DNA of 64,000 bases, taken from assembly GCF_001294535.1 (NCBI RefSeq), contig NZ_LGIC01000090.1, positions 1-64,000 of the forward strand, read 5' to 3'. Positions 1-64,000 of the stretch are shown here, in pieces. A program made the position numbers and the translations under genes. Under the pieces are notes generated by a model, which was not told the DNA's origin, made no database searches, and saw only the letters and a program-made list of their open reading frames with translations. The stretch is from Cypionkella psychrotolerans (GTDB lineage Bacteria > Pseudomonadota > Alphaproteobacteria > Rhodobacterales > Rhodobacteraceae). How positions within the stretch are numbered: position 1 is the stretch's first letter; each line of letters begins with the position of its first letter.

Positions 1-92
1 CCCGCCTGCCCGACGTCGAGGGCGACAACCCCAAACGCCAGAAGTTCAAGCGCTGCCCGATCCATTGGCCGACAGGCGGGTTCTTCCACATC

Positions 93-131
93 CGCTGCCC
101 TCTCGTGGTTTGCGTGCAAACCACGAGAGGG
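93..131. repeat. 39-nt palindromic insert in the IS481 relic (copy A)
   Basis: Between the codons for FFHI and DIAEM, which adjoin in the family, lie 39 extra nucleotides. Positions 98-113 (CCCTCTCGTGGTTTGC) and 116-131 (GCAAACCACGAGAGGG) are perfect 16-bp inverted arms separated by only two bases. The frame is kept. That this is an insert is inferred from family sequence; the palindrome itself is seen. Confidence 0.7.
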
Positions 132-308
132 GACATCGCTGAGATGCAGACCGCTGAAGGCAAGCTCTCGCTCTTCGTCGGCATCGACCGGACTGCCAAG
201 TTCGCCGTCGCGCAACGCGTTGCAACGGCTGACAGACGCACCGTCTGGGAGTTCGTGCAACACATGCTCGAAGTCGTGCCCTATCAGGTTCATACCATTC
301 TCCCCGAT

Positions 309-350
309 CGAGCCATTGGAAGCGCCACGGGTTCAAGCCCAATGGCGAGG
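309..350. repeat. Palindromic insert (net 39 nt) after the catalytic Asp codon of the IS481 relic (copy B)
   Basis: The family motif T-D-N-G-I-Q-F-A-E-Q is split after Asp (306-308). Fourteen codons replace the single Asn codon before Gly-Ile (351-356), a net gain of 39 nt. GCCATTGG (312-319) and CCAATGGC (339-346) form an 8-bp inverted repeat with a 19-nt spacer, and a CCCC/GGGG pair lies outside at 302-305 and 349-352. It is a weaker hairpin than copies A and C. Confidence 0.55.
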
Positions 351-497
351 GGCATCCCGTTCGCCGAGCAACCCCGGAACCGCAATACGATCTACTCCCG
401 GCCAATGCGCTTCGACATGATCTGCGAGGCCAACGGGATTGAACACAGGCTGACGAAACCCAACCACCCATGGACGAACGGCCAAGTCGAGCGAATG

Positions 498-536
498 CTT
501 CTCGGTGTTTGACGGCAAACAGCTGTCAGCCAACCG
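498..536. repeat. 39-nt palindromic insert in the IS481 relic (copy C), carrying a stop codon
   Basis: These 39 extra nucleotides separate the codons for GQVERM and NRTIKDATIKRFHYD, which are contiguous in the family. GTTTG (507-511) and CAAAC (516-520) form a tight hairpin, and TGACGGC (510-516) pairs imperfectly with GCTGTCA (522-528). A TGA at 510-512 ends the reading frame. The order TCTCG, GTTTG, 3-4 nt, CAAAC resembles copy A. Confidence 0.6.
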
Positions 537-796
537 AACCGCACGATCAAGGACGCGACGATCAAGCGCTTCCACTACGACAGCCACGACCAGTTGCGAA
601 TACATCTCGCCGACTTCCTGGCAGCCTACAACTTCGCCCGACAGCACAAGACGCTGAACGGCCTCAGGCCCTACGCATACATCTGCAAAATCTGGACATC
701 AGAGCCAGATCGATTCATCCTAAACCCGATCCACCGGATGCCGGGACTGAACACTTAGGTATTCATTTGTGCGCTGCCTGCTCTGGGGTTTGCAGA

Positions 797-1198
797 TCAG
801 GCCCGCCGCAGGACCTGCACATGTGGCACAACGGGAGGGGCTTCGGTGGGCAGACGCGCGACCGATACCAGCGAAAGCTGACCCGCGCAGCCTTGGCTGA
901 GGATCGACGTGCCAATATCCGATGTCACCGCATTCGGGTTGCCGTTCATGCAGGTGCGCCGCGACCCTGCAAGATCAATCGGCGCATACCAAGCCCCCGT
1001 CGCAAGCTGCACCACGCCTTGCCGGATCGCATCCGATACCTGCGCCGAAGCCAAAACCGCACCGCGTTCGTTCCAGATGTTCCAGATGCGGATCATATTG
1101 CCATCAGCAATCCCCAAGCGTGCCGCATCTTAGGGATTCATACGCGCAACCTCGCGGCAATGGCGCTTGCCGCCCATGCTGGCCGCGCCAAAATCAAG
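797..1198 (-). pseudogene. C-terminal remnant of a DMSO/TMAO/biotin-sulfoxide reductase (molybdopterin oxidoreductase)
   Basis: Read on the minus strand, the sequence gives QLDFGAASMGGKRHCREVARMNP, a stop codon, DAARLGIADGNMIRIWN, then GVVQLATGAWYAPID, NGNPNAVTSDIGTS and LSQGC. This is the C-terminal molybdopterin-dinucleotide-binding domain of the TorA/BisC/DmsA class. The internal TAA and a 9-nt tandem duplication giving the extra residues in WNIWN mark it as dead. It is cut at about 1198 by the neighbouring IS3 relic, and its N-terminal two thirds are absent. The intact enzyme would have reduced an S- or N-oxide in the periplasm. Confidence 0.75.
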
Positions 1199-1311
1199 CT
1201 GTCCGCCGTCGCTGCGGGCGCAAGCGGGCCATCGGCACGCGGTCCCCGATGGTGCTGCCGTTGATGCCGAACCAGCGCTGGTCGCTCGACTTCGTGTCCG
1301 ACCAACTCACC

Positions 1312-1352
1312 CCCTCTAGGCAGATTGCTGCACAATCGCCTGTCGGGCAATG
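1312..1352. repeat. 41-nt palindromic insert in the IS3 relic (copy D)
   Basis: SDQLT and DGHRFRI adjoin in the family but are separated here by 41 nt. GATTG (1323-1327) and CAATC (1333-1337) flank the loop CTGCA. The longer imperfect arms run from CCCTCTAGGCA (from 1312) to GCCTGTCGGG (ending 1347). The insert begins with CCCTCT as the copy A palindrome does, and its GGC(A)GATTG...CAATCGCC core matches copy F at 52133-52171. Confidence 0.6.
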
Positions 1353-1507
1353 GATGGCCACCGCTTCCGGATCATGACCGTGGCCGATGACTGCACGCGG
1401 GAATGCTTGGCCCTGATCGCCGACACCTCACGTCGGGGGCACGGGTGGCGCGTGAACTGGCCACGCTATTCGACGCCCGCGGCAAACCCACGACGGTGCT
1501 CAGCGAT

Positions 1508-1551
1508 CGACGAAGATCAGAAAACGATCCGGGGGATCGTTTTCCTGAGGG
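1508..1551. repeat. Palindromic insert (net 41 nt) after the catalytic Asp codon of the IS3 relic (copy E)
   Basis: The transposase motif VLSD-NG is split after Asp (1505-1507). AAAACGATCC (1521-1530) and GGATCGTTTT (1534-1543) are perfect 10-bp arms with a 3-nt spacer, flanked by CAG and CCTG. Compared with the family spacing the net gain is 41 nt, the same as copy D. The exact 3' edge is blurred by a G run. Confidence 0.55.
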
Positions 1552-1950
1552 GGGGGCCAGTTCACCTCGAACGCGATCCTGACTTTCGCCGATGACCGCA
1601 AGATCGACCGGCACTGCATCGCGCCCAGCCAGCCGACCCAGAACGCCATTATCGAGAGCTTCAACGGACGCCAGCGCGACGAGTTGTTGAACGAGACACT
1701 GTTCCCGTCCCTACACTATGCCCGGATCACGCTCGCTGCCTGACGCACGGATTACACCACCGAACGACCCCATTCCCGACTCGGCTGGCAGACGCCTGCC
1801 GCCTTCGCCCAGACCTTCACATCGCAACGGGGCCCGACGCAGCGCAACTCGCAAAGCTTCGCGCCAGCCCCCGTCGCTCAACCCGCCCAAAAGGGCAAAA
1901 CGCAAACCCGGGGTTTCGCTCGCGCTGGATAAAAGTTGGGGGCAACGTCA

Positions 1951-2065
1951 CGGTCGTCTCAACGTCGGGAGATGGCCGGGAATGCGGTGGCGCGTGGCGG
2001 GGTCAGCATAGCCTTGGCCTGCCGGGCGTTCAGTCTCGGCGAGACTTGCTATCGCTACAGCCCGA
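1951..2065 (+). pseudogene. N-terminal scrap of a second IS3-family orfB
   Basis: The frame reads RREMAGNAVARGGVSIALACRAF and then GETCYRYSP. This is the helix-turn-helix-like start of an IS3-family OrfB of a different subgroup from the relic just upstream. It ends abruptly, and the following bases are a short repeat shared with 53298-53374. It is a fragment only. Confidence 0.55.
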
Positions 2066-2092
2066 ACCATTGCCGAGCAATGGGGCATCGGT

Positions 2093-2170
2093 GGCATCAC
2101 ACCCGCCCAGAAACTGAAAATGGCTGCGTAAGTTCTACGAATGCACCCCGTTAAAAATGGGGGGATTACC
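2093..2170. repeat. 78-bp sequence repeated at 53298-53374
   Basis: The stretch from GGCATCACACCCGC to CCCCGTTAAAAATGGGG and GGATTACC occurs again, in the same orientation and with scattered differences, at 53298-53374. Both copies lie beside IS3-family scraps, so they are probably the end of one IS or a shared insertion scar. Confidence 0.7.
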
Positions 2171-2173
2171 CAG

Positions 2174-2434
2174 TCACAGATTCACGTCGATTTCGTCTGC
2201 GCTGCGGGTAAAAATGGACGAGCCGCAGGGAGGACAGAAAAATCGCCCGGCATAGTCGTGTGTTTCGTAGAAGATTGGAACGCCCGGAGATGCACGGCGA
2301 AGGCAAGGCCCGCAGACCGCCTCGCCCGATAAACGTGATTTTTCCGCCTCATTTACAGCCTTTCCGAGCACAGGGACAGGATCGGCCCCGGTGACGTGCA
2401 GTTCGGCATTGCTTGCACCCTGCTTGCGTGCCAT
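2174..2434 (-). pseudogene. Possible GFA-domain (glutathione-dependent formaldehyde-activating-like) remnant
   Basis: An 86-aa minus-strand reading frame contains ASNAELHVTGADPV and ends FFCPPCGSSIFTRSADEIDVNL. The C-P-x-C-G-S-x-I-F pattern followed by a D-x-I-x-V ending resembles the C-terminal half of GFA/CENP-V-like zinc proteins. The N-terminal zinc-binding half (CHC...C) is missing. The frame ends against the 2093-2170 repeat and overlaps the region upstream of the LacI gene. It is probably non-functional; a chance ORF is possible. Confidence 0.35.
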
Positions 2435-2483
2435 CCACGGCACATTCCCACGCAGCCGCGTCAGCTGGCCGAACGGACCGCCC

Positions 2484-3509
2484 ATGGTTACCATTAAGCA
2501 AATCGCAAACGCCGTTGGGGTGTCCTCGGCAACCGTTTCCCGCGTGCTGAATTTTGACAGCACGCTGTCGGTCAGCCCGCAGACCCGCAAGGCCATTGTC
2601 GAGACGGCAGAGGCGCTGAACTACGCCACCCCGCGCAATCGCAAACCCGTGGAGCACAAGCTTGATCGGAAAATCGCGCTTGTGCATTTTCTGCGTCCGG
2701 AACAAGAACTGATCGACCCCTATTATGTGGCGATCCGCTTGGGCATCGAAAGCCGCTGCAATGATCTGAAGTTTGAAACCGTGCAGGTCTATCACACCGA
2801 TTCCGTGCCCGACCCGACTTTGCTGAAAGCCGCCGCCGGGGTCATCGTCGTCGGGTTGCACAGTCAGGCCGAAATTGACTGGGTGCTGCGGCACAATTCC
2901 ACAGTGGTTTTTGCCGATTTTTCGCCTGAGAGCGACGCTTATGACAGCATCCGCAGCGATCTTGATCTGGCAATGCGCAAGCTGTTGCAGGCGCTGGAGG
3001 ATCAGGGCTATCGCAGGATGGCGTTTGTCGGCTGGGAAACCGCCAGCACCCGCAGCGCCACAGGCGTCGCGGACCGCAGGCTTCCGGCCTATGTGGAATG
3101 GATGCGCGCGCGCGGGCGCTATGAACCCGAGTTGTGCCAGATTGGCGATAACACCGAGCAAAGCGGCTATGATCTGACGCGACAACTGCTTGAAACCGGG
3201 CAGCGACCGGATGCGTTGATCACCGGTAACGACAATATGGCGGTTGGTGCTTACCGCGCCATTCATGAATTCAACCTGAAAATCCCCGCCGATATTGCGG
3301 TGGCCAGCTTTAACGACATTCCGGTCGCGCAATTTCTGAACCCTCCGTTGACCACCGTGCGCCTACCTGCCGAAGAGATTGGTCAAACTGCGGTGGAAAT
3401 GCTGGTTGAACGGCTAGCCGGGCGCAGCACGCCGAAATGTGCGTTGCTGGCGTCGCGTCTGATCCTGCGCTCTAGCACACGGCAAAAGCCGCGATCAGTG
3501 CCTAAGTAA
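2484..3509 (+). CDS. LacI-family transcriptional regulator of the adjacent sugar operon
   Basis: This is a 341-aa LacI/GalR repressor. The N-terminal helix-turn-helix (residues 4-23, IKQIANAVGVSSATVSRVLN) is followed by a hinge and a periplasmic-binding-protein-like effector domain from about residue 60 to 330 (for example DALITGNDNMAVGAYRAIHE). ATG 2484 was chosen because the DNA-binding motif starts three codons later; an in-frame upstream extension has no homology. It lies 92 nt before lacE in the same direction and presumably senses the transported sugar or a derivative. Only the family and context are seen, not the effector. Palindromes at 3506-3517 and 3511-3523 are candidate operators. 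Confidence 0.9.
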   Translation: MVTIKQIANAVGVSSATVSRVLNFDSTLSVSPQTRKAIVETAEALNYATPRNRKPVEHKLDRKIALVHFLRPEQELIDPYYVAIRLGIESRCNDLKFETVQVYHTDSVPDPTLLKAAAGVIVVGLHSQAEIDWVLRHNSTVVFADFSPESDAYDSIRSDLDLAMRKLLQALEDQGYRRMAFVGWETASTRSATGVADRRLPAYVEWMRARGRYEPELCQIGDNTEQSGYDLTRQLLETGQRPDALITGNDNMAVGAYRAIHEFNLKIPADIAVASFNDIPVAQFLNPPLTTVRLPAEEIGQTAVEMLVERLAGRSTPKCALLASRLILRSSTRQKPRSVPK

Positions 3510-3523
3510 AATTTTACTAAAAT
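3506..3523. promoter_or_regulatory. Overlapping AT-rich palindromes, candidate LacI operator
   Basis: GTAAAATTTTAC (3506-3517) is a perfect 12-bp palindrome and overlaps ATTTTACTAAAAT (3511-3523), a perfect 6+1+6 inverted repeat. They lie between the regulator stop and lacE. They lack the central CG typical of many LacI operators, so the role is inferred. A CGAGAC/GTCTCG hairpin at 3564-3585 precedes the lacE ribosome-binding site. Confidence 0.35.
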
Positions 3524-3601
3524 AATTTGCGCGATGTTTCTGAACGCGCTACGCTTCATCCCACGAGACCAGAAAATGAGTCTCGATCATGGGAGGAAAA
3601 C

Positions 3602-4873
3602 ATGAATAAGATGCTCGCACGTGTGCGAAATACGGCTATTTTTGCCTCAGGCATCAGCTTGTTGGCCTTGAGTTCGGCCATGGCTACCGAGATTACGGTT
3701 TGGAGCTGGGATCCGAACTTTAACGGTGCCACGATGAAAGAGGCGGCTGCGCGCTACGCCGTCACCCACCCCGATGTGACGGTGAACCTCGTCGATTTCG
3801 CCAAGGCCGACCTTGAGCAGAAGCTGCAGGCGCAGCTGGCATCCGGCACAACCGACGGTCTGCCCGACATTGTTCTGGTGGAAGACTACGGCGCCCAGAA
3901 ATACCTTTTGTCCTTTCCCGGCGCGTTCGAGCCTTTGAACGGTAAGATCGACTACAGCGGCTTCGCCCCCTACAAGGTTCAACTGGCCACTGTAGACGAC
4001 AAAACATATTCGCTGCCTTTTGATTCTGGCGTGACGGGCCTGTTCTACCGCACCGACATTCTGGCCGAGGCAGGCTTTACGGCGGCCGATCTGCAAGACA
4101 TCACCTGGGACCAGTTCATCGACATCGCCGAGGTCGTGAAAGAAAAGACCGGCCACCCGATGCTCGGCATCGACCTAAACGATGCCGGTGCGGTGCGTGT
4201 CCTGCTGCAATCGGCGGGCAAGTGGTACTTCACCCCGGATGGCCAGCCCGACATCGCAGGAAGTGCGACTTTCAAGGCGGCGCTTGAAACCTATGCCAAG
4301 CTGTTGCAGGCCAAAGAGATTTACAAACCCGTCTCTGGCTGGACCGAGTACACGGGCGGCTTTACCAGCGGTGAGGTGGCTTCGGTCTTTACTGGCGTCT
4401 GGATGACGGCCACGATCAAGGCGGCTGACATGTCGGGCAAATGGGGCGTGGCACCCTTGCCGAAATTGGCAGGCGTTGAAGGGGCTACCCATGCGTCGAA
4501 CCTTGGCGGCTCCAGCTGGTATGTGCTGTCCTCGTCGGCGGAGAAAGATCAGGCCGTCGATTTGCTTGCCGAAGTTTGGGGCAAGGATGTCGATTTTTAC
4601 CAGAAAATTCTGGTCGATCAGGGCGCTGTAGGTTCACTTCTGGCCGCGCGCGAGGGCGAGGCTTATAAGGCGACCGATGCCTATTTCGGCGGGCAGGCGG
4701 TGTGGCAAAGCTTCTCTGACTGGTTGGCCCAAATCCCACCGGTGAACTACGGTATCTTCACCAACGAGGCAGATGCAGCGGTAGCCGCCCAGCTTCCGAC
4801 ACTGGCCAACGGTGGCTCGGTGGATGATGCGATTGCCGCGATCGACGCGCAAGTGCGCGCGCAGATCCAGTAA
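3602..4873 (+). CDS. lacE: Sugar ABC transporter substrate-binding protein (LacE-like)
   Basis: This is a 423-aa family-1 extracellular solute-binding protein. The start ATG 3602 follows a strong GGGAGG Shine-Dalgarno sequence. A signal peptide (NKMLARVRN..., hydrophobic core AIFASGISLLALSS) is cleaved after AMA, before TEITVWSWD. The mature protein has the usual two-lobe pattern with NLGGSSWYVLS near the C-terminal third. It captures a sugar in the periplasm for the two permeases downstream. The order binding protein, permease, permease, GH2, ATPase matches lacEFGZK of Agrobacterium radiobacter, hence lactose or another beta-galactoside is the best guess. A stem-loop directly after the stop may raise its expression above the downstream genes. 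Confidence 0.8.
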   Translation: MNKMLARVRNTAIFASGISLLALSSAMATEITVWSWDPNFNGATMKEAAARYAVTHPDVTVNLVDFAKADLEQKLQAQLASGTTDGLPDIVLVEDYGAQKYLLSFPGAFEPLNGKIDYSGFAPYKVQLATVDDKTYSLPFDSGVTGLFYRTDILAEAGFTAADLQDITWDQFIDIAEVVKEKTGHPMLGIDLNDAGAVRVLLQSAGKWYFTPDGQPDIAGSATFKAALETYAKLLQAKEIYKPVSGWTEYTGGFTSGEVASVFTGVWMTATIKAADMSGKWGVAPLPKLAGVEGATHASNLGGSSWYVLSSSAEKDQAVDLLAEVWGKDVDFYQKILVDQGAVGSLLAAREGEAYKATDAYFGGQAVWQSFSDWLAQIPPVNYGIFTNEADAAVAAQLPTLANGGSVDDAIAAIDAQVRAQIQ

Positions 4874-4883
4874 TCCAAACCCT

Positions 4884-4907
4884 GACCGGGGCCCGACTGC
4901 CCCGGTC
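4884..4907 (+). promoter_or_regulatory. Intercistronic stem-loop after the binding-protein gene
   Basis: GACCGGGGC (4884-4892) and GCCCCGGTC (4899-4907) form a perfect 9-bp stem with a 6-nt loop, 10 nt after the lacE stop and 114 nt before the first permease. No T run follows, so it is more likely an mRNA-stabilising or attenuating hairpin than a full terminator. Confidence 0.65.
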
Positions 4908-5021
4908 TCCAACTTGCAGGTCCAAAGCTGCGCTGCTCTGATCGGCGGCGGTGCAGGCAGGCTGTAGGGCTCACGTCTGGCAGTCAGGGTGCGTGCTGGT
5001 GGCAAACGTCCGGGGGGGAAG

Positions 5022-5906
5022 ATGGCAAAATCACGTATTGGCAGGGCTGAACAGCTGAATGGCTGGCTGTTTATTGCACCGGCACTGGTGCTGCTCGGCA
5101 TCTTCATGATCTATCCGATCCTGTGGTCGCTGTGGATGAGCTTTCAGACCGGTCGCGGTATGAACTACAGCTTTGGCGGCTTTGCCAATATCATCCGGCT
5201 TACCGAAGACCCGGTCTTCATCCGGGCGCTGACCAATACCGGCATCTTTCTTGTGGTGCAGGTGCCGATCATGATCGTGCTGGCGCTGTTGTTCGCGGCG
5301 GCGTTGAACAACCCCAACCTGCGCTTTCGCGGCTTTTTCCGAACCGCGATCTTTCTGCCCTGCGTGACCTCACTGGTGGCCTATTCGATCCTATTCAAGT
5401 CGATGTTCGCCAGCGATGGGGTGATCAACGATCTTGCCATGGTGCTGAGGCTGATGGATGCGCCGATTTCCTGGCTGGGCGATCCGTTCTGGGCGCGGGT
5501 GGTGATCATTCTGGCGATCACCTGGCGTTGGACCGGCTACAACATGATCTTCTATCTTGCCGCCATGCAGAATATCGACAAGTCGATCTACGAGGCGGCC
5601 CGGATCGACGGGGTTCCGGCTTGGGCGCGGTTCGTCTACATCACCCTTCCGATGCTGAAGCCGGTGATCTTGTTCACCACGGTGATTTCCACCATCGGCA
5701 CGCTGCAGCTGTTTGACGAGGTCAACAACATCACGCTGGGCGGGCCATCGGATTCGACGCTGACCCTGTCGCTCTATATCTACAACCTGACCTTCAAATT
5801 CATGCCCAGCTTTGGCTATGCCGCGACGGTGTCCTACGTGATCGTGCTGTTGGTGGCGGTGCTGTCCTACTTGCAATTTCTTGTCGCAAGGGACCGCAAA
5901 GCATGA
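5022..5906 (+). CDS. lacF: Sugar ABC transporter permease 1 (LacF/MalF type)
   Basis: This is a 294-aa inner-membrane permease with six predicted hydrophobic helices, beginning LNGWLFIAPALVLLGIF. The cytoplasmic EAA loop, which docks the ATPase, is at about residues 194-212 (YEAARIDGVPAWARFVYIT). ATG 5022 has a G-rich ribosome-binding site directly upstream; a GTG 33 nt earlier is a less likely start. Its stop overlaps the start of the second permease by 4 nt, indicating translational coupling. It forms the channel with LacG. Confidence 0.85.
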   Translation: MAKSRIGRAEQLNGWLFIAPALVLLGIFMIYPILWSLWMSFQTGRGMNYSFGGFANIIRLTEDPVFIRALTNTGIFLVVQVPIMIVLALLFAAALNNPNLRFRGFFRTAIFLPCVTSLVAYSILFKSMFASDGVINDLAMVLRLMDAPISWLGDPFWARVVIILAITWRWTGYNMIFYLAAMQNIDKSIYEAARIDGVPAWARFVYITLPMLKPVILFTTVISTIGTLQLFDEVNNITLGGPSDSTLTLSLYIYNLTFKFMPSFGYAATVSYVIVLLVAVLSYLQFLVARDRKA

Positions 5907-6721
5907 GCCGCCTTGCCGCAAACCTTCGCGCCGCACTGGTCTATGGCCTGTTGTCACTGGCAGCTTTTCTGTCGATCTTTCCGTTCTTCTGGATGCTGGT
6001 CGGCACCACAAACACGGCGGCTGACATCATCAAGGGCAAGGTCAGTTTCGGCGGCGCGCTGTCTCAAAACATCAGCAATCTGTTTGCCCAAGTGGATATG
6101 CTGCAGGTGTTCTGGAACTCGGCTTTTCTGGCGGTGGTGGGCACGATCCTGACCTTGGCCGTCTCGTCTTTGGCGGGCTATGCCTTTGAAATGTTTCAGT
6201 CCAAAACACGCGAACGGCTGTTTTCGGTTCTGCTGCTGATCCTGTCGATTCCGTTTGCGGCGATCATGGTGCCGTTGTTCGTGATGATGGCAAAACTGAA
6301 GCTGATCAACACCTTCACCGCCATTCTGCTGCCCATCATCGCCTCTGTCTTCATCATCTTCTACTTCCGTCAGGCGACAAAAGCCTTCCCACGGGAGTTG
6401 CGCGATGCGGCAAAGATCGACGGACTGAAAGAGTGGCAGATCTTTATCTACATCTATCTGCCGGTGATGCGGTCGACCTATGCCGCTGCCATCATCATTG
6501 TGTTCCTCGCGAACTGGAACAACTATCTTTGGCCGCTGATCGTCTTGCAAACCAATGAAAACAAGACGTTGACGCTGGTTATCTCATCGCTGGCCTCGTC
6601 CTATTACCCCGATTACGGCGTGGTCATGGTGGCGACGGTTTTGGCGACCCTGCCCACTGTCATCGTTTTCTTCCTGCTTCAGCGGCGCTTTGTCGAAGGG
6701 CTGACAGGATCTATCAAATAA
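5903..6721 (+). CDS. lacG: Sugar ABC transporter permease 2 (LacG/MalG type)
   Basis: This is a 272-aa permease of the MalG/UgpE branch. It has an N-terminal helix AALVYGLLSLAAFLSIF, further helices, and an EAA loop near residues 168-186 (RDAAKIDGLKEWQIFIYIY). It overlaps lacF by ATGA and is followed 11 nt later by the GH2 gene. It pairs with LacF in the inner membrane. The substrate is inferred from the glycosidase next door. Confidence 0.85.
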   Translation: MSRLAANLRAALVYGLLSLAAFLSIFPFFWMLVGTTNTAADIIKGKVSFGGALSQNISNLFAQVDMLQVFWNSAFLAVVGTILTLAVSSLAGYAFEMFQSKTRERLFSVLLLILSIPFAAIMVPLFVMMAKLKLINTFTAILLPIIASVFIIFYFRQATKAFPRELRDAAKIDGLKEWQIFIYIYLPVMRSTYAAAIIIVFLANWNNYLWPLIVLQTNENKTLTLVISSLASSYYPDYGVVMVATVLATLPTVIVFFLLQRRFVEGLTGSIK

Positions 6722-6732
6722 GGTTTCTATCC

Positions 6733-8931
6733 ATGCGCGTCGGCACTGACTTCAACGACAACTGGCTTTTCGAGGGACGCGACATCGTGCGCCTGCCGCA
6801 CAACGCGGTGGATCTGCCGTTTTCGTATTTTGACGAAACCGCCTATCAGCGCGGCTTCACCTATCAAAAGACCTTCACCGCTGATCCGGCATGGCAGGGG
6901 AAAGAGGTTTCGGTGCGGTTTGACGCCGCGATGGCCAATGCGACCGTGCTGCTGAACGGGGTCGAACTGATCACCCATGCCGATGGCTATACCCCGTTCG
7001 AGGCGCGGTTGACGGGTCTGCTTTCGCCGGGCGAAAATACCTTGACTGTGCGGATCGATGGCAGCGAAAACCCCGAGATACCTCCCTTTGGCGGTGTGAT
7101 CGACTACCTCACTTATGCAGGGCTTTACCGCGAGGCTTGGCTGATCGTGAAAGCCCCGCTGTCGATCGGATTGCACAAGATTGAGACGCCGGATGTGTTG
7201 GCAGACGAGAAAACCGTAACGGTGGATGTGGACTTGGACAACCCGCAGGTATTGTCGGTGTCCGGCACTCTGACCGCCATCCTGCGGAATACTGCGGGCA
7301 CAGCCTTGGCAACCGCAAGTGCAACTGTGAACGGCGCGCGTGTCCGGATGGAGATACGCGGGCTGACGGGCATAGACCTGTGGGATCTGCAAAACCCGGT
7401 GCTGTATCATCTGGACCTAGAGCTTGATACGCCGCAGGGCAGGGACGCCACCTCCAGCCGTTTCGGTTTCCGTGAGGTTAATTTCACCCCAGAAGGCTTT
7501 GCGCTGAACGGCAAGCCGCTGAAATTGCGCGGGTTGAACCGGCATCAGTCGTTTCCTTACGTCGGCTATGCGCTGGGGCGTGCGGCGCAGGAGAAGGATG
7601 CCGATATCCTGAAATTCGATCTGCGGCTGAATACGGTGCGCACCTCGCACTATCCGCAATCCACCTATTTTCTGGACCGCTGCGATGAGATCGGCCTGTT
7701 GGTGTTTGAGGAAATTCCAGGTTGGCAGCATATCGGTGGCGAAAAGTGGAAGGCGGAATCGGTGGAAAACGTCCGCCGCATGATCCGCCGCGATTGGAAC
7801 CATCCGTCGATCTTCATCTGGGGCGTGCGCATCAATGAATCCCAGGATGACCATGATTTCTATACTGAAACCAACCGGGCGGCCGTGGCGCTTGACCAGA
7901 CACGCCCCACCGGCGGCGTGCGCTATATCACCGACAGCGAGTTGTTGGAAACCGTCTACACCATGAACGACTTCATCCTCGGCAACGAGGAGCAAGGAGG
8001 TAACCGACCGCGCACGCCGCTGCGTCCGCAACAGGAAGTCACCGGGCTGGACCGGGTGGTGCCATATATGATCACCGAATTTGGCGGCCATATGTATCCG
8101 ACCAAAAGCCATGATCAGGAACAGCGGCAGGCCGAACATGTATTGCGGCACCTAGAGGTTCTGAACGCGATGTACGGCGATCCACAGATTGCCGGAGCGA
8201 TTGGCTGGTGCGCGTTTGACTATAACACCCACAAAGATTTCGGATCGGGCGACCGGATTTGCCACCACGGCGTGATGGACATGTTTCGTGAACCAAAATT
8301 TGCCGCCTCGGTCTATGCCAGTCAGGGCGACCCGGCAGAGGGTGTGGTGATGACTCCGGTCACCTTCTGGGCGCGGGGCGAGCGCAATATTGGTGGGGTG
8401 CTGCCGCTGATTATCCTGACCAACTGCGACGAGGTGGAATTGCGCTATGGCAACAATGCGCCGAAACGGGTGAAGCCCGCGCGCGACAGGTTTCCACACC
8501 TGCCCTATGCCCCGGTGATCGTGGATTCCACCAACTTTACCAAGGAAGAACTTGGTCTGTGGGGGATGAAATGGCAGGCGGTGACGATCACCGGCCTGAT
8601 CGACGGCAAACCCGCAACTGAGACCCGCTTTGTCTGTGATGCGTTGCCGACACAGTTAGAAGTGGTAGCGGATCAAACCGTGATCGGGCGGCATGACGCG
8701 GTGCGGGTGATGATCCGCGTGCTGGATCAGGCTGGCCACAAGCTGCCGTTCTTCCCAGAACCGGTGACGATTGAAGTCACCGGCAATGGCCGCCGCCTTG
8801 GCCCGGCCACTGTGCCGCTGCGGGCGGGCTCCACCGGAGTTTGGGTGCAGGCCACGAGTGCGGGGCCGATTGAAGTGAAGGTTCACTGTGATCGTCTGGG
8901 TGTGGGCATAACACATCTTTCGGCCGAATAG
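6733..8931 (+). CDS. lacZ: Glycoside hydrolase family 2 beta-galactosidase-like enzyme
   Basis: This is a 732-aa GH2 enzyme, shorter than the about 1020-aa E. coli LacZ. Residues 1-165 form the sugar-binding jelly roll (LPHNAVDLPFSYFD), followed by an Ig-like domain and then the TIM barrel starting near LNGKPLKLRGLNRHQSFPYV. The likely acid/base is Glu369 in GVRINESQ and the nucleophile is Glu449 in ITEFGGH. C-terminal residues form further beta domains. There is no signal peptide, so it hydrolyses imported disaccharide in the cytoplasm. It lies inside the transporter operon, 11 nt after lacG and 10 nt before the ATPase. Beta-glucuronidase or beta-mannosidase specificity cannot be excluded from sequence alone. 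Confidence 0.8.
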   Translation: MRVGTDFNDNWLFEGRDIVRLPHNAVDLPFSYFDETAYQRGFTYQKTFTADPAWQGKEVSVRFDAAMANATVLLNGVELITHADGYTPFEARLTGLLSPGENTLTVRIDGSENPEIPPFGGVIDYLTYAGLYREAWLIVKAPLSIGLHKIETPDVLADEKTVTVDVDLDNPQVLSVSGTLTAILRNTAGTALATASATVNGARVRMEIRGLTGIDLWDLQNPVLYHLDLELDTPQGRDATSSRFGFREVNFTPEGFALNGKPLKLRGLNRHQSFPYVGYALGRAAQEKDADILKFDLRLNTVRTSHYPQSTYFLDRCDEIGLLVFEEIPGWQHIGGEKWKAESVENVRRMIRRDWNHPSIFIWGVRINESQDDHDFYTETNRAAVALDQTRPTGGVRYITDSELLETVYTMNDFILGNEEQGGNRPRTPLRPQQEVTGLDRVVPYMITEFGGHMYPTKSHDQEQRQAEHVLRHLEVLNAMYGDPQIAGAIGWCAFDYNTHKDFGSGDRICHHGVMDMFREPKFAASVYASQGDPAEGVVMTPVTFWARGERNIGGVLPLIILTNCDEVELRYGNNAPKRVKPARDRFPHLPYAPVIVDSTNFTKEELGLWGMKWQAVTITGLIDGKPATETRFVCDALPTQLEVVADQTVIGRHDAVRVMIRVLDQAGHKLPFFPEPVTIEVTGNGRRLGPATVPLRAGSTGVWVQATSAGPIEVKVHCDRLGVGITHLSAE

Positions 8932-8941
8932 GGGATATCGG

Positions 8942-10009
<1,068 letters not shown>

Positions 10010-10074
10010 CCAAATCTGGCAATCAGGGCGAGACGCGCCCTTCGATATCGACACACTAAAGAGAGGGTTTTCGG

Positions 10075-12093
10075 ATGAAAACGACAGGCTGGGGTATTAT
10101 CGGCCCGGGCGCGATCGCGCAGAATTTTGCAGATGGTTTGGCCGAGGCGCCCTCGGGCCGCCTTGTGGCCATCGCCAGCCGCGATGAGGCGCGGCGCGCG
10201 GCCTTTGGGTCGCGCAACGGTGTGGATCCGGCGCATCGCCACGCGACTTATGCCGATCTGGTGGCCGATCCCGCCGTCGATGCGGTCTATATCTCCACCC
10301 CGCATCCGTTCCATGCCGAACATGCCTTGCTGGCCTTGCGGGCCGGCAAGCCTGTGCTGGTGGAAAAACCGGCGGGGCTGACGGCGGCGCAGGTTTCGGC
10401 GGTGACCGAGCTTGCGGCGCAATCCGGCCTCTTGTTCGCTGAAGCCTATATGTATCGCTGTCACCCGCAGATCGCGCGTCTGCTGGAAATCCTGCAAAGT
10501 GGCGAAATCGGCACGCTTCGCCACATTCGGACCCAGTTCGGCTTTGCCGCCGGGTTCAACCCGACCTCGCGGCTCTATGACCGCGCCCTTGGTGGTGGTG
10601 GCATCATGGATGTGGGCGGCTATCCGGTTTCACTGGCGCGGCTGGTGGCAGGGGCGGCGGTGGGCAAGGCTTTTGCCGATCCAATTGGCGTGAAAGGCAG
10701 CGGTCTCATCGGCCAAAGCGGTGTCGATGAGGTGGCTTATGGTCTGCTGAGCTTTGAAGGCGGTTTCACGGCAGAGGTGGCCTGCGCCATCGCCCGCCGG
10801 ATGGACAATCGTGCGGTGATCGAAGGCGACAAGGGCCGGATTGAACTCGCCGACCCTTGGGTTCCGGGCCGCAATGCGGGGCCATCAGATACCACAATCA
10901 CCGTGACGGTCGGCTCCCAGATGCGGATTGAGGAATTGCGCCACACGCAACATCTGTTCGCCTTTGAAGCAGAGATGATCAGTCGCGCCGTGGCCGAAGG
11001 TGCGAGCGCGGCACCCTTCCCAGCGCTGTCCCCCGCCGACAGCCTCGGCAATGCCGTGGTGCTGGATCGCTGGCGGGCCGAACTTGGCTATGTCAATCTG
11101 GCCGAAGACCCGAAGACCAACCGCGCCTTGCCACCGGTGCTGCCGCAGGGGCTGCCGCAAGTGCCGAAAGCCATCATCGAGGGTGTCGCTCTGCCGGTCA
11201 GCCGTCTGGTGATCGGATGTGACAACAAGGGCGATATCGGTGCAGGATCGGTGGTTTGGGATGCGTGGTTAGAGGCGGGGGGCAACGCCTTTGATACCGG
11301 ATTTGTCTATGGCGGCGGTGCGCATGAAGTGGTGCTCGGCCAATGGATTGCCAATCGCGGTGTGGCCAAGGATGTGGTGGTGATCGTGAAGGGCGCGCAT
11401 TCGCCCTATTGCACACCGCGCAGCATCGGCGCGCAGCTTGAGATTTCGCTGACCCGGCTGGGGCTTGACCATGCCCCGATCTACATTATGCACCGCGACA
11501 ATCCGGCCGTTCCGGTGGGGGAGTTTGTCGCGGCGCTGAACGCGCTGCACGTTGCGGGTAAAATTGGCATCTTCGGCGGCTCGAACTGGTCGGTGGCGCG
11601 TCTGACCGAAGCGAATGCCTATGCGGCAGCGCACGGTTTGCAACCGATGCGGGTGTTGAACAACAACCTGTCACTGGCGGTGATGGAACGTCCGGTTTGG
11701 GCCGGTTGCATCAGCTCAAACAATGCCGAAACGCTGGACTATCTGCGGCAAACCGGCACGACGCATCTCAGTTGGTCGTCGCAGGCGCGGGGCTATTTCT
11801 TGCCTGAGCCGCTGCGGGCCCGATTGCCCGCCGACATTGGCCCCGAAGAATGTTTCGGCAGCCCCGCCAACGCCGAGCGCCGGCGTCGGTCTGAAGCCTT
11901 GGCGGCAAAATACGGCGTCAGCGCGCATAACATCGCAACGGCCTGGGTGCTGGCGCAGGATTTCCCGTCTTTTGCCTTGGTCGGCCCGCGCAGCCCGCTG
12001 GAAATCGCCACGACACTGCCCGCCTTTGGTCTGGAACTTGGCGCAGATGCGGTGGGCTGGCTAAATCTGGAAAGTGACGTCGCGCCGCTTTGA
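10075..12093 (+). CDS. Gfo/Idh/MocA dehydrogenase fused to an aldo/keto reductase-type domain
   Basis: This is a 672-aa two-domain protein. Residues 1-345 are a Gfo/Idh/MocA oxidoreductase: Rossmann motif GWGIIGPGAIAQNF, and EKP at residues 97-99 (LVEKPAGL). Residues from about 365 to 665 form an aldo/keto-reductase-like barrel with FDTGFVYGGG (Asp/Tyr), VIVKGAHS (Lys) and IYIMHRDNP (His), a complete catalytic set. The domains normally occur as separate proteins. Following a GH2 sugar operon, it may oxidise a sugar or its keto form and pass the product to the second active site. That coupling is inference. The N-terminal domain has canonical length, so this is a true fusion and not a misread stop. 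Confidence 0.82.
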   Translation: MKTTGWGIIGPGAIAQNFADGLAEAPSGRLVAIASRDEARRAAFGSRNGVDPAHRHATYADLVADPAVDAVYISTPHPFHAEHALLALRAGKPVLVEKPAGLTAAQVSAVTELAAQSGLLFAEAYMYRCHPQIARLLEILQSGEIGTLRHIRTQFGFAAGFNPTSRLYDRALGGGGIMDVGGYPVSLARLVAGAAVGKAFADPIGVKGSGLIGQSGVDEVAYGLLSFEGGFTAEVACAIARRMDNRAVIEGDKGRIELADPWVPGRNAGPSDTTITVTVGSQMRIEELRHTQHLFAFEAEMISRAVAEGASAAPFPALSPADSLGNAVVLDRWRAELGYVNLAEDPKTNRALPPVLPQGLPQVPKAIIEGVALPVSRLVIGCDNKGDIGAGSVVWDAWLEAGGNAFDTGFVYGGGAHEVVLGQWIANRGVAKDVVVIVKGAHSPYCTPRSIGAQLEISLTRLGLDHAPIYIMHRDNPAVPVGEFVAALNALHVAGKIGIFGGSNWSVARLTEANAYAAAHGLQPMRVLNNNLSLAVMERPVWAGCISSNNAETLDYLRQTGTTHLSWSSQARGYFLPEPLRARLPADIGPEECFGSPANAERRRRSEALAAKYGVSAHNIATAWVLAQDFPSFALVGPRSPLEIATTLPAFGLELGADAVGWLNLESDVAPL

Positions 12094-12126
12094 GTGCACG
12101 CCGATCGGTTTTGTCCGGTATATATG

Positions 12127-12164
12127 ATCTTGGCGGGAGGGGCGCACGTCCAACCTGCCAAGAT
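12127..12164 (+). terminator. Candidate terminator of the sugar operon
   Basis: ATCTTGGCGGG (12127-12137) pairs with CCTGCCAAGAT (12154-12164), 10 of 11 matches, followed by TTTGACC. It lies 33 nt after the fusion gene. The T run is short, so the call is tentative. Nothing else is seen between 12094 and the TonB relic. Confidence 0.4.
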
Positions 12165-12324
12165 TTGACCCGGCCCTGGCAGCGTTCACCCTCAGGGTCT
12201 GCCACATCGAGGATTGGTGGCGCAGCATGCTGCTGTGAATCCGGTGCCAGCTGGATCAACTCGTGGCACTTACCTGTCTCGGAAGCACCCGGGCGGGGTA
12301 TGAGGCTATACAGCTCACCGCTGA

Positions 12325-12745
12325 TTAGAGCTTTTTGTCCAGCATCAGCGTGATTTCGCGACCCTCGCCTCGGATACAACCGACCGAGGCATCACAGGTT
12401 GCCGCGTAGTCTTTATCGAGCAGATTGCTCACACCAAAGGCGGCCGAATAGCCGTCTTTTCATAGCGGAGCACCACGTCGGCCAACAGATAGCTGTCAAC
12501 CGAGCGGGTGTTCGCGGTATCGCCCCAAGATTGACCGACATGGCGCAGACCACCGCCAAGGCTCAGGCCCTCAGCGCGTCCGATAAAGGCGTAATCTGTC
12601 CAGACCGAGGCCCGATTGTACGGCGCCAGCGGCGTGCCGTTGCCAGCATCGCCATCGTTCGACTTGGTGATTTTGGGGTCGAGATGAGTATAGCCTGCCA
12701 TCAGAGAAAGCAGTTCGGTCAGCCAAAACCAGAGGCCATGCCGAT
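12325..12745 (-). pseudogene. C-terminal remnant of a TonB-dependent siderophore receptor
   Basis: The minus strand reads ELLSLMAGYTHLDPKI, then YNRASVWTDYAF, LSLGGGLRHVGQSWGDT, SYLLADVVLRYE. A frameshift near 12460 follows, then AAFGVSNLLDKDYAATCDAS and EGREITLMLDKKL with a stop at 12325. This is the last part of the outer-membrane beta-barrel of a siderophore receptor (FhuA/FoxA-like). The plug domain and most strands are missing. Together with the broken NRPS at 15980-17535 it suggests a former siderophore locus. Confidence 0.75.
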
Positions 12746-12869
12746 CAAAATTTGGCTAGTTAAGTATCTAATTCCCTAATATTTGGTAAACGACACCCCC
12801 ATAAACCATTGATTTCATTAAATCGCAATTTTGGCCACGCGTGGGCACACCCTTATCCCAGCCAAGCAT

Positions 12870-12898
12870 AAAAAAACCGCGCCGATCCTCTGGCGCGG
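12870..12898 (-). terminator. Rho-independent terminator for the racemase operon
   Basis: On the minus strand CCGCGCC (12898-12892) pairs with GGCGCGG (12883-12877), followed by seven T residues (12876-12870). It lies 33 nt beyond the racemase stop, a classic intrinsic terminator. Confidence 0.85.
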
Positions 12899-12930
12899 TC
12901 AGGTGTCCCGGATAGGGCATCGGGGAGGGG

Positions 12931-13656
12931 TCAGGCCGTCTCGGCCAGCACGCAGCCAAATTTGGCACGCGGATAATCATAAGCGCCGATTTTTGAGGTC
13001 GCATAGCCGCCGCCCACCAGCCCTTCCGCCAGCTTCACCGCAGCACTCACCCCATCAATCACCGGCACCCCGGTGCGGCGTTGCAACCGCTCGCAAAGGT
13101 CCGACATGCCAGCACAGCCCAGCACGACAGCCTCGGCTCCGTCGACATCCCGCGCGGCTTCAATCTCGCGCACAAGTCGCGCCTCGGCGGTGATCGGATC
13201 GGATTCCAGCGCCAGAACCGGCATATCCACCGCCCGCACATTCCGGCAGCGATGCCCCGCCCCGTAGGCCTCGACCAGATCTTCGATGATCGGCACCGAG
13301 CGCGGCAGCGTCGTGACAATCGAGAACCGCGTCGCAATCGTGGTCGCCACCTGCACCGCCGCCTGACAGATCCCGATCACCGGCCCCTTCGCAATCTCGC
13401 GCGCCGCAGCAAGCCCCGGATCATCGAAACACGCGATCACATAGGCATCCACCCCCCGCGCCTCACCGTCACGGATCAGGTCCAGCATGGCAGGCACCGA
13501 CAGCGCCTCATCGGCATGCCCTTCAATGCTGGCGGGGGTGCCTTTGGGGTTCACCGCCTCTATCTCGGTGCCGGGAAACGCACAGCGCCGGGCGCTTTCC
13601 CCGATTTGTTTGGTCATCGAGGCGGTGGAATTCGGGTTGATCACCAAGATCTTCAT
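12931..13656 (-). CDS. Asp/Glu/hydantoin racemase family protein
   Basis: This is a 241-aa member of the Asp/Glu racemase superfamily, closest in pattern to hydantoin racemase. It starts MKILVINPNSTASMTKQIG. The two expected catalytic cysteines are present in YVIACFDDPG (about residue 75) and VLGCAGMSD (about 182). It would racemise a hydantoin or an amino acid derivative in the cytoplasm. It is the downstream gene of a pair with the flavin reductase (3-nt gap) and is followed by a strong terminator. The substrate is not visible from sequence; the related maleate isomerase and AroM groups are alternatives. Confidence 0.8.
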   Translation of the reverse strand: MKILVINPNSTASMTKQIGESARRCAFPGTEIEAVNPKGTPASIEGHADEALSVPAMLDLIRDGEARGVDAYVIACFDDPGLAAAREIAKGPVIGICQAAVQVATTIATRFSIVTTLPRSVPIIEDLVEAYGAGHRCRNVRAVDMPVLALESDPITAEARLVREIEAARDVDGAEAVVLGCAGMSDLCERLQRRTGVPVIDGVSAAVKLAEGLVGGGYATSKIGAYDYPRAKFGCVLAETA

Positions 13657-13659
13657 GGC

Positions 13660-14295
13660 TCAGGCTCTTACCTTCAGACGGTCTTGCACCGAGGCAAGGC
13701 CGGGAGATGGCATCACAAATTGCCGATCCGAGGTGATGTAATTGTCGCCATGCAATCGCGCGATCGGCTGGTAGCGGTCGGGGTCAACGTAACGGCCCTC
13801 GGCATCCAGACAGTCGCGCCGTACATGCATGTGTAGCACCTCGCCCAGCACGATCACCCGGCGGTCATAGTCGATCAACCGCTCCACCCGACATTCCATC
13901 GCGCAGGGACTTTCCTTCACCCGCCGCGCGGCCACCTGATCGCAGGGCGCCGAAGTCAACCCGGCCAGCGAAATCTCATCAATATCTGCAGCCACAGCAA
14001 GCCCACAGACCAACATGGCATCGGCAATCGCCATATCCACCATGTTGACTACGAATTCACCGCTGCGACGAATATTGCGTACGGTGTCTTTTTCCTGCCC
14101 ATCGGCTTTGGTCTGAATGCCAAGGATAACAATCGCCGGATCATGCGAGAACACGTTGAAAAAGCTCATCGGCGCCGCGTTATCTTGCCCCGTCTCGGAC
14201 AGGGTTGAGACAAGCGCAATCGGTCGGGGACCCACAAAATTGGTCAGCAGGCGATAGCGATCCTGTGCCGTGATCTGGGTGAAATCAAAATCCAT
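13660..14295 (-). CDS. Flavin reductase-like FMN-binding split-barrel protein
   Basis: This is a 211-aa protein of the flavin-reductase/DIM6 family. LTNFVGPRPIALVSTLSE, APMSFFNVFSHDPAIV and NIRRSGEFVVNMV are the usual FMN-binding signatures, with GEVLHMHV in the second half. Such proteins bind FMN and use NAD(P)H to reduce it or serve as small oxidoreductases. It is transcribed with the racemase and divergently from the GntR gene. It may supply reduced flavin to a monooxygenase, but none is adjacent, so its partner is unknown. Confidence 0.8.
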   Translation of the reverse strand: MDFDFTQITAQDRYRLLTNFVGPRPIALVSTLSETGQDNAAPMSFFNVFSHDPAIVILGIQTKADGQEKDTVRNIRRSGEFVVNMVDMAIADAMLVCGLAVAADIDEISLAGLTSAPCDQVAARRVKESPCAMECRVERLIDYDRRVIVLGEVLHMHVRRDCLDAEGRYVDPDRYQPIARLHGDNYITSDRQFVMPSPGLASVQDRLKVRA

Positions 14296-14388
14296 CGGCG
14301 TTCCTGTCGGTAAGGCCTATCGGCGTTTAGGGGGGGGCGGACCCGGTGAGAATCCATCGGTATTATTTTCGGTTGCCGTTATCAACAA

Positions 14389-14402
14389 TATTGTATACAT
14401 TT
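14389..14402. promoter_or_regulatory. Candidate GntR/FCD operator in the divergent promoter
   Basis: TGTATACA (14392-14399) is a perfect palindrome inside the AT-rich stretch AACAATATTGTATACATTT. It sits midway between the divergent flavin-reductase and gntR genes. FCD-type GntR regulators often bind short TNGTNNNACNA-like palindromes, so autoregulation and control of the racemase pair are plausible. Confidence 0.4.
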
Positions 14403-14482
14403 TTGTAGTCAACATCAACCTGCCGTACAGATTGACTTTTTGAGGCAAGCAGCAAGAATACGCGTTGAACCAAGGAGCCTAC

Positions 14483-15169
14483 ATGTATCACAGCAAGGAA
14501 ACCGTGATCGGCCCGACCGCCGAGATTTGCGAGCGTATCTGGCTGTCGATTGCAGAAAAGCGGCTTAGGCCCGGCGCGCGACTGAAAGAAGAGCAGTTGG
14601 CCGAGATTTTTGATGTCAGTCGGGCGCGGGTGCGACAGGCGCTTGCGGTGTTGGAAAGCGACGGTCTGGTGACCATCGTACCGAACCGGGGTGCCTTCGT
14701 CGCTGAGCCGGGAGTGGACGAGGCTCGCGACGTGTTTCATGTGCGCAAACAGATCGAAGCCCGCGTCATGGAGCGACTGGTTGACCGCATCACTGATGAC
14801 CAAGTCCCGCAGCTGGAAGCGCATCTGGCGCAAGAGCGTGAAGCCGATCAACGTGGTGATACCTCGGCCACGATCCGGCTTTCGGGCGGGTTTCACCTGT
14901 TGCTGGCTGAACTCGCCGGGTCTAGCTTTTTATTTGGCATCCTGCGCGATCTGATTTCGCGCAGTTCGTTGATCACGGCAATCTATCGTTCGCAGCATTT
15001 GCACAACTGCGGCCCAGATGAACACGCCGCTTTGATTGAACGGATCCGTTCTCGCGACAAAACGGGCGCCACGCGGATCATGCTGGACCACCTTCAGCAC
15101 GTTGAGGACGAGTTGGATCTGACCGAAGAAATACCGACCAGCCGCGATCTGAGGCATGCACTGGTCTGA
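14483..15169 (+). CDS. GntR-family (FCD/FadR subfamily) regulator
   Basis: This is a 228-aa regulator with an N-terminal winged helix (residues 10-75, EEQLAEIFDVSRARVRQALA, VTIVPNRGAFVAEP) and an all-helical FCD ligand domain from about 80 to 215. ATG 14483 follows AAGGAG by five bases; a TTG 18 nt earlier is not needed. It probably controls the divergent flavin-reductase/racemase pair through the palindrome between them. FCD regulators usually sense small organic acids; the ligand here is unknown. The stretch 15170-15455 downstream shows only degraded sequence and no gene. Confidence 0.88.
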   Translation: MYHSKETVIGPTAEICERIWLSIAEKRLRPGARLKEEQLAEIFDVSRARVRQALAVLESDGLVTIVPNRGAFVAEPGVDEARDVFHVRKQIEARVMERLVDRITDDQVPQLEAHLAQEREADQRGDTSATIRLSGGFHLLLAELAGSSFLFGILRDLISRSSLITAIYRSQHLHNCGPDEHAALIERIRSRDKTGATRIMLDHLQHVEDELDLTEEIPTSRDLRHALV

Positions 15170-15455
15170 GCAAAGCGTTTCTTTCGCGTAAGGCAAAGCT
15201 GCCGGTCCAAGCTGGTGGCTCCAACTGCTATCTAATGCCCAAAGCGGTAAGCGAGGTCGTCAGGATAGCCCCGCCGATCATTGCACGAAAAATGGCCAGC
15301 CTTTGCCTTTCGTCCGCGCCGTAACTCTTATCTCCGAGATCAAAATCTTCTGCGCAGCATGGCAAAGCGCTTTGTCTGGGTTGAGGAAATCAGCCCGCAG
15401 CATCCGGACAAACGCGATATCCTGCTGACACTCTGAGCGCGAGGCTCATTCACTT

Positions 15456-15890
15456 TCACTGCCAGAAGAGGGCGGTAGCCGCGAGTGAGATGGCCGAGAG
15501 GAAGATGATCGGGCATCGATCATATCGGCTGGCGACCCGGCGCCAGTCCTTCAGCCTACCGACCATGATCTCGATGCGGTTGCGGCGTTTGTAGCGGATC
15601 TTCGTCTTGCGGCTTTTCCGGCCGGGGATGCAGATCCGTATCCTATTGTTTCTTAGAGGTTTCCGATACCAATCTGCGTCATAGCCGCGGTTTGCCACAA
15701 ACCATTCTGCCGATGGCATGCCGCGCAGCAGGGCCGCCGCTCCGATATGGTCGCTGACCTCGGCTGCTGTCTGAAGAACTTCAGCGGCCGCCTCTCTGGC
15801 ATCGGCGATGGCATGGAGCTTGGTGTTCATGACACCTTTTGTGCGCCCGATGGCCCTTCCGCGCCCCGCTTTTTGACCTGTTCAGCCCCT
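15456..15890 (-). pseudogene. IS5-family transposase relic (orfB part)
   Basis: The minus strand reads AIGRTKGVMNTKLHAIADA, VSDHIGAAALL, NRGYDADWYRK, IPGRKSR, YKRRNRIEIMVGRLKDWRRV, ASRYDRCP and FLSAISLAATALFW. This is the C-terminal catalytic half of an IS5 (IS427-like) transposase with the conserved R-x-E-x-x-F/V-x-R-L-K-D-W box. The N-terminal half is missing, so it is inactive. Confidence 0.85.
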
Positions 15891-15979
15891 TCGGTTGGGC
15901 CAGAGACTATCTCAAACTGGATTAAATCCTGGGAGCAGCGTCTGTGCCCGGTCGCTTGACAGGCCGGGCACAGAGACGC

Positions 15980-17535
15980 TTAAACATGCTTCGAGAGCCC
16001 GTTCATGTGGATATTCAGTCGGGCATAGAACAGCCGATCGCCGATGATGTGCAGATGGTTGGCGCCGGGGATGATTTCTGCCGCATTGGCGCGCGGCGAC
16101 AGGCGACGCCAATCCACCAGATTTAGGCCTCGGCTTAGGCTGTCGCCCGCGCTGAACGAGGCAACCGGTACATTCAACGGCGCAAGGATGTGGCGGCGAA
16201 ATACCAGCGCATTGTCGATCAGCACCCAGAACGTGTGCTCGCGACTTGCCACTTCGAGCTCGTCGGTTGGCAGCGGATCAGCCTCATTGCCGATAAAGCG
16301 CGGGAATCGCGCGTAGCATTCCGCAGCCATCGCGCCGATCAAGCGATGCCATTCGCTGCGCATCTGGCTGTATGACAGCCAATCGTCCAGCTCTGCCTGA
16401 AGACGGGCGCGCTCGCCGGGGGCAAAGCGCGGCACTGCACTTGGGGCGAAATCGCGGCCCAGATCGCAGACATCCACCTGCACGATCGGACGGATATCGA
16501 CATCGTTTGCCAACTGCCGCGCGGCTTCCCATGCCAGCAGCCCGCCCCAAGACCACCCCAGCAAAGCACAAGCGCGGCCGCGCGAATATGGTCGACATAT
16601 TCGGCGACCATATCCCGTACCGATACATTCATCGCTTTGGTTTCATTCAACGAATGGCACAAAAATCCGGTGGCGGGTTGATCCGCCCTCAAATATTCGG
16701 TCAGGCGCAGATATTCACGGGTCGATACCAACAGGCCGCGGAAGCAATACAGCCGCGACTTACTGCCACCAGCGCGCAAAGTGGTCGGGCTGTGTCCGGT
16801 GGCATTGCCGGCGCTGATCCTTGCGGCCAGTTCGCGCACGGTTGGGGCGTCGAACAAATCCGCCACAGTTAGCGCCACTTGCGGCCACAGCGTGCGTAGC
16901 CGCGCCAGAACCTTCGGCGCCGTCAAAGATCGCCCGCCCGTCGCGAAGAAATCATCGGTGACGCCAATCAGATCATGGCCGACCTCGGCGCGCCAGACCG
17001 CCAAAATCTCTGTTTCCGCCCGGCCCCCTGCGGATTCACCTTTCGCACGGCGCTGCACCCGGCCCGGCAAAGGCAGGGCGGCGCGGTCCAGCTTGGCGTT
17101 GGGGTTGGTCGGCATGCGGTCCGGCACCACCACCGCCGCGGGCTGCATATGCTTGGGCAGTTTTGATGCCAGCGAAGCCAACAGATCCTCGCCTGCCACT
17201 CTGGACGGTGCCACGACATAGCCGACCAACCGCTTGTCGCAATCTTCGTCGCGCAGCAGCACCAAAGCCTCACGGACGCCGGGTTCGGCCAGCAAAGCCG
17301 CCTCAATCTCGCCGGGTTCAATGCGGTAGCCGTTCAGTTTCACCTGAAGATCGCCCCGACCGCGGAATTCGATGGTGCCGTCCTCGCGCCAACGACCCAG
17401 ATCGCCGGAACGATACAGCCGCGCGCCCGCAGGCCCACCCAGACGCGGACCGAACGGATCGGGGATAAAGCGATCTGCAGTGGTGCCGGGGCGGCCAACA
17501 TAGCCGCGCGCCACACCTGATCCGCCGAGGACGGG
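15980..17535 (-). pseudogene. 3' end of an NRPS gene: partial adenylation, carrier and thioesterase domains
   Basis: The minus strand encodes the rear of an adenylation domain (GVARGYVGRPGTTADRF, YRSGDLGRWREDGTIE, GDLQVKLNGYRIEPGEIE, NPNAKLDRAALP). A carrier domain with its phosphopantetheine serine follows (DDFFATGGRSLTAPKVL), then a thioesterase with GWSWGG (G-x-S-x-G). A frameshift near 16590 splits the thioesterase just before the nucleophile motif. The front of the gene is cut by IS66 sequence at about 17535. It was the termination module of a peptide synthetase that loaded and released a final residue. With the TonB receptor relic nearby, siderophore synthesis is a reasonable inference. 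It cannot work as it stands. Confidence 0.85.
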
Positions 17536-17910
17536 TTGAAGCGCATCGCCGAGCTTTACAAGATTGAGGCAGAGATCAGGGGCTTGATCCCAGAGAACCG
17601 CCTCGCCATCCGCCAAGACCAGTCAGCGCCGAAGATCGTCGATTTTGAGACTTGGCTCACCCACCACCGCGCCCGCGTATCTGCCAAATCCCCCTTGGGC
17701 GAGGCGCTGAAATACATCGCAAAATATTGGGCTGGCCCTTGCAGGTTCTTGGTTGATGGCCGGATTGAGATGGACAGCAATGCTGTCGAGCGAACAATCC
17801 GGCCCATCACCCTGAACCAAAAGAACGCCCTCTTCGCCGGGCACGATGCCGGTGCCGAGAACTGGGCCACCATCGCGCCCTTGGTCGAGACCTGCAAACT
17901 CTGCCTGCAA
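17536..17910 (+). pseudogene. IS66 transposase C-terminal fragment
   Basis: The frame reads KRIAELYKIEAEIRGL, ARVSAKSPLGEALKYIAKYW, RFLVDGRIEMDSNAVERTIR, NQKNALFAGHDAGAENWATI and LVETCK. This is the C-terminal part of the IS66 DDE transposase. It interrupts the NRPS on its left and is joined on its right, in the same reading frame, to an IS3-family OrfB. Confidence 0.88.
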
Positions 17911-17919
17911 ACCGTGAGG

Positions 17920-18672
17920 GGGGCCCCTTCGCACCGTCAGCGACGGGACATGGTGCTCCTCGCCCATATACGCGATCAGCACCGGCTGAGCTTGGGCAGC
18001 TGCGGCAGACCTCGTATGACCGCGGAGCTGAACGAGCTGGGCTTTCGTGTCGGCCAGCGCCGCGTCGGGCGACTTATGCGCCAGAACGGCATCCAGGTCA
18101 TCCGCAGCCGAACGTTCAAGCGCACCACCGACAGCGACAACGCCTTCAACATCGCGCCGAATTTTTTGCGACAAGACTTTGCGACGAGCGGACTCAACCA
18201 GAAATGGGCGGGGGACATCACTTAAATATGGACCCGTGAAGGCTGGGTCTATCTGGCGGTTATCCTGAACCTGTTTTCGCGCCGAGTGGTCGGCGGGGCT
18301 ATCAGCAACCGTATGAAGCAGGACCTCGCTCTGGGCGCACTGAACAGGGCGATCGCGATCCGCAGACCGCCGCCAGGCTGCATTCACCACAGGGACCGCG
18401 GCTCGCAATACTGTGCCCACGACCACCAGAAGCTTCTGCGCAAGCACGCGCTGACGCCCTCGATGAGCGGGAAAGGCAATTGCTATGACAATTCTGCCGT
18501 CGAAAGCTTCTTCAAGTCGCTGAAGGCCGAACTGGTCTGGCGCCCCAACTGGCAAACCCGTCGCAAAGTCGAAGTCGCCATCTTCGAATACATCAACGGC
18601 TTCGACAACCCGCGCCGAAAACACTCTGCCCTGGGCTGGAAATCACCCGTGGCCTTCGAACAGGTCTTCGCC
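17920..18672 (+). pseudogene. IS3-family orfB relic fused in frame to the IS66 fragment
   Basis: Pieces include LGSCGRPRMTAELNELGFRV, RRVGRLMRQNGIQV, NQKWAGDIT, a TAA at 18223-18225 where the family has Tyr, then IWTREGWVYLAVIL, CIHHRDRGSQYC, MSGKGNCYDNSAVESFFKSL and RRKHSALGWKSPVAFEQ. Apart from the stop the gene is nearly complete. It joins the IS66 fragment on the left and a LysR fragment on the right. Confidence 0.88.
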
Positions 18673-18732
18673 CATGAGATCAGACCAACCGATATCGTCC
18701 TGTTCCGGGAGGCGCTGCATTGGGTGAAATAT

Positions 18733-19094
18733 TTTGAATTGTCATTGCCTGCTGACGGATCAGTGCCATTTTTGTCCTTTGATGATGACTGCTTCTATCG
18801 ACAGTGGGCGCTGGATATCGGACAGGATGATGGCGCGATGATGGAAACGGTTTTCGAATGCTCCAGCGCTGCGGGAATTATGGCAGCCGTGAACGCAGGC
18901 CTTGGTGTTGCGCTGTTGAGCGATCGTTATCTACGCCCAGATATGGAGGTGGTCAGGGATCGCTTGCCCGTCCTCCTATGCTTGCCTATGTCATCCGCCG
19001 GGCGCGCAAATCAAGAAATCCGGCGCTGGATAGCCTGATCCGGGAGATTAGCGAAGAAATAAGCCGGAATGGCAGCCTGTCGCTGGTGGCCTGA
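18733..19094 (+). pseudogene. C-terminal fragment of a LysR-type regulator
   Basis: The sequence following the IS3 relic reads ELSLPADGSVPFLSFDDDCF, CSSAAGIMAAVNAGLGVALL and SDRYLRPDMEVV. After a frameshift near 18965 it continues as PPMLAYVIRRARKSRNPALD and ends at 19094. This is the second half of a LysR substrate-binding domain. The DNA-binding part is lost, so the gene was disrupted by the IS insertion and then frameshifted. Confidence 0.7.
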
Positions 19095-19157
19095 CAGATA
19101 CCGCTGTTGTCAGAGGACAGCTACGGCCTCAAAGCGGCGTTGCTCAGATCGGCAGCG

Positions 19158-19179
19158 CAAGGGCAATTTCCTGCCCTTG
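19158..19179 (-). terminator. Stem-loop after the peptide ABC operon
   Basis: CAAGGGCA (19158-19165) and TGCCCTTG (19172-19179) form a perfect 8-bp stem, 29 nt beyond the last gene of the minus-strand operon. It lacks a T run on that strand, so it may be a weak terminator or an RNA-end protector. Confidence 0.35.
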
Positions 19180-19207
19180 GCGTTTGTTAATTCAGAGCCC
19201 CATAGGA

Positions 19208-20218
19208 TTACGCCGACAGACGGCGCTCGCCTACCAGCGGCACGGCCAACGCGGCCATGGTTTCCGCGACGCGGTGGCAGGCGACGCGGCTGCCGTCACT
19301 ATAGGCCTGCATCTCGGGGCGTTCCGCCGCACAGCGCGCGTCGGCTTGCGGACAGCGGGGGTGGAAGGTGCAGCCTGAGGGCGGTTTCATCGGGCTTGGT
19401 ACCTCGCCCGATTGCACCTCACGGTCGCGCTTGGGATCGGTGACGTTGGGAATGGTTTCCAAGAGAAGCTGCGTGTAGGGGTGCTTAGGGTTGGCAAACA
19501 GCACTTCGGTGGCCGCCTGTTCGACGATGCGGCCCAGATACATCACCGCGATCTGGTCGGACATGTGGCGCACCACGCTCATGTCATGGCTGATGAACAG
19601 ATAGGTCAGCCCCATTTCATCCTGCAAGCGCCGCATCAGGTTGAGGATTTGCGCTTGCACCGAGACATCGAGGGCCGAGGTCGGCTCGTCACAAACTAGA
19701 AACTCGGGCTCGGTCGCAAGGGCGCGGGCGATGGAGATGCGTTGGCGCTGACCGCCAGAAAACTCATGCGGGAATTTGCGGCCATCGCGGGGGGCAAGGC
19801 CGACGGTGGTCAGCAGTTCACCGACACGTTCGGTGATTTCCGCGTCGGTCTCGCGCAGCTTCAACTCGCGCAAAGGTTCGGCGATGATGTCGAACACCCG
19901 CCAGCGCGGGTTGAGGCTGGCATAGGGGTCTTGGAAAATCATCTGCGCCGCCAAGGGCTTGCCGTTCTTGCCATTGGCAAACTGCATCTGGCCATTGGTC
20001 GGGGTGTAAAGCCCCGTGACCAGTCGTGCGACGGTGGATTTGCCGCAGCCGCTTTCGCCGACAAGGCTGAGGCAGCCACCTGAGGGGACGCTAAAGCTGA
20101 TGTCATCGACGGCGCGTAGGTAGGCTTTGGGTTTGCGTTCGATCACGCGGTTCAGCCACGGGGCCGAGACGTTGAAGAGGCGCGACAGATGCGTGACGGT
20201 CAGGGCGGGGATTGTCAT
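19208..20218 (-). CDS. Peptide/nickel ABC transporter ATPase (DppF/OppF type)
   Basis: This is a 336-aa ATPase. ATG 20218 overlaps the stop of the preceding ATPase gene (ATGA), which is preferred over a start 36 nt upstream. Walker A is GESGCGKST, the signature is SGGQRQR, and Walker B is [14 protein letters not shown]. The Opp/Dpp-specific C-terminal oligopeptide domain ends CTFHPRCPQADARC. Its Cys-rich pattern is typical of this group, several members of which bind an iron-sulfur cluster. It is the last gene of the seven-gene operon and works with the DppD-type partner as the heterodimeric motor. Confidence 0.88.
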   Translation of the reverse strand: MTIPALTVTHLSRLFNVSAPWLNRVIERKPKAYLRAVDDISFSVPSGGCLSLVGESGCGKSTVARLVTGLYTPTNGQMQFANGKNGKPLAAQMIFQDPYASLNPRWRVFDIIAEPLRELKLRETDAEITERVGELLTTVGLAPRDGRKFPHEFSGGQRQRISIARALATEPEFLVCDEPTSALDVSVQAQILNLMRRLQDEMGLTYLFISHDMSVVRHMSDQIAVMYLGRIVEQAATEVLFANPKHPYTQLLLETIPNVTDPKRDREVQSGEVPSPMKPPSGCTFHPRCPQADARCAAERPEMQAYSDGSRVACHRVAETMAALAVPLVGERRLSA

Positions 20219-21201
20219 GCGGCGCTCTCCTGTGCGGGTTGGTTCAGAAAACAAGCACTTTGGCCGGAGCCGCTGGGGTGCAGATGTGGGCGCTCGGTGC
20301 GGCAGCGCGGCATCACCTGCGGGCAGCGCGGGTTGAAGGCGCAGCCTTGGGGGATCGCGTCCAGACGCGGCATCGCGCCGTCGATCTGTTGCAGGCGCGG
20401 CACCCGTGCGCCGAGCGTCGGGATCGAGCCCATCAGGCCGCGTGTGTAGGGATGGCTGGGGCGGGCGATCACATCGGCGACGGGGCCGATTTCAACCAAG
20501 CGCCCGGCATACATCACGGCGACGCGGTCGGCGGTTTCGGCGATCACGCCCATGTCATGCGTCACCAGCATCACCGCCGTGCCGTTGTCTTTGCACAGGC
20601 GGCGCAGCAACGAGGTGATTTGGGCTTGGATCGACACGTCCAGCGCGGTGGTTGGTTCGTCAGCAATGATCAGTTTCGGGCGGGCGGCGAGGGCGAGGGC
20701 GATCACCACGCGCTGCCGCATCCCGCCGGAGAACTGGTGCGGGAAGTGGTCGACGCGGGTTTCGGGGCCGGGGATGCCGACCTCGGCCAGCAGGTCGATG
20801 GCGCGTTGGCGGGCTTCCGTGCGGTTCAGCGGCAGGTGCAGGCGGATGGTTTCGATCAGTTGTTTGCCGACCGAGAACAGCGGGTTCAGTGAAGTGAGCG
20901 GGTCTTGGAAGATCGCGCCGATCTCACGGCCGCGCACCTTTTCCATGTCGTGATCCGACAGCGTGTCGATGCGGCGGCCATTCAGCCAGACCTCACCGCC
21001 CGCGACATGGCCGGGGGGCTCCAGCAGGCCCAACACGGCCAATCCGGTCATGGATTTACCCGCGCCGGATTCGCCGACCACGCCAAGGATTTCACCGGGT
21101 TGGATGGTGAGGCTGATATCGGCAAGGGCTGTGACGGTGCCGTGGCGGCCAGGAAATTCCACCCGCAGGGCGCGGACATCAAGCATGGGGGTTTGGGTCA
21201 T
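20215..21201 (-). CDS. Peptide/nickel ABC transporter ATPase (DppD/OppD type)
   Basis: This is a 328-aa ATPase with Walker A GESGAGKSM (Met where Thr/Ser is usual at the end, as in many OppD proteins), signature SGGMRQR, Walker B LIIADEPTTALDVS and C-terminal CAFNPRCPQVMPRC. It overlaps its upstream amidohydrolase and its downstream partner ATPase by ATGA. It powers uptake through the DppB/DppC-type permeases encoded earlier in the operon. Confidence 0.88.
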   Translation of the reverse strand: MTQTPMLDVRALRVEFPGRHGTVTALADISLTIQPGEILGVVGESGAGKSMTGLAVLGLLEPPGHVAGGEVWLNGRRIDTLSDHDMEKVRGREIGAIFQDPLTSLNPLFSVGKQLIETIRLHLPLNRTEARQRAIDLLAEVGIPGPETRVDHFPHQFSGGMRQRVVIALALAARPKLIIADEPTTALDVSIQAQITSLLRRLCKDNGTAVMLVTHDMGVIAETADRVAVMYAGRLVEIGPVADVIARPSHPYTRGLMGSIPTLGARVPRLQQIDGAMPRLDAIPQGCAFNPRCPQVMPRCRTERPHLHPSGSGQSACFLNQPAQESAA

Positions 21202-22688
21202 GGCTGTGCTTCCTGTCGGATCGGGTAGCTTGGCGGGAACAATTCAGAGACTGGACGGTGCTGCCAGCTGCGCTCGGGGTATTTTGCCAGCAGGCCGTCG
21301 AATTGCGCTTGGGCGCGGGTTTGGGCGGTGGCCATGTCGATGCCTGCGACGCGGCCTTCGCACATTGACAGGCGACCGTCGACAAAGGTGGCTTGGGTGA
21401 CTTTGCCAGAGCCGCCTGCGATCAGCGTGGCGATCGGATCAATCGCCGGGGTCATTATGGCATCATCCAGTCGGAACACCGCAATATCGGCGCGGGCATT
21501 GGGTTTCAGGCAGCCAATATCGGTGCGGCCCAAGGCGCGGGCACCGCCCAACGTGGCGGCATCCCAGAAATCGGCGCTTTGCTGGTGCGGAGCAGTGGGG
21601 TCAGCGATGCGGGCGGTCATCAGGCCGGTGAGCAGGTTCAACAGCATGTCGGCGGGGGCGGTATCGGTGCCCATCGCGATGTTGATGCCGCGCCCGCGAA
21701 GGCCGCCGAAGGAGCGCAGGATGGAGCCGCTGCGTGCCGAAACCAGCGGGCAATGCACGACGCTGATGCCGTTTTCTGCGTAGTGGGCGAGGTCGGTTTC
21801 GGTTGCATTGGTGGCATGGGGGGCGAGGATACGGTCGTTGAGCAGGCCTTCGCGCGCCAACCAATCGGGGGCGGTGGTGCCGTGCAGGGCTTGGACGGTC
21901 TGCACCTCCATCGCGCCTTGCGCCATGTGCAGGCGGACGCGGCAATCCAGATCGCGGGCGGCGTCCATGGTGCGTTTCAGCAGGGACGCGGTGCAGGTCT
22001 CCACCCGGTCGGGCGCGAGCATGCCGTTGATCAGGCCGTTGAAGCGGCCCTGCTGGGCGGTGATGAAGGCGATGGCGTCGTCTAGGCCCGCCATGCCACG
22101 GGCCTCGTCGAACAGCGGGACGATCTGGCCGGGGGCGTCCAGCATCATGCCGCCGGCGCGATAGGCGGGGGAGAGGTAGACGCGCAGGCCCAACTCGCCT
22201 GCGGCCTCGGCGGCGGCGGTGAATTCGGCGGTGGTTTCTGCCCACTCGCGGTAGAATAGGGATGCGATTGGGGCGGCGGTGGTGATGCCGTTCAGCAGGA
22301 GCTGCGCGAAGGCGTAGCGTTTCTGGAAGGCTAGTTCCTCGGGGCTGTACATCTCATAGGGGCCGCGCTCGATGTAGCTGCGGGGCCAGACCCGGCCTTT
22401 GGCCCAGCCGGGGTTGTGGTCGATGGCGAGGATGGTGGTGTCGAGGTCCGAGAGCGCATCTAGGTCGATCAGGCCCGGCGAGACCAGCGCGCGACCAAGG
22501 GGGATGCGGCGGGCGGTTTCGCCTTCAAAGCGTTGGCCGACGTGCAGGATGCGGCCCGCTTCAAACACCACCTCGCCGTTGGGGATCAGGCAGTGGCCGC
22601 CGCCCGCGTGGCCCAGCACCCAATCGGCGGAGAGGGCGGTGCGGCCTGTTGGGTGGAGCCCGAGGGTCAGATCGCTAAGTGTCGTCAT
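21198..22688 (-). CDS. Amidohydrolase-superfamily protein lacking the N-terminal HxH motif
   Basis: This is a 496-aa protein of the AtzA/guanine-deaminase-like branch of amidohydrolases. Later metal or substrate positions resemble the family: RLHMAQGAMEV, LAPHATNATETD, VVHCPLVSARSG and NIAMGTDTAPADML. The usual first metal motif (PGFVNxHxH) is replaced by SPGLIDLDALSDLDTT, so both histidines are absent. Either metal binding differs in this clade or the protein acts in another way. It overlaps both neighbours by ATGA inside a peptide-type ABC operon, next to a second, canonical amidohydrolase. A role in hydrolysing an imported amide, cyclic amide or amino-heterocycle is inferred; the substrate is unknown. 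Confidence 0.75.
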   Translation of the reverse strand: MTTLSDLTLGLHPTGRTALSADWVLGHAGGGHCLIPNGEVVFEAGRILHVGQRFEGETARRIPLGRALVSPGLIDLDALSDLDTTILAIDHNPGWAKGRVWPRSYIERGPYEMYSPEELAFQKRYAFAQLLLNGITTAAPIASLFYREWAETTAEFTAAAEAAGELGLRVYLSPAYRAGGMMLDAPGQIVPLFDEARGMAGLDDAIAFITAQQGRFNGLINGMLAPDRVETCTASLLKRTMDAARDLDCRVRLHMAQGAMEVQTVQALHGTTAPDWLAREGLLNDRILAPHATNATETDLAHYAENGISVVHCPLVSARSGSILRSFGGLRGRGINIAMGTDTAPADMLLNLLTGLMTARIADPTAPHQQSADFWDAATLGGARALGRTDIGCLKPNARADIAVFRLDDAIMTPAIDPIATLIAGGSGKVTQATFVDGRLSMCEGRVAGIDMATAQTRAQAQFDGLLAKYPERSWQHRPVSELFPPSYPIRQEAQP

Positions 22689-23887
22689 GGCATGGTGATC
22701 CCCGGCAGGGTCAGCGCGCCGTTGCGTGCCACCACGCGACCGCCCTTGACCACCAGCGGGCGGGTGGATTCTTCGACGGCGGCATGGGCGAGGGTTTCGC
22801 CTGCGACCAAGGTGAGATCGGCCAGCGCGCCGACCACGAGGCCGAGGGCTTCCACGCCCATCGCATCGGCCCCGCCGCGTGAGGCGGTATCGAGCAGCAG
22901 TTCCAACTCATCGTCGCGGCGCATGCGGTTTTTCATGCCGACGATGCGGGCGCGGTGCAGCATGTCAGGCTGGCCCCACGGCCCCCAAGTGTCACGGATA
23001 CCGTCGCAACCCATGCCGACCTTGATGCCAAGCGCGCGCATGTCTTGCAGCGATGGCACTTCGGCAGAGGGGTGACCGGTGGTGAAGATGCGGATATCCT
23101 CACGCGCCACCTGCTCCATCAGCGGGTCAACGCGGTGCGGGTCGGGCATCCCCAGACAGAAGCAATGCGACACGCCGACCTTGCCCTGCATGCCATGCGC
23201 GCGGGTGCGGGTGATGATTTCTTCCAGCGTGAAAGCGCCGAGTTCGCCGTATTCGTGCAAGTGAATGTCGATGGGTTTGCCGTGCTTTTCGGCCAGCCGG
23301 AAAATAGCATCCAGCGAGGCTTTCGGGTCGCGGTCCATCGACGACGGATCAAGCCCGCCGACCACATCGGCCCCCATCGCCAAGGCTTCATCGAGCAAGT
23401 CATAGACACCGGGGCGGATCATCAGGCCGGATTGTGGGAAGGCGACGATTTGGATATCCACAGCACCCTGCAACGCTTCGCGGGTGCGCAGTTTGCCTTC
23501 CAGCAGGGTCAGCTTGTGGTCATGGTCGACATCGACATGGCTGCGGATATGGCCCGTGCCATTGGCGATCAGTTGCAGGGCGTGGCGCATCGACTGGCGA
23601 TGCACGTCGAGGCCCAGCGGGATACGCTCGTTGCGCTCATTGTCGATCAGGTCTTGTAAATCGCCGCCCTTGCGCCCCGCATACCAGCCCATGCCCCAAG
23701 TGGTTTTGTCGAGATGGGTGTGGGCATCGACCAGCGCCGGGATGGCAATCGCGCCGTTACCATCTTCAACCGTGACACCATCGGCGACAAGGTTCGGCCC
23801 AACAGCTGCAATGCGGCCGTCGCGGATCAACATATCGGTCGCAGTCCCGGCCATCGGGCGAATATTGCGGATCAGAAGATCAGTCAT
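22685..23887 (-). CDS. Cytosine-deaminase-like amidohydrolase
   Basis: This is a 400-aa metal-dependent hydrolase with all expected ligands: DAHTHLDKT (HxH), PIDIHLHEYGE, KVGVSHCFC and GMGCDGIRDTWGPWG. The arrangement resembles cytosine deaminase (CodA) and N-isopropylammelide hydrolase, which attack ring C-N bonds. ATG 23887 is chosen over the adjacent GTG 23890. It follows the DppC-type permease by three bases and overlaps the next amidohydrolase by ATGA, so it belongs to the uptake operon. It probably deaminates or hydrolyses the transported compound. Confidence 0.82.
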   Translation of the reverse strand: MTDLLIRNIRPMAGTATDMLIRDGRIAAVGPNLVADGVTVEDGNGAIAIPALVDAHTHLDKTTWGMGWYAGRKGGDLQDLIDNERNERIPLGLDVHRQSMRHALQLIANGTGHIRSHVDVDHDHKLTLLEGKLRTREALQGAVDIQIVAFPQSGLMIRPGVYDLLDEALAMGADVVGGLDPSSMDRDPKASLDAIFRLAEKHGKPIDIHLHEYGELGAFTLEEIITRTRAHGMQGKVGVSHCFCLGMPDPHRVDPLMEQVAREDIRIFTTGHPSAEVPSLQDMRALGIKVGMGCDGIRDTWGPWGQPDMLHRARIVGMKNRMRRDDELELLLDTASRGGADAMGVEALGLVVGALADLTLVAGETLAHAAVEESTRPLVVKGGRVVARNGALTLPGITMP

Positions 23888-23890
23888 CAC

Positions 23891-24823
23891 TTACCTCAGT
23901 TTCGGGTTCAGAGCATCGCGCAGCCAGTCACCCAGCAGGTTGACCGACACGACAAGCAGGCAAAGTTGCAGCACGGGGAACAGCACGATCCACCACATGC
24001 CAGAGAACAGGAATTGGTTGCCAAGCCGGATCAGCGTGCCAAGGCTGGGCTGGCTGGGCGGCATACCGATGCCAAGGAAAGACAGCGTGGCTTCGGTCAG
24101 GATCGCCATGCCAAAGTTCAGCGTGGCGGCCACCAGAATGGGCGTCAGCGTGTTGGGCAGGATGTGGCTGAACATGATGCGGCGGGCGGGCACTTTCAGC
24201 AGTTGCGCCGCCTGCACATATTCCTTGCGCCGCTCCACCGCCGTTTGCGCGCGTACGGTGCGGGCATATTGCACCCATCCGCTAAGCACGATGGCAAGCA
24301 CCAACACCCCCGCCGCACCCACATCGCGTAACGCCGGTGGCAGCAGTTCGCGCACGATGGCGCTGACAAGAATGGCGATCAGGATGGTGGGGATCGACAA
24401 CAGGATGTCGCCCACCCGCATCAGCGCGTTTTCGACAAAGCCGCCGTAATAGCCCGCCGCCAAGCCCGAACCGATACCGATCAACAGCGCGAAAACCACC
24501 GAGGCGATGCCGATCAGGATAGAAATGCGCGAGCCATAAAGGATGGCAGACAGGATATCGCGGCCTTGGGTGTCGGTGCCGAGAAGGTAGGGCCATTGAC
24601 CGCCCTCCAGCCAGATCGGCGGGATTTCGGCGTTCCACAGCTCCAGTTGCGCTGGGTCAAACGGGTTCTGCGGCGCATAAAGCGGGGCGGTGAAGGCGCT
24701 AATGATTAGCACCGCCAGCAGCACTGCGGCGAACACCGCGCTGCGTTGCCGGGTGAACGAGTACCACAAATCACTTTGGCGGGTGCGGGCAAACAGGCTG
24801 GGAGAGCTCGGGTTTACGGTCAT
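23891..24823 (-). CDS. Peptide-type ABC permease (DppC)
   Basis: This is a 310-aa permease. The N-terminal extension before the first helix (AVFAAVLLAVLIISAF), the periplasmic loop with YLLGTDTQGRDILSAILYGS, and the C-terminal EAA-like loop KVPARRIMFSHILPNTLTPI are all diagnostic for the DppC/OppC family. Six membrane helices are visible. It lies three bases after dppB and three before the amidohydrolase. It pairs with DppB in the inner membrane. Confidence 0.9.
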   Translation of the reverse strand: MTVNPSSPSLFARTRQSDLWYSFTRQRSAVFAAVLLAVLIISAFTAPLYAPQNPFDPAQLELWNAEIPPIWLEGGQWPYLLGTDTQGRDILSAILYGSRISILIGIASVVFALLIGIGSGLAAGYYGGFVENALMRVGDILLSIPTILIAILVSAIVRELLPPALRDVGAAGVLVLAIVLSGWVQYARTVRAQTAVERRKEYVQAAQLLKVPARRIMFSHILPNTLTPILVAATLNFGMAILTEATLSFLGIGMPPSQPSLGTLIRLGNQFLFSGMWWIVLFPVLQLCLLVVSVNLLGDWLRDALNPKLR

Positions 24824-24826
24824 GGA

Positions 24827-25798
24827 TCAGGCCTTTGCATTGCGCAGGCGCGGGTCGATCAGCGCATAGGTGATATCCACCAGCGTGTTCAGCGCGACAA
24901 AGATGAAAGAGACGATGCAGAGATAGGCGGCCATCACCGGGATATCGACGAAGGTGACGGCTTGGATGAACAGCAGCCCCATTCCCGGCCATTGAAAAAC
25001 GGTTTCGGTGATCAGCGCGAAGGCGATCAAAGATCCGATGTTCATTGCAGTCATAGTGACGACCGGCATCAGGCAGTTGCGCAGGGCGTGGCTGTAGTGC
25101 ACCCGCCATGCAGGCACCCCACGGGCGCGGGCAAATTTGATGAAATCAGAGCGCAGTACTTCCAGCATTTCGGCGCGCACCAGACGCATCACGAGGGTGA
25201 TCTGGTAGAACGACAAGGCGATGGAGGGCAGGATCAGGGCGGCGCGGCCCGAAGCGGTCAAGAGCCCCGTGGTCCACCAGCCGATGCTGACCACATCGCC
25301 ACGGCCGAAGGCGGGCAGGATGTTGAACATCACCGAGAACACCAAGATCAGCATGATGCCGATGACAAAGCTGGGCAGCGACACGCCGATGATCGACAGA
25401 AACTGCAGCCCCTCGGAATACCATTTGCCGCGATGGATCGCGGTGATCACCCCCAGCGGCACACCGACCACCAGTGAGATGATCGTGGCCATCAGCACCA
25501 GTTCGATGGTGGCGGGGAAACGCTCGGCGATCAGGCTCATCACCTCTTGCTGGTTGCGGTAGGAGATGCCGAAATCGCCCTGCACCGCATTGGCGACGAA
25601 GTGCAGATATTGCATCGGCATGGATTGGTTGAGGCCGAGGCGCTCGCGCAACTCATCGCGCTCGGCTTGCGTTGTCTGTTCGTTGACCATCAGCTGCACC
25701 GGATCGCCGACAAAGCGGAAGATCATGAAGGCCATCAGGGCCACGACAAGCATGACAAAAGCCGCGTTCGCCAGCCGTTTTATCAGGAAAACAATCAT
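24827..25798 (-). CDS. Peptide-type ABC permease (DppB)
   Basis: This is a 323-aa permease starting MIVFLIKRLANAAFVML. ATG 25798 is preceded by a GGAG ribosome-binding site; a longer upstream reading overlaps the intercistronic stem-loop and has no homology. Family marks are FRFVGDPVQLMVN, GDFGISYRNQQEV, and the loop RARGVPAWRVHYSHALRNCL. Six hydrophobic helices are present. It follows the binding-protein gene after a 59-nt gap holding a strong hairpin. Confidence 0.9.
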   Translation of the reverse strand: MIVFLIKRLANAAFVMLVVALMAFMIFRFVGDPVQLMVNEQTTQAERDELRERLGLNQSMPMQYLHFVANAVQGDFGISYRNQQEVMSLIAERFPATIELVLMATIISLVVGVPLGVITAIHRGKWYSEGLQFLSIIGVSLPSFVIGIMLILVFSVMFNILPAFGRGDVVSIGWWTTGLLTASGRAALILPSIALSFYQITLVMRLVRAEMLEVLRSDFIKFARARGVPAWRVHYSHALRNCLMPVVTMTAMNIGSLIAFALITETVFQWPGMGLLFIQAVTFVDIPVMAAYLCIVSFIFVALNTLVDITYALIDPRLRNAKA

Positions 25799-25821
25799 AG
25801 GACTGGCTCCGTAAGGGGTGG

Positions 25822-25846
25822 GGCCCGGCGCATGATACGCCGGGCC
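25822..25846 (-). promoter_or_regulatory. Intercistronic stem-loop between dppA-like and dppB-like genes
   Basis: GGCCCGGCG (25822-25830) and CGCCGGGCC (25838-25846) form a perfect 9-bp stem with a 7-nt loop, 12 nt downstream of the binding-protein stop. No T run follows, so it likely protects or attenuates the message, favouring binding-protein expression. Confidence 0.65.
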
Positions 25847-25857
25847 AGCGATTTCGC

Positions 25858-27420
25858 TTATTCGGTCATCCGGGTCAGCCAGTGGCGACCTTTGTTGTCC
25901 GAAAGTTGCACCACGCTTTCCACCTTGTCCGAGGTCGCCCAAGCCATCGGCTGCTGGTGGAACGGCAGCATGATCGACTCGTCTTTCACGATCTTCAGCG
26001 CCTGCGATTCCAAGGCCAGCCGCTTGGTGCGGTCCAACTCGGTCGAGGCTGCGATGATCAGCTTATCGAGTTCAGGATAGGACCAGCCGCCCCAGTTGAA
26101 CACCCCGGCCTTGTCGCTTTTGGTTTGGAAAACTTGCAACAGGATCGAATAGGCATCCAGCATTGGCTCGTTCGCCCAGCCAAAGCTGAACATATCGGCT
26201 TCACCGTTGGTCTGCTTGATCTGCTGCACGGCATTGGGGCCAATGCTGAGCGTCGGCTTCAGGCCAACGCGGGTCAGCATCGACACCATGGCGTTGCAGA
26301 TTTCTTCCTCGTTCAGCCAGACATCGTTGGCGCAGACGATTTCAAACGCAAAGCCTTCGGCACCAAGTTCCTTGATCATCGCGGCGGCTTTGTCGGGATC
26401 GTAGGCGGTCGGCACGTCCAAGGCGGCATCATAGCCGGGGATCGCCGGGGCGACGACGGTGCCGGTCACACGGGATTTGCCGCGCATCACCTTGTCGCGG
26501 ATCAGGTTGAGGTCGATGGCTAGCGCCACAGCCTCGCGCATTTCCTTGTGCTGGAAGAAGTTCGGCTGGCCGTTGGCCAGTTTGTCGTGGAAGTTAAAGC
26601 CAAACATGATGGTACGCAGCTCGTTGGCTTCCATCACCTTGACGCTCGGGGTGGCTTCAAGGCGCGGCAGATCCTGCACCGGGGCCTTTTCGGTGAAGTC
26701 AATCTCACCCGACAGCAAAGCTGCGACGCGGGTTGCGTCCGAGGCGATCGGGGTGAATTCGATGCGTTTCAGGTTGTGCTTCGGGGTGTCCCACCAGTTG
26801 TCGTTGACCACCAGCACGGTCTTGCTGTCGGGCACCCGGCTTTCGACGCTGAACGGGCCGGTGCCATTGGCGTGGAAGGTCGGATAGCCTTCGACCTTTT
26901 TCGCCACATCGGTCGGCAGTTCGGCGTTGTGATCCTTCAGCCAACCGGCGTCGAACATGTGGATGTTGGTCAGATCGTTCAGCAGCAACGGATAGGTGCC
27001 GACCAGTTCGATATCGACGGTGTAATCATCGACCTTGGTGGCGGATTTATAGGCGGGCAGGTTGCCCTTCAGCGGGCTGTCGGGGTGGCTGACGCGGGCG
27101 AGCGAGGACACCACATCATCGGCGGTGAAATCAGCGCCATCGTGGAATTTCACGCCGTGCCGCAGCTTGAAGCGCCAGATGTTGTTCGGCAGCACTTCCC
27201 ATTCGGTCGCCAATGCTGGTTCGATCTGAAGATCGGCATTGTAGCGCACCAAGCCTTCATAGACGTGGTTCAGAAAGCTGATGGTGAAGGTGGAGCCGTA
27301 GGAATACGGGTCCAGCGAGTTGATGTCGCGGGCAGCGCCCCAACGCAGTGTCTGCGCCGATCCGGCGGTGGCAAAGCAGGCGATGGCGACGCCGGCCAGC
27401 AGGGTGGATTTGAAAAACAT
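25858..27420 (-). CDS. Peptide-type ABC substrate-binding protein (solute-binding family 5)
   Basis: This is a 520-aa periplasmic binding protein. Start ATG 27420 gives a clear signal peptide (FFKSTLLAGVAIACFATAG, cleavage after GSA before QTLRWGAARD). An in-frame start 117 nt upstream adds an unrelated leader. Family signs are SLDPYSYG near the N-terminus, RHGVKFHDGADFTADDVVSS, and FGFNFHDKLANG. It captures the substrate for the DppBC/DF transporter. The two amidohydrolases in the same operon suggest a cyclic or amide-containing N-compound instead of an ordinary peptide. Confidence 0.9.
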   Translation of the reverse strand: MFFKSTLLAGVAIACFATAGSAQTLRWGAARDINSLDPYSYGSTFTISFLNHVYEGLVRYNADLQIEPALATEWEVLPNNIWRFKLRHGVKFHDGADFTADDVVSSLARVSHPDSPLKGNLPAYKSATKVDDYTVDIELVGTYPLLLNDLTNIHMFDAGWLKDHNAELPTDVAKKVEGYPTFHANGTGPFSVESRVPDSKTVLVVNDNWWDTPKHNLKRIEFTPIASDATRVAALLSGEIDFTEKAPVQDLPRLEATPSVKVMEANELRTIMFGFNFHDKLANGQPNFFQHKEMREAVALAIDLNLIRDKVMRGKSRVTGTVVAPAIPGYDAALDVPTAYDPDKAAAMIKELGAEGFAFEIVCANDVWLNEEEICNAMVSMLTRVGLKPTLSIGPNAVQQIKQTNGEADMFSFGWANEPMLDAYSILLQVFQTKSDKAGVFNWGGWSYPELDKLIIAASTELDRTKRLALESQALKIVKDESIMLPFHQQPMAWATSDKVESVVQLSDNKGRHWLTRMTE

Positions 27421-27550
27421 GGTCTGTCCCTGTTGAGGGCCCGTCTCGTCTCGGTCTTTCGCCGGGATTCGCGGGCAGATGATGAACGCTGCGGCGGGTG
27501 CAATCGTCCTGCTCGTACTGTCAGAATTGCGGACCATTTTGTCAATAATT

Positions 27551-27560
27551 TTGTCGACAA
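27551..27560. promoter_or_regulatory. Palindrome TTGTCGACAA upstream of the peptide ABC operon
   Basis: TTGTCGACAA is a perfect 10-bp palindrome in an AT-rich segment 131 nt before the binding-protein start, with further TTGTC and TCGACA half sites on each side (27538-27572). It is a plausible operator for a GntR-type regulator; no regulator gene adjoins it. Confidence 0.4.
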
Positions 27561-27572
27561 TATTTTCGACAT

Positions 27573-28016
27573 AGGAATTTTTGCCTAACTCCTTGGCAAT
27601 TTGTACAAATATTGGGATAGATCAGAACGAGGCTACCCCAGATCATGCTCTGCTCTGCTCGGATGCTGTTTCGGATGCTGTTATCGAAAGATTCGACCAG
27701 ATGGTCAGTTTGCGGCTTCATACGCAAGATAGCTCTGCGTTGGGCGATCACATTCATGCGGATGCGGTCCCGAGGTGCGATGTTGATTCTGGTTGAGATG
27801 GTTATCGGCGATGTTCTGGGAGCAGCCTATGGGCTACGGTGACAGGTGAGACAGTGAGCCCCGCAGTTGGCCAATGCTCAGCGGTGTCAGTGCTTACATG
27901 GATGTTGGCCAAACTGAGTTTCGGATCATCACTATTGATCAGACAGAAGAACCAACGACACTGGACCCAGACGTGTCAAAAGCAACGCGTATGAACCCAA
28001 CAATCAGGAGGATCAC
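27573..28016. other. Divergent intergenic region without a recognisable gene
   Basis: About 440 bases lie between the peptide ABC operon and the amino-acid ABC operon. Short open frames of 60-70 codons exist on both strands, but none shows family motifs or a good ribosome-binding site. A CAGGAGG site at 28005-28011 belongs to the downstream gene. The region presumably carries the promoters for both operons. Confidence 0.5.
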
Positions 28017-28817
28017 ATGATATTTTCTCTTTCCCGCCGTGCCAGTTTGGGCTGCGGCCTTGCCTTGGCCGCCAGCTTTCTGGTGGGCGCTATGGAGCCC
28101 GCGCGGGCGGATGCGCTGGACGATATCACCAAAGCAGGCGTCATCAAGGTCGGTATCTTCGAAGATTTCCCGCCCTTCGCCTCGCTCAATGCCAGCATGA
28201 AAATTGAGGGCTATGACACAGAAGTTGCTGACAAGCTTGCGGCAGCGCTGGGCGTCAAGGTCGAGTTGGTCGGTATCACCGGTCAGAACCGGATTCCGTT
28301 TCTGACCGAAGGCAAAGTCGATCTGCTGCTGAGCATCGGCTACAGTGACGAACGGGCGCAGGTGGTGGACTATACGGATGCCTACGCCCCCTATTATATC
28401 GCCGTCATGGGTCCGAAAGATGTCGATGTCAAAGACGCGGCTGGCCTTTCGGGCAAAACCATCGCGGTGAACCGCGGCACTCTGGAAGACACCGAAGTGA
28501 CCAAGGTTGCCCCGGCAGATGCCGACATCCAGCGCTACAGCGACTATAGCGGCGTGATCTCGGCGTTCCTTTCGGGTCAAGCGCAGTTGATGGTGGTTGG
28601 CAATGATGTGGGCGCCACAATCCTTGCGCAGAACCCGGCGATTGAACCGGTTGAGAAGTTCCTGCTGCTGACCTCGCCGTCACAAATGGCGGTGAAGAAG
28701 GGCGAGACACGGTTGAATGCGGCGTTGAATACGGCGCTGGTGGCGATGAAAGCCGATGGCGAATTGAACGACTTGGCCGTGAAATGGCTAAAGCAACCGC
28801 TGGTCGAAGGTTTCTAA
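28017..28817 (+). CDS. Polar amino-acid ABC substrate-binding protein (family 3)
   Basis: This is a 266-aa periplasmic binding protein. The signal peptide (SRRASLGCGLALAASFLVGA, likely cleavage after ARA) precedes DALDDITKAGVIKVGIFEDF. The family-3 pattern is clear: GYDTEVADKLAAALGVKVEL, NRIPFLTEGKVDLL, and a late GELNDLAVKWLKQPL. A strong CAGGAGG site lies five bases before ATG. It begins a four-gene operon with two permeases and an ATPase. The amino acid transported is not evident. Confidence 0.9.
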   Translation: MIFSLSRRASLGCGLALAASFLVGAMEPARADALDDITKAGVIKVGIFEDFPPFASLNASMKIEGYDTEVADKLAAALGVKVELVGITGQNRIPFLTEGKVDLLLSIGYSDERAQVVDYTDAYAPYYIAVMGPKDVDVKDAAGLSGKTIAVNRGTLEDTEVTKVAPADADIQRYSDYSGVISAFLSGQAQLMVVGNDVGATILAQNPAIEPVEKFLLLTSPSQMAVKKGETRLNAALNTALVAMKADGELNDLAVKWLKQPLVEGF

Positions 28818-28824
28818 GTCAGCC

Positions 28825-29490
28825 ATGGGTTACGAATTCGATTTTAGTGCGATTTCGGAAAACATCGGCCTGCTCCTGCATGGGGCGGGCCTGACTATTG
28901 GTTTGACGGCGATTGCGGCAACCGTTGGCATGGCGCTGAGCATCGGCGGGGCGGCTGCGGCCTTGTGGGGGCCTGGCTGGTTGCGCAGGATTGTCGGGGT
29001 CTATGTCGAACTGATCCGCAACACGCCGTTCATCGTGCAGCTTTTCTTTATCTTTTTCGGGTTGCCCAGCCTTGGCGTGAAGCTGACAGCCTTCGAGGCG
29101 GCAGCACTGGCGATGACCATCAACCTGACGGCTTATGGCATCGAGATTGTCAGGGCGGGGATTGAGGCGGTGCCACCGGGGCAGCGCGAAGCGGGCTTTG
29201 CGCTGGGCATCGCGCCGATCTCGACGTTTATCTATATCGTTCTGCCGCAAGCGATTGCCGTGGTTTATCCGGCTTTGGTCAGTCAGATTGTGATTACCAT
29301 GTTGGAATCGGCGGTTGTTTCACAGGTCGCTGTCACCGATCTGACCCATGCGGCCGATCTGATCCAATCGCGCACCTATCGCGCGTTTGAGACCTACTTT
29401 GCGGTGACCCTGATCTATCTGGGCATGGCACTGCTGATGCGCTGGTTGTTCAACCGCGCCGGACGACAGCTTTTTGCGGGGAAACGCTGA
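28825..29490 (+). CDS. Polar amino-acid ABC permease
   Basis: This is a 221-aa HisM/GlnP-type permease. It has about five hydrophobic helices, LIRNTPFIVQLFFIFFGLP in the conserved first cytoplasmic-side segment, and the EAA-like loop GQREAGFALGIAPISTFIYI. It starts 8 nt after the binding-protein stop, and its final base overlaps the start of the second permease. Confidence 0.9.
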   Translation: MGYEFDFSAISENIGLLLHGAGLTIGLTAIAATVGMALSIGGAAAALWGPGWLRRIVGVYVELIRNTPFIVQLFFIFFGLPSLGVKLTAFEAAALAMTINLTAYGIEIVRAGIEAVPPGQREAGFALGIAPISTFIYIVLPQAIAVVYPALVSQIVITMLESAVVSQVAVTDLTHAADLIQSRTYRAFETYFAVTLIYLGMALLMRWLFNRAGRQLFAGKR

Positions 29491-30140
29491 TGGTTACGCT
29501 GTCACTTGCCGATATTATCCCTTTCCTGCTGCTGGCCGCGCGCTGGACGCTGTTGCTGTCGGCCATCGCCTTTGTCGGAGGCGCTACCGGGGCGACGCTG
29601 CTGTTGCTCTGGCGTTATGGCGCGCCGAAGGTTGGGGGCGTTGCGACCTCGCTTTACATTCAGCTTTTTCAGGGCACGCCGTTGTTGCTGCAACTGTTTC
29701 TGGTGTTTTTTGGGCTGCCGCTGCTAGGGGTTGAAGTCTCACCTCTGGCTGCAGCGGGGATTGCGCTGACCTGCTATGCCAGCGCGTTTTTGGCCGAGAT
29801 CTGGCGCGGCTGTGTCGATGCCATTCCGCGCGGGCAATGGGACGCCAGTGCCAGTCTGGGGATGAATTTCCTGACGCAGATGCGCTATGTGATCCTGCCG
29901 CAATCGCTGAAAATTGCGGTGCCGCCGACGGTCGGCTTTCTGGTGCAACTGTTGAAAAGCACCGCTTTGGCCTCAATCGTGGGCTTTAACGAATTGACGC
30001 GATCCGGCCAGATCGTTGCCAACGCGACGTTCCAGCCCTTCCTGATTTATGGTCTGGTGGCGCTGATCTATTTTGCCATGTGCTACCCGCTGACCGTCGG
30101 TTCCCGCGTTCTGGAACGACGGATGCGGATTTCCCGCTAA
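29490..30140 (+). CDS. Polar amino-acid ABC permease
   Basis: This is a 216-aa permease of the same family. Features are helix [19 protein letters not shown], the motif [19 protein letters not shown], and the loop [20 protein letters not shown]. Its ATG shares one base with the preceding stop (TGATG), indicating coupled translation. It forms a heterodimer with the gene upstream. Confidence 0.9.
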
Positions 30141-30154
30141 TACTGGAGAGAAAA

Positions 30155-30913
30155 ATGGCAGAGCTGCCAGACCCTTCCGCGCCGATGATCGAGATGCGCA
30201 ACGTCAACAAATGGTATGGCGAGTTTCAGGTTCTTAAGGACATTTCCCTGACCGTGGCCAAGGGCGAGCGTGTGGTGATCTGCGGTCCTTCGGGGTCGGG
30301 GAAATCGACCGCGATCCGATGCATCAACCGGTTGGAGCAACATCAATCCGGGCAGATTTTCGTCGAAGGCGTTGAGCTTACCGACCAGATTAAGAACATC
30401 GAGCATGTGCGGCGTGAGGTTGGCATGGTGTTCCAGCAGTTCAACCTGTTTCCGCATCTTTCGGTGCTGGACAATCTGACCCTCGCCCCGCGCCGGGTGC
30501 GGCATCAATCGCGCAAAGAAACCGAAGCGCTGGCGATGGAATATCTCGCTCGGGTGCGGATTGCCGAACAGGCACACAAGTTTCCCAGCCAGCTTTCCGG
30601 CGGTCAGCAGCAACGCGTGGCGATCGCGCGCGCGCTTTGCATGGAGCCGCATATCTTGCTGTTTGATGAGCCGACATCGGCGCTGGACCCAGAAATGATC
30701 AAAGAAGTGTTGGATGTCATGGTGGAGCTGGCCGAAAGCCACATGACGATGATCTGCGTCACCCACGAGATGGGTTTTGCCAAGACGGTCGCCGACAAGG
30801 TGATCTTCATGGATCACGGTCAAATCGTCGAAGTTGCCCCGCCGGATGAATTTTTCTCACAGCCCAAGAATGAGCGAACAAAACTGTTTCTCAGTCAGGT
30901 TCTGAAGCACTGA
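30155..30913 (+). CDS. Polar amino-acid ABC ATPase (GlnQ/HisP type)
   Basis: This is a 252-aa ATPase. ATG 30155 follows GGAGAG, and in-frame upstream codons lie in the preceding gene. Motifs are Walker [10 protein letters not shown], signature [15 protein letters not shown], Walker [15 protein letters not shown] and H-loop VTHEMGFA, all typical of the GlnQ group. It closes the operon, and the convergent LysR gene ends 10 nt later. Confidence 0.92.
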
Positions 30914-30923
30914 CCCAAGCCCG

Positions 30924-31880
30924 CTATCCGACGGCTCTCGGCCGTCCGACCATCCGCTTGGCGGCATGTTTTTGGGCTGGCTGTTGGCCATGCGCCAAAC
31001 GAAGCTCTTTCAGAAACACCGACAGGACCGGTTTCTTTTCCTCAGTCTTGCGCGTTACCAGATAGACGGGATTCTGGTAGCCTAGGGTCGGTTCCAGAAT
31101 TGGACGCATCTGATCCAGCGCCACCCAGTGCTGGGCGACATGCACCGGCAGGAAGCCAATATAGACGCCCGACAGGATGAACGCCGCGACGCTTTCCATC
31201 AAGTCAGCCACCGCCGTTGATGCCAGTTTGATCCCGGGTGGCAGCTTTTCTGGCGCAGCATAGGCACGGCGCACGAATTGCTGATCCTTCAGATCGGCTA
31301 TCCCGATCTCATGATCTGGGGCAAACAGAGGATGGCCGTGGCCACAGTACAGCGCCTGCCGCTCTTCAAAGATATCTTCATACTCCAAATAGGGTGAATG
31401 TTGGCCGCAGGCCCCCAATCCCATATCGCAACTGCCCTCCAGCACCATACGCTCGATTTCAGAGGGCGAAGTGACACGAATGCTGCACTGAACCTCGGGG
31501 GCCTTGTGATGGAAGGCCGCGATGGCCTGATGCAGGCAACAGACGGGGTTGGTGATCAGGCTATCCAGCATTCCGATTGCAAGATTACCGGTCAGGCAGT
31601 TCCGCGCGGCGCCCGCGTCAGAGCGGAACTCGTCAAGCGCCATGAATAGGCGCTGGCTGGCCTGATAGATAAGCTGGCCGCGCTCGGTCAAACGGAAACC
31701 GGAGCGCCCCCGTTCACAAAGTCTGACGCCCAGCCGCTGCTCTAGCGAGGTCATGTGGGTACTGATCGTCGACTGGCTGATGTTCAGATCAATTTGCGCC
31801 GCCGAAAACCCGCCAGCTTCCACAACCTTGGCAAAGACCTTGAGAAGCCGAATATCGCCTTCGGTGAGATTGCTCAGCAT
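30924..31880 (-). CDS. LysR-type transcriptional regulator
   Basis: This is a 318-aa LysR regulator. The N-terminal winged helix covers residues 8-66 (EAGGFSAAQIDLNISQSTIS, LEQRLGVRLCERGRSGFRLT) and the effector domain runs from about 95 to 300. It is transcribed away from the polyamine-type transporter across a 236-nt divergent promoter region, so that operon is its likely target. A GACGGC/GCCGTC stem (30930-30946) near its 3' end may help end transcription from both sides. Confidence 0.88.
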   Translation of the reverse strand: MLSNLTEGDIRLLKVFAKVVEAGGFSAAQIDLNISQSTISTHMTSLEQRLGVRLCERGRSGFRLTERGQLIYQASQRLFMALDEFRSDAGAARNCLTGNLAIGMLDSLITNPVCCLHQAIAAFHHKAPEVQCSIRVTSPSEIERMVLEGSCDMGLGACGQHSPYLEYEDIFEERQALYCGHGHPLFAPDHEIGIADLKDQQFVRRAYAAPEKLPPGIKLASTAVADLMESVAAFILSGVYIGFLPVHVAQHWVALDQMRPILEPTLGYQNPVYLVTRKTEEKKPVLSVFLKELRLAHGQQPAQKHAAKRMVGRPRAVG

Positions 31881-32116
31881 TCAAGCCCCTTTCGGAGAAG
31901 CCATGGTCTGGATGCGCGGTTTGTGCTGTGCGTCAATGCCAGCGAAGCCGATCCGAGCCGCAGCGAAAACCGGACGCCCGTTACATTGATGTGCCGAAAA
32001 CTACGCTTTGGCAATTCGATATTGTTCAGTCCTTTGGTGTTTGCAACCATCTTCGCAGACGGCCGTGCGGGTCAACCGATGCGGGCAATGTCGCAAACGT
32101 CCATGGGGAGACTGAC

Positions 32117-33184
32117 ATGACTTCGTTTACCAGACGGCAAGCACTGCAGACCGCCGCCGCCACTTTTGCGGCAAGTTCGATCGGCTTCATGAGCCGCGCC
32201 GCGAGTACCGCCGAGCTTACCGTCGTCGAATGGGGCGGTGGTGTGGTCGATGCGATGAAGCAGATCGCGGCCAAGCAAGATGCGGTGGCGATCAACTGGG
32301 TGCTGCATCAGGGTGGGTCCGGCGCGATCCTGCCCAAGATCAAGGCAACCTGGCCGACTGCCGAGTTTGATTATGTTGCGGGCTGGGAAGGCTCGTTCAA
32401 CGGTATGCTCAAAGAAGACTGGCTGGTGCCGGTGACTGTGGAAATGGTGCCGAACTTGGCTGATATTCCTGAGAAGATCATCGTGAAAAATGCCAAGGGC
32501 GAATGGATGGCGGTGCCGCGTGCTGTGGGCGGTATCTATTTCGCCTATCGCTCGGACATATGCCCGATCGAGATCAAGAGCATCGACGATCTGTTCGACC
32601 CAAGCCTGAAGGGCAAGATCTGCTGGCCCGGCCCGACCCAGAGCATGATGCTGCAACTGGTGGCGCTGGCTCTGCACGCGGGCGGCGACGAGAACAATCT
32701 GGAGCCGGGTTGGGAACTGATGAAAAAACTGGCAGCCTCCGGCAACATTGGTCGGATCGCTGTGACGGACACCGATTTCACCACGTCGCTGACCAGCGGC
32801 GAAACCGTCGCAGGGTTCTATTCGGAACCGCAGCTGACCTCGGTGGCCGAGGCTTTCCCGGTGGCCCGCCTGACCAAAACCGAAGGTATGCCGGTGTTCC
32901 TGTATCAAAGCGGCTTTGCGGTGTTCCAGAACCGGCCCAACCTTGATGCCACGCTGGCCTTCATCAATTTCGCGATCAGCCCCGAGATGAGCGAACTTTA
33001 TGCTCAGGTTGCCGGCGAGGCGCCGTTGAATGTGAAAGCCAAGACGCCTGACAACCTCAAGCATCTGTCGTTCACGCCCGAGGAATTCGACAAATTCGTC
33101 TATGTGCCGGATTTCAACGTCGTGCTGACGCAGCAAGACGCTTGGGCCAAGCGCTGGGAAGATGAAATCGCGCCGCTGCTCTAA
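32117..33184 (+). CDS. Polyamine-type ABC substrate-binding protein (PotD/family 1)
   Basis: This is a 355-aa binding protein. ATG 32117 follows GGGGAG; a longer in-frame reading lies in the promoter region. The N-terminus SFTRRQALQTAAATFAASS is a twin-arginine-type signal with cleavage near AST. The mature part begins AELTVVEWGGGVVDAMKQI and has the PotD-like AVPRAVGGIYFAYRSD and YQSGFAVFQNRPN. It feeds the two permeases and the ATPase that follow. The nearby 2-ketoarginine-decarboxylase-like gene suggests a guanidino compound, arginine derivative or polyamine, but this is inference. Confidence 0.82.
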   Translation: MTSFTRRQALQTAAATFAASSIGFMSRAASTAELTVVEWGGGVVDAMKQIAAKQDAVAINWVLHQGGSGAILPKIKATWPTAEFDYVAGWEGSFNGMLKEDWLVPVTVEMVPNLADIPEKIIVKNAKGEWMAVPRAVGGIYFAYRSDICPIEIKSIDDLFDPSLKGKICWPGPTQSMMLQLVALALHAGGDENNLEPGWELMKKLAASGNIGRIAVTDTDFTTSLTSGETVAGFYSEPQLTSVAEAFPVARLTKTEGMPVFLYQSGFAVFQNRPNLDATLAFINFAISPEMSELYAQVAGEAPLNVKAKTPDNLKHLSFTPEEFDKFVYVPDFNVVLTQQDAWAKRWEDEIAPLL

Positions 33185-33230
33185 GCGAACAGGCGTAGAT
33201 CACTGATAAAGGGCAGGGGGACACAGAAGC

Positions 33231-34079
33231 ATGTTTAACAATCGTTTACCAAACCCCCTGTTCCTGCCTGCTGCGACCATCTTTCTGATGCTTTTCACCT
33301 TACCGATGGCGGGTTTGTTCGTTGAAAGCCTGCGTACCTACGTTCCGGGCAGCATCGGTTCGGCTGCCGATGCACCGCTTACGCTTGCCAACTACGGCGA
33401 ACTGGTCAAGACTTCCTTCGCCCGGTTCTTCTTTCAGACCCTGCGCATCAGCCTGTTCGCATCGCTGGCGGGGGTCTTCTTTTCCCTGCCGCTCGCCTAT
33501 TGGATGGCCAGAAAGCTGCCTGCGGACTGGCGGGTGATTGCCGTCGGCTTTTTCGTGACCCTGATGTTTCTCAGCGTGTTGGTGCGAACCTACGCGCTGG
33601 AACTGACGTTCGGCGCGACCGGGCCGCTTGGGCCCGTCTTACAGTCGCTGGGGATTTCAACCAACAGCCGGGGGTACATCGAGATTCTCGTCGGGGTGGG
33701 CCTGCTGCATTACATCATCCCGATGTCGGTGCTGACCCTGCTTGGAACCTATCAGAACATCGACCCAAGGCTGACCGACGCCGCACAGGTGCTGGGTGCC
33801 CCGGCTTGGCAAGCGCATCTGTCGGTGACGCTACCGCTATGTATACGCGGTATTCTCGCGGCCTTCCTGTTCGGGTTCACCTTTTCGATCAGCGCTTTCG
33901 TCATCCCGATGATCTTGGGCAAGGGGCGCGTGCTGTTCATTTCCAACCTGGTCTACACCCGATTCAGCGAGATCGCCAACTACCCGAGTGGCGCGGCGAT
34001 ATCGGTCGTGCTGTTCGTGCTGGCGATGCTGATCGTTTATGCAATGACCCATATGGTCAACAAATGGTGGCAACAATGA
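33231..34079 (+). CDS. Polyamine-type ABC permease (PotB-like)
   Basis: This is a 282-aa permease with six membrane helices, first LFLPAATIFLMLFTLPMAG. The EAA loop LTDAAQVLGAPAWQAHLSVT lies near residues 181-200. It begins 46 nt after the binding protein and overlaps the second permease by ATGA. Its spacing and family match PotB/YdcU-type transporters. Confidence 0.88.
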   Translation: MFNNRLPNPLFLPAATIFLMLFTLPMAGLFVESLRTYVPGSIGSAADAPLTLANYGELVKTSFARFFFQTLRISLFASLAGVFFSLPLAYWMARKLPADWRVIAVGFFVTLMFLSVLVRTYALELTFGATGPLGPVLQSLGISTNSRGYIEILVGVGLLHYIIPMSVLTLLGTYQNIDPRLTDAAQVLGAPAWQAHLSVTLPLCIRGILAAFLFGFTFSISAFVIPMILGKGRVLFISNLVYTRFSEIANYPSGAAISVVLFVLAMLIVYAMTHMVNKWWQQ

Positions 34080-34897
34080 CTGGTCGCCGTGCTGATGACT
34101 TGATCCGGTTTACCTGCAAGGCGATGAATTGTCTGATCATTCTGTTCTTGTTGACGCCCATCGCTGTCACCACCTTGATGGCCTTTGACGCGCGGGATTA
34201 CCTTGGCCCGTTGCCGCCCCCGGCTTTGTCGCTGCGGTGGTTCAGCGCCTTTTTCTCGGACAGCTACTTCCTGAATGGCTTGATCACCAGCGTCAAGCTG
34301 GCCTGCCTTTCGGTCACCATCTCGCTTTTCGCCGGGGTCGCCACCGCCTATGCCGTTGATCGGGCGCGTTTTCGCGGCAAGGAGGCATTGGTGTCGTTTT
34401 TCCTGTCGCCGCTTGTGGTGCCGCCAGTGGTGACTGGTTTTGCGTTGCTGCTGTTCTTGTCGAAGATCGGGGTGATTGACGGCTTCGCCCGGCTGTTGTG
34501 TGGCCATATCATCATCACGGTGCCCTATACGATCCGCGCCACGCTGGCCTCGATATCCGGCATCGACAAATCCTATACCGAGGCTGCGCTGATCCTCGGG
34601 GCCAACGAACGACATGCGTTTTGGGACATCACCCTCCCACTTGCCCGCACCGGGATTGTCAGTGGGGCGATCTTTGCCTTTGCGGTCTCGATGGATGATG
34701 TCGCCGTCTCGATCATGCTGACCGATGCCAAAACCTATACGCTGCCGATTGCTCTGATCAGCAGTATGCGGGCCAATTTCAACCTGTCGATCGCGGCGGC
34801 GTCGGTGATGCTGATGGCGATGACGATCCTCCTGATTGTTCTCCTTGAGAAACTTGTCGGCCTGAACCGTGCCATCGGTCAGGGCACTTTTCGTTGA
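34076..34897 (+). CDS. Polyamine-type ABC permease (PotC-like)
   Basis: This is a 273-aa permease. ATG 34076 overlaps the preceding stop (ATGA); a much longer in-frame reading runs antiparallel in codon sense through the first permease and is not real. Helices include MNCLIILFLLTPIAVTTLM and VSFFLSPLVVPPVVTGFALL. The EAA loop is YTEAALILGANERHAFWDIT. It pairs with the PotB-like subunit. Confidence 0.88.
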   Translation: MTGRRADDLIRFTCKAMNCLIILFLLTPIAVTTLMAFDARDYLGPLPPPALSLRWFSAFFSDSYFLNGLITSVKLACLSVTISLFAGVATAYAVDRARFRGKEALVSFFLSPLVVPPVVTGFALLLFLSKIGVIDGFARLLCGHIIITVPYTIRATLASISGIDKSYTEAALILGANERHAFWDITLPLARTGIVSGAIFAFAVSMDDVAVSIMLTDAKTYTLPIALISSMRANFNLSIAAASVMLMAMTILLIVLLEKLVGLNRAIGQGTFR

Positions 34898-34908
34898 AAG
34901 CACAGATC

Positions 34909-36015
34909 ATGCAAACCTCAAATGAGGCCGTTCTCACATTCGACAATGTCGCCAAATCCTTCGGGGGCGTCCATGCCGTCGCTGGCCTTAGCTTCTCAGC
35001 CGTTGCGGGCGAAACTCTGGCAATTTTGGGACCAAGCGGTTGCGGCAAGACCACCACGCTGCGCCTGATTGCGGGCTTCGAGGAACCCGATATCGGGACC
35101 ATTGCAATCGGCCGCGAGTCGATGATCGGCAAGCGCCCCTATGAGCGCAACGTTGGGCTGTTGTTCCAGCACTACGCGCTGTTTCCGCATATGAGCGTTC
35201 GAGAAAACGTCGCTTACGGTTTGAAGTACCGAAAATGGCCCAAGGCTGAAATTTCAAGCCGGGTGGATGAAATGCTGCGCCTTGTGCAGCTTGAGGATTT
35301 TGGAGGCCGCCGCCCGCAGCAGTTGAGTGGTGGCCAGCAGCAGCGCGTCGCTCTGGCCCGCGTGCTGGCCACGAAACCCAAACTGGTTCTGCTTGACGAG
35401 CCGCTGTCAGCCTTGGACGCAAAATTGCGCGAAGAGCTTGGGGCCGAGCTGAAGCGTATTCTGACCGAGGTGGGCTCTACCACCATCGTTGTGACCCATG
35501 ATCAGGATGAAGCGATGAGCCTCGCAGATCGGATCATCGTGATGAATCGGGGCGGTATTGATCAGCAAGGCTCGCCCAGCGAGATTTATTCACGTCCGGC
35601 GACCCGCTTTGTTGCGACCTTTATCGGCCGCAGCAACTGGATTGGCGGCACGCTCAAGCTGAACCACAGCGGCGGTTTCGCCAATGTTGTCATGGAGTCT
35701 GGGACCGTGCTTACCACCGGCAACCCCGGCCTTGGCGACGAAGTGGCCGTTAAGGTCGGAATCCGGCCAGAGCGCATCGCCATTGTTGGCACGCAGGAAG
35801 ATGACCGGATGTCAGGCGCCAATCAGTTTCCGGCAATGGTGGTTAATGCGATCAGCATGGGTGCCGAAAATCACTACCACGTTATTTGCAGCGCAGGGAC
35901 GCTGATGGTGGTGGAGCCGGGTGGCCGCGGCATGTCGTTTTCTCGGGGTGACCGGGTCAAGATCGGTTTCCGGGCCGAGGATTGTGTGCTGTTCCCGAGC
36001 AGGGACGCGGCCTGA
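34909..36015 (+). CDS. Polyamine-type ABC ATPase (PotA-like)
   Basis: This is a 368-aa ATPase. ATG 34909 is preferred; a TTG at 34894 overlapping the previous gene is an alternative. Walker A is GPSGCGKTT, signature [15 protein letters not shown], Walker B LVLLDEPLSALDAKL and H-loop VTHDQDEAMS. A C-terminal TOBE domain (about 280-365, VGIRPERIAIV) is typical of PotA. It energises the two permeases upstream. Confidence 0.9.
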   Translation: MQTSNEAVLTFDNVAKSFGGVHAVAGLSFSAVAGETLAILGPSGCGKTTTLRLIAGFEEPDIGTIAIGRESMIGKRPYERNVGLLFQHYALFPHMSVRENVAYGLKYRKWPKAEISSRVDEMLRLVQLEDFGGRRPQQLSGGQQQRVALARVLATKPKLVLLDEPLSALDAKLREELGAELKRILTEVGSTTIVVTHDQDEAMSLADRIIVMNRGGIDQQGSPSEIYSRPATRFVATFIGRSNWIGGTLKLNHSGGFANVVMESGTVLTTGNPGLGDEVAVKVGIRPERIAIVGTQEDDRMSGANQFPAMVVNAISMGAENHYHVICSAGTLMVVEPGGRGMSFSRGDRVKIGFRAEDCVLFPSRDAA

Positions 36016-36117
36016 CCCAACAACTTCAACAGAGCGCGGCACATCGACAAACCCAAGCGGGCTGCGCGGCGGGCCGATCCGGTGCGGACTCGGCTGCGGG
36101 TAAATAGAGGGCGGATT

Positions 36118-37728
36118 ATGGCGACATGCGGCGAATATCTGGTCAAATTGCTGGAAGCTTACGGAGTCGAGCTGATCTTCGGCATCCCCGGCGTGCATAC
36201 GGTTGAGCTGTATCGCGGACTGCCCGCCACCCGTATCCGCCATATCACCCCGCGCCACGAGCAGGGGGCCGGGTTCATGGCAGACGGCTATGCGCGGGTG
36301 TCCGGCAAGCCCGGTGTGTGCTTCATCATCACCGGTCCGGGGATGACCAACATCACCACGGCGATGGGCCAAGCCTATGCCGATTCCGTGCCGATGCTGG
36401 TGATTTCCAGCGTCAATGATCGGCGGCATCTGGGCATGGCGCAGGGGCGCTTGCATGAATTGCCGTCGCAAAGCGGTCTGGTGGCCGGAGTGGCCGCCTT
36501 CAGCCATACCGTGCTGGACCCGGTCCAACTGCCCGAGGTTCTGGCGCGCGCCTTCGCGGTGTTTTCTTCGGCGCGGCCACGCCCGGTGCATATCGAAATT
36601 CCGCTGGACGTTATCGTGGCCGAAGTCGATGAGAGCCAACCCATTGCTTGGGCTCTGCCGGAGCGCCCTGCCGCGCAAAGCGGCGCGATTGCAAAGGCGG
36701 CAGCCCTGCTGCGCGCCGCCCAAAGCCCGCTGATCATCGTCGGGGGCGGTGCGCAGGATGCCGCCATGGAAATACGCGCTCTTGCGGACCTGTTGGATGC
36801 GCCGGTGTTCATGACCATCAACGGCAAGGGCATCCTTCCACCGTCTGATCCGCGCGCGTTGGCGGGCAATCTTGGCATGGAGCCATTGCGCCGCGCACTG
36901 GCCGAGGCGGATGTGGTTCTGGCCATCGGCACCGAGTTCGGCGAGACCGAGATGTATCCCGAACCACATCCCGTTGAAATCGGCGGCAGGCTGATCCGCA
37001 TCGACATTGATCCGCAGCAATTGGTGACACATTTTTCAGCCGATATTCCGATTGCGGCGGATGCGAAGCTTGCGGCGCAGGCACTGATTGCGGCGTTGGG
37101 AGTGAAACGCGAGGATCGCGCAGGTGCTGCGCGGGCAGCGGTGATCCGGGCTGCGGTGATGCTTGGTCTGTGGCCCGCCTGCAAAACTCATGGTCGGATC
37201 ATGGATCTGGTCAGCCGCACCCTGCCGGATGTCATTGTTGCGGGCGATCAGACCGAGCCGGTCTATTGTGCCAATCAGTTCTATCAGGCCCCGCGCCCGC
37301 GATCCTATTTCAACTCTAGCACCGGCTACGGCACGCTGGGGTATGGGATGCCCGCCGCCTTCGGGGCCAAACTGGCGGCGCCTCTGCGTCCGGTTGTCTG
37401 CCTGATGGGCGACGGGGGTATTCAGTTTTCCATTCAGGAACTCGCCTCGGCGGTGGAGGCTGGTATCGCGGTGGCGATCGTGGTCTGGAACAATGCGGGT
37501 TACGGCGAGATCAAGGCTTTCATGGCAGATCGCGGCATCCCGCAGATCGGCGTCGATATTTTCACCCCGGACTTCATCGGCATCGCCACCGCGATGGGCT
37601 GTGCCGCAAGCCGCCCGGACGACAGTGTGGCCTTTGCAGAGGAACTGGCGCGGTCGGTTGGACGCGCTTTTCCGACCCTGATCGAAATCCGAGCCGGATC
37701 GCCCCTCGCGATCGAGTTGGGCGCATAG
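36118..37728 (+). CDS. aruI: ThDP-dependent decarboxylase, probable 5-guanidino-2-oxopentanoate decarboxylase
   Basis: This is a 536-aa member of the acetolactate-synthase-like family. The start at ATG 36118 has AGAGGGCGG upstream. The pyrimidine-binding Glu lies in PRHEQGAGFMADGYAR and the diphosphate motif is GDGGIQFS...NNAGYGEI. The N-terminus FGIPGVHTVELYRGLPAT and the run ARVSGKPGVCFIITGPGMTN strongly resemble AruI, which decarboxylates 2-ketoarginine to 4-guanidinobutanal in the arginine transaminase pathway. It follows a polyamine-type ABC transporter by 102 nt, consistent with catabolism of arginine or a guanidino compound. Another 2-oxo-acid substrate is possible. Confidence 0.7.
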   Translation: MATCGEYLVKLLEAYGVELIFGIPGVHTVELYRGLPATRIRHITPRHEQGAGFMADGYARVSGKPGVCFIITGPGMTNITTAMGQAYADSVPMLVISSVNDRRHLGMAQGRLHELPSQSGLVAGVAAFSHTVLDPVQLPEVLARAFAVFSSARPRPVHIEIPLDVIVAEVDESQPIAWALPERPAAQSGAIAKAAALLRAAQSPLIIVGGGAQDAAMEIRALADLLDAPVFMTINGKGILPPSDPRALAGNLGMEPLRRALAEADVVLAIGTEFGETEMYPEPHPVEIGGRLIRIDIDPQQLVTHFSADIPIAADAKLAAQALIAALGVKREDRAGAARAAVIRAAVMLGLWPACKTHGRIMDLVSRTLPDVIVAGDQTEPVYCANQFYQAPRPRSYFNSSTGYGTLGYGMPAAFGAKLAAPLRPVVCLMGDGGIQFSIQELASAVEAGIAVAIVVWNNAGYGEIKAFMADRGIPQIGVDIFTPDFIGIATAMGCAASRPDDSVAFAEELARSVGRAFPTLIEIRAGSPLAIELGA

Positions 37729-37930
37729 CCTAGCGGCAGGTTCGCCAGCATCGAGTTGGACGAGGCTTGATGCCCCGCCCACCTTCACAGCGCCATCACC
37801 CTTGTCGCGCAGGGGATTGGCGTTGTGACCGTCCAGCAGGCCAGCCACAACAGCCGCGCGCGCAAAACCTCCATGGCTTCGTGATCCTGTGCCATGGGTT
37901 TTCCCGTCTGATGTCCCAGCAGCGCCCGGT

Positions 37931-39229
37931 TTAGCCGCGAACGGCGCCTTCCAGTGCCGTCTTCAGATCGACAATCAGATCGTCGGGATACTCCAGCCCG
38001 ACCGAGAGCCGGATCAGCCCTTCGGTGACGCCTGCGCGTTCCCGTGCCTCTGCCGTAACGCCAGAATGGGTGGTCGAGGCCGGGTGGCAGACCAGCGATT
38101 CCGTGCCGCCAAGGCTGACCGCCAGTTTGAACAGTTGCAACCCGTTGACCACACGGAAGGCCAAGGCGCGGTCATTGTCGACCACCAGTGCAAAGGTCGA
38201 ACCGGGGCCGGTGCATTGCCGATCATAAACCGCGCGTTCTGCCGGGCTGATCGCATGGTTCGGGTGCAGCACCTTGCAGGGCAGAATGTCTTGCGCCGCC
38301 AGCCATGCCGCCACCTTGGAACCACTTTCCGCCGCCCGCTCCATCCGCAGGGTCAGAGTTTCCATCGACCGCGCCAGCATCCAGCTTGAGTGCGGGTCAA
38401 GCTGAAAGCCAAACGCGCTGCGGCTTTGGCGGATCGGCTTGATCAGATCGGCTCGGCCCGTCACGCCGCCCGCCACCAGGTCAGAATGGCCGCCGACATA
38501 TTTCGTCAGCGAATAGACGCAAATGTCGGCCCCGAGCTCGATCGGGCGTTGAAATACTGGCCCCAGCATGGTGTTGTCGCAGACGATCAGCGGGTGCTGG
38601 CCCGAAACCTCGGCCCATTCATCAACCACGCGGCGCACCATGGCGATATCGGTCATCGCATTGGTCGGGTTGGCCGGGGTTTCCAGATAGACCATCTTCA
38701 CCGGCCCATGCCGCGCCGCCTTTTCCAGCGCATAGAGCAGCATCGAATCCGACAGCCCGTCGGTGAAGGGGATAGGTTTGATGCCCCAGCCCGTCAGCAC
38801 CTTGCCGATTAGGGTCTCGGTGCCGCCATACAGCGGGGTGAAATGCACGATGGCATCGCCGGGGCGGGTATGGGTCAGGAACACCGCCGAAATCGCAGCC
38901 ATCCCGGAGGAGGTCAGCAGCGCGCGCTCGGCGCCATCAAACAGCGCCAATCGGTCTTCGACAATCTCGGTGTTGGGGTGGTTGAAGCGGCTGTAGACCA
39001 ACCCGCCCGCGCCGTCGCCCTGCGGTGCCGGTTTGCGTCCCGCCACCACGTCAAAGAACTCCGCGCCTTCTTCGGCACTGGTGAAGGCAAAGGTCGAGGT
39101 CAGGAAAACCGGCGGCTTCACCGCGCCCTCGGACATTTTCGGGTCGTAGCCATAGGACATCATCTGCGTTGAGGGATGCAGGCGGTGACCGCCGATATGG
39201 GTGCGGCGGAAATCACTGTCGTTGGTCAT
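37931..39229 (-). CDS. PLP-dependent cystathionine gamma-synthase/methionine gamma-lyase family protein
   Basis: This is a 432-aa Cys/Met-metabolism PLP enzyme. The cofactor lysine lies in YSLTKYVGGHSDL. Other family marks are VYSRFNHPNTEIVEDRLALF, LLTSSGMAAIS, and VYLETPANPTN with VCDNTM. Substrates would be a gamma-substituted amino acid such as methionine or O-acetylhomoserine. It is divergent from an Lrp regulator, a common arrangement for amino-acid gamma-lyases such as methionine gamma-lyase. The precise reaction (synthase or lyase) cannot be fixed here. The 202-nt stretch between this gene and the upstream decarboxylase shows nothing recognisable. Confidence 0.82.
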   Translation of the reverse strand: MTNDSDFRRTHIGGHRLHPSTQMMSYGYDPKMSEGAVKPPVFLTSTFAFTSAEEGAEFFDVVAGRKPAPQGDGAGGLVYSRFNHPNTEIVEDRLALFDGAERALLTSSGMAAISAVFLTHTRPGDAIVHFTPLYGGTETLIGKVLTGWGIKPIPFTDGLSDSMLLYALEKAARHGPVKMVYLETPANPTNAMTDIAMVRRVVDEWAEVSGQHPLIVCDNTMLGPVFQRPIELGADICVYSLTKYVGGHSDLVAGGVTGRADLIKPIRQSRSAFGFQLDPHSSWMLARSMETLTLRMERAAESGSKVAAWLAAQDILPCKVLHPNHAISPAERAVYDRQCTGPGSTFALVVDNDRALAFRVVNGLQLFKLAVSLGGTESLVCHPASTTHSGVTAEARERAGVTEGLIRLSVGLEYPDDLIVDLKTALEGAVRG

Positions 39230-39337
39230 GGAAGCCTCGCTTTGGTCTGCGGTTATGCAGGCAATATTACACTGTCATCCAGAGAGAAGTCCGGCTATTT
39301 TCGCCATAAATTGCGCAGGAAGTAGAGGTTTTACGCT

Positions 39338-39802
39338 ATGGAATTGGATAGAATTGACCGAAAAATACTATCGGCTCTGGTCGAAGATGGCCGGGCCAGC
39401 GTTGAGGCGGTGGCCGAAAGGGTCGGGCTTTCGCCAACCCCGGTGCGTCGGCGCATCCGTACGCTGGAAGAGCAGGGCGTGATCCGCGCTTACCGGGCCG
39501 AGATTGACCCGGAAAAATGCGGGCTCGAAACCCAGCTTTACGTCTTCATCAAGCTGAAAAGCCATGACCGGGACACCATTGAGCGGTTTGAGGACTGCGT
39601 CCGCCGCCAGCCGGAGTTTCAGCAATGCGCGCTGATCACCGGCGCGCATGACTACCTTCTGACCATCCGCATCCCCAGCGTGAAGGAATACAACCGCTAC
39701 ATCCGCGAGATTCTGGCCGAATTCCCCGGCGTCTTCGGCATCGAGACCAGCGTTGTCCTCGGCTGTATCAAGGACAGCCCGACCCTGCCGCCGGAACGAT
39801 AG
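39338..39802 (+). CDS. Lrp/AsnC-family regulator
   Basis: This is a 154-aa regulator with an N-terminal HTH (residues 2-60, ELDRIDRKILSALVEDGRAS, ERVGLSPTPVRRRI) and a C-terminal RAM ligand-sensing domain (about 70-145, including GAHDYLLTIRIPSVKEYNRY). It is transcribed divergently from the PLP gamma-lyase across 108 nt and is its likely activator, responding to an amino acid. Confidence 0.9.
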   Translation: MELDRIDRKILSALVEDGRASVEAVAERVGLSPTPVRRRIRTLEEQGVIRAYRAEIDPEKCGLETQLYVFIKLKSHDRDTIERFEDCVRRQPEFQQCALITGAHDYLLTIRIPSVKEYNRYIREILAEFPGVFGIETSVVLGCIKDSPTLPPER

Positions 39803-39905
39803 CGAGATCCCGCGCCAGATTGAACGGTTTCGACAGCTTCAGCTGTGGCGTCGGCATAAAGATCGGCGTCGCGCTTTTCCCCATGCGCAGATCACAGCAG
39901 GCGGA

Positions 39906-40832
39906 CTAGTTTGTCTGTGGTGCCGAAATCGCCTTTTGCCGACGAGAAATCGACTGAATCCAGCTTCGCAACTCGGTTCCGAATGGTTTTTCCAGTGCTG
40001 CGGGATCCCAAGCCAACGAATAGGGTTGCGGCAGTTTGAGACGGATGTCGAAAGGCACGACAAGCCGCCCCGAGGCGATATCCTCGGCTGCCATTGAAAG
40101 CTGCGCCAAGACAAAGCCCCGACTGTTGATCGCCGCATCAATCGCAGCACTGGACATCGAAAAGGCAACCTCCCCCAGTGCTTTGCGGCGCGACACGCCA
40201 ACATGGAACGCCCAGTCGCTCCAGCCGGGGGCCGCACCCTGTGCGCGATCCCATTCGATCCCCAAAAGCGGCGCATCGAGTATGTCAGCGGGCACCTCCA
40301 GTTTGAGCCGGGTGAGGAGCGCTGGAGAACAGGCCGGGACGACCCAATCCGTAAACAGCTCGGTCCGATGATCAAAGCGGGTTATCAGATCGCCGTAGGA
40401 CAGGCGGAAATCGACATCGTCAGTTCCAAAGCGAGGTTCAGTATCATCCCCGATCAAGCGCACCGTTGCTGTCGGATGCGCAGATTGCCAATCGAACAAC
40501 TGCGCACCGATCCATTTCGAGGCCAGCGACGGCAGGCAGGAAATCGTCAGTGTAGCTTCTGAGCGCGTGCGCTCTATTTTTCTTTGCGCGTCGCGCAGCG
40601 CATCAAACGCGGCTTTGACGTCATCATGATAAAGCCTCCCGCGGGTCGTCAAGGCGATCAACTTACCCTTGCGTTCCATCAAGCGCAGCCCGACCTCTGC
40701 CTCGGCTTTGCGCAGCTGCTGGCTGACAGCACCGACCGTCACGCCCAGTTCAGCTGCAGCCGCCGTGGCACTGCCAAGACGGCCAAAGGCCTCAAAAGCC
40801 TGTAACGCGCGCATCGATGGAAGTTTCTGCAA
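39906..40832 (-). CDS. LysR-type regulator (GcvA-like) of the Rieske operon
   Basis: This is a 308-aa LysR regulator with a helix-turn-helix in SMRALQAFEAFGRLGSATAA and LGVTVGAVSQQLRKAEAEVG. TTG 40832 (giving QKLPSMRALQAF) fits the family start and has GGAG upstream. The longer reading to 40949 would abut the divergent oxygenase gene and adds non-homologous residues. ATG 40814 is a shorter alternative. The 120-nt divergent spacer probably holds its binding site. Confidence 0.82.
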   Translation of the reverse strand: MQKLPSMRALQAFEAFGRLGSATAAAAELGVTVGAVSQQLRKAEAEVGLRLMERKGKLIALTTRGRLYHDDVKAAFDALRDAQRKIERTRSEATLTISCLPSLASKWIGAQLFDWQSAHPTATVRLIGDDTEPRFGTDDVDFRLSYGDLITRFDHRTELFTDWVVPACSPALLTRLKLEVPADILDAPLLGIEWDRAQGAAPGWSDWAFHVGVSRRKALGEVAFSMSSAAIDAAINSRGFVLAQLSMAAEDIASGRLVVPFDIRLKLPQPYSLAWDPAALEKPFGTELRSWIQSISRRQKAISAPQTN

Positions 40833-40952
40833 AGCCGCTGCTCCACTCCGGGCATGGTTTAGTTTTTCTACAATAGAACGCAGAAGCAAGTGCTTTTTGA
40901 ATCGGTAGATGCAGGTTAGCAATATGTCTACACATAAGTTCGGGAGCACATC

Positions 40953-41990
40953 ATGTATCTACGCAACAGCTGGTATGTCGCAGCATGGGATCATGAGGTA
41001 GGCGACGGCCTTCTCCCGGTAAAAGTGCTGGGTGAGGCCATCGTTTTATACCGCAAGATGGACGGCGTTGTCGCGGCGCTTGAAGATGCCTGCCCGCACC
41101 GCAAACTGCCGCTGTCGATGGGTCGGATAAAGGGCGATACTGTTGAATGTGGCTATCACGGCCTGACGTTTGATTGCACAGGAACCTGCACGCGGGTTCC
41201 GGGGGTGGAGAAAATCCCGCATGTGGCGCGGGTTCAGTCTTATCCGATCGCGGAACGCTATGGCCTGCTCTGGGTTTGGATGGGGGATGTCGACAAAGCC
41301 GACCCGTCGTTGATTTTCGATGTAGATCATTGGGGCGACCCCGCTTGGGGTCTCAATCGCGGCGAGTCGATGGTGCTGGATTGCAATTATCTGCTGATGA
41401 CCGACAACCTGCTGGACCCTTCGCATGTGGCTTGGGTTCACCAATCGTCCTTTGGCAATGCCGCCGCTGAAGAGGCTCCGCTGGAAACCACTGTCGGCAG
41501 CGATGGCGTGACGGTTTGGCGTTGGATGTTGGATGTGGAGCCTGCGCCGTTCTATGCGCCCTATTTGGCGTTCAAAGGCAAATGCGACCGCAAGCAGCAT
41601 TACGAGGTGCGCTACCCTGCGGCGGCGATCATCAAGGCAATCTTCTGCCCTTCTGGCACGGGCGGCGAGGGCAAGCCGTTGCACGCTGATACCTTCCTGA
41701 TGGACAGCTATAATTTCATGACCCCGGTCGATGAAAACCAGACCAAATACTACTGGTTTCAAATGCGCAATTTCGCGCCGGATGATGCCGAGATTTCGGC
41801 GCAGTTCGCCAAATCCGTGCGCGGCGCCTTCGATGAAGATCGGGCTGTGCTGACAGCGGTTCACCAAGGATTGGCCCATAAACGCACGCCAAACCTTGAT
41901 CTGAAGATCGACCTCGGCCCGATGCGCTTCCGTCGCAGTCTGGCCAAATTGATTGAGGCAGAGCAGGCTCAGAAAGCCGCGGCTGAATGA
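40953..41990 (+). CDS. Rieske non-heme iron oxygenase, VanA-type
   Basis: This is a 345-aa oxygenase alpha subunit. The Rieske [2Fe-2S] ligands are Cys47/His49 (CPHRKLP) and Cys66/His69 (CGYHGL). The mononuclear iron site is DNLLDPSHVAWVH (Asp155 region, His158 and His163). Length and pattern fit vanillate O-demethylase-like enzymes, which dealkylate or hydroxylate aromatic or N-methyl substrates. Its reductase partner overlaps by ATGA. It starts a long, tightly packed operon with an aminotransferase, an FAD oxidase and an amino-acid-type ABC transporter. The substrate is therefore probably a nitrogen-bearing carboxylic acid. Confidence 0.85.
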   Translation: MYLRNSWYVAAWDHEVGDGLLPVKVLGEAIVLYRKMDGVVAALEDACPHRKLPLSMGRIKGDTVECGYHGLTFDCTGTCTRVPGVEKIPHVARVQSYPIAERYGLLWVWMGDVDKADPSLIFDVDHWGDPAWGLNRGESMVLDCNYLLMTDNLLDPSHVAWVHQSSFGNAAAEEAPLETTVGSDGVTVWRWMLDVEPAPFYAPYLAFKGKCDRKQHYEVRYPAAAIIKAIFCPSGTGGEGKPLHADTFLMDSYNFMTPVDENQTKYYWFQMRNFAPDDAEISAQFAKSVRGAFDEDRAVLTAVHQGLAHKRTPNLDLKIDLGPMRFRRSLAKLIEAEQAQKAAAE

Positions 41991-43096
41991 CGCCCGGTAT
42001 CGACCAGTCTGCGCAAGGCAAAAGTGGTTTTCGCGACCTGAAAGTGGTTGCGAAAATCGTCGAAAGCAGCCTGATCACGTCGTTTCACCTGGAAGCGTCG
42101 GATGGATCGGCGTTGTCTGCTTTCCGTCCCGGTCAGTTTCTGGTGTTCAAGATCGCCTCTGTCGATGGCAAAGGCCATGTGCTGCGCAACTATAGCCTGT
42201 CCGGCTCGCCCGATGATCTGAGCCATTACCGCATCTCGGTGAAGCGTGAGTCGTCGGCGGGGCCAGGCTTGCCGGTCGGGTTAAGTTCAAATTATCTGCA
42301 TGACTGCATCGGTGTTGGCGATGTGTTGGCCGTCGACGGCCCGCGCGGTGCATTCGTGCTGGATGAGGCGAGCGAGCGTCCGGTTGTTCTGCTCAGCGGC
42401 GGGGTCGGGCTGACACCGATGGTGGCGATGCTGCATGCTCTGGCGCATCGCTCGGCCCGTCGCACCCTGTTTCTACATGCTTGCGAAAACGGCGACGTGC
42501 ATGGCCTTCGCGATGAGGTCAATGCGCTGATCGGGCGACGCCCCGGCCTGTCGGCGCATTATTGCTATCGTGCGCCAAGTGCCGAGGATCGTGCTGCGGG
42601 CCATTTCCATAGCGAAGGGTTCATCACCCGAGATGTGATGCAAAGCCTGATGTGTCTGGACGATTACGACTTTTACCTTTGCGGCCCGCCGCCGTTCATG
42701 CAGGCGATGTATCAAACCCTGCGTGGTCTTGGTGTGGCCCAGGACCGGATCGCCTATGAATTCTTCGGCCCTGCCACGGTGCTTGACGCCGAGACCAAAC
42801 CAAAGCCGATCACCCCGACGATTCTGCCAGCCACCGATGGGGCGATCACCGTCGAGTTCCGCAAGTCGGGGATCATCGCCGAGTGGAATGCAGGGGCCCC
42901 GTCGCTTTTGTCTTTCGCCGAAGATCAAGGCATTCAGCCGGATTTCAGCTGCCGTGCGGGCATTTGCGGCACCTGCGCGTCGCGGATCGTTTCGGGTGAG
43001 GTGAGCTATTTCGAAGACCCGCTCGAAGATGTAGCGCCCGGTGAATTGCTGCTGTGCTGCGCGCGTCCGAAAACCGCTATCGTATTGGATCTGTGA
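41987..43096 (+). CDS. Oxygenase reductase: flavin/NAD domain with C-terminal plant-type [2Fe-2S] ferredoxin
   Basis: This is a 369-aa electron-transfer protein. Residues 1-120 form the flavin-binding barrel (NYSLSGSPDDLSHYRISVKR), then an NAD-binding domain with LLSGGVGLTPMVAMLHAL and FYLCGPPPFMQAM. The C-terminal ferredoxin domain has CRAGICGTCASRI and a distant LLCC, the four cluster cysteines. It passes electrons from NAD(P)H to the Rieske oxygenase. It overlaps its neighbours at both ends. Confidence 0.88.
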   Translation: MTPGIDQSAQGKSGFRDLKVVAKIVESSLITSFHLEASDGSALSAFRPGQFLVFKIASVDGKGHVLRNYSLSGSPDDLSHYRISVKRESSAGPGLPVGLSSNYLHDCIGVGDVLAVDGPRGAFVLDEASERPVVLLSGGVGLTPMVAMLHALAHRSARRTLFLHACENGDVHGLRDEVNALIGRRPGLSAHYCYRAPSAEDRAAGHFHSEGFITRDVMQSLMCLDDYDFYLCGPPPFMQAMYQTLRGLGVAQDRIAYEFFGPATVLDAETKPKPITPTILPATDGAITVEFRKSGIIAEWNAGAPSLLSFAEDQGIQPDFSCRAGICGTCASRIVSGEVSYFEDPLEDVAPGELLLCCARPKTAIVLDL

Positions 43097-44235
43097 TGAC
43101 CGCTTCGCTTGAAACCAAAGCAAACTCCGGCGCGGCATCTGCGGCGTTGCGGGTCAATCCGTATGTGGCAGCCCTACCGCCCTACAATGCTGGAATGTCG
43201 CTGGCACGCGCTCAGGCGCTGAGTGGGCATGACGATTTGGCGCGGCTTGCCAGCAACGAAAATCCCGATGGCTGCTCACCCGCTGTTTTGGCGGCTTTGG
43301 CCAGCGGTGGTTTTGAGCCTTGGCGCTACGCTGATCCGGCCTGCACCGCGCTGCGTGAAGCTTTGGCGGCGCGGCTTGGGGTCGATGCAAACGTGATCGT
43401 GGTGGGCAATGGCTCAGAGGAAATGATCGCCGCAATTTCGCGTGGCGTGCTGGTCGCTGGCGCGCAGGTGGTGACCGTGGTGCCAAGCTTTGGGCTGCAC
43501 GAGATCGAACCCTTGGCGGCAGGCGCCTCTGTCCTGAAAGTGCCGATGACCGCGACGGCGGGTTTTGATTTGCCAGCGCTTGAGGCCGCAATAGCCGTCG
43601 GCCCGCGCGTGGTGTTCTTGTCTTCGCCTTGGAACCCGGTTGGGCCTGCGCTGAACAAGTCGGCCTTGCAGCGCCTGATCGCCACCGTGCGGCCCGGCAC
43701 GTTGTTTGTGCTGGACGAGGCCTATTTCGAATATGCAGATGCAAGCCTGCCTGATGGTATTGAGGTGCTGCGCAACAGTGGCATCGCGTACGTCGTGTTG
43801 CGGACCTTTTCCAAAGCTTACGGTTTGGCCGGGCTGCGCGTCGGCTATGCCGTCTGTTCAGACCTCGAAATTGCGCGGGTGATCGCGTCGGCTAAGACCC
43901 CGTTCAACGTGAATGGGGCGGCGCAGCTCGCCGCCGTGGCAGCGCTGGAGGATGAGGCTTGGATGAAGGCCTCGGTCGCGCGCATCGTGACGGAGCGGGA
44001 CCGCGTGGCCGCTGACTTGGCTGCAATGGGGCTTCATGCCGCCCCGTCACAGACCAACTTTCTGTTCTTTGACACCGGGCGCGACAGCGCCGAAGTGGCT
44101 GCCGCGCTGTTGCAAGACGGCATCATCGTAAAGCCATGGCGCGAAGCGGGTTATACGACTTGGTTGCGCGCCACGATTGGCAAGCCTGCGGACAATGATC
44201 GCCTGATTGCCTCGCTGCGTAAGCAGGTGGCCTGA
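43096..44235 (+). CDS. Class I/II PLP aminotransferase (HisC-like)
   Basis: This is a 379-aa aminotransferase resembling histidinol-phosphate aminotransferase. Marks are LARLASNENPDG near the N-terminus, VVGNGSEEMIAAI, FVLDEAYFEYAD and the PLP lysine in RTFSKAYGLAGLRVGY. The start ATG 43096 overlaps the previous stop (TGATG). Inside a catabolic operon it more likely transaminates a pathway intermediate than acts in histidine synthesis. An upstream in-frame start lies in the reductase gene and is disregarded. Confidence 0.82.
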   Translation: MTASLETKANSGAASAALRVNPYVAALPPYNAGMSLARAQALSGHDDLARLASNENPDGCSPAVLAALASGGFEPWRYADPACTALREALAARLGVDANVIVVGNGSEEMIAAISRGVLVAGAQVVTVVPSFGLHEIEPLAAGASVLKVPMTATAGFDLPALEAAIAVGPRVVFLSSPWNPVGPALNKSALQRLIATVRPGTLFVLDEAYFEYADASLPDGIEVLRNSGIAYVVLRTFSKAYGLAGLRVGYAVCSDLEIARVIASAKTPFNVNGAAQLAAVAALEDEAWMKASVARIVTERDRVAADLAAMGLHAAPSQTNFLFFDTGRDSAEVAAALLQDGIIVKPWREAGYTTWLRATIGKPADNDRLIASLRKQVA

Positions 44236-45647
44236 TGATGACGAAGCTGGCAGCAGCCCCAGACCGCTCAGCGTTGCGTCAAGCGTTGAGCGCGGCGGTT
44301 GGCGCTGCCCATGTGCGTGATGAAGCGGCACCAGACCACGGTGCTACGTTGTTTGTCCTGCCGGGATCAACCGCCGAGGTCGCCGCCGTCGTGGCCATCG
44401 CCCGGTCGCATGGGGTCAGCATTGTTGCGCAAGGCGGTCATACCGGTTTGGTGGGCGGTTGCCAGTCACATCCCGGTCAAATCGTGCTGTCACTGACCCG
44501 GATGGCGTTGATTGAAGCGGTATATCCGGACGAGCGTGTGGCCGTCGTACAGGCGGGCGTGGCGCTGGAAGTGTTGCAGACTGCAGCGCTGATGCATGGG
44601 CTGGAACCCGGCATTGACCTTGCCGCGCGCGGAACGGCTACGATTGGCGGTATGGTGTCGACCAATGCGGGTGGCATCATGGCGCATCGCTACGGGGTGA
44701 TGCGGCATCGCGTGCTGGGGCTGGAGGCGGTTTTGCCCGATGGCACGATCTATTCCGACATGACACGCGTGGTGAAGAACACCGCAGGTTATGATCTGAA
44801 GCACCTGTTTATCGGCGCGGAAGGCACGCTTGGAATTGTCACGCGGGTGGTGATCAAGCTGGAGCCGCTGCCGAAGTCCACTGCCACGGTAATGCTGGGC
44901 CTGCCCTCGGTGGCTGCGACACTGGAGGCGATCAGCCTCGCGCTGCGCTGTGATGCGGGGCATTTGCGGGCTGCTGAAGGATTGTGGCAATCCTATATTC
45001 AACTGACTGCACGGGCACAGGGTTGGTCGGAACCAAGCTTTCCACTGGATCAGCCGATCTGTCTTTTGGTGATGCTGGGCGGCGGCGATCAAACTGATCT
45101 GAACGAGGGTATCGAGCAGATCTTTGGCGCGATCCTCGATCACTACCCAACCTCCACCGGCATCATCGCCGCGTCCAAACGGCAAGAGGCCGATTTGTGG
45201 CGGCTGCGCGAGGATACCGATCAGCTGTACCGCGCTCATGCGGCAGCCCCGTCTTATGATGTCTCGGTGCCGCTGTCCGAAATCGCGGCCTATGTTGACC
45301 ATGTCACAAGGAGTCTGGCCCAGATTGACGGTGGCATCACACCCTATGTCTTTGGGCATCTGGCCGACGGCAATCTGCATATTGTGCTGAACCGCGCAGG
45401 TCCGCTGGAGGCCGCCGTATCCAGTGCTGTGGAGCATGTGCTTTACGACATCTTGCGCGACCTTGGCGGATCGTTTTCTGCCGAACACGGGGTAGGGGCC
45501 AAACGCATATCCGCCTTGGTTGCCACCACTGACCCAGCGAAGCTTTGCACGATGATGCGGGTCAAGCAGGCCCTAGACCCAGACCTGATCATGAATCCCG
45601 GCAAAGTTCTGCCGCTCCAGCCCTTAGCCCGCGAGAAATCCCAATGA
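44235..45647 (+). CDS. FAD-linked 2-hydroxyacid dehydrogenase/oxidase (GlcD-like)
   Basis: This is a 470-aa flavoprotein of the FAD-binding PCMH family. The FAD loop is [12 protein letters not shown], with [20 protein letters not shown] and [20 protein letters not shown]. The C-terminal domain has [13 protein letters not shown] and [11 protein letters not shown]-lactate, D-2-hydroxyglutarate and glycolate dehydrogenases share this plan. It overlaps both neighbours by a few bases and should oxidise a D-2-hydroxy acid in this operon's pathway. The substrate is unknown. Confidence 0.82.
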
Positions 45648-47596
45648 TGCAACCGCGCGATCTGACGCAATCCGCCGACACCAGCCTGCCGTTCGCGTTG
45701 GACTATGCCACGATGCGTCAGCGGTTTCTGACGGCCGCCCGTGCTGCGGGTGCGGCCCTTTCGGAACACGTCCATCCGCTGCATGGGCCTGATGGCAAAA
45801 CGATTGCCACCGATGTCGCCCTGATCGGGTCTGTGGATGCTTCCAAGCTCATGGTGCTGATGTCCGGCACGCATGGTGTGGAAGGGGCTTACGGCTCGGC
45901 CTGCCAGACAGCATGGCTGGGGCAGAAGGCGAATTGGGCATTGCCGGATGATACCGCCGTTCTGATGATCCATCTGATCAACCCCTGGGGCACAGCTTGG
46001 TCGCGTCGGGTGAATGAAGACAACGTCGATCTGAACCGGAACTTCATTGATTGGACTGTAAAACCACCCGAAAACCCCGGCTATGCCGATCTGCATCCCG
46101 CCTTGGTCGTGGCGGCTTGGGATGGGCCCGAACGGATCATGGCGGATGAGGCCTTGGCCGAATGGATCAGAACCAAGGGTCAGACAGCGGTGTCTTCGAT
46201 CATCGAGGCCGGGCAATACGCCTTTGCAGACGGGCTGTTCTATGGGGGCGATGCCCCGGTCTGGTCGAACCGCGTACTGGCCGCCGTATTGGCCGAGTTT
46301 GGTCAGAAAGCCGGGCAGGTCATTGTGTTTGATCTGCACACCGGAGCAGGGCCATATGGCTACCCGGCGCTGTTGTCGGTCAGCCCGGTCGATCATCTGG
46401 GGTTGGCTTGGGGCGCGCAGATTTTTGGCCCCGCGATGGTGCCAGTCATCACCGATGCAAGCGCTACGACCCAGACAGGTATCGCGGCCACGGCCACTGG
46501 CTATGTCTCGGATTTCGTGCGCAAGGCCATGCCGCAAGCGCGGGTGCTGCCCTTGGTGATGGAATGTGGCACGCTGAGCAGTACAGAGATGCAGCGCCGC
46601 GTCGTTGACGACAACTGGCTTCACCTTTACGGCAAGCCCGAGTCCGAGCGCGGCCAGCGCATCAAGACAGACTTGCTGCACGGCTTCATTCCGCAAGACG
46701 AGAGCTGGCAACAGATCTGCCTTGCCAGCAGTTTGCGCCATTTTGACAGGGCCTTGGCCGTGCTGAAAATGGTCGAAGCAAAACCGGGTGCTGCCGCCGT
46801 GCGGGCGATCCCAGTGGCGGTTGTCCCCAAGGGCACCCCGGCGGTCGAAGTGGTTGATCTGCATAAATCCTTTGGTGCGTTGGAGGTCTTAAAGGGCGTA
46901 AACTTGACCGCCTATCCGGGCGAGGTGGTGTCCATGATCGGCTCCTCCGGGTCGGGCAAAAGCACCATGCTGCGCTGCATCAACCTGCTGGAGCAACCAA
47001 ACTCTGGTCGGGTGGTGATTGACGGTGAGTTGGTGCGGATGAAGGCCCATGCCAAAGGCGGCAAGACAGCCGCCGATCCGCGCCAGATCGAACATATCCG
47101 CGCCCGTGTTGGGATGGTGTTTCAGAATTTCAACCTTTGGCCGCATATGACGGTGTTGGAAAACATCGTCGAGGCACCGATCCATGTCCTGAAAGAGGCG
47201 CGCGCTGACGCCGTGGAGCATGCGCATGGCCTGCTGAAAAAGGTTGGGCTTTCCGAAAAGCACGCGCATTATCCCGGCCAACTTTCCGGCGGCCAGCAAC
47301 AACGCGCCGCCATCGCGCGCACGCTGGCGATGCGCCCGAAAGTTATGCTGTTTGACGAACCGACCTCGGCACTGGACCCCGAACTGGTCGGCGAGGTGCT
47401 GCGCGTGATCCGCCAGCTCGCCGAAGAAGGCAACACAATGATCCTTGTAACGCATGAAATGCAGTTCGCCCGTGAGGTCAGCCACAAGGTGCTGTTCCTG
47501 CATCAAGGCCGCGTCGAGGAAGAAGGCCCCCCGGCCGATCTGTTCGGCCAACCGCGTTCCGAGCGTTTGCGCCAGTTTCTGGCCCGGACGTTCTGA
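45644..47596 (+). CDS. Fusion of a DUF2817 (M14-like peptidase) domain and an amino-acid ABC ATPase
   Basis: This is a 650-aa protein. Residues 1 to about 375 are DUF2817, related to M14 carboxypeptidases and deacylases: His77 and Glu80 in GTHGVEG, a NRNF segment, His232 in DLHTGAG and Glu in VMECGTL are candidate zinc and catalytic residues. From about residue 398 a complete GlnQ/HisP-like ATPase follows: Walker [10 protein letters not shown] (433-441), [29 protein letters not shown] and [11 protein letters not shown] 45644 overlaps the GlcD-like stop. No separate ATPase gene exists for the downstream binding protein and permeases, so this must be their motor. The hydrolase would sit at the cytoplasmic face and could act on the incoming substrate. 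Confidence 0.85.
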
Positions 47597-47684
47597 GACT
47601 GACACTGTGATCGAGTTAGCCAGAACAGGGTGAAATCGGTGCGGTGAAGACCAAAAAGAAACCAAATTCAACAAGGAGACGGAC

Positions 47685-48479
47685 ATGAAATTGAAAGTTC
47701 TTTCGCTCATCGCTTTGCTCGCAGGGGCAGCGACGGGCGCACAGGCCGAAGGCCAGCTGAAGATCGGCACCGAAGGCGCCTATCCGCCGTGGAGCATGGC
47801 CGACGCCAACGGCGCGGTCACCGGCTTTGACGCTGACGTGGGCAACATGCTGTGCACCAAGCTGGCCATGGAATGTGTGTTTGTGGTTCAGGCCTTTGAC
47901 GGCCTGATCCCGGCGCTGCAGGCCAAACAGTTCGACATCATCATCTCGGGCATGTCGATCACCGCCGACCGCAAGAAGGAAATCAACTTCTCGACCGGTT
48001 ATGCTGAACTGGCCAACAAGGTTGTCGTTGCCAAAGATTCCGACCTTGCGGGCATCACAGAGATCCCGGCGCTGTTGGCAGCACTTGACGGTCACTCGGT
48101 TGGCGTGCAAGCGGGCACCACGCACGCCCATTTCATGGAAAAGTTGGCCCCGACCGCGACGCTGAAATCCTACGGCACCTTGGATGAAATGCAGATCGAC
48201 CTTGCCAATGGTCGCGTCGATGCAGGCTTTGCGGATGCCTCTGCGCTGCAAAGCTTCCTTGACAAGCCCGAGGGTGCGGACTTCCAGTTCGTCCCGGTCA
48301 ACATCACCAGCACCTATGACCCGACCTTGGGAGAGGGCATCGGTGTCGGCATCCGTCAGGATGACACCGAACTGAAAGCCAAGATCGACACCGCCCTTTG
48401 CGAGTTGATCGCGGATGGTTCGATCAAGGCCTCCAGTGAGAAATGGTTCAAAATGGATATCTCGCGCCCCTGCCAATAA
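47685..48479 (+). CDS. Amino-acid ABC substrate-binding protein (HisJ/ArgT-like, family 3)
   Basis: This is a 264-aa periplasmic protein with signal peptide KLKVLSLIALLAGAATGAQA. The lysine/arginine/ornithine/histidine-binding pattern is seen in GTEGAYPPWSMADANGAVTG, FDADVGNMLCTKL, FDGLIPALQAKQFDIIISGM and TADRKKEINFSTGY. AAGGAGACGGAC precedes ATG. It serves the permeases at 48555-49985 and the ATPase half of the upstream fusion. A cationic or N-containing amino acid is the likely ligand class. Confidence 0.9.
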   Translation: MKLKVLSLIALLAGAATGAQAEGQLKIGTEGAYPPWSMADANGAVTGFDADVGNMLCTKLAMECVFVVQAFDGLIPALQAKQFDIIISGMSITADRKKEINFSTGYAELANKVVVAKDSDLAGITEIPALLAALDGHSVGVQAGTTHAHFMEKLAPTATLKSYGTLDEMQIDLANGRVDAGFADASALQSFLDKPEGADFQFVPVNITSTYDPTLGEGIGVGIRQDDTELKAKIDTALCELIADGSIKASSEKWFKMDISRPCQ

Positions 48480-48506
48480 CGCCCGACTGGGAATTCAAGA
48501 ATAGTC

Positions 48507-48530
48507 CGCGCCCGGCCTCGGTTGGGCGCG
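48507..48530 (+). promoter_or_regulatory. Intercistronic stem-loop after the binding-protein gene
   Basis: CGCGCCC (48507-48513) and GGGCGCG (48524-48530) form a 7-bp GC stem with a 10-nt loop, 27 nt after the binding-protein stop. No T run follows. It is the third such hairpin placed just after a binding-protein gene in this window. Confidence 0.55.
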
Positions 48531-48554
48531 TGCTTCAGATAACAGGATGAAGCG

Positions 48555-49262
48555 ATGGAATTTGGCTTATTGCAGGTATGGGAGGGCGGCTGGATCGGTG
48601 CGATCCTGCGCGGCGCCGCTGTCACCATCGCCGTCGGGGTGGCCAGCATGATCTTCGGGCTGATCATCGGCACGATCTGCGGCCTGATCAAATGGCGCGC
48701 GGTTTTCGGACTGTCGCAACTGGTTGATCTCTACACCTCGGTCATCCGCGGCGTGCCAGAGCTGTTGATCATCTACCTGCTGTTTTTCGGCTCGGTTGAA
48801 TTTGTCACCAAGATCGCGACGGCCTTCGGCTTCGCGGAACTTGCCGATGCAGGCTATGCGTTCTTTATCACCGTGGCCGCGATCAGCGCCATTTCCGGGG
48901 CCTATTCGACCGAGGTTATCCGCGGGGCACTGGCGGCAATTCCAAAGGGCCATATCGAGGCCGCCGTCGCACTGGGCTTGCCCAGCCGTCGCATCTTCGC
49001 GCGCATCATCGCCCCACAGATGCTGCGCATCGCCTTTCCGGGGATCAACAACGTCTGGCAAACCACGATCAAGGACACGGCGCTGGTTTCCGTAGTCGGC
49101 CTGCAGGAATTGATGCGCACCGCCTTCATCGGCGCGGGATCAACGCGCAATCCGCTTATCTTTTACGCCATTGCGGCCATAGTTTACTTGATGATCACGC
49201 TGATCAGCCAGGTCGGTTTCAACAAAGTAGAAGCCGTCTTGTCACCTCGGAAAGCGAGCTGA
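48555..49262 (+). CDS. Amino-acid ABC permease (HisQ-like)
   Basis: This is a 235-aa permease. LYTSVIRGVPELLIIYLLFF is the conserved segment and IPKGHIEAAVALGLPSRRIF the EAA-like loop. Five hydrophobic helices are visible. It is three bases from the second permease. The HisQ-HisM order with a HisJ-like binding protein supports a basic-amino-acid-type importer. Confidence 0.9.
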   Translation: MEFGLLQVWEGGWIGAILRGAAVTIAVGVASMIFGLIIGTICGLIKWRAVFGLSQLVDLYTSVIRGVPELLIIYLLFFGSVEFVTKIATAFGFAELADAGYAFFITVAAISAISGAYSTEVIRGALAAIPKGHIEAAVALGLPSRRIFARIIAPQMLRIAFPGINNVWQTTIKDTALVSVVGLQELMRTAFIGAGSTRNPLIFYAIAAIVYLMITLISQVGFNKVEAVLSPRKAS

Positions 49263-49265
49263 GCC

Positions 49266-49985
49266 ATGGAACTTATTCAGCTGGCCGTTCCGGTGCTGCT
49301 CAAGGGTCTTTGGATGACCCTGACGTTGACAGCCATTTCCGTCGCCATCGGATTTAATCTTGGCCTCGGTCTTGCGCTTATGCGCGGATCAGAAAATCCT
49401 TGGGTGTCAGGGTTTGCGCGTGGCTACAGTACCGCGTTTCGGGGCACGCCGCTTTTGGTGCAGATCTTCCTGATCTACTACGGGCTTGGGCAGATCAAAT
49501 TCATCCACGACACGCCCGTCCTGTGGTGGATTGTCAGCGAGGGTTCGCGTTGCGCGGTACTGGCGCTTGCGCTGAACACCGCAGCCTATACGTCGGAAAT
49601 CCTGCGCGGTGGGCTTGTGGCGGTGCCCGTCGGTCTGGTCGAAGCGGCCAAGGCCTGCGGCATGTCACGCATGGTGCGGTTTCGCCGTATCGAGTTTCCG
49701 CTGGCGATCCGTCAGGCCTTGCCCGCCTATGGCAATGAGCTGGTGTTGATGGTCAAGGGCACCAGCCTTGCCTCGACCATCACGGTTCTGGAAATCACCG
49801 GCTACGCCAAGCGCCTGATGAGTCAGACGTTTGCGATTTTCGAGGTTTTTGCCATCGCGGGGGTGCTCTACTTGATCCTGAATCTTGCTTTGATCGGCGC
49901 GATCCGATTGGTCGAGCGCCGATTGATGCGCCACACTCAGCCCGCAGCGCAAAGCCTCGCTGCAGATGCGGTGCAGGCAGTCTGA
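49266..49985 (+). CDS. Amino-acid ABC permease (HisM-like)
   Basis: This is a 239-aa permease with [20 protein letters not shown] and the loop [20 protein letters not shown]. It completes the importer formed with the HisQ-like subunit, the binding protein and the DUF2817-ATPase fusion. The following 176 nt (49986-50161) contain no recognisable gene. Confidence 0.9.
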
Positions 49986-50161
49986 CATGAAACTGCTAGA
50001 ATAACCTAGCGGGCTTGGCTTGATGATGCCCGTTGGCCGAGAAATTCGGGGGAAAGGGAAAGACAGTTGAGTTGAGGCGCGGTCGAACCAAGCCGTTGCA
50101 TGACCCCTGTGAAGTGCCGGGCAACAGACACTTATGACCGCGAAATATAGGGCCTTAGCTG

Positions 50162-50761
50162 TCAAATGTCGCTGGGTGCAATGATTGCATCGGCAATCTC
50201 AGTCACTGACGTCTTCGATTTCAGGGGTTTCTCCTGGATTCGCGCATAGGATTCCTGTTCCGAGATATTTCGTTCGCAAGACAGAATGGCAACGGCCTGC
50301 TCGATCCGCGGTCGGGCGCGCAAGGTCTCGTCGAGAGATTTGATCCGTTGTTTCAGTCGGCTTTCATGCCCGGCCATGCCCAAGGCAGTCGTGATCGCGG
50401 CAAGGACTCCAAAAATCCGCAGCGGCTTGGACAGAACACCGTGGACGTGTTGGCGTTCGATTTCCTCTAAAATATCTGGGGTTTCATAGGCGATGATCGC
50501 AACCCTTGCCGCATCGCCGCCTTCGGTCATCCATGTCGCCGGTTCGGCCTGCCCGGAACCGCTGAGGAGAATGATCGCGACATCATAGGGGTCGGAAAGC
50601 TGGGCCGGCGACGGCCACTGGCTTTCGGTCTGGCAGCCAATGCATCGAAGCTGGTCGACCAGCATTTTGCGGTCCTCGTCATCAGGATGGATGACAAGAA
50701 TGCGGACCCGGTGCAGGCGACGCAGCAGAGAGTTTTGCGCGTTGGGAGGGCGGTCACTCAT
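50162..50761 (-). CDS. ANTAR-domain response regulator (AmiR/NasT type)
   Basis: This is a 199-aa protein with an N-terminal pseudo-receiver (residues 17-130, VRILVIHPDDEDRKMLVDQL) and a C-terminal ANTAR RNA-binding domain (about 140-199, RPRIEQAVAILSCERNISEQ). The family prevents transcription termination by binding paired leader-RNA hairpins and is normally restrained by an AmiC-type ligand-binding partner. Its start overlaps the stop of the amiC-like remnant upstream, the amiC-amiR order. Because that partner is broken, this regulator may be unrestrained or obsolete. Its RNA target was not located. Confidence 0.8.
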   Translation of the reverse strand: MSDRPPNAQNSLLRRLHRVRILVIHPDDEDRKMLVDQLRCIGCQTESQWPSPAQLSDPYDVAIILLSGSGQAEPATWMTEGGDAARVAIIAYETPDILEEIERQHVHGVLSKPLRIFGVLAAITTALGMAGHESRLKQRIKSLDETLRARPRIEQAVAILSCERNISEQESYARIQEKPLKSKTSVTEIADAIIAPSDI

Positions 50762-51375
50762 AAGGTCATCATTGCACTGACCAAACGATCATAGGTATTC
50801 AAATAGGGGTCGGCGCGAATCACGGTCGGTGACTGCCAGATAATGTCACATTGCCCGGCCCATTGGCTTTGCCGATCAGCGGTCGAATTGAGAAATGATT
50901 GGTCTCGGTGTCAATATACACATCTCCGCCCGGCGCTTTGAACGCGGCACCGGACAGAGCTCCGAGGATGGTGCCGGTATCTTCCGATGCAGCCAGTTCA
51001 AGGGCGTTGGGATAGAAATGCAGCAGAGAATAGGCGACTTCGCTGTAAACCCCCGGCCCGCCGGAGCCATGCATGCGGCGAAACTTGACAACAAAAGCCA
51101 CGTTGGCAGGGGTGCGCAAGCGTTCCGAAATAGGGGGGCAACAGCCAAATGGCCAAGCCGCGCCTCGGGTCGCATTTGGGCAAGTTCAGATTCGGTTGCG
51201 GTCAATGAAGCGATAGGGGCGCGGATAGCGGACCCGGTCACCTCGGCATAGGCATCATTGAAAGCGACACTATTGCGGCCCACTATCGTTGAAAGAACGG
51301 CATCTGCCCCTTGTGACGTCACCAGCTTTGCGGCTTGCATGGGTGCACACGCGCCGTCCATCGAAGGACTGCCAG
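50758..51375 (-). pseudogene. AmiC-like amide-binding sensor protein, broken
   Basis: Minus-strand pieces in two frames read MQAAKLVTSQGADAVLSTIV, NSVAFNDAYAEVTGSAIRAP, ASLTATESELAQM, then VAFVVKFRRMHG, VYSEVAYSLLHFYPNALELA, AFKAPGGDVYIDTETNHFSI and, after another shift, IIWQSPTVIRADPYLNTYDR, ending with TGA overlapping the amiR-like start. This is the C-terminal half of a periplasmic-binding-type amide or urea sensor (AmiC/UrtA family). At least two frameshifts and the lost N-terminal half make it a pseudogene. Confidence 0.75.
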
Positions 51376-51394
51376 ACACCCATCATCCAGGGTA

Positions 51395-51600
51395 CCCGGA
51401 CGGGAAGCATTGGCAAAACCAAGGCGTCCCAATCGCCAAGTCCAGCGGCCAAATGCGCGCCGCGGTCTGCCCTGATCTGCCGGGCTTGCAAAAGATCCTG
51501 CGCCTCAAGCTGGCTGTCTGCCTCCAGATGGGGGCGGGTGACTGGCGAGAAACTGGCACCGGTCAGGGCAGGCAACGGTCGATGATAGGCCGTCGCCTGC
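51395..51600 (-). pseudogene. Amidase-signature enzyme C-terminal scrap
   Basis: The minus strand reads FSPVTRPHLEADSQLEAQDL, LQARQIRADRGAHLAAG and DWDALVLPMLPVRVP. This matches the C-terminal helical segment and strand of amidase-signature hydrolases (typically D-A-L-V-x-P-x-x-P-x-P-A-P). The catalytic Ser-Ser-Lys region is absent. It adjoins the amiC-like remnant, suggesting a former amidase/amiC/amiR unit. Confidence 0.5.
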
Positions 51601-51649
51601 ACAGTGCAGAATGGCGTTTGACCTGCCCCCCGGAAACGCCCTCATTTTA

Positions 51650-52240
51650 ATGTAGAGTCTGCCCAATCCTGAAGGAGCAGACGAATGCGAAAGAGCCGTT
51701 TCACCGAGACCAGATTATTGCGATGATCAAAGAGCAGGAAGTCGGGCTGACTGTGGCAGAGGTCTGCCGCAAGCGCGGCATCAGCCCCGCGAGTTTTTAC
51801 AAGCTGAAGGCCAAATATGGCGGGATGGACGTGTCTGATGGCCGACGCCTTAAGCAGCTTGAGGACGAGAACGCAAAGCTCAAGCGGCTTGTGGCGGACA
51901 CGATGCTGGACGTTGTCGTGCTGAAAGACCTGCTGGGAAAGCGCTGACGACACCTGCCCAGCGGCGCGAAGCGGCGATCAAGGCGCTGCGGGACCACAAA
52001 ATCTCGCAGCGTCGGGTCTGCGACCTGGTTGGTGTCGACCCCAAGGCCGTGCGGCGCGCCCGCCCGCCTGATCATGCGGATATCCGTTTGGAAATGAACA
52101 AGATCGCCGAGAAGCGGCGTCGGTTTGGCTATCCGTTGGCCGGTAGGCGATTGCCTGCAATCGCCGTAAGGCGGCGCATTGGTGTCATGCTGGAACGTGT
52201 GGGCATGGTGATGAACGAAAAGAAGCTTTACCGGATTTGC
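51650..52240 (+). pseudogene. IS3-family orfA/orfB relic (5' part)
   Basis: After an IS-end-like TGTAGAGTCTGCCCAATCCT, ATG 51684 starts RKSRFTET. A one-base loss then shifts the frame to IIAMIKEQEVGLTVAEVCRK, RGISPASFYKLKAKYGGMDV, LKQLEDENAKLKRLVADTML, ending at 51947. OrfB follows: TPAQRREAAIKALRDH, VCDLVGVDPKAVRRARPPD and EKRRRFGY. A 39-nt insert (52133-52171) comes next, then RRIGVMLERVGMVMNEKKLY. Homology stops near 52240; the catalytic domain is missing here, though a matching 3' piece lies inverted at 53130-53290. Confidence 0.85.
52133..52171. repeat. 39-nt palindromic insert in an IS3 orfB relic (copy F)
   Basis: RRRFGY and RRIGVMLER are contiguous in the family but are separated here by 13 extra codons. 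GGCGATTG (52146-52153) and CAATCGCC (52158-52165) are perfect 8-bp arms around the loop CCTG. The core is nearly the same as copy D (1312-1352), 51 kb away in a different IS3-family relic. Confidence 0.7.
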
Positions 52241-53129
52241 ATCGTGCAGTTCTGCGCCGCGGTGTCGATCTGGCTTCCGTTACCAGCCCGGGCCATCCTG
52301 ATCTTCCTCGGTGCCGGGGTACCGCGCCTGCGCAGGGCATTCATCAGTTGTATCCGCTTTGGCGCTCCCGGTGGGATCAGGAGTAATCACTGCGGGTTTG
52401 ACCGCGAGGCAAAATGCAGCGACCATCGGATCTTGCACATCCAGTTCGGCAACATCGTCATTGCTGTCAAAAACGACCAGACTCCGGTCACCGATGAACA
52501 CCGCGATGGCCGCTTCAGGCAGTCCTCGAGCCTTGCTTCCTTGATGAAACCGCGCGCAATCGCGGCGATGCGGATCAGGCGCTGTCCGAGCGGCGCAGGA
52601 CGCGGCCCCCCAGCTGCTGGGCCATCTGTACCGTTATCCCGCTCTGGTGGCGGATTTCGCTTAGCATCATCGCCGCCGTGCGATCCTCTACTTCTTCTAG
52701 GCTGGAGATCTGGTCGATCAAGATCTGCAGCAGTCCCTGCGGGGTTTCCCCGACCGGCCCCTGCTGGCTCTCCGCTTCCACCACAGCCAAGAGCTTCTTG
52801 AGACCATGAGCAATCTCGTTCGTGTTTCGTGACAGGGACCGTTGACCTTTTGTTCGGCGGTGAACCCGCCCGGCTGAAGCCGCAGCAGACGCGCGAAGCG
52901 CTCAAAGGTTTCGGGCCAGCAGGAAAATGCGCGATTGATCGCTTGGATCAAAGGCCGCAATTCCGGCAACCTACCCTTTCGCATGGTTGACCGGATCTGT
53001 GTCGCAACGCCGTGCCGCGCGTCAAACAGGCGTGGTTCATTCATGTTGAATGCGACGCCCGCCGCTGTTGCTAGGCATCCGTCTCTGCCTTCGACCGTTG
53101 AAGGTTGATCGACCGCCCGGCAATACTGC
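52241..53129. other. Degraded stretch without an identifiable gene
   Basis: About 890 bases carry only short open frames. On the minus strand one reads NEPRLFDARHGVATQIRSTM and continues, after a shift, as HGLKKLLAVVEAESQQGP and ISSLEEVEDRTAAMMLSEIR to a stop at 52575. Another minus-strand frame (about 52280-52501) reads FIGDRSLVVFDSNDDVAEL. The composition looks like decayed coding sequence, but I recognise no family. Confidence 0.4.
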
Positions 53130-53290
53130 CTACGCATTGGATCAGATCACCAAGGCATGCTTCGACCCGGCCAGGCTGTCGAATATCTCTTCGTTGAGGC
53201 CCTCGCCCCGCAAGCTGCCGTTGAAGCTCTCGACGTAGCCTTTTTGCTTGGGCTTGCGGGATCAATGTAACGCAACTCGACTTTGTTGTC
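53130..53290 (-). pseudogene. IS3-family orfB catalytic scrap (inverted)
   Basis: The minus strand reads VELRYIDP, then after a shift KPKQKGYVESFNGSLRGEGL, NEEIFDSLAGS, stopping at TGA. This is the third catalytic motif region of an IS3 transposase, with Glu in ESFNG. Its subgroup matches the orfA/orfB relic at 51650-52240 but it points the other way, so the element has been rearranged. Confidence 0.7.
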
Positions 53291-53297
53291 GTTCGGC

Positions 53298-53374
53298 GGC
53301 ATCACACCCGCGCAGAAACTAAAAATGGCCGCATCAATTCACGACAACGCCCCGTTAAAAATGGGGGGATTACC
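53298..53374. repeat. Second copy of the 2093-2170 repeat
   Basis: The stretch from GGCATCACACCCGCGC to CCCCGTTAAAAATGGGG and GGATTACC corresponds base for base, with a few changes, to 2093-2170 and has the same orientation. It marks the boundary at which the glmU-like gene is cut. Confidence 0.7.
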
Positions 53375-54358
53375 GTCCGGCATGCTCCATCCGTTTGCGC
53401 CTTGCCGGTTCAGCGGCTCGACGAAACTGCCGCGCCGGATCACGCAATCTGCGAGATATGCAAAGGCGGAAATCTCGACATCGTTTTCGACAGTAACGCC
53501 GGGGGCGAATACGACATTCGGCCCGATTGTTATGTCGCGTCCGAGTTGGGTGTCGAAGGAAAAGAACACGGTTTCCGGCGCGATCATCGTCACGCCATTC
53601 TCCATCGCCTTCGCTCTGGCGCGACGCTGAAACGCAGCCTCGGCTGCTGCAAGTTCGATGCGCGAATTCACGCCAAGCGCTTCATCCACCTCGCAGAGAA
53701 CTATGCTACAGTCTTTGCCTTCCGAGCGTGCGTGGCCGGCAACATCGGTCAGAAAATACTCTTTTCGAAAGTTGTTATCTGAAAGTGCCGGAAGCCAACG
53801 CCTTGCATCTGCAGTGTCAAACGCCATCACGCCGGAATTGCACAAAGTAACGGCTGCCTCAGCCGCGCTGGCGTCGCCTGACTCGACAATACGTTCGAGG
53901 CCGCCATCTTCATTGCGTATCAAGCGGCCATAGCGGAACGGATGCGGCGTCTCAAAACCAAGCACAGCTACCCGCCCCGGAGCCGCGACAAGTTTTCTCA
54001 ACGTCTCCGGGCGGGTCAGCGGCGTGTCGGCGTAAAGCACCATGATCCGCCCCTCGAACCCAACCAAAGCCGAAAGAGCACACAATGCGGCATTGCCCGT
54101 ACCGCAAGCGCGCGGCTGAACCGCGATGCTCACTTCGGGATTAAGCCTGCGCGCAGCGGCGGCAACGTCTGTGCCATCGGCGCTAACCACAACCACACAT
54201 CGCTGCGGTGCAAGTGCCTCGGCGGTGCGCAGGGCGTGACGCAGAAGCGAGGCGCCAGCGAGCTTGTGCAGCGGTTTTGGGCGGTTTGAATTCATACGCC
54301 CGCCCGTGCCTCCAGCAAGTATCACGATGGCAAGCGGAGGTAGGGGTTGTTCGAGCAT
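53339..54358 (-). CDS. GlmU-like sugar-1-phosphate nucleotidyltransferase, C-terminally truncated
   Basis: This is a 339-aa open frame. ATG 54358 has a strong GGGAGG site; a longer upstream reading has no homology. The N-terminal nucleotidyltransferase has VILAGGTGGRMNSNRPKPLH and the UDP-GlcNAc pyrophosphorylase-type VLYADTPLTRPETL. A left-handed beta-helix starts at GRDITIGPNVVFAPGVTVEN but ends after a few turns, at GSFVEP. The last residues come from IS debris, and the acetyltransferase part normally carried by the about 450-aa GlmU is lost. Uridylyltransferase activity could remain. It is the final gene of the polysaccharide operon. Confidence 0.75.
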   Translation of the reverse strand: MLEQPLPPLAIVILAGGTGGRMNSNRPKPLHKLAGASLLRHALRTAEALAPQRCVVVVSADGTDVAAAARRLNPEVSIAVQPRACGTGNAALCALSALVGFEGRIMVLYADTPLTRPETLRKLVAAPGRVAVLGFETPHPFRYGRLIRNEDGGLERIVESGDASAAEAAVTLCNSGVMAFDTADARRWLPALSDNNFRKEYFLTDVAGHARSEGKDCSIVLCEVDEALGVNSRIELAAAEAAFQRRARAKAMENGVTMIAPETVFFSFDTQLGRDITIGPNVVFAPGVTVENDVEISAFAYLADCVIRRGSFVEPLNRQGANGWSMPDGNPPIFNGALS

Positions 54359-54540
54359 CTTATCCTCCCACGAATTGGCGAAAGCGGCGCGGTGGCGGTC
54401 TTGGAAATGTGGCGGTCTTGGAAATCTCTCAAATGGCTTAGATTGCGTGCGGGCTGGCAGGCTGGTCAATGATGCCGATGGCAGAGGGGCGAGCAATCCG
54501 ACGGCAGAAACCCGTAAAGACCGCCCGGTATCATCTCTCG

Positions 54541-55857
54541 TTATTGAAGGGCCAATGTGGCGGGTGGCTGAAGATCAGTGTCAGGTGCCATCCATGCAGT
54601 AAGCGGCGGCGCATCTGCTGTCCGTTTGACCTCAATCACGTCACCGGGTTCGATCTTGCTGTCAAAGCTCACAGGTTCAGGCGCTTCGGCATCGCTGTGA
54701 AAAACCGTGATCTGCGGAATCTCTGCCCCTTCGGCGAGGCTCACTGGTGCGACCCCCATTTCGCGCAGCCTTTCATCGGCAGCAATGAGCCGGGCGCGCT
54801 GCTGTGCCGCATCAAGTCTGGCTTTTTGCAATTCATCGAGCAGATCAAGGCGTCGCTGCTCTGCTGCCCGCTCGCTCTCGCGCGAGATGTCGTTGCGCTG
54901 CCGTTCGAGCTGCATGAGGCTGACTTGGGTTTGCAGACGGCGTGTGGACGAAAACAGCGCAGCACTGCGAAAGTCTTGCAGCCGCGCCGTTGTCAGAATG
55001 CCCTTTTTGATCGAGTTTGTCGCTTCGGTCAGAGCATCAGCGTCGGTCTGCTCGACTGCTTTTTCGACCTCGAACTCTTTGCGCATCACATCAGCCTGAC
55101 TTTCGATCTGTTTCAGCTGGGCGCTGAGAAACCCGCTTTCATTCTGAAGGTTTTTGGTCCGCGTTTCGTAAATATCTGACTCAACGCGTAAAAAAATGTC
55201 AATCGCATCATCCCGCTCCGGTGCCGCGGGCCAAGCAGAGCGATCAAATTCCACATCTTCGCCAAGTTCTTTTTTCAAACGCCAGACACGCGCGCTGGCC
55301 GCAACGGCGGCATTCCAAGCCACCGTATAGTCAGAGCGCAGCGCCGACGGGTTGTATCCGGGTGTAATGGGAACCACCGAGATCACCCCGCCGGATGCGG
55401 CGATCACTTGCCGAACGGTCATTCCCGGTCGGAACGGACGCTCCCCCGGCTGGGTGACATCGCCACTGACAAAGACTGGCCGATACTCGACCACCGAAGC
55501 GGACACGTCATCATACTCCACCACCCGCGTCACTTGACTGCCATCGGGTAGAAATATCATGCGCAGGCGACTGGAGAGTGTGGCTCCGATCCGGTCGCGG
55601 ATTTCTGAGATCGGTCGTCCTGCAGCCTTGATAACGCCGACCCCTGGGAAGCTCAGGCTGCCGTCGATCTGGATCGCTGCACGCGTGCCCATTTCAGGTA
55701 TGCCAGTCACAGAAAACTCGATCACGTCGCCCGCCTGAAGGCGGTATTCTTGCGCGATTGCGGCGACACTGCAGGCTGCGATCGAGATCGCAACTACGGC
55801 GCACAGATGAGATACCCGCCGCAGGGCCGGACAGCGGCAGGCAGTATCATGTCGCAT
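54541..55857 (-). CDS. Polysaccharide export protein (Wza/ExoF-like) with a long coiled-coil region
   Basis: This is a 438-aa protein. ATG 55857 has AAGAGG upstream and overlaps the epimerase stop by 11 nt. A signal segment (HLCAVVAISIAACSVAAIAQ) precedes the Poly_export domain (EYRLQAGDVIEFSVTGIPEM) and an SLBB-type beta-grasp region (PVFVSGDVTQPGERPFRPGM). Residues of about 230-380 are a charged helical coiled coil rich in Glu, Gln and Arg, as in ExoF-type exporters. It would form part of the periplasmic/outer-membrane export channel for the polymer made by the genes around it. Confidence 0.82.
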   Translation of the reverse strand: MRHDTACRCPALRRVSHLCAVVAISIAACSVAAIAQEYRLQAGDVIEFSVTGIPEMGTRAAIQIDGSLSFPGVGVIKAAGRPISEIRDRIGATLSSRLRMIFLPDGSQVTRVVEYDDVSASVVEYRPVFVSGDVTQPGERPFRPGMTVRQVIAASGGVISVVPITPGYNPSALRSDYTVAWNAAVAASARVWRLKKELGEDVEFDRSAWPAAPERDDAIDIFLRVESDIYETRTKNLQNESGFLSAQLKQIESQADVMRKEFEVEKAVEQTDADALTEATNSIKKGILTTARLQDFRSAALFSSTRRLQTQVSLMQLERQRNDISRESERAAEQRRLDLLDELQKARLDAAQQRARLIAADERLREMGVAPVSLAEGAEIPQITVFHSDAEAPEPVSFDSKIEPGDVIEVKRTADAPPLTAWMAPDTDLQPPATLALQ

Positions 55858-56881
55858 AATTGACCTCTTGGCGTACACGACCTTCTTGGAACTGGCTTCT
55901 CCACCACGCCACTGTGCGCTTCATCCCCTCGCTGAACTCGACTTGAGGTTTCCAGCCAGTTGCCCGGTTGAAGCGGGTGTAATCGGCGAGCAGTTCTTTT
56001 ACTTCGGATTTGGACGGACGCAGCCGGCTGACCTCTTGCACAACCGGCTTGGTGCAGGAGGTCAGTTTCAGCACCAGATCGACGACATCCTTCACAGTTA
56101 CCGCCGCCCCGGATCCCGCGTTATACGGTGTTCCGAACGAGATCGAGGCGGCGCTGCCCGCCGCGAGGAATGCCGCTGCAGTGTCCTGCACATAGGTAAA
56201 GTCGCGGATCGGCGTTAGATCCCCGACGCGGATCGAAGTTACCTCCGGATCTAGCGCCTGACGTAGGATCGTCGGGATCACTGCGCGCTCACTTTGGCGC
56301 GGGCCGAAGGTGTTGAACGGCCTTAGGATGACGACCGGAAGATCATGCGAGCGCGCAAATGCCTCGGCAAGCATATCGGCACCGATCTTGGTGGCAGAAT
56401 AGGGCGACTGCCCTTGAAGCGGATGCGTCTCGGCGATGGGCACGGTGATTGCGGTGCCATAGACCTCACTGGTAGAGGTGTGTACGACACGGCGCACATC
56501 ATACTCGCGGGCCGCCTCCAGCACGTTCAGAGTGCCCAAGATATTGGTATCCACATAGGACTGCGCTGCGACATATGAATGGGGGATCGCAATCAATGCG
56601 GCAAGATGGAATACCGTATCTTGCCGCGAGATCAGCCGCCGCACCAGCGCTGCGTCGCGCACATCGCCGCGGATGACATTCATCTGCTCGCGCGTAGCCT
56701 GCGGCAATCGGTCGATCCATCCCAGCGAGTCAAAAGAGTTATAGAGACAGAGCGCAGTCACATTCGCTTCTGCCTCAACCAACCGCTCGACCAGATGCGA
56801 TCCAATGAAGCCATCTGCTCCGGTTACGAGCACATTGCGCCCCGAATAGTTGCATGCGTTGAGGTGCAGAAAGCTGGTCAT
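55847..56881 (-). CDS. NAD-dependent sugar-nucleotide epimerase/dehydratase
   Basis: This is a 344-aa extended short-chain dehydrogenase. ATG 56881 has GGAT-like spacing after the sugar transferase gene; a longer frame overlaps that gene. The Rossmann motif is VLVTGADGFIGSHLVE. The active site is the Ser/Thr cluster VVHTSTSEVYG with Tyr and Lys in SPYSATKIGADML. ILRPFNTFGPRQSERAVIPT is typical of GDP-mannose dehydratase and UDP-sugar epimerase relatives. It makes an activated sugar for the exopolysaccharide. Confidence 0.85.
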   Translation of the reverse strand: MTSFLHLNACNYSGRNVLVTGADGFIGSHLVERLVEAEANVTALCLYNSFDSLGWIDRLPQATREQMNVIRGDVRDAALVRRLISRQDTVFHLAALIAIPHSYVAAQSYVDTNILGTLNVLEAAREYDVRRVVHTSTSEVYGTAITVPIAETHPLQGQSPYSATKIGADMLAEAFARSHDLPVVILRPFNTFGPRQSERAVIPTILRQALDPEVTSIRVGDLTPIRDFTYVQDTAAAFLAAGSAASISFGTPYNAGSGAAVTVKDVVDLVLKLTSCTKPVVQEVSRLRPSKSEVKELLADYTRFNRATGWKPQVEFSEGMKRTVAWWRSQFQEGRVRQEVNYAT

Positions 56882-56892
56882 CCTGGATCCTT

Positions 56893-57594
56893 TCATTCCC
56901 CGGCTATGATGATATCCATTTTCCGAGCGCCGTCGGATGGTTCGGATGCAGCGGGCATCAGCTCCAACTCTGGCACCTTGCCAAGCACTGCAAGGATGCC
57001 GCGTCCGATCCACAAGATATCGCTCCAGACCGTGCGCCGAGAGTAATAGGCCAGATCAAGCGCTGCCTTCGCCGGGAACAGGGTCTCGCGGTAAAACTGC
57101 ACAGGGTCTTTACCGGCAGGATAAAGGCAGCATTCATTGCGAAATGCGACTTGGCTGGGGCCGAAGATACCGGGGCGATATTGCAACAACGGCAGCTCAC
57201 GTGCGGTGAAAGCCTCGGCAAAAGCCATGCTTTCCGGCCTTGGCCCAACGATGGCCATATCTCCGCGGATGATATTGTACAGCTGCGGCAACTCATCCAG
57301 CTTCGTGCTTGCCAGAAAACCGCCTAACCGGGTCATGCGGTTGTCATGCTTCATGGTCAGCGGACTGCCTCCCGCCGAGGTGGGGTGAAACTTGCGGAAT
57401 TTATACATCTGAAACCTGCGCCCGCCCCGTGCGATGCGGGTTTGCGCGAAGAAGATCGGAAAACCTGTGTCGATCACGATTGCAATCATGATCAGCAACA
57501 GCAGCGGGCTCAAGACGACCAGCCCCACAGACGCGAGGACAACATCAATCACACGCCCGACAGAAAGACTTTGGAATGTTGGAAATCGTGACAT
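56893..57594 (-). CDS. Undecaprenyl-phosphate sugar-1-phosphate transferase (ExoY/WbaP-like)
   Basis: This is a 233-aa bacterial sugar transferase. A hydrophobic N-terminal segment (VIDVVLASVGLVVLSPLLLL) is followed by the catalytic core with YKFRKFHP, TKLDELPQLYNIIRGDM and VGPRPESMAF. It transfers a sugar phosphate to the lipid carrier, the first committed step of polymer assembly. It lies between the aminotransferase and epimerase genes in the operon. Confidence 0.87.
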   Translation of the reverse strand: MSRFPTFQSLSVGRVIDVVLASVGLVVLSPLLLLIMIAIVIDTGFPIFFAQTRIARGGRRFQMYKFRKFHPTSAGGSPLTMKHDNRMTRLGGFLASTKLDELPQLYNIIRGDMAIVGPRPESMAFAEAFTARELPLLQYRPGIFGPSQVAFRNECCLYPAGKDPVQFYRETLFPAKAALDLAYYSRRTVWSDILWIGRGILAVLGKVPELELMPAASEPSDGARKMDIIIAGE

Positions 57595-57600
57595 TTTGGA

Positions 57601-58743
57601 TCATCCGTAATTGGGTGCAAATGCATTTTCGAGGGCGTTTTCAAGGGTATTCACGACGAGTTCGACATCTGAATCGTCCATTTTCGGGTGAAGCGGCAAC
57701 GTCAGTTCGCGCCGATGAAATTCCTCGGTCAACGGTAGGTGCAGCCCCGGCGCGCGCTGGCGGTAATACGACAGCGTATGAACCGGTGGATAATGGATAG
57801 TCGTTTGAACGCCAGCCAGGTGCATTTCGGCGGCGGTCCGATCGCGATTAGCACCCACAGGCAACAAAATGGGCATGATGTGATGCGCTGAAAGACCGCT
57901 TTGAGGACGCGGCACGACGAACCCCTCGTAGCGGTTCTCCAACCGGGCCAGCAGCGCGCGATACTGCGCGACAAGCGCTGCGCGCCGGGTATTCATCGCT
58001 TCTAGGCGGGAGAGTTGCACTAGGCCGATCGCTCCGCGGATCTCATCCATGCGATAGTTGTATCCCAGCATGTCGACATCATAATGCGGCGTCCGCGCGA
58101 CGAGGCGCTGCATCACGCTGCGCGTCATGCCATGTCCACGCATCTGGCGCACGCGCTCAAGCATTTCAGGATTGTGCATCAGTACCATGCCGCCTTCTGC
58201 CGTTGTCATGTTCTTGTTGCCGTAAAAGCTGAAAGCACTTCCGTCGCCATAAGAGCCGACGCCCGCAACGCCGACGGCATGTGCCGCATCCTCGATCAAC
58301 AACAAACCATGCCGGGAGGCCAAGTCGCGCCACATCCGCCTTTCGGCCATATGCCCCGCATAATGCATGAGCATGATCGCTCGGGTGCGGGATGTGATCT
58401 TGGCCTCTGCCTGCGCAATCGACATCAGCGGATGCTGAAGCGCTTCGATATCGACGAGGACCGGCTCGGCCCCGACATATAGGATAGCATTGACGGTTGC
58501 CACAAAGGTCAGCGACGGGGCCAGAACCTCGTCGCCGGGGCCAATTCCGAGTGCTTTTAATACCAAATGTAGGCCAGCGGTACAGGAATCCACGGCAACG
58601 GCATCCGCCACGCCATGAAGCTCGGCGAACGCGCGTTCAAAAGTCCGCACGCGTTCGCCTAGTGTGATCCAGCCGGATTCGAGCACTGCCATCACTGCGG
58701 CACGCTCTTCCGGGCCAAGAACCGGCTCAGCAACAAGCAACAT
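57601..58743 (-). CDS. DegT/DnrJ/EryC1/StrS-family PLP aminotransferase
   Basis: This is a 380-aa sugar aminotransferase. Family motifs are SGWITLGERVRTFERAFAEL, DEVLAPSLTFVATVNAILYV, LLLIEDAAHAVG and the PLP lysine in FSFYGNKNMTTAEGG. A GAGAGG site precedes ATG. It aminates a keto-sugar nucleotide, so the polysaccharide probably contains an amino sugar. The final residues end 7 bases before the sugar transferase start. Confidence 0.88.
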   Translation of the reverse strand: MLLVAEPVLGPEERAAVMAVLESGWITLGERVRTFERAFAELHGVADAVAVDSCTAGLHLVLKALGIGPGDEVLAPSLTFVATVNAILYVGAEPVLVDIEALQHPLMSIAQAEAKITSRTRAIMLMHYAGHMAERRMWRDLASRHGLLLIEDAAHAVGVAGVGSYGDGSAFSFYGNKNMTTAEGGMVLMHNPEMLERVRQMRGHGMTRSVMQRLVARTPHYDVDMLGYNYRMDEIRGAIGLVQLSRLEAMNTRRAALVAQYRALLARLENRYEGFVVPRPQSGLSAHHIMPILLPVGANRDRTAAEMHLAGVQTTIHYPPVHTLSYYRQRAPGLHLPLTEEFHRRELTLPLHPKMDDSDVELVVNTLENALENAFAPNYG

Positions 58744-58830
58744 GAAATACCTCTCGATAACTGTTAGAACTTCAAAGTTTGCCGATATTTTCAGAAGCTA
58801 GCCTTGATCATGCCCACACAGGCAGCCTGA

Positions 58831-59553
58831 TTACGCCACGAATTCCATCCGTTCATGCGCTGGAGCTTCTTCATCCCAACTCAGTGTCTGGGCGAGTTGA
58901 AAATCCTCGACCCGCCCGATATCGAGCCACAGCCCCGTATGCGCGTAAGTTTGCAGGCGTTCGCCACGGTTGAGCAGGCAAAAGGCGAGATCGTCAAAAC
59001 CAAATGGGATGCAATTGGGAATGAACTTAAAGACTTCGGGCTCCATGCAATAAATTCCCATGCTCATTTGGTTGGTGAACGAGGGCTTTTCCTTAAAGCT
59101 GGTAACGCGGCCATCAGATGATTCGATCACGCCGAAATTCATCAGCGTCTCGCGTATCGCGGTTGCAACAGTCACAATGGCACCGCTGCGCTTGTGACAA
59201 GCCGCGAAGGCACCGATGTTTAGATCCGTTAAAATATCTCCGTTGATCACCATGAAGGTCGAGTCCAGTTCTGCCTTCAACATCGAGATCGGCCCGATCG
59301 TCCCAAGCGGTTCTTTCTCGTCAGTATAGGTGATCTTCATATCCCACTGGTGGCCATCGCCACAGAAGCTTTTGATCAGATGGCCGAGATAACCCGTGGT
59401 GATGTAAATTTCGCAAACGTCATTGCGGCGCAGCCATTTTATCAACATTTCCAAGACGGGTTTGGACTGAATCGGCATCAATGGTTTGGGCAGAACCATC
59501 GTATATGGACGTAGCCGAGTTCCCTTGCCGCCGCACTGGATAACAGCCTTCAT
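58831..59553 (-). CDS. Sugar-1-phosphate nucleotidyltransferase
   Basis: This is a 240-aa nucleotidyltransferase. The signature QCGGKGTRLRPYTMVLPKPL is followed by VLEMLIKWLRRND and FMVINGDILTDLNIGAF. Length fits the short RfbF/ManC-core type without a C-terminal beta-helix. A GGGGAGG site precedes ATG, making it the first gene of the minus-strand polysaccharide operon. It activates a sugar phosphate with an NTP; which sugar is not clear. Confidence 0.85.
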   Translation of the reverse strand: MKAVIQCGGKGTRLRPYTMVLPKPLMPIQSKPVLEMLIKWLRRNDVCEIYITTGYLGHLIKSFCGDGHQWDMKITYTDEKEPLGTIGPISMLKAELDSTFMVINGDILTDLNIGAFAACHKRSGAIVTVATAIRETLMNFGVIESSDGRVTSFKEKPSFTNQMSMGIYCMEPEVFKFIPNCIPFGFDDLAFCLLNRGERLQTYAHTGLWLDIGRVEDFQLAQTLSWDEEAPAHERMEFVA

Positions 59554-60062
59554 CTTTTGCCTCCCCCCAGAGAAATTTAAATAAAATTCGTGTCATTCGT
59601 GTCATTAGAATCGATTGCCTGTCGTGGTAGCTGCATAGTTGTGTAACTAATCCGTGACATATCGTACCCAGAATGAGGCCCCGAGCGAGGTCAATAAGGG
59701 ATGAGCGCAAAAGGGTTAACCGCGATGCCCCTTTGGTGCCAAGGCCCCGCGAAGCGAAAGCGCGTTTGCATAGACCAACGCCTAAAGGCGGGGCGCGTGC
59801 TGCTGATCTGGGTGAACGAGCAGATCACTTGCTCGCAGCGGATGGGTGGTAGCCGCAGATACACCAAGATGTTTTGAGGCTCGTCCATGCTGAACAAGCA
59901 CCGCCGGCCGTTTTCCGACCAGCGGTGCCTGTGATCGCAGAGCGTAGGCGCGGCCGCTCCCCAACCTCGTGAGAGGCTCCAAACATGGGGGACGGCTTAG
60001 TCGGTTTGGCGGACCTACCAGCGATATTGGGGTCACCCGATTACTGAAATGATTTCAGTGCC
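59554..60062. other. Intergenic region upstream of the polysaccharide operon
   Basis: About 510 bases lie between the nucleotidyltransferase start and the stop of the RTX gene. AT-rich sequence with a tandem GTGTCATTCGTGTCATT (59590-59606) lies near the likely promoter. From 59700 to 60060 GC-rich sequence holds only short frames without recognised motifs. Confidence 0.4.
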
Positions 60063-61943
60063 TTAGACGATGAAGAAATCGAGGTTGGTCACTGCAAGGT
60101 TTGGATTGAGCGTTGCAAACTGCACACCTGTGCCAGAGCCATTGCCGTCGGCGTCGAAGAACACCTTGCCCGTGTCGGTCTCGTAGATGATACGGTCGGT
60201 GGAATCTGCCGCCAAGCCCGTCGTATTGGCGCGGAAGGCATCGGCAGCGAGCACACCTTCGATCAGTCCAGTAAAGATCGTATTGTCCAGTCGCATAGTA
60301 TCGTCGACAACGTTGAAATCGGTGATCCGGTCAACATTGTCTGCATGCAGAGCGCTGTTGAATACGAACGAATCCGCGCCGGTCCCGCCCGTTAAGATGT
60401 CATTGCCAGCGCCGCCGTAGAGCCAGTCATTGCCCGCTACGCCGTTGAGGATATTGGCCAAAGCGTTGCCCGTCAGTCGATCGTTGCCGTTGCCCGAAGC
60501 GATATTTTCGATGTTGAGCAGGGTGTCGATGCCTTGGCCAGTGGCTTGCGCCCCGGTCAGCGACAGATTCACCACAAAATTGGCAATTCCACTGTAGATG
60601 GCAAAGTCACTGCCCGCTCCACCGTCGATCAGATCGTTGCCAGCGCCTCCGTACAAATTGTCATTGCCAGCGCCGCCGTAGAGCGAGTCGTTGCCAATTC
60701 CGGCGGTGAAGATATTTGCCAAAGTGTTGCCCGTAAGTCGATCATTGCCGCTGCCCGAAGTGATATTTTCGATGTTGAGAAGGGTGTCAATGCCTTGACC
60801 AGTGGCTTGCGCCCCGGTCAGCGACAGATTCACGATCACATTGGAAATTCCGCTGTAAGTGGCAAAGTCGCTGCCCGCCCCACCGTCGATCAGATCGTTG
60901 CCAGCGCCTCCGTTCAAATTGTCATTTTCAGTGCCGCCGTAGAGCGAGTCGTTACCGCCGTCACCCATAATAATGTCGTTGCCAGCGCCGCCAGCCACAT
61001 TGTCATTACCGCCAAAACCATGAAGGCTGTCACTGCCGCTGCTGCCGTTCAAAGTGTCGTTGCCTGGGCCTGGGCCTGCGTCGGCATGGCGGCTGATCCA
61101 TCCGTCACGGGCGTGCGCCCAATAGTCGCGCGCAGCTTGACCCTGCAGGACAGTCCAGCCACTCGGCGGCATTGGATAATCGCTTGGCAACGGAACGTCG
61201 GACAGGTTCAGAAAATAGTTGTTTTTCGACTCGATCGTGTGCGCCCACGCATACGCCATGCTACGATAGCTGTGATGATTGACGTCCTCGAGGGCAAACA
61301 CGTTGTTCACAAAGCGCAGGTTGGGTGTGACCGCGCCATTGGTGGCAGAGTCGGTCTTGATGAAAGAGGAATGCGTCATTGCGCCTTCGTAGAGCGAAAG
61401 TTGCAGACGCATTAGCACGCCGTCGATTAGCACGGTCTCGTGATGACCATCGACAGGATTGGCATTGTCCGGATCAACGCTGATGCCACTGAAGGCCCCG
61501 TCAAAGAGGCTGTCGCGGATGGTGCCACTTTGCAGGCGGTCATTCTCGACCGCATCATCGCGAATGTTACTTGCCCAGACGCCTTCAATGACGAAATCGG
61601 GGCTGTTCCAAGAGACACGAACGGCATCCCAGGAGTTCGAAATGCGCCAGTCACGGATGATGGCGCCGGGCGCATCTTCGGTCCTGATGGCAGCAGAGTT
61701 ACCCATGGCGTAAACTGTCGCCCAATCACTCGTTTGGTCGATGTTGCCTATGATTGTACCACCTTCGATAACCACATTGGGCGCGCTATATACTAACACT
61801 GGGTAAGCGTCGCTTTGGCCGTCACTGGAATTATTGTCCAATATCCAGGTCGCAGCGCTGGCGTCGATTACGGTTCCAGAAGCGAGTCCGGTAACCCTAT
61901 ATGATGAGTATCCGTAGTTCTGAGTTAGGGTAATCGTGCCCAT
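60063..61943 (-). CDS. Secreted RTX protein with an N-terminal parallel beta-helix (possible polysaccharide lyase)
   Basis: This is a 626-aa protein. Residues 1-260 look like a right-handed beta-helix (VVIEGGTIIGNI, GAIIRDWRISN, FVIEGVWASNIRDDAVEN, TIRDSLFDGAFSGI), a fold used by pectate-lyase-like enzymes. From about 295 to 520 come calcium-binding RTX nonapeptides such as GGAGNDLIDGGAGSD, including an internal tandem duplication of about 88 residues. The C-terminal 100 residues (DADGNGSGTGVQFATLNPN, ending DFFIV) resemble a type I secretion signal. No N-terminal signal peptide is seen, as expected for type I export. It may act on the exopolysaccharide made by the neighbouring operon. Confidence 0.8.
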   Translation of the reverse strand: MGTITLTQNYGYSSYRVTGLASGTVIDASAATWILDNNSSDGQSDAYPVLVYSAPNVVIEGGTIIGNIDQTSDWATVYAMGNSAAIRTEDAPGAIIRDWRISNSWDAVRVSWNSPDFVIEGVWASNIRDDAVENDRLQSGTIRDSLFDGAFSGISVDPDNANPVDGHHETVLIDGVLMRLQLSLYEGAMTHSSFIKTDSATNGAVTPNLRFVNNVFALEDVNHHSYRSMAYAWAHTIESKNNYFLNLSDVPLPSDYPMPPSGWTVLQGQAARDYWAHARDGWISRHADAGPGPGNDTLNGSSGSDSLHGFGGNDNVAGGAGNDIIMGDGGNDSLYGGTENDNLNGGAGNDLIDGGAGSDFATYSGISNVIVNLSLTGAQATGQGIDTLLNIENITSGSGNDRLTGNTLANIFTAGIGNDSLYGGAGNDNLYGGAGNDLIDGGAGSDFAIYSGIANFVVNLSLTGAQATGQGIDTLLNIENIASGNGNDRLTGNALANILNGVAGNDWLYGGAGNDILTGGTGADSFVFNSALHADNVDRITDFNVVDDTMRLDNTIFTGLIEGVLAADAFRANTTGLAADSTDRIIYETDTGKVFFDADGNGSGTGVQFATLNPNLAVTNLDFFIV

Positions 61944-62067
61944 TTGCCGGTTCCTACCTGGTTGCTTTGCTCAATTCGGACGCTCAAAGGCTGTATGTTT
62001 CTGACAAAGTCAATCAAGCTCACTGACCCAGTGGCGGCTTTTCGCTCTGTCGATTCGCCTGTATCGT

Positions 62068-62334
62068 GTGAAAACGGCAGCAAAATGGCGCCGCAGTGAC
62101 AGGACCGTCCGTCGGTTCTGTCACGGCGTTCAATTGCTTAAAGACGGCACTGTGTTTGAATTGATCGCTGGAAAGTGTCGGTCGCTTTTCCGCCTAACTG
62201 GGAATCGCGGGCGGCGGTTTCGCGCTGCTCTCACAAAGATGTGCGAAAATACTTACTTGCTTTTCGAAAAAAATGCGAGATCAGGCCAAGAAATCAAGTT
62301 TTGCTTGGGCTCATCCAGTGAATATTTTAGGTGA
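62068..62334 (+). CDS. Hypothetical small protein
   Basis: An 88-aa open frame (starting KTAAKWRRSDRTVRRF) lies in the 490-nt gap between the two RTX genes. It is basic and has no recognised domain, signal or clear ribosome-binding site. It could be a chance frame; no function is proposed. The rest of 61944-62435 shows only the hairpin at 62349-62370. Confidence 0.2.
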   Translation: MKTAAKWRRSDRTVRRFCHGVQLLKDGTVFELIAGKCRSLFRLTGNRGRRFRAALTKMCENTYLLFEKNARSGQEIKFCLGSSSEYFR

Positions 62335-62348
62335 TTCGCATAGAAATA

Positions 62349-62370
62349 GCGTGCCGAGGCTTCGGCACGC
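62349..62370. terminator. Stem-loop downstream of the second RTX gene
   Basis: GCGTGCCGA (62349-62357) and TCGGCACGC (62362-62370) form a perfect 9-bp stem with a 4-nt loop, 66 nt beyond the RTX gene stop. No strong T run follows on either strand, so it may be a weak terminator. Confidence 0.5.
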
Positions 62371-62435
62371 GCACATTTAGTGTCTAAACCTGGTCTGAGC
62401 GGCGGCGGCTATTTGATCATCGGCCACCCACAACG

Positions 62436-64000
62436 TCAGACGATCAGCCAGCCCGAGTCTCCGAGATCGATCTCGATCAATCGACCATCCGCCACATGAC
62501 TTAGGCCATAGTCGGCGACATAGAGATGCATTTCACCCGAGCCATCGCTGGCCGGGGCAATCTCGATATCTTTGACCGCGACACGGTAATCGTGATCCGC
62601 AGAGCGCAAATCCGTCAGTGCGGTTATGGTGTCGATCACGTTGCCATTGCGGTCGAGTTTCCAGATGAGGTCGCTGAAGCCGCCACCAACATAGAAGACG
62701 TTATTCGCGGAATCGAAGGCCAGCGCCTCGGGGTCTACGATCATCGTCGGCAGGACGAAGCTGCTGATCTGGGTAGTGCCATGATTGTCTACCTCAATGA
62801 TCTTGCGGTCGATGCCGTTTACGATGAACAAATTTCCGGTGTTGGTATCAACGGCGATGTCCTCGGGATCGTTTCCGCCTAGGTTCTTCGTGGTGAACGA
62901 CCATTTAATCACGGTTGGATTGTCGGCGCTCACCGCAATCACTTTATATTTGTCGTCATCCGTAATGTAGAGATTTCCTCTGGTCGCATCGTATGCGAGT
63001 CCGGTCGCCTCGGTCGTAAAAGGCATCGCGGTACTTGAGATCGCGCTGCCGTCGAGGCCGACTGAAAACAGATCTACGGGCCGAGAAAACGGCGCCTCGT
63101 CGACTTCAGAGTCGGACATGATCAGCGAATTTGAAAAGGGATTATAGGCGACGGCCGAGGGATCTATCATCCCCATGGCCACCAGATCGTGGACGGCAAC
63201 AACGCTGGGGCCTTCATCGGTGATGCTGGTGTTCGCTATACCCAAGCCAATTGCCACAGCATTGCCGCCTCCAGCAAAACTTGCGGCATCAACCATGAGC
63301 GAAAAGCTTTCAACACCTTCGGCCATATTGTCGTTGAGCAGAGAAACCGGCACATAGGCCGTCGTTTGCCCGGCCTTGATCAACACACTGAACGATGACA
63401 AAGCCGTGAAATCCTGCCCGCCGATCGCCGTTCCATCCACCGTGCTGCATGTTATCATGACGTCTTGGCTCGCGGCTTGTGAAAGCGCGAGCTTGAAATA
63501 GACTGATCCGTCGTCTTCTGCCCGTGGGGAGGTCTCCATCGTAGCCACAGAAACAGACGCGGACTCGGGTGCGCCAAAGGCAATGAACTGATCTGCAGAA
63601 AGTGTCGTGCTCGTGACGATCTGGGCGAGCCTGACGGACTTGACCTTACCAGCCCCGTCGGCATCCCAAAACAATTCGGCCTTCACCGCATCGAACACGA
63701 ACTGCCCATGCCCGATCGCCGTCGCTGCACTACCTGTTACGAAATAGCCCGCGTCCAGCACGCCGCCATTAAATCCAGCCCCTTCCGAGAGACCAAATTC
63801 ACTGGCCACGATGCCAAGCTTGTCGCCGGCGGAATAGTCGTAAATCTTGTCATAGATGGCCCCCTCAGACTTCAGAACAAATGTGTCTGCGCCCAAGCCC
63901 CCGTAGTAGAAATCTCTACCAAATCCACCGATCAGGACGTCGTTGCCATCATAGCCATAAAGCGTGTCCACGCCATCGTCGCCGAACAGCACGTTACTGG
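62436..64000 (-). CDS. Secreted RTX protein with Calx-beta and beta-propeller regions, 5' end outside the window
   Basis: The frame stays open to the window edge, so the N-terminus is missing. The visible 521 residues begin with RTX repeats (GDDGVDTLYGYDGNDVLIGG), then FVLKSEGAIYDKIYDYSAGD. A Calx-beta-like domain follows (about 150-245, VYFKLALSQAASQDVMI, GQTTAYVPVSLLNDNMAEG). A C-terminal propeller of NHL/SMP-30-like repeats comes last (about 265-515, ATGLAYDATRGNLYITDDD, EDIAVDTNTGNLFIVNG, EALAFDSANNVFYVGGG). This suggests a large adhesin or extracellular binding protein exported by a type I system. Placing RTX repeats before, not after, the other domains is unusual if the C-terminus is also the export signal. 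Confidence 0.78.
   Translation of the reverse strand, partial: SNVLFGDDGVDTLYGYDGNDVLIGGFGRDFYYGGLGADTFVLKSEGAIYDKIYDYSAGDKLGIVASEFGLSEGAGFNGGVLDAGYFVTGSAATAIGHGQFVFDAVKAELFWDADGAGKVKSVRLAQIVTSTTLSADQFIAFGAPESASVSVATMETSPRAEDDGSVYFKLALSQAASQDVMITCSTVDGTAIGGQDFTALSSFSVLIKAGQTTAYVPVSLLNDNMAEGVESFSLMVDAASFAGGGNAVAIGLGIANTSITDEGPSVVAVHDLVAMGMIDPSAVAYNPFSNSLIMSDSEVDEAPFSRPVDLFSVGLDGSAISSTAMPFTTEATGLAYDATRGNLYITDDDKYKVIAVSADNPTVIKWSFTTKNLGGNDPEDIAVDTNTGNLFIVNGIDRKIIEVDNHGTTQISSFVLPTMIVDPEALAFDSANNVFYVGGGFSDLIWKLDRNGNVIDTITALTDLRSADHDYRVAVKDIEIAPASDGSGEMHLYVADYGLSHVADGRLIEIDLGDSGWLIV

What the first reader, a model, noticed from the sequence alone, without database searches (positions are those of the whole stretch)
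93..536. Three 39-nt palindromic inserts inside one IS481 transposase relic
Seen: all conserved transposase blocks stay in a single frame, yet three extra stretches, each a net 39 nt, separate them (93-131, 309-350, 498-536). The first holds perfect 16-bp arms (98-113, 116-131). The third holds GTTTG/CAAAC and introduces the stop that kills the gene. Copies A and C share TCTCG, GTTTG, short loop, CAAAC in the same order. Inference: these are copies of a short palindromic element that inserts into coding sequence, reminiscent in concept of Rickettsia palindromic elements but much shorter. The baseline is remembered IS481 family sequence.
Basis: partly seen in the sequence, partly recalled or inferred. 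Interest (0 to 1): 0.78.

Follow-up and report, generated by a model that had tools for sequence, protein, structure and literature searches.

The report
Tiny hairpin elements inside insertion sequences
The three inserts are real: they are copies of tiny hairpin-forming DNA elements that have repeatedly inserted into the transposase genes of bacterial insertion sequences in the Rhodobacter group, and what moves them was not found.

Summary
The same genome has an intact 324-codon IS481 gene without the three 39-nt inserts, and 64 of 80 relatives match at a length that lacks insert 2.

The inserts belong to families of short hairpin elements. Family B (insert 1, probably insert 3 reversed, plus window 1312-1352 and 52134-52172) is CRYTG-CCCGGCAG-[variable stem]-CGAGAGGG: 171 pattern hits in 51 of 149 relatives, 3 control hits. 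At 16 distinct exact empty sites no target base is duplicated; C^ in 15, TC^G in 9. Family A (insert 2) is a variable stem around a constant loop; E is a third type. Stems of A and B covary strongly.

Most copies examined lie in transposase genes of many IS families; ORFs about 1.2 kb away are mostly host genes.

RAYT transposases do not explain the distribution. Most likely: non-autonomous REP/RPE-like elements, mobiliser unknown.

The parts
1..758 (+). IS481-family transposase gene (downstream two thirds; the rest lies beyond the contig end), carrying the inserts
   Evidence: rve domain, E 4.3e-6, below Pfam's cut-off; alignment to the intact 324-aa copy in the same genome
58..77 (+).
   Evidence: copies C8 and C65 have a 37-nt palindromic insert here; the C65 copy scores 27.6 bits with the B model
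93..131 (+). insert 1: family B element, 5-nt leader CGCTG plus 34-nt hairpin; precise 39-nt insertion
   Evidence: B model 18.1 bits, E 0.058, third best in the window; same site filled in L021, L077, L080, empty in others
308..350 (+). insert 2: family A element TCGA-[hairpin 312-346]-GAGG, net 39 nt
497..535 (-). insert 3: probable decayed family B element in reverse orientation; carries the in-frame stop 510-512
   Evidence: B model only weak: 10.1 bits, E 2.5, at 500-525 minus; 15.1 bits, E 0.27, in the paralogous copy L090
1264..1900 (+). IS3-family transposase relic carrying one B and one E element (extent by my reading)
   Evidence: 1561-1740: transpos_IS3 E 2.8e-9 (below its cut-off) and rve_3 E 6.3e-13
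1312..1352 (-). family B element, 41 nt, precise insertion
   Evidence: B model 37.0 bits, best in the window; its flanks are adjacent in L189, an IS3 copy of the same genome
1508..1550 (+). family E element (core 1518-1544; outer limits approximate)
   Evidence: 0 mismatches; empty site in L189, net 41; z -3.4 as DNA; z -1.9 as RNA
52134..52172 (+). family B element inside an IS3-like transposase gene (about 51680-52270)
   Evidence: B model 19.3 bits, E 0.033; IS3 assignment by my reading of the ORFs

Best explanation
The inserts are copies of non-autonomous, hairpin-forming mini-elements of about 36-45 nt. At least three families (A, B, E) circulate in Rhodobacterales and enter other mobile elements, chiefly IS transposase genes. 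SHOWN: the same families at many sites, in many IS families and species; empty sites; for B, precise insertion without target duplication, preferring TC^G; strong covariation of stems with constant ends (B) or a constant loop (A), so the hairpin is what is conserved; for B, usual breakage of the host frame. INFERRED: the hairpin is recognised, most likely as single-stranded DNA, by an enzyme supplied in trans that joins it at a short target without a staggered cut. The element then spreads further as a passenger whenever its host IS is copied; here the intact IS481 gene of the same genome could serve the broken copies. The window's perfect 16-bp arms arose later, when one arm was copied onto the other (template switch in an imperfect palindrome).
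For: Empty sites: intact IS481 in the same genome; 64 of 80 relatives lack insert 2 by match length; 41 of 121 B elements have an empty site among held loci by a loose rule; 21 pass an exact rule, 16 distinct sites, C^ in 15, TC^G in 9, against 34 of 1365 (2.5%) at other offsets. Copies: B 171 hits in 51 of 149 genomes, 3 control hits; A 94 hits in 16 of 16 genomes chosen because their IS481 copy carries an insert, 6 control hits; E 12 hits in 7 of 16, 0 control. Covariation: B 96.0% of cells paired and 75 two-sided changes, shuffles 74.6% and 19.3; A 95.5% and 58, shuffles 66.5% and 17.7; 0 of 500 shuffles reach these. Host genes: against 91. Recent moves of A: L086 against empty L043 and L044 with flanks 99-100% identical, L045 against L032 98-99%. 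Arm conversion.
Against: No mobilising gene was identified. RAYT genes do not track B (20 of 51 B-positive and 26 of 98 B-negative genomes have one over cut-off; Fisher p 0.14) and 31 RAYT loci show no convincing A, B or E copy. A replaces about 4 nt of target, unlike B, so one mechanism may not serve all. In the window's genome the A core has only 6 lax hits against 1 control, and none of those six passed the stem test, so A may be confined there to the IS481 copies. Some A elements with long stems look intergenic (L116, L131, L134, L137, L139). Some copy number is passenger spread. The exact rule fixes the ends in advance; under the loose rule the best-listed empty site agrees with those ends in 26 of 41, is one base off in 12 and further off in 3.
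Confidence: 0.75

Rival explanations
1. They are ordinary REPs moved by RAYT tyrosine transposases (GTAG/REPtron system).
For: Imperfect hairpins; the 41-nt B class has an extra base, often T, on the 3' arm; no target duplication; the window's genome encodes a RAYT (NF047646, 140 bits, cut-off 80).
Against: GTAG near the ends in only 4 of 121 B and 1 of 55 A. RAYT over cut-off in 46 of 149 genomes, overlap with B not significant; B-rich genomes without a RAYT match include G023 (16 hits), G083 (21), G018 (9), G091 (7). RAYT over cut-off in 4 of 16 insert-bearing genomes. No convincing element beside 31 RAYT loci.
Confidence: 0.12
2. The extra segments are natural variable loops of IS481 transposases, or random expansions, not insertions of a mobile element.
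For: The three 39-nt inserts keep the window's conserved blocks in one frame.
Against: The same families lie in genes of IS3, IS5, IS21, IS66, IS110 and IS256 type; most B lengths shift the frame; intact IS481 lacks them.
Confidence: 0.02
3. They are remnants left by excision, or trimmed ends, of a larger autonomous element rather than mini-elements in their own right.
For: Precise ends and a target preference suggest a recombinase.
Against: None that is strong: my B pattern admitted only 30-42 nt, so a longer version was not looked for. The conserved hairpin across families speaks for a unit that is complete as it stands.
Confidence: 0.12
4. They are CGTC-tagged REPs / Rickettsia palindromic elements in new hosts.
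For: CGTC REPs predominate in alphaproteobacteria, lack a dedicated transposase and can lie inside ORFs (PMC3733652, passages seen). Family E ends in CCGACG (reverse CGTCGG) or similar with CGTC in 6 of 14 oriented copies.
Against: CGTC near the ends in 3 of 55 A and 17 of 121 B, the latter partly from the target. That paper describes CGTC REPs as mostly head-to-head dimers; I did not count dimers here, and the copies listed look mostly single.
Confidence: 0.15

Closest known systems
CGTC-tagged REPs, including Rickettsia palindromic elements RPE-4 and RPE-6 (PMC3733652, passages seen)
   Same: Short hairpin repeats of alphaproteobacteria with variable stems, sometimes inside ORFs, no dedicated transposase known
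   Different: Tag absent from A and B; here the targets are mainly IS transposase genes and B enters at TC^G with exact empty sites; low copy number per genome
GTAG REPs with RAYT transposases
   Same: Short imperfect hairpins, non-autonomous
   Different: No GTAG tag, no copies found beside RAYT genes, distribution not associated with RAYT
Longer Rickettsia palindromic elements such as RPE-1 (mentioned in PMC3733652; lengths recalled)
   Same: Palindromic inserts in coding sequence
   Different: Longer, in host genes and described as in frame; here short, in IS genes, and B mostly frame-breaking
MITEs
   Same: Non-autonomous, presumably moved in trans
   Different: Far shorter than the 70-300 bp given in PMC3733652; no target duplication for B

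Membership tests
GTAG REP / REPtron | GTAG tetranucleotide beside the palindrome | tested here: not met
   4 of 121 B, 1 of 55 A
GTAG REP / REPtron | RAYT gene flanked by cognate copies | tested here: not met
   31 RAYT loci scanned; three matches with up to 2 substitutions allowed, which I judge chance
GTAG REP / REPtron | high copy number, mainly intergenic | tested here: not met
   at most 21 exact B hits in one genome among 149; ORFs beside B often match transposases
CGTC REP / RPE-4, RPE-6 (families A and B) | unpaired CGTC at one end | tested here: not met
   A 3 of 55; B 17 of 121, and not part of the B consensus
CGTC REP / RPE-4, RPE-6 (family E) | unpaired CGTC at one end | tested here: inconclusive
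   6 of 14 oriented E copies; the published consensus is in a figure not held
CGTC REP | no dedicated transposase gene | tested here: inconclusive
   only Y1 and RAYT families were tested
MITE | target-site duplication | tested here: not met
   B: none at the 21 exact empty sites; A and E not resolved
IS200/IS605-type transposition (works like) | Y1/HUH transposase present in element-bearing genomes | tested here: not met
   PF01797 over cut-off in 0 of 9 genomes (insensitive to RAYT); RAYT over cut-off in 4 of 16
IS200/IS605-type transposition (works like) | hairpin cut and joined as a single strand | not testable with these tools
   needs biochemistry

The most novel reading that the evidence does not exclude
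Several families of tiny hairpin elements are specialised parasites of other mobile DNA: a still unknown alphaproteobacterial activity inserts them preferentially into IS transposase genes (for example while an IS is single-stranded or circular during transposition), silencing the IS and riding on it by trans-mobilisation, so that they act as a hyperparasite and a natural brake on IS.
Probability: 0.25. Interest if true: 0.85.

Novelty: new variant of a known kind. Interest (0 to 1): 0.62.

Why it matters
How RPE-like and CGTC-type palindromic elements move is open, because no transposase is known to go with them. Here the question becomes testable: a family (B) with exact empty sites, a short target (TC^G) and no target duplication, and another (A) with insertions so recent that flanks are still 98-100% identical to empty sites in other genera. 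If the bias for IS genes is mechanistic and not only tolerance, it would be a new layer of parasitism among mobile elements. It also helps annotation: a number of broken transposases in Rhodobacterales are broken by these elements.

Tried and rejected
Rejected: one 39-nt frame-keeping element; natural loops of IS481; RAYT link. The first RAYT test, with PF01797, was insensitive (the own-genome RAYT scores 22.4-22.6 against a cut-off of 23), so it was repeated with NF047646. Rfam, on 13 loci at E up to 1, gave no family for A or B; one E copy overlaps a partial BASRCI153 match (24.7 bits, gathering score 137). A literature search for the two B end motifs gave six unrelated papers. Other paper searches were (the last found nothing); I saw listings with abstract starts only, plus passages of PMC3733652. 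No listing named these families; the library lacks most subscription journals. The codon-position test on own-genome filled copies is weak (47 segregating sites: 10, 13, 24) and is not used. Insert 3 as family B is probable only.

Limits and dropped rows. The automatic stem rule set aside 37 of 126 B matches; many of these are hairpins by eye with an extra base; five loci (L175, L198, L203, L204, L211) I judged chance and dropped, leaving 121. At least four of the 171 hits are therefore chance by eye. Of the 94 A hits only those in fetched loci were checked for a stem. The ORFs beside B were chosen by a GC-position rule that can take a wrong frame; 115 of 120 were passed on. In some searches only 25 of 36, 74 and 181 matching families are shown, and models overlap, so exact totals are not known. 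For the control, 150 ORFs were found; I took the first 77 of the shuffled list and left out 7 (from L175, L183, L194 twice, L203 twice, L204), giving 70.

Full report
1. What is at the coordinates. The window is the start of contig C90 of a 5.08-Mb, 93-contig draft. Its first 758 nt encode the downstream two thirds of an IS481-type transposase (rve domain E 4.3e-6, below Pfam's cut-off). The same contig holds, near 77 kb, an insert-free IS481 gene open over 324 codons (L089). Aligned to it (87.2% over 626 nt), the window copy has four extra stretches: 58-77 (15 nt net), 93-131 (39), 308-350 (39 net) and 497-535 (39). The stop at 510-512 lies in insert 3. Other copies in the genome match the window at 86-99% (the insert-free gene at 76% by that scoring), and the six further copies that reach insert 3 (C14, C8, C63, C73, C65, C19) carry it with TGA at the same place. 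The filled IS was therefore copied after being filled. That the intact gene supplies transposase in trans is an inference.

2. Empty sites elsewhere. Of 80 relatives kept by the genome-contig scan, 64 match over 309 nt where the window has 348, that is, without insert 2. A consensus from 36 loci and the window lacks the inserts. Many of these loci have other inserts, most of them hairpin-like, at other sites of the same gene; insert sites seen include consensus nt 29, 31, 33, 57, 69, 102, 324, 395, 399, 411, 587, 590, 665, 713, 737 and 821.

3. Families. Family A is NNGA-[stem]-CGCCATTGGTYCRAG-[stem']-GANN, the outer two bases also paired. Family B is CRYTG-CCCGGCAG-[stem]-short loop-[stem']-CGAGAGGG; the common 41-nt class has one extra base, often T, in the 3' arm. 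Family E is a hairpin GAAAACGATCC...GGATCGTTTTC with further conserved flanks. On 39 B and 28 A elements, 96.0% and 95.5% of cells pair, with 75 and 58 two-sided changes against 19.3 and 17.7 in shuffles; every pair that varies shows two-sided change. The structures were written from these sequences, which favours the paired percentage; with partners slid by 1-3 columns it falls to 34-48% (B) and 31-38% (A). The hairpin, not its sequence, is conserved. The two measures that count pairs or types separate less clearly from shuffles (pairs with two-sided change: 31 of 500 shuffles reach B, 5 of 500 A; further types: 1 of 500 and 138 of 500).

4. The window's inserts by family. The B covariance model (72 sequences) has as its three best matches in the window 1312-1352 (37.0 bits, E 7.8e-6), 52134-52172 (19.3, E 0.033) and 93-131 (18.1, E 0.058); E-values of this model are rough. 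Insert 3 is matched only weakly, in reverse (10.1 bits, E 2.5; 15.1 bits, E 0.27 in the paralogue L090). The remnant at 58-77 corresponds to a 37-nt palindromic insert in copies C8 and C65, the latter 27.6 bits. At the insert-1 site copy C65 has CCCGGCAG and scores 36.3 bits; the window has CCCTCTCG, which pairs with CGAGAGGG, and scores 18.1. The perfect arms are best read as a later conversion of one arm from the other (inference).

5. Abundance. B: 171 pattern hits in 51 of 149 genomes of the family, 3 hits of the reversed control, up to 21 in one genome; at least four are chance by eye. In 16 genomes that include the window's own: 37 hits in 7, 1 control. A, with up to one mismatch: 94 hits in 16 of 16 genomes chosen because their IS481 copy carries an insert, 6 control hits. 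In the window's own genome a similar A search gave 6 hits against 1 control, none of which passed the stem test. E, with up to three mismatches: 12 hits in 7 of 16 genomes, 0 control. Among 72,556 plasmid records, single E, B and A queries hit 40, 111 and 40 records; the organisms named are mostly Rhodobacterales, with a few such as Rhizobium, Neorhizobium, Sphingomonas and Croceicoccus for E (60 of the 111 B records were listed).

6. Where they sit. Of 115 ORFs beside B elements, 26 match the IS3 model, 19 IS5_3, 15 IS481, 14 IS5_2, 6 IS630, 5 IS6, 3 IS66 and 3 the IS21 helper. Models overlap; if IS3, IS5_3, IS630, IS6, IS66 and IS21 helper hits share no member, which was not checked, they make 62 of 115. 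Among the 25 of 74 families shown, host families (CobT, RfbA, guanine deaminase, PhnM) have one member each; the 49 not shown cannot have more than one. Beside 21 A and E elements (13 A, 8 E), all ten matching families are transposases or IS accessory proteins (IS3 8, IS481 4, IS256 3, and others). Among 70 control ORFs about 1.2 kb away in such loci, 181 families match, and of the 25 shown only IS481 (2), IS66 (1) and IS110 (1) are transposases. In the plasmid listings most matches lie under no listed gene (that gene table omits pseudogenes); the features named are mostly transposases (IS3, istA, DDE), with a few hypothetical proteins and one helix-turn-helix protein. The bias to IS genes is strong. 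Targeting, tolerance and amplification by the IS were not separated.

7. How B inserts. Under a loose rule 41 of 121 B elements have an empty site among held loci; the best-listed one agrees with a CRYTG...CGAGAGGG insert in 26, is one base off in 12 and further off in 3. Under an exact rule 21 remain, 16 distinct sites: C on the left in 15, TC^G in 9, against 34 of 1365 (2.5%) TCG at other offsets. At these no target base is duplicated or lost. The same site can be filled by different stems in different species (CTTCCACATC^GACATTGCCG in L021 and L077; GGCGCTTGTC^GTATTTCACC in L181, L274, L275), which fits repeated insertion at preferred sites, though concerted divergence of one old insertion is not excluded. 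Family A instead replaces about four target bases.

8. Effect on the host gene. B elements would keep frame in 18 of 89, A in 10 of 21 with a plain net length (three nets of 75 and 24 nt set aside). E nets are 42 nt in 11 of 18 table entries, some elements being counted on both strands. In-frame retention is thus not the rule for B; for A it is near half and for E common, so selection on frame is not excluded there.

9. Who moves them. RAYT (NF047646) is over its cut-off in 46 of 149 genomes; 20 of the 51 B-positive genomes have it (Fisher p 0.14), and 4 of 16 insert-bearing genomes. No convincing A, B or E copy lies at 31 RAYT loci. Other mobilisers were not tested. The mechanism given (hairpin recognised by a trans-acting enzyme and joined at TC^G) is an inference from anatomy.

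10. Relation to the literature. The nearest described kind that I found is the CGTC-tagged REP superfamily, frequent in alphaproteobacteria, which includes Rickettsia RPE-4 and RPE-6, lies sometimes in ORFs and lacks a dedicated transposase (PMC3733652; passages). A and B fail its tag; E is inconclusive. I therefore file A and B as new families of the broad kind 'short palindromic repeats', with new behaviour, not as members of REP or RPE.

Noticed in passing
window 1312-1352, 1508-1550 and 52134-52172: Further B and E elements in two other IS3-type transposase genes of the same window.
   Followed up: yes
L072 (Sphingomonas sp. CFBP 8760), IS481 consensus nt 29 and 590: Two 23-24 nt inserts of another type (CCTGTCCTGAGC...CGAAGG) in the same transposase gene; a sequence type I recall as common in sphingomonads.
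   Followed up: no
L134, L137, L139, L116, L131: Family A elements with long stems that look intergenic; L134, L137 and L139 share the following sequence GGGTGTGAAACCCCCG.
   Followed up: no
L165 2875-2918 minus: A family E copy overlaps a partial, sub-threshold match to Rfam BASRCI153 (24.7 bits).
   Followed up: no
G000:C90:122562-122963 (L194): A RAYT gene in the window's genome with no A, B or E copy found beside it; PF01797 misses it by less than one bit.
   Followed up: yes
   Followed up: no
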